Assembly: GCA_013416795.1 (NCBI GenBank)
Contig: RQSC01001001.1
Span: forward strand, 2,501 to 43,553
DNA: 41,053 nt
Source of the DNA: Prasinococcaceae sp. CCMP 1430
Lineage: Eukaryota > Prasinodermophyta > Palmophyllophyceae > Prasinococcales > Prasinococcaceae
Direction of reading: 5' to 3'
In this document: piece by piece, positions 1 to 41,053 of the stretch
Position numbering within the stretch: position 1 is the first letter of the stretch
How the letters are laid out: every line of letters starts with the position of its first letter
The notes under the pieces: model-generated
Database searches by the model: none
What the model was told of the DNA's origin: nothing
Seen by the model: the letters and a program-made list of their open reading frames with translations, nothing else
Made by a program: the position numbers and the translations under genes

Positions 1-1119
1 GACGCGCTCAAGGGCAGCCTCAGGGACACCATGCTGCTCGTCCGCCCCACGCTCTTTTTTGGGGTGCCGAGGGTGTGGACGAAGTTCGAAGAGGGCATGC
101 GAAAGGTCGGCGCCAAGCTGCCCGCCCCGATCTCGTGGCTCTCCAGGTGGGCCAAGGCGGTGGGGGCGCGCGACTTTCAGGCGCGCTGCGACGGCGGCAA
201 CCCGCGGCGCGGCTGCGCCTGGCTGATCGCCGACAGGCTGGTCTTCTCGCAGACGCGCAAGGCACTCGGGCTCGACCAGTGCCACGCGCTCGTGTCGGGC
301 GCGGCGCCCGTGCCGGTCGACACGCTGCGCTACTTCGGCAGCATTGGCATGCACGTGCTGGAGGTGTACGGCATGAGCGAAAACACGGGCCCCGCGCTCT
401 TCGGCCGCAACTACATGTACAAGCCGGGCTCGGTGGGCACGCCCATCCCCGCCACCGAGGTGCGCATCGACCACGTGCCTGGCCGCGACCCGCCCGGCGA
501 GGGGGAGGTCCTCCTGCGCGGCCGTCACGTCATGCTGGGCTACCTGCGCGACGAGGCCAAGACGCGCCAGGCGATCGACGAGGAGGGCTATCTCCACACG
601 GGCGACGTCGGGCGCGTTGACGCTGAGACGGGCGCGTACTACATCACGGGCCGCATCAAGGAGCTGCTCATCACGGAGGGCGGCGAGAACGTCGCGCCGG
701 TGCCGATCGAGGCGGCGATCCGGGAGCAGCTCCCCGCGCTCTCCCAGGTGGTGGTGGTGGGCGACAGACGCAAGTACCTCACCTGCCTCGTCACCCTCCA
801 GCAGCAGGGCTCGGAGCTCGAGGGCTTCAGCGACGAGCTCGTGGGAGAGAGCAGGCGCCTGGTTGAGGAAGTGAGCACGGGCAAGGACGCGGTGCGCAAC
901 ACGTCGTGGGGGGACTACATCGCCGCTGGGATCCGGCGCTACAACACCTCCGATGCCGTCGTGTCCAACGCAGCGCGCGTGCAGAAGTTCGCGCTGCTTC
1001 CGCTCGACTTCTCCGTGCCCGGCGGGGAGCTCACTCCGACGCTCAAGCTCGTGCGCCCGACCATACTCAAGAAGTACAGCAACATCATCGACGCCATGTA
1101 CGAAGGCGCGCGCAAGTGA
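1..1119 (+). CDS. Long-chain acyl-CoA synthetase, bubblegum (ACSBG) type, 3' part
   Basis: This is the C-terminal part of an AMP-forming long-chain fatty acid CoA ligase, which activates fatty acids with ATP and CoA. The frame is open from base 1, so the 5' end lies outside the window. The first visible residues, DALKGSLRDT followed by VRPTLFFGVPRVW, match the ACSBG block just after the ATP-binding motif. Further on come YGMSENTG (adenine-binding motif), EGYLHTGDVGRVD (the TGD ribose-binding motif) and GRIKELLITEGGENVAPVPIE-type sequence near 645-705, which is diagnostic of the bubblegum subgroup because of GGENVAPVPIE. About 372 residues are visible without an intron, ending at TGA 1117-1119. 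It is convergent with the next gene, 281 bases away. The family call is firm; chain-length preference cannot be read from sequence. Confidence 0.9.
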   Translation, partial: DALKGSLRDTMLLVRPTLFFGVPRVWTKFEEGMRKVGAKLPAPISWLSRWAKAVGARDFQARCDGGNPRRGCAWLIADRLVFSQTRKALGLDQCHALVSGAAPVPVDTLRYFGSIGMHVLEVYGMSENTGPALFGRNYMYKPGSVGTPIPATEVRIDHVPGRDPPGEGEVLLRGRHVMLGYLRDEAKTRQAIDEEGYLHTGDVGRVDAETGAYYITGRIKELLITEGGENVAPVPIEAAIREQLPALSQVVVVGDRRKYLTCLVTLQQQGSELEGFSDELVGESRRLVEEVSTGKDAVRNTSWGDYIAAGIRRYNTSDAVVSNAARVQKFALLPLDFSVPGGELTPTLKLVRPTILKKYSNIIDAMYEGARK

Positions 1120-1400
1120 GCCTCGCGGGCGCGGCCGTGGCCCCCCACGCGCGCTGCGTCGCGGAGGGCACACCCAGTATACAAACGGGACCGGAATATA
1201 TGTTTCGCTCAGCTGCACGCTCGCGCGTAAGAGTGTGTGCGGCGTGCGGCCGCTGGCTGGGTCCGGACTCCGGATGCGCTCCTTTACATCTCAGTTGCAT
1301 CGTAGTTGCTTGAGCTTGGCCTCCATTCATGGCGCCCGTGGCGCCGGCCTATATGCGAGCGTGCGCGCAGGGCACGCTCGTACGCGCGCGGCGCCACCTA

Positions 1401-3518
1401 CTACGGGGTGCTGCCACCGTTGCCGTTGTTGGAAACGACGAGCGACGCAAGCGCAACGACGTCCTCGGTGGTGATCGAGCCGTCACCGGTCATGTCACCG
1501 GCAGACGTGATGCATGGCGACTCCACGATGCCGCTGATGACCGCGTTCTGCAGCACCGTGAGGTCGGCGACGTTCACGTTGCCGTCGTTGTTGACGTCGC
1601 CGGAGCCGTCTGCCGCGCACGCGTCCGCCTGGACCGCGGAGCAAATCTCGTCCGCCTGAGGACAGCAGTCGCCGACGATCGCGCACACGACGGCGTCGCA
1701 GCCGCAGCCGTTGGAGGTGTACGCGCCGCAGTCGGCAGCCTCGCACGCGGGCGGGTCGGCGGGGCACTCATTGACATCCGCCAGCGCCGGCGAGGTCTTG
1801 TACATGTCGCAGCTGGCAGGGTCGGTGGCGGTGTTGCACGAGCCGTCGCCGTCCCTCTCGGTGGCCGCGTCCCCGACCTTGTACATCGAGGTGGAGCCCG
1901 TGATGGCGTTGGCGACGATGAGCATGTCGGCGCAGATGGGCGAGACGGCGGCCGGCACGAAGACCATGCTCTCGGGACCCACGTCCAGCGAGTTCAACGT
2001 GAAGTTGTTCGCCTCGACCTGATCGGCGATGTTCGTGTCGCCGAAGTTCCGGCGGTTGATGAAGTCGTTGAAGACGGGCGCCGTCGGGTCGGTCATGTCG
2101 TACGTCATGATGCCGCTCACGCGCTCGAGGGCAATGAAGACGACGGTCTTGCCGCTGGAGAGCTTGCCGACGGTCGCGGCTTCGGGCTCGGGCCCCTTGT
2201 CGTCGGAGCGGTCGTCGAAGTTGTTCTCGTCGTCGTTGGAGTTGAAGAACTCCGAGTTCACCGAGGCGGTCTTCTCCTCGAAGGCCGACCCGCTGTCGTA
2301 CACGAGCTCGAGGCCGTCGGGGTTGGCCTGGAAGACGGAGAAGGAGCGGCTGCCGAACGCGGTGATGGTGGAGCACTCCAGGTTGCCGCTGTCGTCGAAC
2401 TCCGCAGGGTACGCGTTGGTCACTGCGAGGCGGCCGAGCTTCGCGTTGTCGCGGATCAGCGCGTCCGTCGGGCAGTTGGTGGTCAGATCGCCCAGCCTCA
2501 CCTCCTCGCTGAAATCGTCCTCGTCGCGCGAGCTTCCCTCGTTGGCCGTGATGATGTAGTCCACGCCGTTGAGCGAGAGGAACGCCACGCCGTCGGGCTG
2601 GTTCATGAGCGTCACGTTGACGCCGTCCCAGCTCCCAGCGATGTTGATGCCGCCGTCCTCGTCGGACGGGTCCATGACAGCGGTCGGGTACGCGAGCCCG
2701 TCGACGTAGGTGAAGGTGCGCGACGCCATGTCGAAGGCAGCGCCGGCGTTGTTGTCCTGCAGGACGATGTAGAGGGTCTGGCCGTCGTCGGAGAACGCGC
2801 TGCCCTCAGGCTCGAGGTCCGCGGACGGGTTGTTGGCGTTGGGTCCGAAGAGGCGCACGCCCCGGGCGAGGAGCTCCTCCGTGGTGAATCCGTCGAAGGT
2901 GTAGGTCTCGGCGGCGATCACGTTCACCGAGGCCACTGGCTCGGTGGTGATCTCCACGTCGACGATGGTCACGCCGCCCACGGGATCCTCGTTGTTCGGG
3001 TTGAAGTCGAAGGAACCTTCGTTGACGCACGCCACCGCGGTCTTGTTGCCGTTGATGCTGATGGCCTCCGGATGCGAGCCGGCGTCGGCCGAGGCGAGGA
3101 GGAGGCCCGTGATGGGGTCGATGAACGCGAGCTTGCCATCAGCCTGGACCGGGTCGGCCCGGACGGCGGCGACGATGACGCCATCGGCGGCGACGACGCC
3201 CTGCACGCTCTCGCCGGTGAAGCCGGGATCGGCCGCCTGAACGAGCGAGATGACGTCGATGGACCGGACCTTTTGCGGGTTGGTGGGATCGACGAGCGTG
3301 ATCACGTCCACGAGCCCGCTGTTCGCGTTCGTCACGTACGCGTTGCGCGTCGCGGTGTCGTACGCGACCTGCTCGGCGGCATCCTCGTCGTACACGCCGC
3401 TCTCGTAGGTGCCGATCCACTGCAGCTGCGTGAATTGCGCGGCGGCGACGCTGGCCGCCGCCGCGAGCGCCGCCGCGACGAGCATCGACGCGCTCGCCGC
3501 GCGCGAGCGCGCCGCCAT
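1401..3518 (-). CDS. Secreted MSP130-like (choice-of-anchor I) protein with dockerin-like C-terminus
   Basis: A 705-residue intronless secreted protein. I start it at the ATG at 3518 because it gives a clean signal peptide (basic MAARSR, then LVAAALAAAASVAAAQ). An in-frame ATG at 3545 is the alternative; the open frame reaches further up but looks non-coding. The mature protein opens with WIGTYESGVYDEDAAEQVAY, typical of the choice-of-anchor I beta-propeller domain of bacteria, which is homologous to the sea urchin biomineralisation glycoprotein MSP130. Acidic Asp/Asn-rich loops run through it. Then comes a Cys-rich segment (about residues 575-635), and from residue 640 two dockerin type I-like calcium repeats, DVNNDGNVNVADL and DMTGDGSITTEDV. 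It probably acts at the cell surface or extracellular matrix. The domain is mostly bacterial, so ancient transfer is plausible. No catalytic function is claimed. Confidence 0.85.
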   Translation of the reverse strand: MAARSRAASASMLVAAALAAAASVAAAQFTQLQWIGTYESGVYDEDAAEQVAYDTATRNAYVTNANSGLVDVITLVDPTNPQKVRSIDVISLVQAADPGFTGESVQGVVAADGVIVAAVRADPVQADGKLAFIDPITGLLLASADAGSHPEAISINGNKTAVACVNEGSFDFNPNNEDPVGGVTIVDVEITTEPVASVNVIAAETYTFDGFTTEELLARGVRLFGPNANNPSADLEPEGSAFSDDGQTLYIVLQDNNAGAAFDMASRTFTYVDGLAYPTAVMDPSDEDGGINIAGSWDGVNVTLMNQPDGVAFLSLNGVDYIITANEGSSRDEDDFSEEVRLGDLTTNCPTDALIRDNAKLGRLAVTNAYPAEFDDSGNLECSTITAFGSRSFSVFQANPDGLELVYDSGSAFEEKTASVNSEFFNSNDDENNFDDRSDDKGPEPEAATVGKLSSGKTVVFIALERVSGIMTYDMTDPTAPVFNDFINRRNFGDTNIADQVEANNFTLNSLDVGPESMVFVPAAVSPICADMLIVANAITGSTSMYKVGDAATERDGDGSCNTATDPASCDMYKTSPALADVNECPADPPACEAADCGAYTSNGCGCDAVVCAIVGDCCPQADEICSAVQADACAADGSGDVNNDGNVNVADLTVLQNAVISGIVESPCITSAGDMTGDGSITTEDVVALASLVVSNNGNGGSTP

Positions 3519-4381
3519 CGCGATCGATCGACCCCGGGCGTACATTCGCCGCTCGCTCTGTGGCGCCGCCCCTGCGCGCGCCGCGCGTGCGCGCTCGATC
3601 CGGCAGCGGCATCGGATCCACGTGCACACTTTTCGTTGCCAGACGTGGCATTTGATGGCGCACGATCGCAGTGGCGGCCCCAAAAATCGGTTGCCGCGTG
3701 GCGCGAATGAGGGCATCTTTGAGCATCTGCCCGCATGCCGTGTGAACGCCCCCAGGCGCAGCAAGTGCCAGAAGACACGCTTCGTATCTGGCGCGAGCAG
3801 GAGCTTCCATCACAAGGCGCTACGATGTGATAGAGTACTCACGAGGTGCACCAACGTTGAAAGGGTGACAGGTAGAGTCTAACATGGCACCGCCAGGCGC
3901 TGGCTCCAGCTCATTGTCCGTGCTTCCGAGGGAGGACCACCCGAGCGCAGGGTGCTCCTCCGTCCTCGGAGTGCTCCGAGTAGGTGCGTCTCACGCGCTG
4001 TGCGGGGCCGCCCGTCCGTGCCGCCGGGCGTGGCCTCACCACGCGTGCCGAGCGTGGTCACCACGCTCGCCAAGCATCTGGGAGGGCTGAGGACCGCGCC
4101 GACCTCCTCGGCGAACCCTCGACGCCGGCGGTCGTGATTTGACCGGGTTCGGGTCAGACGTCAGGGTGTGTTGGAATGTGAATGTGCACGTGTTCAATGC
4201 ATCGCGTTGTAAAATGTCGGAAAAGATCACATGTAACCACGGGATACTCATGTAAGGCGTTCGGTAGCGCATCATCAAAACGAAAGCAAACGGGGGAAAG
4301 ACAAAGAAGGCGTTGCCGCTGGCAGGTGCCACAGCGTGCGCACGCGGCGAGGGGTGCGCCCCCCCCCCTTTGCTTCCCCNG
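3519..4381. other. Intergenic/5' region between divergent genes
   Basis: No recognisable gene. It should hold the promoter of the MSP130-like gene, including the recurrent motif GCATTTGATGGCG at 3649-3660, and the 5' region of the HEAT-repeat gene. Bases 4140-4310 are relatively AT-rich. At 4358-4381 a pyrimidine tract ends in an undetermined base (N at 4380) followed by G. Confidence 0.5.
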
Positions 4382-6720
4382 AGCGCATGCCTGGTGGAGC
4401 CTCGCGCTCCCCCGCCCGGCGCGCCCGACCTCCCGTGGGAATTGCCCGCCGCGGTCGCCGTCGCGGCCGCCGCGCTCGAGGCGACCGAGGCTGACGCGGA
4501 CGCGGACGACGTGCGTACGGTGCGCGAGCGGTCGATCGTTGCGCTCGCGCGCTGCGTGACTGATGTTGCTTCCTCGGTGCGCGCGGACGCCGCGGACGCG
4601 CTGCGGCCGCGCCTCGGCGACGCTGCTGCGACGGTGCGCTCGGCAGCGCTGCGGGGACTGCGCGCCGCCGCGGAGGACGGTGTGGCACTCGAGGAGGTCG
4701 ACGGCGCCGTGGACTCGCTCGAGGCGGTCAACGGCCTCGCGGAGCTGCGCGCCCCCGTCCCCGACACCGCAGCGCGCGAGCTGCTCGCCGCGACGTTCGG
4801 CGCGGTGCTCTTCGCGCAGCAGCCGTACATGCCGCGCTCGGCGGAAACCTCGTGGGCGTCGCTGCGGCTCGTCGCTCGGCTCGCGCCGCCCGACGTGAGC
4901 ATGCATGCGCTGGCCGACTTGTGCCAGGCGGAGGGTGAGCGGGAGGAAGAGAGGGCGACGGCGCTCGAGCTCATCAACAAGGTGCTGGACGAGGTCGTGG
5001 AGGGCTCCAAGGCCCCGGACGCGCAGGCGGCGACGCCGGAGCGCTTCCAGGAGGCCAGCGCGCGCCTGCTCGACGCGCTCTCCTCGCCGATCGCGCTCAG
5101 CGCCGAGGTGCACGGGCCTCTCGTGCACGCGTGGGAGGAGCGCGCGGACGGCAAGCGCGCCGGGCCCGTCGAGGCGGCGGGCGGCCTCCCCGCGGAGGCG
5201 CTCGCGCGCCTAGCGCGGAGGTGCTTCGCGTGCGGCATGGTGGCAAGGCTGTCCATCCAGACCCAGGCGGCCCTGCGCGGCGAGGACGTGCGGCGCACAG
5301 CGAATCGCATGGTGCCCTACGTCGTCGAGGTGATACGCGCCGCGACGTCGTCGCGAGCTCTCGCGCGTGCGCGCCGGGCACCGCGGCGCTCGCTGGCTGA
5401 CTCGCTCCCTCTCTCGCGCGCGCTCGCGCGCGCGCAGGTGTACAGAGGGCTGCCGCCGTGGTCGAGCGTCGACGTGCGCACGAACGCCACGGCCACGCTG
5501 ACCCTGCTCGAGCAGGCGGTGGCCAAGCGCACGGCCGAGCGCGGAGAGAAACAGTCCGCGGAGCCCAAGGCCGAGCTGTGGGCGCCGGCCACGGCAAAGG
5601 AGGCCCACCACATCATTCGCCCGCAGCAGTCCGCCGGCACCGGTGCCGATGGCGGCTCGCGGGCCGTGGCGCCCGCGCTCGGCCAGGTGGTCGATGCCAT
5701 CGCCGCGGCGCAGCGCCTGATGTGGCTCGCGTGCAACATAGAGAGCTCGTCGCTGCCGTCCTCCATCCCGCTGCTGCTGCCGCCCACGCTGGCGGCGATC
5801 GACCACTGGTGCGTGTCCGTGAAGACGTGCGGCCTCAACGCGCTGTGCATGCTGGCGGAGAAGGACGAGCGCGCGGCGGTCGAGCTGCGCGCCCACTCGG
5901 CGCTCCTGCGCGACGCCGTGACGCACGCGCTGTGCGGCTGCCGCGAGGCAGCTTGGCCCGCGGCCACCATGGCGGCGATGAGCCTGAGCCTCGTCCTCGG
6001 CGAGGACGACCGAGCGTGGTACATGGCCATTCTCGAGGTGCGGGCGCGTGCGCGAGCGCGCCGGAATGGGACAGAGGGAGGTTGTGTGTGTGGGGGGGGG
6101 GGGGGGCTGCAGAGGCGGCGAGCGCCTCAATTGCGCACGAGCTCGTCAGGCTGACACCCTCGCCCGGCGCGCTCGCTTCGCCGCCGCACCCACGCGGTGC
6201 CGCACACGCGCGGCAGGCGTACGTCGCCGACGCGGAGATGCACCCGCACAATGTCGAGCGCAACCTCACCTGGCTGAAAACAGCCCCGTACATCCTCGAG
6301 GCGTGCGGCCTGCCACTCGTGAAGCTTCTCGGTCGCATCGTGCCGCTGCTCACGGGCTTCCTGCGGCAGTGCGCGGCGAGCGGTCGCGACAATGCAGGCG
6401 CCAGAAACGGAGTCGACGCAACCACCTACGCGATGGTTTCAAACGTCTCGCAGTGCGTGGAGGCCATGTGCAAATCCGCGTGGCCGCGCATGCACGCGCA
6501 CGCGCGCGCGCTGGATGAGGAGCTCCACGACTGCCAGCGGCTATTCTTGGAGCGCGAAGACGCGCCCACGCTGAGGCAAGACATGGCGACGGCGCGTGCC
6601 ATTGGCGGGGCGAGGCAGGCGCTGTCGGCGGTCATGGAAAGCGCGGCGCAGGCGGAGGCGAACGTCGCCGCGATGGGACGCAGCACGCTCGACGACGCGC
6701 GCGCGCGGGAGCGCGTGTGA
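4313..6720 (+). CDS. HEAT/ARM-repeat protein, possibly TTI2-like
   Basis: The open frame begins at 4313 but has no in-frame ATG before the repeats. The true first exon is probably missing, and the exon may begin at 4382, just after an N that could hide a splice acceptor. Exons: to 5329, 5438-6037 and 6217-6720. The introns 5330-5437 and 6038-6216 are GT-AG; the first keeps the frame open, but removing it joins MVPYVVE to VYRGLPPW. The protein (about 660-685 residues) consists of alpha-helical repeats; examples are VRERSIVALARCVTD and AALRGLRAAAED. The last third (helical pairs around PLLLPPTLAAIDHW and LVKLLGRIVPLLTGFL) resembles TELO2-interacting protein 2 of the TTT chaperone complex for PIKK kinases. 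That assignment is weak; HEAT/ARM repeat protein is the safe name. It ends convergently with the FNT gene. Confidence 0.6.
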
Positions 6721-6921
6721 GCAGGACGGTGCAGTCTACAGTACGTAGTGTAATAATGCGGCTGGCGCTTTCGCAGCGCGCGCCCGTGGTGCGACCAGTC
6801 TGTCAGTGGTGCCGTGCACGTGCGCCGTCCCCCGTTCGGGGCCCGAGCATTCCAATCCCCTGAGCGCCGATGAGCTCGCGCCCTGCACAAACCGGGGCCG
6901 TCTCCGCCGTCGGTTCCGGCC

Positions 6922-7731
6922 TCACTTCCCGCGGCCGTAGGCGAAGTAGTGGATGCAGACGACGAACACCGCGGCGCCCAGGGTGTTGCCGATGGTCACG
7001 GGGATGATGTTGTTGAACAGCATCTGCGGCACGCTGACGGGCGCGCCGGCGAGCATGCCCTGCGGGATGAGGAGCATGTTGGCGACGCTGTGCTCGAAGC
7101 CGAGCGCCACGAACGCACTGACCGGCAGCGTGACGGCGAGCATCTTGCCCGTGACGGTCTGCGAGGCGGTCGCGCCCCACACAGCGAGGCACACCAGCCA
7201 GTTGCCCAGCACTCCCTTGGCCACGGCCGCCGCGAATGGCGCCGACACCTTGGCGACTGCCACGCCGGCCGCCGCGGCGGACACCGCGGGCGACGCCGTC
7301 GCCTGCGCCACGCACGCCAGCCACGCCAGGAGGAGCGCGCCCACGAAGTTGCCCGCGTAGGAAGCGCACCAGCTGCGCACGAGCGCCGCCTTATCGACCG
7401 CGCCCGTCAGCAGGCCGCTGAGCATCACCATGACGTTGCCGGTGTAGAGCTCCGCCCCCGTGAGCACCACCAGGCTCAGGCCGGTGGGCAAGCCCACGAG
7501 GCCCTTGAGGATGTCGGTGAGCCCTGGGTTGGCGGCGGCGAGCGCCGGGCTGGCACCGCCCACCTTGACCATGAGCGCGCCGCCCATGCCGATCAGCATG
7601 CCCGCCGAGATGCCGAGCACGAAGGTCTTGGCGATGCTGTACGAGGCCTTGGCCTTGCTCGCACCCACCAGCGCGTTGAAGACCGCCGGCGGCGGCAGCG
7701 CGAGGCCGGGCGCGGGCGCAAGGCTGGGCAC
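6922..7731 (-). CDS. Formate/nitrite transporter (FNT) family channel
   Basis: A roughly 269-residue polytopic membrane protein of the FNT family, pentameric channels carrying formate, nitrite, hydrosulfide or lactate with protons. Family signatures are intact: LVVLTGAELYTGNVMV (first half), LGNWLVCLAVW, and GFEHSVANMLLIPQGM, which includes the central pore His. Six membrane segments can be counted. In algae, members (NAR1 group) move nitrite or bicarbonate/formate at plastid or plasma membrane; the substrate here is unknown. The open frame starts after a stop at 7789-7791 with no ATG before the conserved LVGASKAKASYSIAK region; the frame can only start at GTG 7731. A small upstream exon, a non-ATG start or a sequence error is therefore needed. 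It lies only 79 bases from the divergent exonuclease ATG. Confidence 0.85.
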   Translation of the reverse strand: MPSLAPAPGLALPPPAVFNALVGASKAKASYSIAKTFVLGISAGMLIGMGGALMVKVGGASPALAAANPGLTDILKGLVGLPTGLSLVVLTGAELYTGNVMVMLSGLLTGAVDKAALVRSWCASYAGNFVGALLLAWLACVAQATASPAVSAAAAGVAVAKVSAPFAAAVAKGVLGNWLVCLAVWGATASQTVTGKMLAVTLPVSAFVALGFEHSVANMLLIPQGMLAGAPVSVPQMLFNNIIPVTIGNTLGAAVFVVCIHYFAYGRGK

Positions 7732-7810
7732 GGGCTCGGGCGCAGAGCGCGGGCGATACGCGCACGCGCGGCATGCGCCGCTGCCGCGTCACCTCCGCGT
7801 GAGTCCCGTG

Positions 7811-9041
7811 ATGATGGCAACGCTGGCCGATGCATACGCCCCCGCAGAACGCCGCGCGGCGCGGCGAATCGTGCTTGTCGATGCGTCGCCCGTGCTGTAT
7901 CGCTCGTTCCACTCCAAAGGACTCGCCGGGCTGCGCACGACGAGCGGCGTGCCGACATCGGCTGTGTACGGGCTGTGCGCTCACGTGCTCGCCCTGCTCG
8001 AATCCAACCCGCACGCTGCGGCTGTGGTCTTCGACGCGCCAGGCGGCAGCGAGGCCCGCCGCGAAATCCACGACGGCTACAAGGCCGGCCGCCCCCCGAT
8101 GCCCGATGAGCTGCGCGCACAGCTTCCGCTCGCTCAGGAGATGGTCGAGCTCATGGGTGTGCGCGCGCTCAGAGTAGAGGGCGTGGAGGCGGACGACACG
8201 ATCGCCACGATCGCGAAACGCCTGTCTGGAGATGACACGCTCGTGCAGATCGTCTCCTCAGACAAGGACTTTTTCCAGCTGCTTGAGACGGGGCGGGTGG
8301 AGATGCTGCGGCCCGTGGCGGCGGGCACGTCCGAACCATACACGGAGGGGGACTTCCGCGAGGACTGGGGCCTCGAGCCAGCGCAATTTTTGGACGTCCT
8401 TGCACTCATGGGGGACTCGGCGGACAACATTCCTGGTCTGAAGGTACGCCAGCGCGCGCGCGATGGATCGCGCGCGTGCCGATGCACGCTGCCCGACGGA
8501 AAGGGTCTGCTCGTGCGCGTGGGCGTGCATCGCCATGTGCTGACGTGACCCTTGCTCTCTGTGCGCTGCGGTGTGCGCGCAGGGCGTTGGCAAGAAGACC
8601 GCCATGAAGCTGCTCGCACAGTTTGGCGATCTCGAAAGCGCGATCGCCAACGCGGAGCAGGTGAAGGGCAAGCTGGCGCGCGAGGGGCTCATGCACAACG
8701 CGGATCAGGCGCGATTGAGCCGCGTCCTTGCTGCCCCCAGGTTCGACGTCGATGTGGGTGCAGCCTTGGGGGTCAACACCGATGAGGATGTCGCGCGCGC
8801 GCTGGCCGTCGACTTGGCAGGCGTTGACGTCGACGCCACGCACGCCGCCATGGACGCGCTGCAGCTGAAGCGATTTCGGCCGCGCTGGGACGAGCTCGTC
8901 GAGGCCGCGCGCATCGTCGCCGCGCAGCCATGGGCCGTGGACGCTGGCAGCGGCGGCGGTGGCGGCGGCGCGCCCGCGGGCCGCGCGCACGTGGACGGTG
9001 ACTTCCTCCGATCCGCCGACGAGGAGCAGCTGCCGTTCTGA
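7811..9041 (+). CDS. 5'-3' exonuclease (Pol I N-terminal/FEN-like)
   Basis: Exons 7811-8443 and 8583-9041, with one GT-AG intron of 139 bases; splicing restores NIPGLK-GVGKKTAMKLL. The protein has 363 residues. It matches the 5'-3' exonuclease domain of bacterial DNA polymerase I and the free-standing plant and algal versions. Metal-binding acidic residues are present: RIVLVDASPVLYRSFH at the start, VVFDAPGGSEARREIHDGYK, VEGVEADDTIATIA, VSSDKDFFQLL and MGDSADNIPG. The last leads into the helix-three-turn-helix DNA-binding motif. There is no polymerase domain. It probably removes RNA primers or flaps, perhaps in an organelle, although no clear transit peptide is visible. ATG 7811 is followed at once by ATG 7814. 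The C-terminus carries a Gly-rich linker and ends EEQLPF. Confidence 0.88.
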
Positions 9042-9931
9042 GCGCGAGCTCGGGCCCGCCCCGCGCCCCGCGCGCGCCGCATGCGTGCTCACAGCCGCCA
9101 GGGCTGAGCGCGTGACCGCGGAGCCCAGCCCGGTGAGGACGCGGCGCGCCCGCCATAAGTCCCCCACCCGCCCACACACACGCTCGCTGCGGCCGCGCGG
9201 CGCGCCGCGAGCGGAGGGGCGCGCGCGCGATCGACCACGTTCGTTGTCTCAATTAAACCAATGTCACATGTACCCACGGGCGATCTCCCATGTGGTGCGC
9301 GCCTTTTGACCCTCTCGATTTGATGGGGTGGTGGGGGGGGGGGCGCTCTGCGTGCCTCCCCGCGTCGGTTGCCGCCGCGGCCCATTTCCCGCCCGCCGCC
9401 GCTCGGAAAAAAAAAAAAAAAAGAGCGCGTCATTACGACTATCGCTCCATCATCGCTGTGCTCATCACTCATCGCCGCGACCGCGGACGCCGCCTCCGCA
9501 TCCGCCTCCGACCTCAATCGACCGCGGCATCGTTCGTCGCGCCGCCCCGTCCGCCCGGCCCTGCCCATCATTCATGGGAGGTGCGACCCGATGACGCGGC
9601 GGCGTGACGAGGTACGCGCCGCGGCACTTTGGCCTGGGCTTGGGCTTTGGCCTGGGTTCGTTGGCGCGGGAGCGCGCGCGCGGCGTACTGCGGCGGCGGG
9701 AACCCCAACACACACACAGTGCAGAAAAGAGAAGTGTGTTTGTGTTTTTTTTTTTTACGCGGCCTGGTTTTTTTTTCGCGCCGCGGTGCGTTTTGGCGTA
9801 GGATGGCGGGTGGGGCGCGGGCCTCGGATCGACGGGAGCGGCGCGGCGAAAGTGGGTCCGGCCGGAGGGTGTTCAGGTGCGGAAGGGGGCGGACGCGCGA
9901 TGGCCCCGTACGGCCAGGAGCGAAGGATTGA
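9042..9931. other. Intergenic region with homopolymer tracts
   Basis: No gene with recognisable homology. It contains a G-run (about 9332-9341), an A-run of about 15-16 bases near 9406-9421, T-runs near 9746 and 9770, and the motif CGATTTGATGGGG at 9317-9328. A short frame from ATG 9803 is in phase with the MATH exon but is cut by TGA 9929-9931; it may be a first exon joined by a small unresolved intron. Confidence 0.45.
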
Positions 9932-11284
9932 GCGTCGGGCTCGGGGCGGGCGGCGGAGGGCGCGGGGGCCACGACGAGCCAAACGCTCACGAGCCTCAAG
10001 ACCGGCACGCACGTCTACACCATCAAGGGCTACTCGCTGCTCGTCAACCGAGGCGTCGGCGAGGCCGTCTCGAGCGAGCAGTTCGAGGCGGGCGGCCACA
10101 GCTGGACGGTGCACTTCTATCCAGGTGAGTGCAACGCGCTGGCGCTCCTGGGCTGCGCGCCGCGAGAGCGCAGGGGCTGCCACGCGCCTCGCGGCGGCCG
10201 CTGCGTGGCCTCTGACGCGTGCGCGCGACGCTGCGCGTGGATCCTGGCGCAACCGCGCGCGCCGCATCCCGAACGCACTTCGCCTGCGCGCCTCACGCAA
10301 TTTGTCCTCCTTCGCGCGCTCCCGCGCGCAGGTGGATACAACGACGAAGGGAGCAATGCGGAGTACGTGGCGCTCTCGCTCACGCTGGCGTCGGAGGCGA
10401 CCAACCTGTGGGCGCTGTACACGTTCACGATGGTCGACCAAAGCGGCAAGGGCGAGGACAAGTCCATGGGACGCTCCGTCGCGCGCGGTCCGTGCAAGTT
10501 CGAGAGCATCAATTTCCGGCGCGGCAAGCCAAGGTTCATCAAGCGCGCTGAGCTCCAGAGCAGTGGCCTGCTGATGAACGACACTGTGGTGGTGCGCTGC
10601 GAGGTCAGCGTGGTCGTCACCGAGACGACGGTGCCTTCCGAGGGCCCGTACATCCACGTGCCGCCCGCGCGCGTCGGGGAGGATCTTGCCAAGCTCATGC
10701 ATGACGAGAGCAGCTGCGACGTGACGTTCATAGTGGGCGAGGAGCGCGAGCGCATCAGGGCACACAAGCTCATCCTCGGAGCGCGCTCGGACGTGTTTTT
10801 GACGATGTTCAACTCGCCCATGCGGCAAGGGCAGGAGGAAGGCATGGAGGTCGTGCAGGACACGCAACCCGAAGTCTTCAGAGCGCTGCTCCATTTTGTC
10901 TACACGGGTGAGCTGCGCGCGCGCGACGACACACCGGAGATGAGCCAGCACCTTTTGCGCGCGGCGGATTTCTTCAGACTCGACAGGCTGCGCCTGATGT
11001 GCGAGAGGCGGCTCTGCGAGAAGGTCGACGCCTCCAACGTGTCGACTACTCTCGTGCTGGCGGACATGCACAACGCCCAGCAGCTCAAGCAAGTGTGCCT
11101 CGACTACGCCGCGGCCAACCTGCAGGGGGTGATGTCATCGGACGGTTTCGGGACCCTCATGCAATACGACAGGTCGCTGCACCTTGAGGTGCTCGAGGCA
11201 GCCGCTAATCTCATTGAGAGCGACAGGAAGCACCTGGACGAGGATGGCAACGCGCGCGGCGCCAAGCGACGGCGCACGCGATGA
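9932..11284 (+). CDS. MATH-BTB (SPOP/BPM-like) Cullin-3 adaptor
   Basis: Exons (9932)-10124 and 10332-11284, with a GT-AG intron of 207 bases in phase 1. The first exon encodes the start of a MATH (TRAF-like) domain: GTHVYTIKGYSLLVNRGVGE, GGHSWTVHFYPG. Exon 2 continues it (NAEYVALSLTLAS, KSMGRSVARGPCKF) and then gives a BTB/POZ domain: LAKLMHDESSCDVTFIVG, IRAHKLILGARSDVFLTMF, VFRALLHFVYTGEL. A BACK-like helical region and a basic tail, GAKRRRTR, follow. Such proteins recruit substrates to Cullin-3 ubiquitin ligases, often in the nucleus; the tail could be a nuclear signal. The N-terminus is unresolved: upstream in frame is TGA 9929-9931 and no ATG, so a first exon lies further upstream. Confidence 0.85.
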   Translation, partial: ASGSGRAAEGAGATTSQTLTSLKTGTHVYTIKGYSLLVNRGVGEAVSSEQFEAGGHSWTVHFYPGECNALALLGCAPRERRGCHAPRGGRCVASDACARRCAWILAQPRAPHPERTSPARLTQFVLLRALPRAGGYNDEGSNAEYVALSLTLASEATNLWALYTFTMVDQSGKGEDKSMGRSVARGPCKFESINFRRGKPRFIKRAELQSSGLLMNDTVVVRCEVSVVVTETTVPSEGPYIHVPPARVGEDLAKLMHDESSCDVTFIVGEERERIRAHKLILGARSDVFLTMFNSPMRQGQEEGMEVVQDTQPEVFRALLHFVYTGELRARDDTPEMSQHLLRAADFFRLDRLRLMCERRLCEKVDASNVSTTLVLADMHNAQQLKQVCLDYAAANLQGVMSSDGFGTLMQYDRSLHLEVLEAAANLIESDRKHLDEDGNARGAKRRRTR

Positions 11285-11924
11285 GCGCGAGGCGGAGGAA
11301 CCCAGATCCTACGCACCCCTTCTAGACGTCTTAAGCAGACCCAAGCGCAAGCTCGCCGATAGGAACGCAACAGCGCCGTAAGATTTTCGGCCACTCGTTC
11401 TTTGAACTCGTACTGCACATCCGTCTTGAGCGCTCGTGTGCGGTCGCGGGCGCTGGACCCTCCTCCGTTGTGATTCTCATACTGTGCGTGCGGGAATCTT
11501 GACTTACGGAGCGCGCGCCTGCGAGCAGCGCCTCACGCCGGCGGGAGCTTGGTAGCCTAAGGCGCTGCCACCTCGTCATGCTCCCAGGACAGGCCCTCCT
11601 GTACATTGATTGGACAAGAAATCACGCTCGAGCAGGCTCATTGCGAGGACCGGCTTGTCACCTTCGGACTGGTCCGAGGCACGCCGTCAACCCGCCCGTG
11701 CCCTCGCACGCCTGCGCGAGCATACTGATGCCGTGGAGGGGAGCGAGGAGGCGGGGGAGCGCAAATGCTTGCGATCTCTTACTGTACGTAGTACTACTGT
11801 GTTGCTTGCTTTGCGAGAGCCGCCCTCCCCGCGTCTTCAGAGGTCTGCATGCAGAGCCCACGCACCCACGCAGGCGAGCCCGCGCACGAGACGAGTTTTC
11901 GTGCGCGTGCCGATGTGCCCGCGT
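11285..11924. other. Convergent intergenic region
   Basis: 3' flank of the MATH-BTB gene and distal 3' flank of the selenoprotein gene. No coding gene or structured RNA was recognised, apart from the SECIS candidate just to its right. Confidence 0.4.
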
Positions 11925-11988
11925 GCATGCGCTCTTTCGAGCAGCGGCCCCCATGTGTGGGTTTCGGCTACTGCTGTCATGTGCGTGC
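11925..11988 (-). promoter_or_regulatory. Candidate type II SECIS element
   Basis: In the 3' region of the selenoprotein transcript, about 140 bases past its TAG stop. Read on the minus strand: AUGA (11980-11977), then a 5' strand CAGCAGUAGCC, unpaired AAA, a mini-stem CCCA/UGGG capped by CACA, a 3' strand GGCCGCUGCU, then CGAA (11939-11936). The AUGA and CGAA supply the tandem G-A pairs of the SECIS quartet. Helix II has nine Watson-Crick or G-U pairs with one A-C mismatch. There are 12 bases from AUGA to the apical AAA, as in known SECIS elements. A lower helix GCACGCAC/GCGCAUGC (two mismatches) flanks it. The base opposite the quartet end is C rather than the usual G or U. Confidence 0.8.
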
Positions 11989-12119
11989 TCCGCCGGGATG
12001 AGACAGGGTCGAGAGAAGGGGAGGGTGGACTCGCGCGCAGCAGCTCACACATCCGAATGCGCATGGACACATCCGCACCCTGCGCGTGCGCACAACCGCG
12101 CTCGCAGCACTCCCGTCGC

Positions 12120-12979
12120 CTAGAGCAGCGCAGCGGCGGCGGTTGCAGCGAGCGCGCCGACCGCGGACGCGCGCACGCGAACGAGCATGCGCCCGGCGCC
12201 GCTGCTGGCTCCATCCGTGTCATCACTGCCATCATCGCCTTCGGCGCGCGCGGGCGCGTCCGATGAAGGTGGGGTCGCATCATCCTGTGCCGGCGGAGGG
12301 GGACTGGCGCTGCCAACACCAGCCAGTGCGGCCTCGATTGCCTGCACCGGCGCGTGCGCGCATGTGTGAGTACGCACGCGCGCGTGCAGGTCTGCCAACA
12401 CACGCTGGCGCTTGCGAGGGTCCGTGCGAGCGAACTCACCTCGTCGAGCAGGCCCGGCGTCGTTTCAGACCTGAATTTCGTGACGATTTCCTCGACCTCA
12501 CCGGCAGGTGTAATCACGACGAAGCGTGGGCGGCTCGATGTGAACCACGTCGAGCCCAGGTTCTCGGTGTCGCGGAGCGTGGCGATGGCGGTGTTGGCCC
12601 CGCCAGAGTATGTGGGCCATGCGTCGCAATCGCTGCTGCTCGTTGTCCAGAGGAGCGTCGCAAAGCGCACGCGGTCGCCGTACTTGGTTTTGGCGTCGCT
12701 GGCATACTCGTCGAAAAGTGGCGCTGCGGCCCTGCACGAACCTCAGTTTACGAAGCTCTTGTCAAGCACGAGCACGTTGCCGTCGCCGAGCAGGCTCTCA
12801 ATGGATGCCTCATCAGCGCCGCCCGCGGCTGCGGCGCCGTCGCACACGGAGAAGCTGCGAACGAGCACGTCCTGCGTGAGCGCGTCGCCGGCGCCGAACG
12901 GTGCCTGCGCGCGCGCGGCCGGCGCGAGCGCGAGCGCCAGGGTGGCGGCGAGCGCACTCGCCACGGTGCGGCGCCTCAT
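12120..12979 (-). CDS. Thioredoxin-fold selenoprotein (UGSC motif), anchored and secreted
   Basis: Exons 12979-12440 and 12341-12120; the intron 12439-12342 is GT-AG, phase 0. The protein has 253 residues if TGA 12745-12743 (codon 79) is read as selenocysteine. The frame is the same before and after this TGA. The motif is DKSFVN-U-GSC-RAAAPLF: U79 and C82 occupy the CxxC site of a thioredoxin, preceded by a beta strand (NVLVLDKSF) and followed by a helix, KYGDRVRFATLLW and RPRFVVITPAGEVEEIV with the cis-Pro. ATG 12979 starts a signal peptide (MRRRTVASALAATLALALAP). Exon 2 is an acidic Ser/Pro linker ending in a hydrophobic stretch (VGALAATAAAALL), which suggests a GPI or membrane anchor. Extra cysteines are C46 and the one in SSSDCDAW. 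Likely role: oxidoreductase of the secretory pathway or cell surface. A standard gene finder would stop it at residue 78. Confidence 0.85.
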
Positions 12980-13716
12980 CCCGCGCGACGAGGAAGCCCG
13001 CCGCTCTCGGGGTGGGTACGCGCGGCGTCTGCCGCCCGCGCGGGCAGGCGCGCGCGCGCCGCGCCTAGAAGCCACATGGATGCCACGTCACCCGCCGATT
13101 GCCAAGCATCCTCGTACGAAGACCTCGCACACCGCCCAGATGGTGCGCGTCACAGCGCGTGCCCAGCACGCGCGCGCGCGCACGCGCGCTCGGGGAACGA
13201 ACCGGCGCATCCAATGGCGGAGAGACATCCGTGGTCGTGCTCCCGGTCTTTTGGGGGGGCGATCCCCGACTGTTCGGGTGTCCTCCCTATTTACCCGGGA
13301 TCGACTCCCGCTCGCAGACTCGATCGCGATTTTCATTTCATTTCCATTATTTCCCCTCATCTCATCCTCATCAGAGCGAGTGCAGTGCGCCACCCTGGTC
13401 ACCACACACCTAGCAGGCCCGCACGCGGCGCGCGCGGATTTTGAATCGGCACAGCGCGCACGCGCGACGGCCGCAGGCTCGCCCCACCCCTCTCTCTCCG
13501 TCCGGACACCCGCCAGCAAGCTCGCCCTGCCGGCACGTCCCACTGCCAGTGGTACTGCGCAGGCCGCGCGCCCCGCGAGAGTCGCGCCCGCCCGCGTTGA
13601 GCAAGCCGCGCCCGCCGCCATCAGCCTGAGGGTGCGCGGCCCGTCCGGAGCGCGGCGCCAACGCCTTCGGCGGCGACCATTCTGGTTGCTACCTCGCCAG
13701 GCAGCAACAGCAGCGG
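12980..13716. other. Divergent promoter region
   Basis: Lies between the selenoprotein and glycosyltransferase genes. No gene recognised. Bases 13322-13375 are a pyrimidine- and AT-richer stretch (repeated TTTCATTTC-type sequence) that may be an untranslated leader or core promoter. Confidence 0.4.
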
Positions 13717-15569
13717 ATGCCCTCCACCGCAGCACTGCTGCGACTGGTGGTGGTGAGCGTGGGGACCGTGCGCGCGCCAGACGCACAGAAGGCGCAGGCG
13801 GACGTGTGGCGCAACGCCGAGCAGTCGGGGGCGTTGCGTGCCGGCGGCGGGGTCGAATTGGTAGCGTTCGCGCCCTTCAATGAGAGCGTGCAGGGCCTGC
13901 AAGCGGCGAGCGCGTCCCTCAGCGAAAGCGCCGCCGAGGGTCCGCGAGGGGGAAGGGCGCTTCCCCTGATCGCAGATGACGCAAGCCCTTGCGGGAGGCC
14001 GTCGGCGGCATGTTGGAGGGCTCATGACAATCACAGCGCCGACAGCGGTCATCACGTCGGACAAGCTTTTCGCCAAAAGTCGGCGGGGTGGTGGTGCGCG
14101 CAGCAGCGCCCGCTGGCAGCTCTGAACGTGGTCAAGAGAGCCTACCCCCCGCGCACCGCTGAGAATTCTGCCGGTGTCGACTACTACCTCGTGCTGGATG
14201 ACGACACGTGCGTAGACGGTAGACGCGCCAGCGAAACGCCAGCCGCACGACTGTCCGTCCGTCAGTGGATCTTGCGAACGCCGCCATTCGATCAGCGCAG
14301 CCGCGTGACCTGCTCCACCTCACATGCTGACTCTTGCACTTCGTCTGCACATTGCATGACAGGTACGTTGACGTGCCACGATTCGCGGCCCTCCTTCCAT
14401 TGCTCCGCCACATGAACGCGGACGTGATAGGCATAGTCTTTTATGGTGTAGGATTGATGGGCGGCGCCGGCTATGTGCTCAGTGGCAAAGCACTGTCGTG
14501 CATGGACATGGCAGCATGTGCTGCGCGAGCTCGTGGCGCCCGGGAGTGGTGCTATTGGCATTCGGACTGGCAGGTCACAGAATGCGTGCGTCGTTCGGTG
14601 GGAGGGGGGTGCGGGCATGAATTGCGGTACGTGAACGCACGGACTCTTTTCAGCCAAGTGTGCAGAGACGGAGACATCGGTCAAAGTGCAGCACTAACAG
14701 GGCCCCTGCGAGTAAGCCGGCTGGACAAAGACTTCACGCGCATGTCCACGCGGTTTGGTCTTCACATCGAATCAACTGGTTTGTCCCATTTGGACCATCG
14801 GGCTCGTTCCTACGTTGGCGACGAGCCGCCTGCTCCACACGAACCACGTCGCTCAAGCACATGGGTGACGTGCCATAACGTCTCTCCGCAACGCATGCTC
14901 TCTCTGTCCGCAGCCGATATACCCAGCGGAGTGGACAGCACGTCGAGGCACGCCCTACACACAGAGCTCCTGCGGTCGCTCGCTCCGAAATTTCGCCAGG
15001 ATTGGTGCACCAAAGCCCAGGTTGGGGCTGTCCAGCATGCGGCAACCGCGGCGTGTGTGCGTGACATCGATCGCCTCGCGGAGCTCCACGCTAGTGGCGG
15101 AGCCGCGGCTGTGGCGGCAATTTTTGAGCAGCGACTCCTCCTCAAGCCCGCTGGGCAGCCTGCTCTGCAGCTATTCAATGAGCTCATAGCTCGACGTGTT
15201 GCTCGCCTACCTGGCGCTCCCGAAGATGTTCTTCGAAGAGCGAGCGAGATGCCAATCTTTGCTGAGATGAAAGACTTACAAGACAGCACTGCCGTTCAAC
15301 GCAACAAGGAGCTGTGTGAGAAGCGTGTCCGACGAGGCATGTTTGGGCGCTACGGGTCAAGCCTGAAATGGTTTCGCAACACCACGCTCGCACTCGATGA
15401 TCCCCTCGTGTCCAGCGTTCTCACACGGCCGCTGTGCTCTATCGACGGCTTCGTGCAGGTCGTGCGCGAGATCGAGCCACAGGCGACCCCGGACGCCTGC
15501 GGCTTGGCGTCTGTGCACGCGCCTTCCTCGCAGCAGGCTCCTCTACTCACACCAACATGCCCCGTCTGA
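13717..15569 (+). CDS. GT31/fringe-like glycosyltransferase
   Basis: Exons 13717-14207 and 14363-15569; the intron 14208-14362 is GT-AG, phase 2. The 565-residue protein begins with a hydrophobic N-terminus (LLRLVVVSVGTV), a signal or signal-anchor for the secretory pathway. Splicing falls exactly inside the catalytic metal-binding motif and produces YLVLDDDTYVDVPRFAALL. The DDD-T-Y-V pattern is that of fringe and other beta-1,3 glycosyltransferases of family GT31. Downstream GGAGYVLSGKAL corresponds to the conserved GGAG block of that family. Conserved Cys residues (EWCYWHSDW, TECV, GGGCGH) suggest disulfides in the Golgi lumen. The last 200 residues are a helical extension without a recognised domain. 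Acceptor and donor sugars are unknown. It is convergent with the HExxH gene, 138 bases away. Confidence 0.78.
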
Positions 15570-15707
15570 CTACTAAACTTAATACGCACGCAGGAGCTAC
15601 TGCTGGCGCTGGGCGCGTGCTAGCGAGGATATGGAGGGAGTAGTCCCATCCCAGTGGAAGTGTACAAAATTTTACAAAGCTCGACAGCGCGCGTTGGATG
15701 GAACTCG

Positions 15708-16882
15708 TCACCGTGCGTTAATCTCGAAGACGACACGCGTCCCACCGACACTGGGCACCGGCGAGGGTATGATCTCATTGTCTCTCGCATACGCATTGAA
15801 GGCGTCCTGCATGGCCAGCAATATGTCGTTGCTGCTGTCTCCACTAGCCTTGCTGCCACCCTTGCCCACACCCTTGCCCTGCCGCGTCCAAGCGATGCAT
15901 CGGATGTCGCGCCAGGAGCATGTCAGTTTCGTCAACTTTCAATTTCAGCGCATGCGCGCCGAAGGTCCGCACGGACCCCCTCTCCCTCTTTTCGCGCGCG
16001 CACCTTCCCGCCGCCCCCGCGCTGCCACATGACCGTCTCTGTGAGCATGTACGCCTGGAATTCGTTGGCCACCAGCTCCTCGTTGCTGACGTCGTAGTTG
16101 AGACCACCCAGGAAATCAAGCCACGTTTGCCGCTGTGTGACATCGAGGCGGTCGGCATAGTAGCACTCGCACAGCGAGCGAAAGCCATCGCACACGTACC
16201 ACAGCCCATGCATGGCCTCGTGCAGGAGCGCCTCGCGCACCTCCGAACGCTCGGCACCTGCGGCGATCGCAAGCAGCGCGCACTTCTTGCCCGCGGCCTC
16301 GACCCCGCTGGGCGCGTGGCGGCTCGCGCGCAACAGTCCCTCTGCTAGCAGGGCACCCCTGAGTGCCTCCTCGGCGCTCGTGAGCCCGCCAGCTGCGACT
16401 GCTGCCGCATCGAGGAATGCGCAGAACTCCGAAGCACGCATGTTGTGGCCCGAGTAGAGCGCGGCGCCGCCCATGCGGCCCACATCGAGGCGCTCTACGA
16501 CGGTACCAGCGCGCGCGGCGTCCTCCAGAAACGTGGAAGCGCGCGCCAGCGCGTCGCGCTGCGCGCCCATTGACGCAAAGCGCACGAGCGCCACCTCAGG
16601 GTGCGCGTCCCAGCGCGCGAGCTCGAAAGGCGCAGCGCGCTCGCCGCAGCTGCCGACCGCTTCGTTTCCCGTGCCCTTGCCTGCACGCTTGTTCGCGCCA
16701 ATGCCGCTCTTCTTACCCTTCTTGCCACCCCCGCCGGCGGCGAGCTCGCCACTGTCGGTGCCCTTCCCCCGGGCCGCGCACAACGCTGTGCCGTCCAGCA
16801 GGCTCCGCGCGAGCGTCTCGAGCGACGCACGCGGCGCCGTGCCGCCGCCGCCCCCGCCGCCCCCGCTGCCCTTGTATGGCAT
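15708..16882 (-). CDS. HExxH-motif protein, putative zinc metalloprotease-like
   Basis: Exons 16882-16004 and 15935-15708; the intron 16003-15936 is GT-AG, 68 bases, the shortest here. The protein has 368 residues. The start ATG 16882 is followed by a Gly run. A low-complexity basic segment (GGGKKGKKSG, about residues 50-70) precedes the conserved part. Near residue 221 is ALLHEAMHGLWYVCDGF, an HExxH zinc motif, followed 40-50 residues later by NEELVANEFQAYML. A Glu in this second motif could be the third zinc ligand, as in gluzincin-like peptidases. I do not recognise the family. Peptidase activity is inference from HExxH alone; a non-catalytic relative is possible. Two other motifs worth a search are VGRMGGAALYSGHNMRASEF and the C-terminal GGTRVVFEINAR. 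It shares a 349-base divergent promoter with the glyoxalase II gene. Confidence 0.65.
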
Positions 16883-17150
16883 CGTGCGAGGCGAGGGGGC
16901 GGGGGGGCGGGGAGGGGGGGGGGGGCACGGCGGGCTGACGTGGGCAAGAGACCCACGCCGCCTGCCGTGCCTTCCCTGCCGTGACAGTGGGCACGCGCGG
17001 TCTGGCGCCGGCCGCCGGCCGCCTCGGAAACCGGCGGCTGACGCCACCCGGTGCCACGGCAGGCCAGCAGAAAAGCTGGCCTCGGAAACGAACCCACAAC
17101 AGGACAGGAAGACAGGAGCAGGCACTGGGATGCGCCACAGCACACGCCCT

Positions 17151-17190
17151 GCCCCACCCCACCCCACCCCACCCCACCCCACCCTCCGGG
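17151..17190. repeat. CCCCA tandem repeat (G-quadruplex candidate)
   Basis: About six to seven tandem copies of the 5-base unit CCCCA within the divergent promoter between the HExxH and glyoxalase II genes. The other strand reads (TGGGG)n and could fold into a G-quadruplex. G-runs also occur on the plus strand at 16903-16924. Confidence 0.75.
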
Positions 17191-17231
17191 GCGGCGGGGC
17201 GCAGCGCGCGGTTGCTGAGCGCGCGCACGCC

Positions 17232-19361
17232 ATGTTGCCGCTCGCCAGCGCCGAGGAGGAGGGCGTGGGCGTGTCCGGCGGCAACTGTGGGAGGGGCGGC
17301 GGCGGAGGACACGACGGTGCGGGCGATGCCCTGCTCAGCACAGGCGCGCGGCCGGGCCGCGAGCGGGGTGCCCGCCCCGGCGGCGACCGTCGCGCCCTGG
17401 CGCGCGGAACGGACCGTCCCGGCGCGCTGGCCGCGGCTGTACGCTTTGTGTCCGGCTGGTTGGCCGGCCTTCTCAACGCTGTGTTGCAGATGCTCGCGCT
17501 GGTGCCGCACGCAGTGTTTGCGGCGTTTGCGCTCTTGCAGGCTGTGCTGTACCCGTTGATCGAGGTCGTGCCGCCGCACGTGTGGTCAGCGATAGGTCAA
17601 GCGTTATTCAGGGTGGGCTACTTGGTGTACTTGACGCGCGTGGGCCAGTGGCTCCATGATTTCGGCGTGTGGCGCTGGCGGAGGCGGCCAGAGCAGCGGA
17701 AGAAGATGCATTCCGTCGCGGTCGTGCCAAATGCGCTCGCAACGTGCGACGTGGTTGTGGTGCCTATGCTCTCAGACAACTACTGCTACGTCGTGATCGA
17801 CCGTGCGACGCGCCAGGCGGCCCTTGTGGACGCGTCAGTGCCGTATGACGCACTGAAGGTCGCCACCACACGAGGCGCCGACGTGACCATGCAGCTGGTG
17901 ACGCACCGACACTGGGACCACGCGGGCGGCGTGCGACGCGTACGTGCCAAAGTTGGAACCGCCGCTCGGGTGGTCGCACCGCGCGGGGAGTGCGTCCCGC
18001 TGGCCGACACGCTGCTCGTGCATGGCGACAGGGTATCGCTCGGTGCAACGACGCTTGTGTGCATCGAGACGCCATGCCACACCCCGCATCACTGTGTGTA
18101 CGCAATCGTGCCGGCACCAGATGCGCCGCTCAGCGCAGCCGAATGCGTGTTCACGGGCGACGCACTCTTCTCCGGCGGCGTGGGCGCCTTCTTTCACGGC
18201 ACTGCGGCGGATTGCTATGCGTATACGCACGGTAAGCTCGACGTCCTGCCGGGCTCGTGCAAAGTCTTCTGCGGCCACGAATACACGCTCACGAATGCCC
18301 GCTTCGCGACGTGGCTCGAGACTACCAATGCGAGCGCCTCGGGGTGTTCGGCGCTGGGCATTCAAGAGAACCCGAGCAGTGCCCTTGGGGGCGGCGCGCT
18401 TGGTGTGAATGGTGCGGGCATCAACGGCGTACACGGGTGCGTCGCAAGTGGCGGCAGCAGCGGCAGCGGCTGCGGCAGCGGCGAGGCGAGCGAGGCAATG
18501 GCTTCAAATGACGCGGGCGGCGCTCAGGAGGCGTCTCAAGGCGCTCAGAAGGCTACAACCGGCGCGCAAGCTGCGCTGCGCCAGCCGGGCGGCATGATGG
18601 CCCAGCCTCGCCGGATGCTTCTGCGCGGCGGCGACAGGGCACCCGGTTCGAGCGTGCTCGTCGGTGATGATTCCAGCCCAGTCGCGAAGCGGCTCTCTTG
18701 GGTGGTGCGCCGGCGTGCGCTTGGGCTGACGACCATGCCCAGCACCATGCAAATCGAACGCGACACAAACCCCTTCCTGCGCGCGGATGACATGGACTTT
18801 CGTTCCATGGTAGCCGAGCGCCTCCAGAGTCTGCGCGAGGACTGGGCGGGCATCGACAGGGCTGTGGCCCGTGCCCGCCGCGAGTGCGAGCGCTGCGTGG
18901 AAGCTGGCAGTGCAGAGGGCGACAAGGCCACGTCTGCGGAATTGAGCCCCTTCCTCGCCCGCTCTGGCGTTGAGCTCACGCGGCAGCTGACGCTTTTGCT
19001 GTCCATCTACCGCAGCAGCCCGGAGTTTGCGGCGGCGCCCAAGGCGTGTTGCGAGGCGGGCGTGTGCGTGCGCCATCGCTCGTGTGCTGGCGTCGTGTGG
19101 TCACCCGACCGCCTGGCGGCGGCGATCGCGCAAACGCGGCAGGTGATGTTCAATGTGCAGATCCAACTGGCGCCGACGATGGCGGTCACCAACGGCATGC
19201 GTGCGAATGGCACTGGCGCCAGCGCTCGGGGCAGAGACGCGGGCGTGGCACAAGCGGTCATGGACGCGACGCGCAGCCCGCTCACTCCTCCGTTCGACCA
19301 CAGCGAGGAGCTGCCCCCGGAAGCTGTTGTGGTCGAGGTCGAAACAAATCACAGGTGTTGA
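17232..19361 (+). CDS. Membrane-anchored glyoxalase II (hydroxyacylglutathione hydrolase) with extended C-terminus
   Basis: 709 residues from ATG 17232, no intron. The N-terminal 150 residues hold a Gly-rich leader and two or three hydrophobic segments (VRFVSGWLAGLLNAVLQMLALV, split around 17425-17600), so the enzyme is probably membrane-bound. The metallo-beta-lactamase domain follows: VPMLSDNYCYVVID, zinc motif THRHWDHAGG, TPCHTPHHCVYAI, FTGDALFSGGVGAFFHGT and VFCGHEYTLTNARFA. These match glyoxalase II, which hydrolyses S-lactoylglutathione in methylglyoxal detoxification. The C-terminal signature TNPFLR is also present, but about 100 residues of Gly/Ser/Ala-rich filler separate it from GHEYT. 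After it come another 190 residues of unknown, partly helical sequence with CCEAGVCVRHRSC. The usual SGH after TPCHT is PHH; the zinc ligands are all kept. Confidence 0.85.
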   Translation: MLPLASAEEEGVGVSGGNCGRGGGGGHDGAGDALLSTGARPGRERGARPGGDRRALARGTDRPGALAAAVRFVSGWLAGLLNAVLQMLALVPHAVFAAFALLQAVLYPLIEVVPPHVWSAIGQALFRVGYLVYLTRVGQWLHDFGVWRWRRRPEQRKKMHSVAVVPNALATCDVVVVPMLSDNYCYVVIDRATRQAALVDASVPYDALKVATTRGADVTMQLVTHRHWDHAGGVRRVRAKVGTAARVVAPRGECVPLADTLLVHGDRVSLGATTLVCIETPCHTPHHCVYAIVPAPDAPLSAAECVFTGDALFSGGVGAFFHGTAADCYAYTHGKLDVLPGSCKVFCGHEYTLTNARFATWLETTNASASGCSALGIQENPSSALGGGALGVNGAGINGVHGCVASGGSSGSGCGSGEASEAMASNDAGGAQEASQGAQKATTGAQAALRQPGGMMAQPRRMLLRGGDRAPGSSVLVGDDSSPVAKRLSWVVRRRALGLTTMPSTMQIERDTNPFLRADDMDFRSMVAERLQSLREDWAGIDRAVARARRECERCVEAGSAEGDKATSAELSPFLARSGVELTRQLTLLLSIYRSSPEFAAAPKACCEAGVCVRHRSCAGVVWSPDRLAAAIAQTRQVMFNVQIQLAPTMAVTNGMRANGTGASARGRDAGVAQAVMDATRSPLTPPFDHSEELPPEAVVVEVETNHRC

Positions 19362-19445
19362 CACTACGTGGGTCACACGGCCTCGTCCACCATCATAATA
19401 CCAATACACCACTGAAAGACTTCATTACACGTCCTCGTGTGGATC

Positions 19446-20384
19446 TCATGCGAGCCGCGAGTAGGCATCGTCCTCGATACCGCCGTCCCTAAGTACCGCG
19501 AGCGCGAGCGCGAGCCCCGCCGCGGCGAGCGCCGCCAATGCTCCGCCAGCAGCAGCCGACGCCCCAGCCAGCCATGCGGCCAATCCTCCACCCGCAGCAA
19601 GGCATGCCATGCCCAGAAGCGAGCGCCGCTCGCCCTGCGCTGGCGGCAGCTCGTCAGCGCGCGCGCGGGGTGGCGCGTCGCGCGTGAAGACGAAGCGCGA
19701 GCCGCGCGAGCCCAGGCCGAGGCGAACTCTGGAGTCGCAGTACGGTGTGTAGAGCTCCACTTCACTCTCGGGGCCGAAGCGCAGCGAGAGCGGCCCCAGG
19801 CGCAGCCGTGGCCGCTCAAAGCGCACACGCACGCCATCGCGTGCGTACAGCGCGCCGTCGGCACTCGCGCGCAGCGCCGCGGACGCGGCGACCGCCGCAA
19901 ATGTGCCCTGCAGCGACACGAAGCCGCGCATCACGCCGAAGAGCGAAAACTCGACCTTGTTCGAGCACTCGGCGTCCCCCGGACCAATGCACTGAAACAG
20001 CCCGCGCGTGCGGAACAGCGCACGTCCGAGGCGGCCGGTGAAGCGCCCGCCCGCGGGGCTGCCCTTCTGCGCTCCCCCGACGCTCTGGTAGGCCACCGTG
20101 TAATCACCAAACACAGAGTCGCCCTGCGACCGCCCGCGTGCGAGCGTGCTCTCAGGCGCGCCCGCGCCGGCCGCCTCAAGCTGGTCTATGAGTGCGTCGG
20201 CTTCGGCCTTGCGCTCGGCGCTGAGGGTCCTGCCGCAGTCTGAGTCACGAACGATGGCGAGCAGCCTGTCGACGAGCTCCGCCGTGTCCACGGCCTCGGC
20301 GGAGGAGGCGCCGCCTCCGCCCTCGGCCGCCCCCGCCGCCGCCGCCGGCCCGCCCGCACAGCGACACGCCTGCACCAGCGTGCA
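19446..20384 (-). CDS. Plastid lipid-associated protein (PAP/fibrillin) family
   Basis: At least 309 residues. The PAP/fibrillin pattern is present: ERKAEADALIDQLEAAG (N-terminal helix), DYTVAYQSVGG, a series of beta strands, and the C-terminal block YTPYCDSRVRLGLGSRGSRFVFTRD, corresponding to the family's YLDEDLRISRGDRGNLFVL-type motif. Fibrillins bind plastid lipids and quinones in plastoglobules or thylakoids. After the lipocalin-like domain there is an unusual C-terminal hydrophobic hairpin (LLGMACLAAGGGLAAWLAG, then AALAAAGLALALAVL), which suggests membrane anchoring. The frame opens after TGA 20385-20387 without an ATG, and CTGGTGCAG at 20384-20376 looks like a splice acceptor. A first exon carrying the targeting peptide therefore probably lies upstream. 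Confidence 0.72.
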   Translation of the reverse strand, partial: CTLVQACRCAGGPAAAAGAAEGGGGASSAEAVDTAELVDRLLAIVRDSDCGRTLSAERKAEADALIDQLEAAGAGAPESTLARGRSQGDSVFGDYTVAYQSVGGAQKGSPAGGRFTGRLGRALFRTRGLFQCIGPGDAECSNKVEFSLFGVMRGFVSLQGTFAAVAASAALRASADGALYARDGVRVRFERPRLRLGPLSLRFGPESEVELYTPYCDSRVRLGLGSRGSRFVFTRDAPPRARADELPPAQGERRSLLGMACLAAGGGLAAWLAGASAAAGGALAALAAAGLALALAVLRDGGIEDDAYSRLA

Positions 20385-20387
20385 TCA

Positions 20388-20825
20388 TCCCGCCCCACCC
20401 CCCTGTCCCCGGCGTCGCCCGCAGCACCGAGCGCGCTCCCGCGTGCGCTCTGTGGGGCGAGCACACGCCCCCTTGCCCCGCCTCCTTATCCGTTCAGGAG
20501 GACTAGAGAGAGACTACAAAGTACTGCTTGCGAGATCCGCGCTCGCGTGCCTTGGGATGCATGGTGATTTTTGATGAGGGACTGTGGTGGAGTTGCGCAT
20601 GCACGTGCCATGCCTGCTCCCGCGACCGACTCGAATGCCCATCGGTCGAGAGCGGGTGCATTATTGGATTGCGAGCGCGCCGGAACATCGCGCCGCGTAC
20701 GCGCCGCGCCGCCCAGTCCTTTCGGGGGTGTCGCGCGCCTGCGCGTCGCCGTCGCCCGCGCGGGAATCGCGGACGCCACCAACCCAACAGGACGAGGACG
20801 ACAAAAAAAGTTGGCTGCGCGGCTG
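20388..20825. other. Region between fibrillin and orphan membrane gene
   Basis: Probably contains the unplaced first exon and promoter of the fibrillin gene and the 3' end of the membrane-protein transcript. No exon could be fixed with confidence. Confidence 0.35.
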
Positions 20826-22205
20826 CTACTGCACCTCCACGCGCACCTCCTTGGCGGCCGCCTCATCAATGTCGTCCATGTGGCCGCCCGCCGTGACGTA
20901 TTTGCCAGCGGTGCCCGCCGCTGTGACGACTTCTGGTGGCTTCGTCGCGTCCTCCGGTGGCGTGCGGCTGGCGTCTGCGAGATCGAGCTCCAAACGGAGG
21001 CTCCGACGCGCGCCCGAGGTCCGGCGTGCGCCCGACGACGTGCTGTCGTCGTCAGCCTGGCTGCCGTCGTCGGCCTGGACATCCGCATGCTGCGATTTGG
21101 CGATGCCACACGCTCGCCGTACCCGGTCGCAGCAATCAAAGAGTACGAGAGGGCCACAACAGATCAGAGTGGCGCATGTAGCCCACAGTTCGCTCAAACT
21201 CCAGTCGTTGCAGGCTGCTATCGCACCCAAGACGGCCAGGCCCCAGAGGATGAGGAAACATCCACCGCACGCATAGAAGCTGCGAGCGGCGTGCTCGTAG
21301 GACGCCTTCGAGCGGCCGAAGTGGAAGGCACAATCCGTCGAGTTGCCCGCCTGGTAGACCGGGTCGTCCACCGATCTGACCGTCACGTTGAGCGAGACGT
21401 CGAATGGCGGAACCATGTTTTCGCAATGTCTGTCGGCATCGCTCGGCTTGCTCTTGACTGAAGACGCCTGGACGAAGCGCGAGTTGCAGATGTCCACCAT
21501 CAGCGAGAGTATCTCCCCGCCTGGACTCACGCGCGCAGCCAGCGCGAGTTCCGTCAGAAAGCCACCGTTCGACAGGAACTTTGGAACCTGGCAGTCCGAC
21601 TTCCACAGCCTGCCCCAGACGCCGCACTCAGAGAAGACGGTTTCGGTGTCGCACAACGTAAAGGGCGCCGAGACCTTCTGTCCGCCCAGGGTCGCATTCA
21701 CGAAGCTTGAAGCCCCTCGAACCGCCGTCCTCACACCCAGCTTGTGCGCCTTGGGCAGCGCGCCCTCCGGAGACGCGAGCGCCGCACCTCGTCGCATGGG
21801 CGGTGGCACATCATCTCTCTCGTCCCGGTCGCAGCAGCGTTCGGTACCCCTTGCGGCAGCGCTCTCCGGTGGCAGCCAGGCGAGTGGCAGCGTCACATCC
21901 CGGGCAGTGGGCTCGGGTCCCGGAAGCTGTAGCGCGACGCTCTCGCCTTCCGGCCAGGACAGCTCGAAGCGCGCCGCACCCTGCCCGCCGAAATCATCCC
22001 AGTCCAACAGCGCGGCGCTGTATGTGCCCAGCGCGGTACTGCGCGAGTCCTCCGTGGCGAGCTGTGCACGGCGTCCGCCGGTGATGATCGCAAAGACGGC
22101 GCCGATTGGCACGCCCACATACACCGCGATCACGAGCGGCACGAGCGGATTGTGAGAGCAGAGCATGGACCCGGCGCAACACTCCATCACCTCTAGTGCC
22201 CCCAT
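20826..22205 (-). CDS. Orphan membrane protein with Cys-rich luminal domain
   Basis: 459 residues from ATG 22205, no intron. Membrane segments: one near the N-terminus (PLVPLVIAVYVGVPIGAVF, about residues 22-42) and two near residues 310-355 (CFLILWGLAVLGAIAAC and LWATCATLICCGPLVLF). Between them is a roughly 260-residue domain with a Cys pattern (TLCDTETVFSECGVW, SDCQV, DICNSRF, DRHCENM, STDCAFHFG) and potential N-glycosylation sites (NATL, NVTV, NSTD), as expected for a luminal or extracellular domain. The C-terminal cytosolic tail is acidic and Ser/Arg-rich. I recognise no family. The predicted topology places both ends on the same side only if all three segments span the membrane. Confidence 0.75.
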   Translation of the reverse strand: MGALEVMECCAGSMLCSHNPLVPLVIAVYVGVPIGAVFAIITGGRRAQLATEDSRSTALGTYSAALLDWDDFGGQGAARFELSWPEGESVALQLPGPEPTARDVTLPLAWLPPESAAARGTERCCDRDERDDVPPPMRRGAALASPEGALPKAHKLGVRTAVRGASSFVNATLGGQKVSAPFTLCDTETVFSECGVWGRLWKSDCQVPKFLSNGGFLTELALAARVSPGGEILSLMVDICNSRFVQASSVKSKPSDADRHCENMVPPFDVSLNVTVRSVDDPVYQAGNSTDCAFHFGRSKASYEHAARSFYACGGCFLILWGLAVLGAIAACNDWSLSELWATCATLICCGPLVLFDCCDRVRRACGIAKSQHADVQADDGSQADDDSTSSGARRTSGARRSLRLELDLADASRTPPEDATKPPEVVTAAGTAGKYVTAGGHMDDIDEAAAKEVRVEVQ

Positions 22206-23150
22206 GGCTGCTCTCGAGGATGCGAGCTCCTGAACGCCCCTCTAATGGCGAGCCGCAGTCAGTGCCTGCAGCACGGGAGCGCGCGCGCGCGCTTCTTGCG
22301 CGGATCACGGCCGCTTGGCGGTGCACGGGGCCCAGTTCCCCCCCTCCCCTCCTCCCCGCGCGCGCGCGCGGCGGTCAAGCGCCCTGGCGCACCCGCCGCT
22401 GCGCCTGCGCTCCCCTCCCCGGCCCCGGCCGCTCCGCTCCTGGCGCACCGCTCAGCTCCTGGCGCGCTGCCGGCGCGCCGCTGTCGCACCGCGCAGCGCA
22501 GAGCTGCGCCGCCGCTGCGCCGCCGCTGCGCCGCGCTGCGGCAGTGGCCTGCTCCACTGCGTCGCCGCCCCTCGGTGGGGGAACCGGCCCAACCGCCTCC
22601 TGCGCTGCTCTCTTGCTTGAGAGGCCAGCCGCAAGCCTCCAATGGGGTTCGGGATTTTGCACCTCAATCAAAGGCTCCAACCTAACGGGTTCGAGGTGGA
22701 GGCGGTGCCAATTCGGTGGTGCACATCGGACGCGTCCCCCGCGCGCGCGCGGGGGCGCGCGCCCGTTCGGACGAGCAAGCAAATCTAAGTCGACGAGTGC
22801 GGGTTCATCTGAGCGTGTGGGCGCGGCAGGGGAGGGGATGGGGGGCGTGCGGGGGGCCGGAGCGGCGGAGCGGCGACGGCGGGGAGGTGGGGAGTGGTGG
22901 GCGAGGCGTGTCGCACCTGTTGGCAGCGCGCGCGCCACACGGCCCGCGGGCCCTCGCGCGCCTTGCACGTGAGCGTGAGGGCCAGCGCCCGCGCGTGGCG
23001 GCGCCTCGCGCACCCGGCACCATCCGTGCGGCGAGGCCCGCAGAGGCGCCGGTGCGCCCCCCGTGAACGGGCCCACGAAGGTGTGCCCCGCGCGGGCTCT
23101 CCGTCGGGGACTCGCCAGCCAGCACGGAGTCTGGGGCGCCAGCGGCGCAT
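22206..23150. other. Divergent promoter region, extremely GC-rich
   Basis: 945 bases without a recognisable gene. It holds a tandem GCTGCGCCGCC-type repeat at about 22503-22545, two copies of GCTCCTGGCGC near 22435-22465, and one lower-GC pocket at 22620-22700. Long open frames exist on both strands, but they are low-complexity Ala/Arg/Pro products of GC richness. Confidence 0.45.
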
Positions 23151-24563
23151 ATGCACTCCTCGCGCTCGGATGGCCACCCGCTGAATCATGCCAGCGCGCC
23201 CTGCGCCGCGAACGCGGCGGCGGCCGGCGCGTCCTCACCGCCGGCGCGCTTCGACGCTGATGCCTACCGAGAGGTGAACGCGCTTTCGAGTTGCCCCAAG
23301 GGCCGCGTGTATACCGCCGTGCGCGTGGGTGAGCATGCGGGCGTGAGGAAGGAGCAGCTCGTGGTGGTAAAGGTGTACTACAAAGCGCACGCCGCCACGG
23401 ACGAGGCGCGCTTGGCAGTCCTGCGCGAAATCGCGTGCATGCGCAAGGCCACCGACGCGGGCGTACCCAACGTGCTAAGGCTCATCGACGCCGGTGAAGA
23501 CTCCCACAACTGGTACATCGTCACAAATTACACGCCGTGCCCTGAGGGCGACCTCTATGGATACCTCCACAACATGGGCTCGACCCCGTGGGCCGCGGAG
23601 GACGTCGTGGACGTTGTGCTCAGACCATTGCTCGCAGCGCTCGACGGCCTGCACAAACTTCACATCTGCCACAGGGACATCAAGGTGTGCATGAGCACGC
23701 GCTAGCGCAGGTGACCGTGCGCAAGATATTTCCGCGCTGACGAATTACGCCCGTACTACACACGCGCGTGCGCACGCGCCTTTACTTGCCAGCCCGAGAA
23801 CATCCTGCTCGCACCGCGACCATTGGACGAAGCAGCGCGCGCGCACCGAGGAAGCAGAGCAAGCGCGTTGAGCTCGCCGCTCGGCGCGGCAGCTGAGACA
23901 CACCATGCGGAGACGCACCACGCGCGCGCGCCGCGCGCCAGTCTCGAGGGGAACCTGTCGACGCGGCTCGACATCTGCGGTTTACTGGGGCTCGGAAAGG
24001 CACTGTCCGCTCACGGAGGCCCGTGGGTGCCCCGCGGGAGACAGGCTGCGTCCGTTGCGCTCAGTCTGGAGAAAAGCACCGAGGCCGGCACAAAAAGCGA
24101 GGCAGGCACATTTCCGCTGCATGTCCCGCGACGACGACGCAGTACGGAGTCGGATGCGCCCAGTCTGCGCTTCCGCAGGGCATTGCTCGCCGATCTCGGC
24201 ATGGCGATCGACGCGGATCGAGAGCCCGATGCATCGATTGGACGAGCAGGTACCCTGGAGTATCAGGCCCCTGAGGTGCTGGCTGGCGCAGAGATCGCAA
24301 GGCCTGGTGCACTCGACGTGTGGGCGTTGGGCGTCCTCGCATTCGAGCTCCTCGCGGGCGTGACCCCATTCGAGTCCACCAACGAGCCGCGCACCATGGG
24401 CAAGATTGCTTTCGTCGACTGCTTCGAGGACGCGTCACGCCGTGCGCGCATTCCCAAGGGGTCGTACGCGGAGGACTTCATCCAGAAGGCGCTGGCCAAA
24501 GACCCTGAGCAGCGGCCTACAGTGGCGGAGCTCCTAGCGCACCCATTTGTGGCACAGACGTAA
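23151..24563 (+). CDS. Ser/Thr protein kinase with large insertion before the DLG motif
   Basis: Exons 23151-23684 and 23793-24563; the intron 23685-23792 is GT-AG and splits CHRDIK from PENILL. 434 residues. Kinase motifs: VVVKVYY (catalytic Lys), ICHRDIKPENILL (catalytic loop), ALLADLGMAID (DLG in place of DFG), GTLEYQAPEVL (activation segment end) and DVWALGVLAFELLAGVTPFE, then KALAKDPEQRPTVAELLAHPFV. The overall look is Aurora/PLK/CAMK-like. The Gly-rich loop is degenerate (SSCPKGRVYTAV). About 120 residues lie between PENILL and DLG, where 10-12 is normal. Part may be an in-frame intron 24023-24178 (GTGGGT ... TTCCGCAG), which if removed leaves an insert of about 70. Substrate unknown. 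Confidence 0.82.
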
Positions 24564-25219
24564 TTTGTTCATGTACACTAGTTCCATTGCGCAACCGAGG
24601 CAGGTCGCCACGCGCGGCAGCTTTATTCGCGATGCTGCAGCACGCCGCACATAGACGGAGGACGGGGCGAGGCGGTGCCCCGAGCCCTGCACGCGTGTGC
24701 AGTGGTAAGCCACCGTGACCCGGTCCTGATCACTTTCCAAGAGACTTGAAGCGGTCGAACGTTCCAGCGCGTCTTCCTTTCCAAAAACAAAAAAATAACG
24801 CACATCAAATTGAATGAATTTCTTGGTGCATGACGCAGCATCAAACAAAATGGCGGCGGCGTGCGCGCATTTTGTTCACGCCGCCGCGTGCGACTGCCAC
24901 TCCGCACGCGCCAAGCCCCGCCCGTGCATGCCACCCTGTGCGCGCAGTGTGCAGCGCGCACTGCACAGAACGGGCGGCGCGTGCCGTGTGGCGGAAGTGC
25001 GGGACGGGCGGGCTGCAGGCAGCGCCGGCGATCGCTGCTGGCGCAAGAAACGCCTGTCGCTCCTTTCTTTTTTTTGCCAGAGAAAGAGCACGCACTCGGT
25101 CGGTGGTGGCCTACCAGTGCAGGGCTGCGTGATATCGCCACCAGTGCGTCTGCGCACCCGTGCGCGGAAGACAGTGGGCTTTCAGGAGGCTCCTTGGGAG
25201 TTGTGCCCCGCGCGGGGTC
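24564..25219. other. Intergenic region upstream of the RING gene
   Basis: No gene recognised. It contains an AT-rich stretch at 24778-24815 (A-runs, then ACATCAAATTGAATG, the reverse of the AATTTGAT-type motif) and a T-run near 25066-25075. A likely promoter for the HEI10-like gene. Confidence 0.4.
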
Positions 25220-26338
25220 ATGAAGTGCAACATTTGCCAAGCGATCATGGAGGTCGAGGCGGTGGTTGTTGACTGCGGACACGCGTTCTGTCGCAATTGC
25301 TTCAGCAAGACCATGGCGGACAGCTGCCCTGTCTGTCCCCATTGTGACACGCCGCTAGGTGATGACAACTACCACATGCGCCAGGTCATGCCCGATACGG
25401 CCGCCCTGCGCGGCGTCCGACCCGAGCGCGCCATTGCCATGTTCGGCGAAGCTTTGACTTTTTGGGACAATCAGCGCGGCCTCGAGGACCAGATGTCGGA
25501 GCGCAAGCACATGAAGACCGTCGAGGCGTACAAGGCGCGCGAGCAGCAGTACAAGGGGCGCCTTAAGCAGTACAAGGATGGCTTGCAGGATGCCAAGAAG
25601 GAGATACAACAAGCCACTCATCTCAACGAACAGCTCAAAGAGGACAACCAAGAGCTTCAAGCGCGCTTTGCCGAAGTGAATAAGCGCGCCGTGCGGCTCG
25701 AGGAGAGGCTTCGCCTCATTGAGCAGGGAGACCGCAGAGGCGCGCCCGACCACGGCGCAATGATCATGCGCGAGGAAATGCAGCAGGCTCGCCACAGACA
25801 GCCTCAGCACCAGCGTATCATGGGGGCGCATCACGAGATACATTTCAGCCCTTCCACCACCCTAGACGCGCCCGTCGGTGGTGGCCCGCAGCTCATGCTT
25901 GCATCTCGCGAGGCGCATCGCAGGGGCATCATCAGCGACGGTCCCCTCACACTTGCCCCGAACACGACCACGCCTGCGCAGAAGCAGCGCCTTCTTCTCA
26001 CCACCGAGGCCTACACGCCCGTGCGCGCGGCTCGCTCCTCGCCAGGAGGCAGGTTGCAGTATGCCCCAGGCAGTGCCGCGCACAGCGGCTTGTCTGCGGG
26101 CCACGTAGGATACGACAATTCACCGATGGCCCCTAGGGGCAATCTTCGCGGCACGGGCTCCCTCAACAATGGCGGGAACCGCTTCAAGTCACACGCGCAC
26201 ACGGGGGGCCGCTCATCGAGTGGCGGTTTCGGGCTTGCGCGCACGACGGCCCAGGGAGTGCCAACTCTCCGCTCGCCAGCGAGGGCAGCGCCGCGCAGAT
26301 CAATCGATGTGAGCTACAAGGCCCCGCGCTACAGCTGA
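25220..26338 (+). CDS. HEI10/ZIP3/RNF212-like meiotic RING protein
   Basis: 372 residues from ATG 25220, no intron. I choose this start because the RING begins at once: MKCNICQAIM, then CGHAFCRNCF and CPVCPHC supply the zinc ligands. A predicted coiled coil follows (residues about 85-180: MSERKHMKTVEAYKAREQQY, KEIQQATHLNEQLKEDNQEL). The rest is a low-complexity Ser/Gly/Arg/His-rich tail. An N-terminal RING beginning at residue 1-3, a central coiled coil and a disordered Ser-rich tail form the architecture of the Zip3/HEI10/RNF212 E3 ligases that mark meiotic crossover sites. This gene would then indicate a sexual cycle. RING-coiled-coil proteins of other kinds cannot be excluded. It ends convergently with the Rad7-like gene. 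Confidence 0.75.
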   Translation: MKCNICQAIMEVEAVVVDCGHAFCRNCFSKTMADSCPVCPHCDTPLGDDNYHMRQVMPDTAALRGVRPERAIAMFGEALTFWDNQRGLEDQMSERKHMKTVEAYKAREQQYKGRLKQYKDGLQDAKKEIQQATHLNEQLKEDNQELQARFAEVNKRAVRLEERLRLIEQGDRRGAPDHGAMIMREEMQQARHRQPQHQRIMGAHHEIHFSPSTTLDAPVGGGPQLMLASREAHRRGIISDGPLTLAPNTTTPAQKQRLLLTTEAYTPVRAARSSPGGRLQYAPGSAAHSGLSAGHVGYDNSPMAPRGNLRGTGSLNNGGNRFKSHAHTGGRSSSGGFGLARTTAQGVPTLRSPARAAPRRSIDVSYKAPRYS

Positions 26339-26802
26339 CGGAACTACCGAGCACGGGACTGTCGCCTCGCGGCTAGCGCCCTCAGCACATGCGTGCGTGT
26401 ACACTGCAGTGCACTCATGCGCACTCCTTCTGTGTCAGCGGGCTGACACGCAAAGTCGCAGGCACACATAGCTCGTACTTGCAAGCGAACTCGCGAATGG
26501 CGATTTTCAACCGGACTGACACCGCATTCACGGCCACAGCAACGCCCATGACATGGAGCAGCATCTACACTGTATTTCGTATCCCCTCTATTTCTATCCT
26601 GCATGCAATCTTCCAGTCACCCCAAGAACGAATGCAGCCGATCGATGTTTGCCACAGCTAGACTTGGGGCATGCACAGTAACATCTTCATTGTATGTACA
26701 CGGCGCTTGCCCTTGCGCATATCTTAGGCCAACTCGCGCTCAGCAGCGAGCACAGCGCAGCCACGCAAAACAAGCGAACGAAACGCAACAACGGGCATCT
26801 GC
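26339..26802. other. Convergent intergenic region
   Basis: Lower-GC 3' flanks of the HEI10-like and Rad7-like genes. Short palindrome CACTGCAGTG at about 26402-26411. No gene or structured RNA recognised. Confidence 0.4.
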
Positions 26803-28848
26803 TCATCTGAGACCAAAACTGTGGTGCCCAGCCACCTCGAGTTCCTCGAGGCCATGCCCGTTCACAAACCTCTCCGTGATCTGGCGGCAGCCCCACACCG
26901 CCAGGCGGCGCAGGCGTGGACAGGCCTCAGTGAGCAGCCCCAGTGCGTCCTCGGAGAACTCACGGCACCAGCTCAAATCAAGTGACAGCAGACTGGCGCC
27001 GCATACGTTGCCAAGCGCCTGCAGCGTGGCGTCATCCACCGCTGGAATGGCGTTGAGGCTCAGCTTGCGCAGGTCAGTGAGCTCTCCCAGTGCCCTGCAG
27101 ATGGCGGGCGCGCTCATGTGGCGGCAGCGCGCCAGCGAGAGTTCCTGTAGCCGCTTGCAGCCCGAGGCCACGGCGCGCACGGACTTGTCTGTGAGCTTCT
27201 CGCCGCCATCGAGAGACAGAAATTCGAGGTTGGTACAGCTTGAGCAGACCTTGGCCACCGCAGCGTCCGTGAGCGCCGCGTGGCAGTCTGACACGTCAAG
27301 GGATGTGAGCTGCGTGCCCTTCGCCACCGCAATGTCCATCAGCAGCTTGGCTGTGAGGTTCTCGAGCCCCGCAAGGTTGAGCCTCTCGAGCGCGGGCAGG
27401 CCGTCGATCAGCCCACCGCGCACATCCGCATCCTTGAGCTGGTTGGAATGCGAGAGATCTAGCGAGGTGAGGCTCTCACCCACGCCTGCACAAATCGTGT
27501 CTACACCGTGCCCAGTGAGACGGCACACTGCATTGAGCGCCAACGTGCGCAGACGCGGCGCCGCAGACAGAAGCGAGGCCACGCCGTCGTCCGACATGCG
27601 GTAGGCACCACCGAGCCGGACGGTGTGCAACAGCGGTAGCCCGCCGTGCGCCGCGTACGTCGAGGCGAACGTGGCAGCGACCGAGTCGCTCAGGCCGCGC
27701 CCGCAGTGCTGCAGCTCGAGGCACTCTAGGCGGTCCGCGTCAAGCGCGCACAGCACCTCGCGTAGCTCCGCCTCCTCTATCTGTGCGCAGTCGGGTGCGA
27801 CGAGCTCGCCAGTGTGTGCGCCCCCAAGGAGCGCAAACACTTCAGAGGAGAGCTTGCGGCGCTCGGCCAGTGCTTCCGCGTACCGCCGCCGCACGCTGTC
27901 GGGCACCCCCACGAGGCTGACCACGCAGTCCGCGTGCTTGACGAGCAGCCCCATTGAGATATCAAAGAGCGAGCGAGGGCACGAGCGCGGACGCGCGCGG
28001 TCGGCGGGGGTGCGCGCAGGCGTCCACCGATGCGTTGCAGGAGGCTCCGTGCCGCCAAACTGAGGTGGACCAGAACACAACCACGAGCACAGGAGAGGCG
28101 CGCGCGCTCGCACGAGTGTCAGAGGACTTGCGCGGTGCGGAGCGCCCATGCTCGCACGGAAGCGCGCGGCTCGTACCTTCGCACGCCGCGCGTCCATGCG
28201 TATCTCCTCCTCTCGCGCTTCCTTTCGTGCCTCCTGGTCGGCGGCGATGGCCATCGCTGTGCTCCACGGGCCAGGCCAGTGATGCGGGGCGCCCTGCTCG
28301 CCACCGTCTACCAGATCGCCGTCCGCAGGGTCATCGTCGCCTCCGCTGCCGTCACTGCCCCCTCCATAATTCGCAAAGTGCGCTGCTCTGCTGCGAGCGA
28401 TGTTCAGTGCCTGCCTCCTGCCGCGCGTCGGGGCGCTGGCACCCGCAGCGCCACTGGCCTCGCCGGCGCTTCGGCCCGCACCCCTGCCAGTCCCTGCTTC
28501 CCCGCTCGCGCCTGCGTCTCCGGGGGCCCCGGCGTTGCTAGCCATCATCGCCGAGGCCACTGCGCGGCGCGTCCGCCGCGCTGTCGTCGTTACCGCAGCC
28601 GCCTGCCCAGCCTGTTCAGCTGCGGGCGCGGTCCGTGTCGCGGCATTGGCTTCAGCCTTGAACTCTGCCTCAGTGTCGGCCGGGGCCTCATCGGATGCGT
28701 GCGCGCCCACGCCACCGCGAGCTCGTGTCGACCGTGCTCCGGGTGCGCCAGTCGCTTTCACATTCGCTCGCCGGCTTCCTCGTGTCCGGGTGCCTGCGCG
28801 GTCGCCGTCGCCATCGACCTCCAGGTCCGTATAGTCCGCGTAGCTCAC
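26803..28848 (-). CDS. Rad7-like leucine-rich repeat protein
   Basis: About 681 residues in one open frame. The N-terminal 270 residues are disordered (Gly/Ala/Arg/Asp-rich), with a short conserved patch (RQALNIARSRAAHFANYGG) and a basic helix (ARKEAREEEIRMDARRAKVR). The rest matches the Rad7/Rhp7 family: SLFDISMGLLVKHADCVVSL, VGVPDSVRRRYAEALAERRK, APDCAQIEEAELREVL, then at least nine cysteine-type LRRs (such as TSLDLSHSNQLKDADV and LLSLDLSWCREFSEDAL). Rad7 acts with Rad16 in nucleotide excision repair of non-transcribed DNA and as an E3 adaptor. AMN1-type F-box LRR proteins are the alternative. The open frame starts at GTG 28848 and is open above it without ATG, so the 5' end is provisional. 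An intron starting GTACGA near 28185 may remove the odd segment before SLFDIS. Confidence 0.7.
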   Translation of the reverse strand: MSYADYTDLEVDGDGDRAGTRTRGSRRANVKATGAPGARSTRARGGVGAHASDEAPADTEAEFKAEANAATRTAPAAEQAGQAAAVTTTARRTRRAVASAMMASNAGAPGDAGASGEAGTGRGAGRSAGEASGAAGASAPTRGRRQALNIARSRAAHFANYGGGSDGSGGDDDPADGDLVDGGEQGAPHHWPGPWSTAMAIAADQEARKEAREEEIRMDARRAKVRAARFRASMGAPHRASPLTLVRARAPLLCSWLCSGPPQFGGTEPPATHRWTPARTPADRARPRSCPRSLFDISMGLLVKHADCVVSLVGVPDSVRRRYAEALAERRKLSSEVFALLGGAHTGELVAPDCAQIEEAELREVLCALDADRLECLELQHCGRGLSDSVAATFASTYAAHGGLPLLHTVRLGGAYRMSDDGVASLLSAAPRLRTLALNAVCRLTGHGVDTICAGVGESLTSLDLSHSNQLKDADVRGGLIDGLPALERLNLAGLENLTAKLLMDIAVAKGTQLTSLDVSDCHAALTDAAVAKVCSSCTNLEFLSLDGGEKLTDKSVRAVASGCKRLQELSLARCRHMSAPAICRALGELTDLRKLSLNAIPAVDDATLQALGNVCGASLLSLDLSWCREFSEDALGLLTEACPRLRRLAVWGCRQITERFVNGHGLEELEVAGHHSFGLR

Positions 28849-29154
28849 GCGTGCTCGCGTGCTGCGCCGCGGCCGGCCGCTGGCGCTCGGCGGCTCGCCG
28901 CCGCCCCGGTCGTCACCGACCCCCCCCCCCCCCCCCCTTCGCGTGGGCGCTCCCGCCCCCCGCCCCGCGTGTGGTCGCTCCCGCGCGCTTTCGCGCGTGC
29001 GCGCGGGGGTTCCCGGCGGGCTCTCGTGGCGGGCCGAGCCTCGATATAGCGATATCGATCCATAAGAACCCTACATATATTACCCTAAATACAACCCAAA
29101 GCCGAAGCGCGCCGAGGGGGACGCGCGGCTGCTTGGTGCGGCTGGTGCTGGCGG
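28849..29154. other. Divergent promoter, Rad7-like / COQ8
   Basis: Contains a C-run of about 17 bases from 28921 and an AT-rich island at 29041-29100 (TCGATATAGCGATATCGATC, then TACATATATTACCCTAAATA), which stands out sharply and is a good candidate core promoter. First exons of both neighbours may also lie here: an ATG frame from 29063 on the minus strand runs to 28845. Confidence 0.45.
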
Positions 29155-31114
29155 GTGCGCCACACGCCGCGCGCGGAAGCGCGCGGGCGCGGGCGTGGGC
29201 AGGGGGAAAGGTGTGGTGGTGGTGCTGGTGGTGGTGGCACCGCGCTGCGTGCGCCGTGCGACGGCGGTGACCGACCCGCAGAGCGCGCGTCGCGAAGAGG
29301 GCAACCGCCGCCGCCCGAACGGCCATCCGCTGAGGGCGCCGAGGGCGGCGCAACCCGCCCGCCCGCCAACGTCCCAAGCTCGCGTGGCGACAATAGCGGG
29401 GACACATTGGTCATACCAGCATCCGTGCCCGCGTCGGCGTCGGCGTCCGCGTCGACGTCCGATGGAGATGAGCGCTCGCGCCCAACGAAAAGCAGCAGTG
29501 CCGGCGCGGCAGCAGGGCACGGCGCTGCGCCCGCCACGGGCTTCGCTCCCCGCGAGGCGCGCGTGCCCTCCACGCAGATCGGGCGAGCGTTGGGCTTCGC
29601 GCGCCTGGGGCTGGGGCTGATGGGGACTGTCGCCGCCCACACCGCCACCCGTGCGTGGAACGGCCCCTCTGACGAAGAGCGCGCCGCGGCGGAGGCCCAG
29701 AGCGCTGCCACCTCTCCCCCGCCGCCGCCTCTGATCGACTCCGCCTACCTGAGCGAGGCGAGCGCTGAGGCGCTTGCGGCGGGCCTATGCCGCATGCGTG
29801 GCTCGGCGCTCAAGCTCGGGCAGATGCTCAGCATGCAGGGCGACGAGGTCTTACCACCGCAGGTGGCGCGCGCGCTCGCGCGCGTGCGGGCGGGCGCGGA
29901 CACCATGCCGGCCCACCAGCTCCGTGCGCAGCTCGACGCACAGCTGGGCGAGGACTGGCAAGAACGCCTTGTTGATTTCCAAGACAAGCCGATGGCGGCT
30001 GCGTCCATCGGCCAGGTCCACCGCGCGCGCCTGCCACCACCTCTCGCGGAGCGCTATGGATTCGAGGATGTCGCACTGAAGGTGCGTACGCGCGCGCGTG
30101 TGCAGAGGGAGGGAGTGGGGGTGTGGGGTAGGTGGCCTGCGTCTTGTACGTGCGCGTTTGCCTACATGCGCACCTCAGTGCATCTTGTGCGCGGACCTGA
30201 CGCCATTCGCGCCCGAGCAGGTGCAATACCCGGGAGTGGCCGAGAGTATCGACTCAGATGTTGATAATCTGCTCAGACTGGTTCGCATGGCGGCCGTACT
30301 CCCGAAGGGCCTCTACGTTGAGGACGCAGTGACGGTCGCAAAGCGCGAGCTGCGCGAGGAGTGCGACTACACACGCGAGCTATCCTATCAGCTGAAGTTC
30401 CGGGAGATGCTGGCAGCGCGCCCTGTTTCGGGCGTGTCTGTGCCTGCCGCCGTGCCCGAGCTTAGCGCGGGCCAGGTGATTGCCACGCAGCTCGTGCCGG
30501 GCGTGGCACTCGACCGCGTGGCCGAGCTGCCGCGCGCTACGCGCGACAGAGTGGGCGAGCGCATTCTGGAGCTGGCGCTCGCCTCGCTCTTCGAGCTGCG
30601 TACCCTACAGTCGGATCCAAACTGGGGGAACTTCCTGTACGACGATGAGAGCGATACGCTGCACATGATTGACTTCGGCGCGAGCAAGGAGTACGATCAG
30701 ACCTTCGTCGAGGACTACCTTCGGATGGTCTACGCGTGCGCGGAGCGGGACGCGGATGCCGTGCGTGAGCTCTCTATCTCGCTCGGCTTCCTGACGGGCG
30801 ACGAGAGCGCAGCGATGATTCGGACTCACTGCGAGGCCGGCTTCGTCGTCGGCGAGCCCTTCGCGCATGAGGGCATCTACGACTTCGGATCCAGCGATCG
30901 GATGACTACGCGCGTGGCCTCGCTTGGCAAGGGCATGCTGGAGCACCGCCTCACACCGCCCCCAGAGGCCGCCTACTCTCTTCACCGTTCGTTGTCCGGC
31001 GCGTTCCTCGCGTGCATGAAGCTCGGCGCGCGCGTGCCAGCCAGGCGCATGCTGCTCGACACGTACGAGCGCGTGCTTGGCGGCGACGGGAATCGCCTGC
31101 GCGCGACCGCCTGA
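29155..31114 (+). CDS. COQ8: COQ8/ABC1 (ADCK3-type) atypical kinase
   Basis: Exons (29155)-30081 and 30221-31114; the intron 30082-30220 is GT-AG and joins FEDVALK to VQYPGVAES. UbiB/COQ8 family hallmarks: VPSTQIGRALGFARLGLGL, the KxGQ motif in SALKLGQMLSMQGDE, the Ala-rich loop AAASIGQVHRA, VALKVQYPGV (Lys), ECDYTRE, QSDPNWGNFLYD and MIDFGASKEYDQTFVEDYLR. COQ8 is a mitochondrial inner-membrane ATPase/kinase that supports coenzyme Q synthesis; plastid ABC1K paralogues are the alternative, but KxGQ with AAAS and the N-terminal VPST...IGR block favour the COQ8 group. The frame opens at 29089 after TAA with no ATG upstream of the conserved block; the first in-frame ATG (29620) lies inside it. 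A missing 5' exon is therefore likely. Confidence 0.85.
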
Positions 31115-31670
31115 GAGCGGGCATGCGGGACCATCTGCGCCTGTCGGCTCCGTAGTGTACCACGATGTGACATAGCGATTTGATCAGAGAGAGGCCACTG
31201 GCGGGCGCTGTCTGTCACGCCCGCAGCGCTCTCGCCCCTCGCTCACGGCGCTCGCGTACCCTCGCCGCCGGTCGCCCCGCCCCGGGCGCGACGACGTCCA
31301 CTGCTCCTCGCCTCGCATCTCCTCACCGCCCCAATGCGATTTGATATGTCAGCGCAGGTGGGCGCGACCGCGCGCATGCGATTTGATGGCGCTGCGATTC
31401 GGTGGCGAAAGTCGCGCGCGCGTGCGCCGCGCGCCACTCGTCGCGCCGCCGTGGTCACCACCGCGACCGTGTCGGGGGAGAGTGTGTGTGGTTGGGTGTG
31501 TGTGTGGGGGGAGGCGGGCTGCCGGCCAAGGCGGCGCACGAGGTGGGGAGCGATCGAGGCGCCGCAGCTGAAGGGGGGAGGGACGCCCGACCCGCGGTGC
31601 GGCGCGGCGCACTGCGGCGCGGTCCGGCGCGCTGCGGCGCGGCGGCGGCGGCAGCGCCCTCCGGGCAGCC
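31115..31670. other. Promoter region of lipoyl synthase gene
   Basis: No gene recognised. Three copies of a GCGATTTGAT motif at 31176, 31337 and 31379, all on the plus strand, and a GT-rich microsatellite at about 31489-31510. Confidence 0.5.
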
Positions 31671-33161
31671 ATGGTGCGCACGGCGCCGCTGCGGAGGCTG
31701 TTGTCGTCTGCCGCCGAGGCGGGCCTCGCCACGACGGAGGGCGCCTCGAATGTCACCCACGGGGCATCGCGCGGCGGTCTCGCTGCGCTGCGCGCAAGGC
31801 TCGCTTCCGAGGACGCCAGCCTTGACGAATTCGTCGGCGGCGGGTCCGAGTACGCACAAAAGGCTCCCAAGCTGCGCGAGCGCCGGCGTGTGAAGATGCC
31901 GGAGTGGCTCAAGCAGGACATCGTGCCCGGCGGCGACGAGTACGTGGGTATCAAGAAGAAGCTGCGCTCTCTCGGCTTGTCGACGGTCTGCGAGGAAGCC
32001 AAGTGCCCCAACATTGGCGAGTGCTGGGGCGGCAAGGGCGGGGCAGCCGCGACGGCGACCATCATGCTCATGGGAGACACTTGCACGCGCGGGTGCCGCT
32101 TCTGCGCGGTAAAGACGTCCAACGCGCCGCCGCCGCTGGACCCTCTCGAGCCAAAGAAGACAGCTGAGGCGGTCGCAGAGTGGGGCATAGGTTATGTCGT
32201 GCTCACGAGCGTCGACCGCGATGACCTGCCCGACCACGGCGCGGGCCACATCGCCGAGACCGTGCGCGAGCTCAAGCGCGCAGCGCCAGAGCTGCTCGTG
32301 GAGGTGCTCGCCCCGGACTTCGGCGGCGACTTAGGGCGCGTCGCACAGGTACGGGGCCGCCGCTGTCTTGGGCTGGCAGTGCACTCGCGCGTGCGTGCCG
32401 ACCGAAATTGCATGCGAGGTGCTTGCAGGAGCTGACCGCGCTGCTCCGTCCCTCTCTTGCCGCCCAAGGTGGCCACCTCTGGCCTCGACGTGCACGCGCA
32501 CAACGTCGAGACTGTCGAGCGCCTTACGCCCGGCGTGCGTGACCGCCGCGCGGGCTACGCACAGACGATGCGCGTGCTCGAGCACGCCAAGGCCGCCGGC
32601 GCGCGTATCACCAAGACATCGATCATGCTCGGCCTCGGCGAGCGACCAGAGGAGATCGAACAAACGCTGCACGACCTGCGCGACGTCGGCTGCGACGTCG
32701 TCACGTTCGGGCAGTACATGCGCCCCACCAAGGTGAGCTTGCGCACCCGCAGCTGCTGCCGTGCGCCCTTGTGCGCCGCTCCCGCGCGTGATCGCGAGAG
32801 GCGCAGCCAGGACGCTGTGACGCGCGACGCATGCTTTCAACCGCGCAGCGGTAGCGCCGGTGCCAGGTTTTCACCCTAACTGTTCCGCACCCCTCCCCGC
32901 GCTTGCTTCCTTGCTTGCTTGTGCGCGCGGCATTTTCTGCCATGTCTCGCGCTCTCTCGCGTGCAGGGCCACCTGCCTGTCGTCGAGTACGTGACGCCTG
33001 AGGCGTTCAACATGTGGACCAAGCTCGCAGAGGATCTAGGCTTCCTGTACGCCGCGGGCGGCCCAATGGTGCGGTCATCGTACCGCGCGGGCGAGTTCTA
33101 CTTGGAGAACCTCCTGAAACGCCAAAAGGAGGCTCAGCAGGCGCTGCGGGTAGGCCAGTGA
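31671..33161 (+). CDS. LIAS: Lipoyl synthase, mitochondrial type
   Basis: Exons 31671-32348, 32469-32732 and 32967-33161; both introns (120 and 234 bases) are GT-AG and phase 0. 378 residues. A radical SAM enzyme that inserts two sulfurs into protein-bound octanoyl groups to make lipoate for pyruvate and other 2-oxoacid dehydrogenases and the glycine cleavage system. The auxiliary 4Fe-4S cluster motif is [12 protein letters not shown] and the radical SAM motif is CTRGCRFC. Other family blocks: [48 protein letters not shown] and [22 protein letters not shown]. The C-terminal [10 protein letters not shown] contains the RSSY serine ligand. The Arg/Ala/Ser-rich N-terminus ([18 protein letters not shown]) looks like a mitochondrial presequence. 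Everything needed for activity is present. Confidence 0.96.
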
Positions 33162-33407
33162 GGCGCCGTCACAGTCGAGCTGCGCGGCGATGCTCAGCAC
33201 GACACGCGATTCTTAATTTTGGGCCTCATCAGACATGTTGAGGTGTCATGCACATGCGCACCCGTGGTCCCGCGCGGTGTCGCGCGCGAGCGCGTGGTCG
33301 CGCAGGCGCGGTCGTGCTTCGAGGCAGGTGCGCACGGTCCCAAATTGAGAGATCACTTACGTGTCACGACCCCACCGCATTGCCATCCTACGCGCCACCC
33401 CATGCCC

Positions 33408-33995
33408 TCACTTATCCCGGAAGTCGACCGGCGGCAGGTGCTCGAAGCCCGTCCAGTCCTTGGGCACGTCTAGGCCGGTATCTTCCTGCAGGCACTCAAG
33501 GATGGTGGAGGCGGGCAGCATGCCCTCCGTGCGTGTGCTCGCACGGTACTTGTCGGGAGGGACGAAGACCACTGTTGGTAGCTCATCGATCTCCAGGTCG
33601 TCGGCGAGGCGTTTCTCCTCCTCGACGTTCACCTTGACGAAAGTGGTCGCCTTGCCGAGAGCGATTGCCATGCGCTCGACGGTGCGGCCGAGCACCTTGC
33701 ATGGTCCACACCAGTCGGCATAGAAGACGATGACGAGCGGCACCCCTTCTGGCGCGTGCGCGGCCAGGATGGCGGCTTCGAGCTCTTTGGTGTTCACCTT
33801 GGCGACGCGCGCCGAGGGATCGGGGGTAAAGTGTGGCGCGCGCGCAGTGCTGTCGGCGGCGCCGGCCTGCAACGTGCGGCCGGGGGTGGGGCGGCAAGAG
33901 TCGCGCGCACGTCAGCGGCGCGCCCGCGCGCGAATGTGCACGCGCGCGCACATGTGCGCGCGCACACGCACCGTGTTGGCCGCCTTGCGCGCCAT
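33408..33995 (-). CDS. Thioredoxin with C-terminal extension
   Basis: Main exon 33866-33408 encodes the thioredoxin: VIVFYADWCGPCKVLGRT with the redox-active WCGPC, TTFVKVNVEEEKRLADDL, and ELPTVVFVPPDK with the cis-Pro. After the fold, a 30-residue tail ends EHLPPVDFRDK. The frame above 33866 has no ATG before TGA 33912-33914, and CACGTTGCAG just upstream is a good splice acceptor. The nearest consistent first exon is 33995-33972 (MARKAANT, donor GTGCGT), giving a 105-base phase 0 intron and a 161-residue protein. That exon is tentative. With it the protein would be cytosolic; with a longer upstream exon it could carry a targeting peptide. General protein disulfide reductase. Confidence 0.85.
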
Positions 33996-34780
33996 GCGCG
34001 CGGCTGTCCGCAGCCCGCGCCCGCGCCCGCGCTGCCCGTGCGAGGCCGCCGCCGCCTCCCCTCCGCCGCCGGCGGCGAGGGTTTCAGGAGGGGGCGCGGC
34101 GATGATCAAAATGCACTGAGCGCGCACGGAGCAGACCGCCTGCGGGCGACCGCATGGCAAAGTGCAGTGCGCAAATCGCGCGACGGCGCGACGATGATCA
34201 GAAACAACCCTTTTCAGCGAAGGAAAACCCTAAAACCTGGAGTAAGGTAGAACCGAAACCACGTGCGGGCGCCTGCGCGCGAACTGGCCAGTGTGCGCAG
34301 GCACGGGCGGGCTAGTGGGTGCTGCGGAGCTGAATGCTGCGTAGCTCTAGCTAGCGAGAGCGCACTGGCACGACCTCTGCCTTGGCTCGCGGGGCAGCAG
34401 AGGCAATTTCAGGCAAAAAGGACGCAGTCCTAGAGCCTGCAACCTCAGTCGCGGCTCATTGGCCTGCTGCCACTGGTAGTGATTGGATGCTGTGAGCTGT
34501 GCGCGGCATTCGCCTCCCTCTGTGCCGGAGACAGAGTAGCGCCGCAGGCAGCCAGCGGCCCTCGCATAGGATGGTTTCCAAAGTAGTAGCGCTTCGTAAC
34601 ACTAGCCGTATTAAACTGAAAGCAAATCCTTTGTCCCGTCCTTGCACTGCGCACTGCGCACATCACGCGCGCACACCCTCCTCCTGGGCTCGCACTAGCC
34701 AGCCACACTGCGTGCTAAGCTCCCTCGAGTTCGAAAGCGTCCGCAGGGCGACGCTTGGGCACGACGGTAAAACGTGAAGC
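33996..34780. other. Intergenic region, thioredoxin 5' side / PsbR 3' side
   Basis: 785 bases without a recognisable gene. Purine- and AT-richer around 34190-34260 and 34570-34640. I found no tRNA or snRNA signature. Confidence 0.4.
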
Positions 34781-35824
34781 TTACCCGAGGAAGCCGTAGC
34801 CCTTCAGGGCAATAGCCGTCGGCAGGGACGCGAAGACAGCAGCGAACGGGATGATGAACTAGTGCAGGGGTAAAATTGCGAGGTGTGGGGTAAGAGAGTG
34901 AACCCAAAGGAGGCATCACGGTCGGTAGCAGCGCGCGCGGGTCAGTTTCATGCCGCAGCGTGCGCCGGTCCTTCTAACGCCATCTGCCAGTGGTCGCAGT
35001 GAAGAGGATCAGGGCAGCCCTCGCGCGCATGCAGCACGCCGCACTGTACCTTGACGAAGGCTTCGTCGGACATGCCAGTGATGATATCATCACCGAACGC
35101 CTCCGGGTTGTAGATCGGAGCGTACGTGTCAATGTTGCCCTGGTACTTGTCACGGAAGCGGTACACGCCGATGCCCTTGCCCTCGCGACCAGAGGCATCG
35201 ACGGTGCCCTTCTTGTTGAACGGAGACTTGGCAACGTCCTGCAAATACCCCAGGTATCGTGTTCGTCAGCGTGCGCGCATGCGTCGTGCGTACACGTGCA
35301 CATTCACGGGGCGCATCCGCGTGTCAGCTTGCGCATGCGCATGCGCGCTCGCCCGCGCGCATATGTGCATGTGCGCGCGCGCGCGCGCGAGGAGATCCAG
35401 GTGCGCGTTCGCGCGCGGGCGAACGTGTGCACGTCCGCGCGCGCGTGCGCGCGCACTACAACGTGCACATGCTGCTATCCTTGAGGCTCAACCCGAGTCA
35501 CTGTCGAACCACAGCGAAAGATAGCCGCTCTATCGCCGTCAACAGCACGTGTCGACGCGCGAGTGGCATGGCACAAGGGGTTGCACGCACCTGGGTGGAG
35601 AGGTACTTGCTCGGGTCACGGTTGGCACGCGCGACCTTGTTGTCCTGCTTGCCGAAGCCCGGCAGGAGCGGCTCATCTGCGGTACCGATGGGGGCCGGCT
35701 CATCCTTCTTGCCGATGCGCTTCGTCGCCATCGCCACTGGCTGAGCGCGGCGCGTGCGCGCGGCGCCACCGGCGCGCGCTGCGCGGGCGGGCAGCGCGGG
35801 CGCTGAGATCATGAGCGACGCCAT
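34781..35824 (-). CDS. psbR: Photosystem II PsbR-like 10 kDa protein
   Basis: Exons 35824-35591, 35238-35050 and 34858-34781; introns 35590-35239 and 35049-34859 are GT-AG, phase 0. 166 residues. Residues 1-32 ([20 protein letters not shown]) resemble a plastid-targeting region. The core [16 protein letters not shown] followed by [20 protein letters not shown] corresponds to the PsbR signature (VDxSGKxGKGxGVYKFxDKYGANVDGYSPIY). The third exon gives the single membrane span, [20 protein letters not shown], then YGFLG. PsbR helps assemble the oxygen-evolving complex proteins at the lumenal side of PSII. The span differs from the plant one, and the usual DxYxGG block is replaced by [13 protein letters not shown]. 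Without the splicing of exon 3 the protein would lack its membrane anchor. Confidence 0.78.
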
Positions 35825-36484
35825 CTCCAGCGGCAGGGCGCTGGCTGTGCCTGCTATGGCGCGACTGCGTCCCGCAGCGGCATACGCTGGGATCCTGCAC
35901 CCACTGGGGCGCGCACAGAAGATCACGCTCGCGCCCCTTATCCCAGTGGCGCGCGTGCCACAGGAGTGCGTGTGCCCGTACGTGTCGTGTGTCCCATGGT
36001 CCGGGCGCATGCGTGCGCGCGCCCGGCGCGCGCCCCCCGCGCCGCGGTCCCATGGGGCGCGCGCACCGCAGTGAATTTGATGGTGGCACGTGCCCCTTCG
36101 TTGGCGTGTGCACGCCGCGCGCCTGCTCGTCCTTGCTTTTGGCATGTCGGGGGCACCCTGCTGCGGCACGCGTGTGCCCTTTCATTCGCTGGCGTGTGCG
36201 GGACACGTGGAATATCAAATCTAAAGCGCGTCGCGAGGAGGGCCGCCCGAATCCGGGATCTCGCCGCCGGAACGCGCCAAATCTGCTGTCGCTCTCGCTT
36301 TCGCCTCGGTGCGGCGGCCGGCGCACCCGCCAGTAGTGACTGCCCGGCGTGTGGCCGACAGGCGCGCGCCAAGCGCGTGCCCCCGGTGCGACAAGCTTGA
36401 CGGGGGAGGGGGGCAAGGAGGCCGCGCGGCCAGCGGGCGCGCCATAGCTCGCGCGCGTCGCGGCACGTCGTGGAAGTGGCGCTC
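35825..36484. other. Divergent promoter of the PsbR-like gene
   Basis: No gene recognised. Contains GTCCCATGG twice (35991 and 36047), the inverted pair CCACTGGG/CCCAGTGG (35901 and 35942), GAATTTGATGGTGG at 36073, an inverted copy ATATCAAAT at 36212, and two similar TTCG(T/C)TGGCGTGTGC units near 36097 and 36184. Confidence 0.5.
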
Positions 36485-37007
36485 ATGACGCCCTCAATGA
36501 GCGCACTGCGGCCGCAGCGCACTGCGCGCTCCAGCGGCGCCGCCTTTGCTCGGGGTGCTGCGCGCGCGCCGCGAGGAGCTCCGCCGGCGCGCCGCACGCC
36601 TGCAGTGGCAGCGACAGCACAAGGCACGCGCAAGGGAGTCAAGAGGGGCACCGCGGCGGCGGGGGGCGTCAAGAGGGGCACGTCCCGCGGCCCGCCGCCT
36701 GCGTCGGCTGCGTCGGTTGTGGCGTCGGCGGCAGCAGGCGGGCGGGCAGAGGAGCAAACGGGCGGGCAGGTGGCACAGGCGCCCGTCGACTATGCTGAGG
36801 GTGCGATGGCACTCTTCATCGGTGCTTTCGCGTGCATGCAGTGCACCCATTGGTAGGCAATGGCAGCGCGTCGGGCATTGGCACATGGGACCCCCCAAAG
36901 CCGGCGACACCGCGCTCTTTTTTGTTGGTGGCAGGCCGCCCTTCCAGCTAGAGGGGCCTTCTGGCCTGAAGAGGTGCTGTGCACCGCACCCACCCCATCT
37001 TGTTTAG
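36485..37007 (+). CDS. Small unrecognised protein, possibly plastid-targeted
   Basis: Starts at ATG 36485. The first 70 residues are Ala/Arg/Ser-rich (MTPSMSALRPQRTARSSG, then two copies of GVKRGT) and resemble an organelle-targeting peptide. Then come an acidic patch (AEEQTGGQVAQAPVDYAEG) and a hydrophobic stretch MALFIGAFACMQ. Unspliced it stops at TAG 36854-36856 (about 123 residues). A GT-AG intron 36853-36934 (donor GTAGGC, acceptor TTTTTTGTTGGTGGCAG) would extend it in frame with PPFQLEGPSGLKRCCAP to TAG 37007. I recognise no family. A single short membrane span next to the PsbR-like gene makes a small thylakoid protein conceivable, but that is a guess. Confidence 0.4.
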
Positions 37008-37107
37008 GCAGAGGAAGGCGCCACATCGTATGTAACAGTTGTAATTATAATAGCGTTGCGTGACTTGCCGCAGCGTGATGGACCCCCTGGACGTGCCCTG
37101 GAGCGCG

Positions 37108-40100
37108 CTACCGACCCTCGAGCGTGGACGCGTCCTTCAGCTGGAGCTTGGGCACGACGTTCATCGACGTGAGCTCCTGAAAGAGCAGTTTGCACGCGTA
37201 CGGCAGCTTCAGGCTCGCAACGCCCTCCTTCGAGCGGCAGCTCGCGCACACGCCCGCCTTGAGGTCGTGGCTGAAGTAGCCGAGCATGCCACACTTGGTG
37301 CACACGTGCGCTTCGAATTCGTCGCTCGAGATCATGAGGCGCTCAAGGATCATGTGAGACGCGCCGTACGCGACAAGGCTGCGCGGGCGCGAGCGCAGCG
37401 AGCGCCGATGGCGCCAGCGCGCGTGTCAGCAGCCATAGTAGGAGTCAACGCCGGGGCGCGGGTGTGCACTGGGATCTCGCCCGGTGAAAGGCCACCTCGG
37501 GCAACGGTACTGTGCCAGGGTGGTGAGTAGTGGGCTGCTCGTTCGTCGCGCGTACTTCGTGCCGCGCAACGCACCAATCGCGTTCCATCTCTCCCAGGCG
37601 TAGGCCGCCGTCCCTGCTGCGGCCCTCGGTTGGCTGGCGCGTCAACACCACGCGCGGGCCGCGCGCGCGCGCGTGCATCTTGTCGAGCACCATGTGCTTG
37701 AGCTTCTGGTAGTATACGGGACCCATGAATATGTACGCAGGTATGGGCTCACCGGTGATGCCACTGGTCAGCACGTCCTTGCCCTCGTAGTTGAAGCCGC
37801 GGTCGATGAGTGTCTGCGTCATCGCTTCGATCGGGTCCCCGCCGAAGGCCGTGCCATCGCGGAAGTGCCCATCGAGCACGCCCGCCTTGCCACCGAGGAG
37901 CTCGATCATCTTGGCGACTGTCATGCGACTGGGGAATCCGTGAGGGTTCATGATGAGGTCGGGCGAGATGCCGCGGGTGCTGAAGGGCAAGTCCTCCTGG
38001 CGTACAATGGTGCCCACCACGCCCTTCTGACCGTGGCGCGAGCTGAACTTGTCGCCGATCTCGGGCCTGCGCGTGTGTCGCACGAGGGCCTTAATCATCA
38101 TGTAGTTCTCATCGTTAGCTGTGACGAGGACCTTGTCAACGACAGCTGACTCGGTGCTGCTCGCGTCCATGCTCGGCCCCTTGTACACGCTCGGCGCGCG
38201 GCGGTAGTGATTCGGGTTGTTGACGTCGAGCGGCTCGGGTGCCAGGTCACGCGTGTTCCGCGGTGACATCTTGTTGACGAACATCTGCCCGTTAGCGATG
38301 GGCTCGCCCACGCCCGCGACGCCCTCCTCATCGAGCGCTCGCTCGCGCATGGGCGGCCTGTCTTTGCCGGCCTCTTTGTTAGGCGGCAGGATCTTATCAC
38401 TCTCGCGGTTGCCGTACTTCTTGATGCTGCTGGCGTAGCGCCGCATGACCGTGCAACGCCCGAAGCCGCGATCGAGAGATGCCTTGCACATGACGATGGC
38501 GTCCTCGATGTCGTAGCCCGAGTACGACATGACCGCAACGATGGCGTTCTGGCCCGCCCCGAGCTTGTCGAACCCGATCAGCCCAATCGTCTTGGTCTGC
38601 ACCAGCGGCCGCATGGGGTACACGAGCAAGTACAGAAGCGTGTCCATGCGCGTCTGCTGGTTGTACGCAACATTGCCCATGGCCTGCTTCCCCATCGCGC
38701 ACTGATACGTATTTCTAGGAGACTGGTTGTGGTGCGGGTATGGGATCAGCCCAGCGACGACGCCCAAGATGGTGAAGGGCTCGATCTCGAGGTGCGTCGT
38801 CTCGGCGATGCAGTCGTGCGGATAGAGCGCAACCAGGCTGTCGTTCTCCTCGTTGACGTCAAGGTACTCAACCTGCCCATAGTGTAGGAAGTCGTCGAAG
38901 GTGCGCAGGCCATCCTTCAGGTCGGCCAGATCCTCGTCAGTGACGCGCGGCACTCCGTTGTCGCAGATGATGAGCGGCCTGCACACGCGCCCACCGTCGG
39001 TGGCAATGTACACCGCGCGCTGCGCACTGTGCATGAAGATGGAGACGAACTCGCCAAGCCGCCCGGCGCGACGAAGGGCGCGCATCGACTCCATGAACGC
39101 CAGCGGCCGCCGATGCCTACCGAGGATCGAGCCGTTGAGAAAGACTAGCGCGGATCCCTCGCGATGCAACTCCTCGCCCCCTACCACGCTGAGGTCCTCG
39201 ACGCCGAGCGAAAGGCAGAGCGACGCGACCGGCCGCCCGTCGTCGTCGGTGGTCACGTGTGTCATGAGCGCAAGATTTTTGACGAGCCCACACGCCTCGC
39301 CCTCCGGCGTGTCTGAGGGGCACAGCATGCCCCATTGCGAGGGCTGCAGCGCGCGCGGCCCCGACACCTTTCGCGTCTTTTCGAACTGCGAAGTGATTCG
39401 CGTCATCATTCCAAGGGCGGCGATGAACGACAGGCGCGACAGCACCTGCGTGACGCCCTTGCGCTCCATGCGGAAGCGCTTGATGGTCCAATTGCCGCTC
39501 GAGATGGCGTGCTCCAGCCCGTTGGTGATGGTGTCGGGGCGGATGCATTTGAGCACGTCGAAGGGTGCTGCGCGGTTCTGCTTGCTCAGCGTGATGTCCG
39601 CCTGGCGCTTGAGGTCGCTGTTGAGGCGCTTGAACAGGTCCTCGAATAGCAGCGCAAGCAGTTGGCCGCCCAGCTCGAGGCGCTTGTTGCCGTAGTAGTC
39701 CTTGTCGTCAACTTGCGAGGGGTCGCGCACGGCCGCAAGCATGCGGCGTATCATGACGCCCATGTATACAGCCTTCTGCTTGAAGTCAAACTTGTGCACA
39801 GGCACGTGCGCGAGCACGACCGAGGCAAGCACGTCACGTGCCTCGTCAGCGCGGTTGCGCTTGACCTTCACCCAGTTCTGCCGGCTCGACTTGGCCTTGC
39901 TGCCCAGCCAGTCGAGCGCCTGGTTCTGCGTGAAGACGCCAAGCCGCGAGCACTCGCCCACACTCTGTGCAAGCGCCTCGGCCACCTCTGCCTCCGATCC
40001 AACGAGCTGAATGCACTCCTGATCGCTCTCGATGCCCATCGCCTTAAGCACCACCATGGCGGGCACATCATCCGTGAACGTGTTGTGCCGCAGCAGCACC

Positions 40101-40900
40101 TTGCCAGCCTTGTACACCATCGTGGTCTTAGACTTGCGCTCATGCGTCGACGACGTCACCGATGCGTTCATGTTGCCCTGTGGGTCCACGTCGATGATGA
40201 TGCGGTTCTTGCTCAGCTGCTCCTGGATGAGGATGACCTTCTCTACGCCCTTGACAACGAAGTAGCCGCCGGGGTCCAGGGGGCACTCGCCAAGCTCGGC
40301 CAGCGCCTTCTCGTCCTTTCCTGAGAGCACGCAGCGATTGCACCGCAGCATGAGCGGCATGCGGCCGATGAGCACTGCGCCGACGCCCTTCTTCTCCCCC
40401 TTCCTCTCAACGAGCTCCTTGCCACGCGTGTACTCCACGTCGACAGTTATCGGCGCGCTGTACGTCATGTCGCGCAGGCGGCACTCGTGCGGCGTGATGT
40501 TTTTGCGCACGAAGTCCTCGCTCACCACGGGCTGGCCGACGTAGATGTTCGTGTACTTGAGGTAGAACGAGGGATCGCTGTCGCAGCGCACAATCCGATT
40601 CGCCTTGGCCTGCACGATCTTCTTGATCTCAGTCTCGAGGAAGTAGTTGAAGGAGTCGATGTGCTGCTTCACGAGGCCGCGCACCTGCAGGAAGGCAGGC
40701 AGCAGCTCCTCTTTGTCCTTGAGCGACGATATAGGCCTCGTGAGCTTCGCCGGCTCCGCGCGCAGCAGCGCGAGCGCCTCGTCCGCCCCGCCCGCGGCCG
40801 CTGGCGTCTGCGCGCTCGGGCCGCCCGGCATGTCTGCGGGGTCCTCCTTCTTCACCACCGTCTCCTTGCCCTTGCGCGGGGCGCGCCGCGCCGACGGCAT
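37108..40900 (-). CDS. RPC2: RNA polymerase III second-largest subunit (RPC2)
   Basis: Exons 40900-37575 and 37378-37108; the intron 37574-37379 is GT-AG, phase 2, and splicing gives [21 protein letters not shown]. 1198 residues from ATG 40900, the first in-frame ATG; the extra N-terminal 40 residues are basic and low-complexity. Catalytic-core blocks of the beta-like subunit are present: [20 protein letters not shown] (fork), [55 protein letters not shown] and, in the last exon, the zinc-binding clamp [11 protein letters not shown] and CASC. SGNW, the wording around the clamp and [20 protein letters not shown] identify Pol III rather than Pol I or II. It makes tRNA, 5S rRNA and U6. The conserved core appears complete. 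Confidence 0.96.
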
Positions 40901-41053
40901 GGCTGCAGCCCTCACTCCTCAACCTGACTGAGCTCACCTCACCTCACCTCAGCCACCCACTCGCCCACCCGCCCACGACCTTCTGTCGCGTCGGCCGCCT
41001 CCGCCGGGGCCGCCGGCTGGCCGCCGGCGGCAGAGAGGGCGGCGGCGGTGGTG
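40901..41053. other. 5' flank of RPC2, window edge
   Basis: Upstream region of RPC2 with a short CTCAC tandem repeat at about 40932-40950 and a GCCGGC-rich palindromic end. No gene visible before the window stops. Confidence 0.4.

Follow-up and report, generated by a model that had tools for sequence, protein, structure and literature searches.

A canonical type II SECIS element downstream of a predicted PDI/thioredoxin-like gene with an in-frame UGA in Prasinococcaceae sp. CCMP 1430

Gene structure at the locus

We analysed a stretch of 41,053 nucleotides from contig RQSC01001001.1 of Prasinococcaceae sp. CCMP 1430, hereafter the window, and all positions given below without another locus name are counted along its full length. 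A MATH-BTB (BPM/SPOP-like) gene on the plus strand and a gene of two exons on the minus strand, which holds an in-frame UGA, are convergent, and a SECIS hairpin sits between their 3' ends. The features are as follows, with the basis of each assignment in brackets:

9932-11284, plus strand: MATH-BTB gene
12440..12979, minus strand: exon 1, residues 1-180, which holds the UGA (open frame through the UGA, homology with two paralogues either side of it)
12743..12745, minus strand: in-frame UGA, codon 79, in FVN-U-GSC (alignment with the UGA of paralogue C51, the Cys of paralogue C81 and PDI CGHC)
12342..12439, minus strand: GT-AG intron of 98 nt, 3' of the UGA (prediction and spliced protein P0001)
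12120..12341, minus strand: exon 2, a linker rich in proline and acidic residues, then a hydrophobic C-terminus (gene model, P0001)
12122-12120, minus strand: stop codon UAG
11925..11988, minus strand: type II SECIS, helix I to helix I (fold, Rfam alignment, descriptor)
11977..11980, minus strand: SECIS core AUGA (sequence/structure)
11962..11964, minus strand: apical bulge, unpaired AAA (sequence/structure)
11950..11961, minus strand: mini-stem CCCA/UGGG with CACA loop, which makes the element type II (RNAfold, sequence)
11961-11958 and 11953-11950, minus strand: the mini-stem arms, CCCA and UGGG
11939-11936, minus strand: CGAA of the return strand, with the core GA at 11937..11938

The minus-strand gene model comprises 253 residues, with selenocysteine (Sec) at position 79. 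The coding frame is open from the UGA to the end of exon 1, and the other two frames contain one and two stops over this stretch. The database protein P0001, from a contig of 1007 bases, is spliced exactly at the predicted intron, and P0002 is unspliced; because the intron is missing from it, P0001 probably derives from RNA. Judged by eye, the protein starts with a signal-peptide-like segment, and its C-terminus resembles a hydrophobic anchor signal.

Architecture of the SECIS element

The initial annotation had described a minus-strand hairpin composed of AUGA, an apical AAA, a CCCA/UGGG mini-stem and CGAA on the return strand, about 140 bases after the stop and on the correct strand for the gene. 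All of these parts were found as claimed, with 139 nt between the UAG and the AUGA, and the spacing from AUGA to AAA is 12 nt, the value given there. Helix I is formed by GCACGC with GCG..UGC, and leads into a 7x7 internal loop (ACAUGAC / CGAAAGA) inside which the quartet lies. Helix II (AGCAGU-A-GCC / GGC-C-GCUGCU) contains one U.G pair and one A.C mismatch; the single mismatch mentioned in the initial annotation could be located at 11969/11946. On the 5' side of the apex GAAA is unpaired, followed by the mini-stem CCCA-CACA-UGGG. Folding with RNAfold without constraint recovered helix I, the 7x7 loop, helix II and the mini-stem, with the minimum free energy and centroid structures agreeing in shape. 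The quartet bases are 36 nt apart, as in the elements that follow three GPx genes of the same genome (C3, C68 and C75), with which the present element aligns without gaps over 45 nt.

According to the rules of SECISearch, as given in the available portion of PMC2375036, a SECIS has an NTGA, an AA at 10-13 nt and a GA 15-39 nt past the AA, and energies below -12.6 kcal/mol for the whole structure and below -3.7 kcal/mol for the upper stem-loop. Here the distances are 12 nt to the AA and 24 nt from the AA to the GA, and the energies are -29.4 and -16.8 kcal/mol, respectively, all within these limits. Like eukaryotic type II SECIS elements as represented by RF00031 and SECISearch, the hairpin combines an AUGA/GA core, 12-nt spacing, AAA bulge, mini-stem and helix I, and occupies the same place, past the stop on the coding strand. 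It is a canonical type II SECIS, for which the mechanism is textbook and the example new.

One element of the earlier description did not stand. The C opposite the end of the quartet had been regarded as a small deviation, but NTGA, AA and GA alone are required in the portion of PMC2375036 cited above, and five of the six other elements that we located in the genome (see below) also have a C after NUGA, facing C in four cases and U in one. In the sixth, of contig C82, the base after NUGA is a U that faces a U. We also considered that the SECIS may be functional yet weak or regulated, with most of the product stopping at the UGA. The A.C mismatch and the U.G pair in helix II could be taken in favour of such an element, but helix II is likewise interrupted by a bulge or mismatch in all six other elements, and the strength of a SECIS is not readable from sequence; we consider this reading unlikely.

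Chance expectation and covariance score

To count similar structures we used a descriptor, which was devised after the candidate had been seen, so that the count in the window is post hoc; its unchanged use at other loci is not. On both strands of the window the descriptor has two matches, the SECIS at -16.8 kcal/mol and a weaker one with GUGA. Sixty dinucleotide shuffles of the window gave a mean of 0.58 matches, with 11 in all 60 at -16.8 kcal/mol or better, and a further 20 stretches from this genome gave two matches in 259,526 non-N strand bases. In the 500 nt that follow a given stop, about 0.004 matches are expected on the right strand. The features seldom occur together, either in shuffles or elsewhere in the genome. 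The stability of the hairpin alone is modest: the folding energy of the 91-nt SECIS stretch has a z-score of -1.48, with 16 of 200 shuffles equally stable, and the stability of the upper stem-loop was reached by 15 of 1000 shuffles. The second match in the window, at 3109-3164 on the plus strand, is a weak SECIS-like structure with a long loop.

An Rfam scan of the whole window returned no family that reached its gathering score. The full SECIS_1 model (RF00031) aligned at 11926-11987 on the minus strand with 16.7 bits (E = 2.6), compared with a gathering score of 35. The covariance score is low, an outcome that the initial annotation had named as evidence to the contrary; yet the elements after two GPx genes get just 20.6 (C3) and 18.7 (C68) bits, and relative to RF00031 the hairpin shows no structural difference. 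Genome-wide, three SECIS_1 matches were listed at E <= 10, with 20.6, 18.7 and 18.6 bits, and each holds a descriptor match, after GPx C3, GPx C68 and a DsbA-like gene. The elements of C51, C75 and C89 are absent from this list, and a separate search of loci L005, L021 and L025 listed no SECIS. A score of 16.7 bits therefore does not set the present one apart from the other elements of the genome. Four of 14 prokaryote control genomes also had a SECIS_1 match at E <= 10, comparable to the best of this genome but none above the cut-off, so that a score of such size carries little weight alone.

These results bear on the alternative that the hairpin is a chance fold in GC-rich DNA between convergent genes, and that the adjoining gene is either terminated by the UGA or a pseudogene. 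GC-rich DNA does fold readily, as the upper-stem shuffles illustrate, and the Rfam score is below threshold. However, the expected number of descriptor matches past the stop is close to zero, homology and the open frame run on beyond the UGA, where both other frames are interrupted, the splice 3' of the UGA is in use, and a paralogue has a UGA at the same codon together with an element of its own. We therefore regard a chance hairpin as very improbable.

Elements after other UGA genes of the genome

At 15 further loci, which represent 11 distinct places (four pairs overlap), both strands were scanned with the unchanged descriptor. Six distinct elements were found, all of them 3' of a UGA gene and on its coding strand, and nothing besides. 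They follow GPx genes C3, C68, C75 and C89, paralogue C51 and the DsbA-like gene of C82. Similar elements at UGA genes of the same genome support both the SECIS reading and the link to the upstream UGA gene, as had been proposed in the initial annotation, and offer local examples for a SECIS model of the lineage.

Eight UGA genes were found without use of SECIS information: six GPx genes, a SelT-like gene and paralogue C51. Matches to PF00255 identified GPx on seven contigs, with a UGA at the catalytic position in six (C3, C68, C75, C76, C89 and C135); the gene on C11 (L018) is Cys-type and had no descriptor match in the flank examined. PF10262 matched one gene, read as SelT-like, with the UGA in CQSU. 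Five of the eight UGA genes found by protein alone have an element within the examined flank. For C76, C135 and the SelT-like gene none was detected in the examined flanks, also with a looser descriptor; the stretch examined for C135 (L022) includes 340 masked bases. Selenoprotein genes for which no SECIS is predicted, mostly from Mamiellophyceae, appear in the available part of a study of Archaeplastida (PMC6627142). The DsbA-like gene (minus strand, 2504-1511 of L003, G000:C82:810484-813550) has a UGA in CTQU, matches DSBA with 51.1 bits (cut-off 25.6) and carries a SECIS-like element 160 nt past its stop. It was selected through its own SECIS_1 match and is therefore no independent success, so that five of eight is the fair count.

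Paralogues and protein family

The closest relative in the genome search, paralogue C51 (E = 4.3e-13), shares 43 of 129 residues with the selenoprotein, and the UGA of one gene aligns with the UGA of the other. Gene and element lie at 1600-2497 of L005 (G000:C51:154478-157849); the active site reads SFDT-U-GHC, the tail is lysine-rich and cysteine-bearing, and the element, at 2445-2497, lies 194 nt past the stop. Loss of the hairpin in relatives that keep the UGA, which the initial annotation had named as evidence to the contrary, was not seen in the one relative examined, this paralogue with its own element. Paralogue C81 (L006, G000:C81:93789-97160; E = 1.1e-4) has Cys at the Sec site (YVGCNPG) and lacks the second Cys. 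Its open frame is large, at 1013 codons, and in it weak NHL-like repeats (17.6 bits, cut-off 20) come after the domain. Two more matches of the genome search (E = 0.1 and 0.5) were dismissed as chance.

The family is otherwise known from five environmental proteins, and a scan of viral and prokaryotic contigs found no member. Among the five, P0003 is related to C81 and, like it, carries Cys at the Sec site, where paralogue C51 has UGA. P0004 and P0005, which are related to C51, both start past the point at which C51 has its UGA, which is how a gene caller would truncate them. Gene callers truncate the UGA frame in this family, as P0001, P0002, P0004 and P0005 all start past the UGA or its position, and reinterpretation of the UGA-interrupted frame as a selenoprotein gene is useful for annotation.

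A profile of the three members from the genome matched PDI chains over the whole chain (E = 4.5e-8), with E = 0.0046 for the best single stretch in the three PDI alignments shown, and Sec aligned on the first Cys of the PDI CGHC motif. For Pfam PF00085 the selenoprotein scored 14.0 bits and paralogue C51 22.3 bits (cut-off 23.5). A bacterial UGSC family exists; as to a sequence match with it beyond the four-letter motif, an NCBIfam scan returned three thioredoxin models only. A UGSC family is listed in the accessible text of PMC7539508. Judged from these alignments, the domain is PDI/thioredoxin-like. We can propose with some hesitation that the gene may belong to an undescribed, lineage-restricted family, in which a secreted, possibly GPI-anchored U-G-S-C oxidoreductase would stand beside a Sec paralogue (lysine-rich tail, UGHC) and a large Cys paralogue with NHL-like repeats.

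Decoding of the UGA

The observations comprise the sequence and structure model of the hairpin, the rarity of its features, the spliced gene model, the UGA and Cys paralogues, the similar UGA genes and a match to SecS. We consider it highly probable that the locus carries a canonical type II SECIS in the 3' UTR of a nuclear gene, and that this gene, from a GC-rich microbial eukaryote that is probably a picoalga, encodes a small PDI/thioredoxin-like selenoprotein, which is probably secreted or anchored at the surface. The UGA is very probably read as selenocysteine. In the eukaryotic pathway SBP2 binds the AUGA/GA kink-turn and eEFSec delivers Sec-tRNA. At the present locus the mRNA would extend to the hairpin, SBP2 would bind the kink-turn of the SECIS, and eEFSec would bring Sec-tRNA, upon which the UGA at 12745-12743 would be decoded as Sec. 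In the resulting U-G-S-C active site, the selenol would stand where a CxxC thiol-disulfide oxidoreductase has its first Cys; both this enzyme activity and the cell location of the protein are predictions.

SecS was matched over nearly the whole model with 377 bits, and the two stops within the matching stretch were taken for introns. No tRNA-Sec match in the genome was above the cut-off, and the best eight of 11 matches are Leu, Ser, His and Gly tRNAs according to ARAGORN; a typed tRNA-Sec pattern search of the genome found none either. SelD had no match in the genome, in which 70,237 of 200,000 sampled bases are N, and the eEFSec domain model found nothing in the genome or in the control genomes. 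Because a third of the sampled bases are masked, and the eEFSec model is silent in the control genomes too, the negative results for tRNA-Sec, SelD and eEFSec are weak. A table for Ostreococcus in the part of PMC2375036 available likewise lists no Sec-containing SPS2. Dense tRNA clusters are present on contigs C41, C98 and C136, partly identical in C41 and C98, and these contigs may be organellar or foreign.

The UGA could in principle be read by another route, either stop read-through or UGA reassignment, the hairpin being unrelated. That we infer the decoding of the UGA, and that tRNA-Sec was not found in the genome searches, would leave room for such a route. However, in two paralogues the UGA falls precisely where the redox Cys would be, a third has Cys there, and UGA is found at redox sites of GPx, SelT-like and DsbA-like genes as well. 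Wholesale reassignment is also at odds with the convergent MATH-BTB frame, whose own stop appears to be a UGA (11282-11284). We regard another route as extremely improbable, and decoding as Sec remains our preferred reading.

Relation to known selenoproteins

EhSEP2 of Emiliania huxleyi is described in the excerpt available of PMC6254913 as a 75Se-labelled, PDI-like selenoprotein with one thioredoxin domain and a UGHC motif. Likened by this domain description, it resembles the present protein in its single PDI/thioredoxin-like domain with Sec first in the active site. Its UGHC recurs in paralogue C51, whereas the present protein has UGSC and a hydrophobic C-terminal tail. In Ostreococcus tauri, three PDI homologues with Sec are mentioned in the consulted portion of PMC2375036.

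The available sections of a survey of 137 algae report 42 selenoprotein families, including PDI_a-e (PMC7539508). Described systems that are near in kind to the present selenoprotein include these five PDI families, TlpA and further Trx-like families of algal selenoproteomes. PDI_a-d, compared by description only, share with it a Trx-like domain and one Sec at a redox site; the GUGUU motif given for PDI_e in the same sections is not seen in our protein. For Prasinoderma, a high number of selenoproteins, not named individually, is reported in the accessible part of PMC7455551, besides which our literature search on selenoproteins of Prasinoderma and Prasinodermophyta found nothing. With its paralogue C51, the gene extends the set of selenoproteins of this genome, which is rich in them, by two paralogous Sec redox proteins.

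Follow-up and report, generated by a model that had tools for sequence, protein, structure and literature searches.

On the minus strand of the window (the whole 41,053-nucleotide stretch of DNA that was analysed), two predicted exons encode a 253-residue product with selenocysteine (Sec79) and Cys82 in the motif U-G-S-C. We put at about 0.93 the probability that this is a selenoprotein of the thioredoxin superfamily, in which the UGA at codon 79 is recoded to Sec by way of a SECIS element and which acts as a secreted, probably membrane-held thiol-disulfide oxidoreductase. The gene is genuine and very likely functional. The Sec reading was decided by a paralogue with a homologous TGA together with a Cys-containing relative, by SECIS-like elements, by the SepSecS gene and the known selenoproteins of the genome, and by a TGA that takes the place of the catalytic Cys in a thioredoxin-type motif.

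The open reading frame begins at an ATG (12979) with a signal-peptide-like sequence (MRRRTVASALAATLALALAPAARAQA) and runs for 78 residues to a TGA (12745-12743), which is codon 79. Past the TGA, the frame stays open through another 101 codons and reaches a GT splice donor just after 12440. The first-pass annotation had described a signal-peptide ORF that ends at this TGA while the same frame continues. It had the frame right, but its coordinates reached only to the TGA, and it missed the intron, the second exon, the SECIS-like element, and the paralogue. Exon 1 (12440-12979, minus strand), which is supported by homology to the two relatives and by GC content by codon position, would encode residues 1-180 with the TGA read through. 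These comprise a predicted signal peptide (residues 1 to about 26) and a thioredoxin-like domain, with Sec79 (12743-12745) as the first residue of U-G-S-C and Cys82 (12734-12736) as the last. A predicted phase 0 intron of 98 nt follows (12342-12439, minus strand). We infer this splice because there is a GTGAGT donor and a TGCAG acceptor and because the spliced C-terminus (LLDE joined to AIEAALAGVGSASPPPP) is like that of the paralogue (LLGEVAAEVRAARGEAVAATPPPP). Exon 2 (12120-12341, minus strand) would encode the last helix, a Pro/Asp/Ser-rich linker, and a hydrophobic C-terminal tail (GASSGAGRMLVRVRASAVGALAATAAAALL), and it ends with a TAG stop (12122-12120). From its sequence, the tail looks like a GPI-anchor or membrane-anchor signal. 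There is no further stop or frame break within the 253-codon model.

The open frame by itself proves little. The two strands of the window together contain 907 TGA triplets with enough flanking sequence. Of these, 163 (18%) precede a run of 101 or more open in-frame codons, and for 19 of them an ATG-started frame of 78 codons or more is also open upstream. Thus, an open frame of this length is not beyond chance in GC-rich DNA, and the TGA might be a true stop, with the gene encoding a 78-residue secreted peptide or being a nonsense-mutated pseudogene. The case must therefore rest on other evidence. The observations that do exceed chance are the SECIS element and a homology that extends across the TGA, both to a paralogue and to a Cys form.

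A search of the organism's own genome (24.5 Mb, 145 contigs) identified two relatives of the window gene. (We will refer to the product of the window gene as P0001 and to the products of the relatives, L002 and L003, as P0002 and P0003.) L002, on contig C51, has one TGA (E = 3e-13, genome-wide), and L003, on contig C81, has none (E = 1e-6). The part of the window protein after the TGA is, taken alone, similar to L002 (E = 2.8e-13, 33% identity over 91 residues). In the same comparison, the part before the TGA gave E = 5e-4, and the other two frames after the TGA gave nothing significant. The TGA of L002 (L002:1648-1650) falls on the codon that is homologous to codon 79, within a UGHC motif, while L003 has Cys in that column, within a CNPG motif. 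Exchange of Sec and Cys at one column among related genes is classical evidence for Sec, and a UGA that aligns with Sec or Cys in homologues is what is expected of a eukaryotic selenoprotein. The first-pass annotation had placed the TGA at the first Cys of a CxxC motif and had proposed a search for homologues with TGA or a Cys codon at position 79; both kinds exist in this genome. Its conclusion that the gene encodes a selenocysteine enzyme, which it tied to conservation downstream of the TGA, is supported by both relatives, by SECIS-like elements in both TGA-containing genes, and by a genome that uses Sec. The downstream frame is specifically homologous to L002, the relatives have TGA or Cys at the same catalytic codon, the model is otherwise unbroken, and its 3' UTR has a SECIS-like element; on these grounds, we consider a true stop very unlikely.

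The residues that are invariant across the window protein, L002, and L003 include C46, U/C79, R83, A86-P87, C118, F146, P151, and G160. Outside of the shared domain the relatives vary. The tail of the paralogue (L002:2090-2298) is Lys-rich and contains Cys (KSRKKKSRKTKKSKK...CKGLKKKACSKGDAKRHCKYKKKRGCAPR), and it is not hydrophobic as in the window gene. The Cys form (G000:C81:93717-97160) carries an additional, fused region of the beta-propeller/NHL-like type. The closest matches to that region are secreted propeller proteins of bacteria (MAGs of Nannocystaceae and other proteobacteria), which do not have the thioredoxin-like domain. With P0003 as the query, only bacterial beta-propeller proteins without this domain were retrieved. 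We found no homologue of the thioredoxin-like domain in viral contigs (queries A2, P0001, and P0002), in contigs of prokaryote genomes (A2 and P0003), or in phage records (P0002).

A second alternative is that the TGA lies inside a small intron, for which a 20-nt GT...AG stretch (GTAAACTGAGGTTCGTGCAG) around the TGA is a candidate, or that it is an assembly error for TGC or TGT, so that the protein is a Cys enzyme. We rejected the 20-nt intron because its removal would shift the frame and would delete residues that are conserved between the window protein and L002. Also, the local DNA of L002 differs and yet has the same TGA, and SECIS-like elements are found at both loci. We regard a hidden intron or an assembly error as highly improbable.

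A SECIS-like hairpin (AUGA..AA..CGA; 11926-11987, minus strand) starts 140 nt past the TAG stop, in the 3' UTR. It has ATGA at 11980-11977, an unpaired AA at 11964-11963, and CGA at 11935-11933, and its small apical stem is form-2 like. The Rfam model SECIS_1 matches 11987-11926 over its full length (1-64), with the AUGA, the unpaired AA, and the CGA in register. The score of this match (16.7 bits) is below the gathering score of 35, and so are the scores of the three best SECIS_1 matches in the genome (18.6-20.6 bits), which lie downstream of the TGA-containing GPX genes L019 and L020 and of a DsbA-like gene with an in-frame TGA (L017).

As the 3' arms of the SECIS elements of this genome are out of register in a sequence alignment, we relied on a scanner with an empirical background. 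Its strict criteria are AUGA, AA 11-14 nt further on, NGA, and a stable helix 2. The site downstream of our gene is the scanner's sole match on both strands of the 41-kb window. Across 416 kb (the window and the examined loci), there were 12 matches: this site, a candidate in the 3' UTR of L002, four sites downstream of known selenoprotein genes, and six others. When the 420-nt 3' UTRs were shuffled so as to preserve dinucleotides, the scanner found a match in 5 of 1000 shuffles for the window gene (about 0.5%) and in 4 of 1000 for L002. Rfam gave no match to the L002 candidate. Fold energy would not make a strong case on its own, as the z score is −1.89 for the 81-nt core and near zero (−0.05) for 106 nt.

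The genome encodes SepSecS (E = 4e-112, model positions 1-386). We did not detect tRNA-Sec, selD, or a clear eEFSec in the genome assembly; the assembly may be incomplete, or the search may have been too insensitive. It could be proposed that UGA is reassigned or leaky throughout this organism, so that the residue inserted is something other than Sec. In the examined GPX, DsbA, and PDI genes and in the two examined members of the present family, though, the in-frame TGA coincides with the position at which the catalytic Cys or Sec is known or predicted, and an internal TGA is absent from most other genes for thioredoxin domains. SECIS-like elements downstream of several TGA-containing genes, and the presence of SepSecS, argue further against general reassignment, which we find barely credible.

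Several other genes in this genome have a TGA of this kind. In six GPX genes (L019, L020, L021, L022, L024, and L025), the catalytic codon is TGA; SECIS-like elements are clear for L019, L020, and L025, and L022 has only a weak candidate, in which CC replaces AA. The DsbA-like gene (L017, minus strand, G000:C82 at about 812 kb) has its in-frame TGA in the sequence FVTCTQUPHGYIGKL (CTQUPHG) and a strong SECIS-like element downstream, which marks it as another selenoprotein gene. Also, the product of L040 (G000:C73:667439-667636) is a single-domain PDI that resembles EhSEP2 and has UGHC as its active site (APWUGHCKAMKP).

Alone, P0001 matches thioredoxin models weakly (Pfam PF00085, E = 0.082; TrxC model, E = 0.004). 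P0002 fits PF00085 better (E = 3e-4), and a profile of the three sequences retrieves PDI chains (E = 4e-10), a match that comes mainly from the active-site region. These matches place the family within the thioredoxin superfamily. Among the thioredoxin domains of the genome that were compared, the nearest to P0001 are L002 (E = 7e-16) and L003 (E = 9e-9). From Sec/Cys79 to the presumed cis-Pro there are 72 residues in P0001 and 72-76 across all three proteins. Classical thioredoxins have about 44 residues between the active site and the cis-Pro, and a long spacing is similar to that of TlpA/AhpC-type folds. A single-sequence AlphaFold model of the window protein had a mean pLDDT of 45 and was unusable.

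We propose that SECIS-dependent recoding inserts Sec79 and that the protein then enters the secretory pathway, where the hydrophobic C-terminus probably holds it at a membrane. Sec79 would be the nucleophile that attacks a substrate disulfide (or a peroxide), and Cys82 would be the resolving thiol that resolves the selenenylsulfide. With this pair of residues in the UGSC site, the most likely activity is thiol-disulfide exchange of a PDI-like or TlpA-like kind, and it would take place at the cell surface or in the lumen of the secretory pathway; peroxidase activity is the less likely alternative. The invariant C46 and C118 may form a structural or regulatory disulfide.

The gene is a well-supported addition to the selenoproteins of an algal genome, and one that is easily missed; standard annotation would cut it short at 78 residues. 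A set of related genes with Sec, Sec, and Cys in one organism should be useful for asking why one site keeps Sec while another has it exchanged for Cys. If the C-terminal anchor is real, then a phytoplankton cell would have this selenoenzyme on its surface or in its secretory lumen, in a setting where selenium supply varies.

We also noted some unrelated features of the window and the genome. A second thioredoxin-domain gene in the window (33486-33803, minus strand; Pfam E = 1e-15) has the Cys form WCGPC. A secreted-looking ORF of 787 residues (1401-3764, minus strand) has dockerin-like repeats at its end (DVNNDGNVNVADLTVLQNAVISG..., DMTGDGSITTEDVVALASLVV), which is unusual in an alga. Another contig (G000:C136, 477 kb; L056 and L057) has two different green-type rbcL genes, one of which adjoins genes for NADH-dehydrogenase-like subunits. 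We take an rbcL protein from this contig to be of the green-plant type, which points to a plastid of the green lineage. The contig may not be clean, and it could have been pieced together from organelle DNA of more than one kind.

How does the window protein relate to known selenoproteins? In a survey of 137 algae, 42 selenoprotein families were recorded, among them PDI_a-e, TlpA, and UGSC (PMC7539508). EhSEP2, from Emiliania huxleyi, is a PDI-like selenoprotein that consists of one domain and has UGHC as its active site (PMC6254913). The window protein is like EhSEP2 and PDI_a-e in that its one thioredoxin-like domain has Sec where the first active-site Cys would be, and its paralogue also has UGHC. 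However, the same genome contains a separate and much closer EhSEP2-like gene, L040, which P0001 matches at only E = 0.008 over 46 residues, so we did not assign P0001 to the EhSEP2 type. P0001 is closer to L002 and L003, and it differs from the PDI type in its spacing (72 residues versus about 44) and in its hydrophobic C-terminal tail.

The window protein resembles the TlpA/AhpC type in the length of the segment that separates its active site from a strand motif of the form PxxxxxxxxG (RPRFVVITPAGEV). The AhpC, Redoxin, and TlpA models of Pfam and NCBIfam gave no match at E up to 10. The Sec-containing TlpA of algae has been reported with a hemerythrin domain (PMC7539508), which the window protein lacks, a comparison that we made by description.

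The first-pass annotation had called this a new-looking UGSC selenoprotein. We would avoid that name because "UGSC-containing protein" already denotes another selenoprotein family, known from marine prokaryotes (PMC2398784) and listed in algae (PMC7539508). The two share the four-letter motif, UxxC, and a probable thioredoxin-like fold. The GSC is not conserved in the window family, as the paralogue has UGHC, and in a comparison by description the shared letters look coincidental. Pfam and NCBIfam gave no match to the UGSC family at E up to 10, although these libraries may contain no model of it.

Another candidate for kinship is the N-terminal domain of SELENOP, which also has UxxC in a thioredoxin-like domain. 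The profile of the three relatives is colinear with it over 106 columns, but hhalign against a hand-entered human SELENOP sequence gave a probability of only 13%. When compared with shuffles, P0001 alone did no better, and only P0003 was slightly above them, which at most hints at kinship. SelP_N (PF04592) gave no Pfam match at E up to 10 to any of the three, and canonical thioredoxins and PDIs outscore SELENOP in the profile comparison, but most of these alignments span only some 30-45 columns around the active site. The window protein also lacks the His-rich or multi-Sec C-terminus of SELENOP. That P0001, L002, and L003 form an undescribed algal selenoprotein family, a secreted and membrane-anchored domain that is a distant cousin of the SELENOP N-terminal domain, is a long shot. 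If it were so, then a domain that the literature treats as animal-specific would have originated before animals; SELENOP has been called restricted to multicellular organisms (PMC7539508).

Overall, "new-looking" is borne out only in part: the collections searched contained no homologue from outside this genome, but UxxC thioredoxin-like selenoproteins are already known in algae, and the window gene is of that kind. With PDI_a-e, TlpA, and UGSC compared by description only, the subfamily of P0001, L002, and L003 may be new, and it differs from the EhSEP2-type PDI that is encoded in the same genome.
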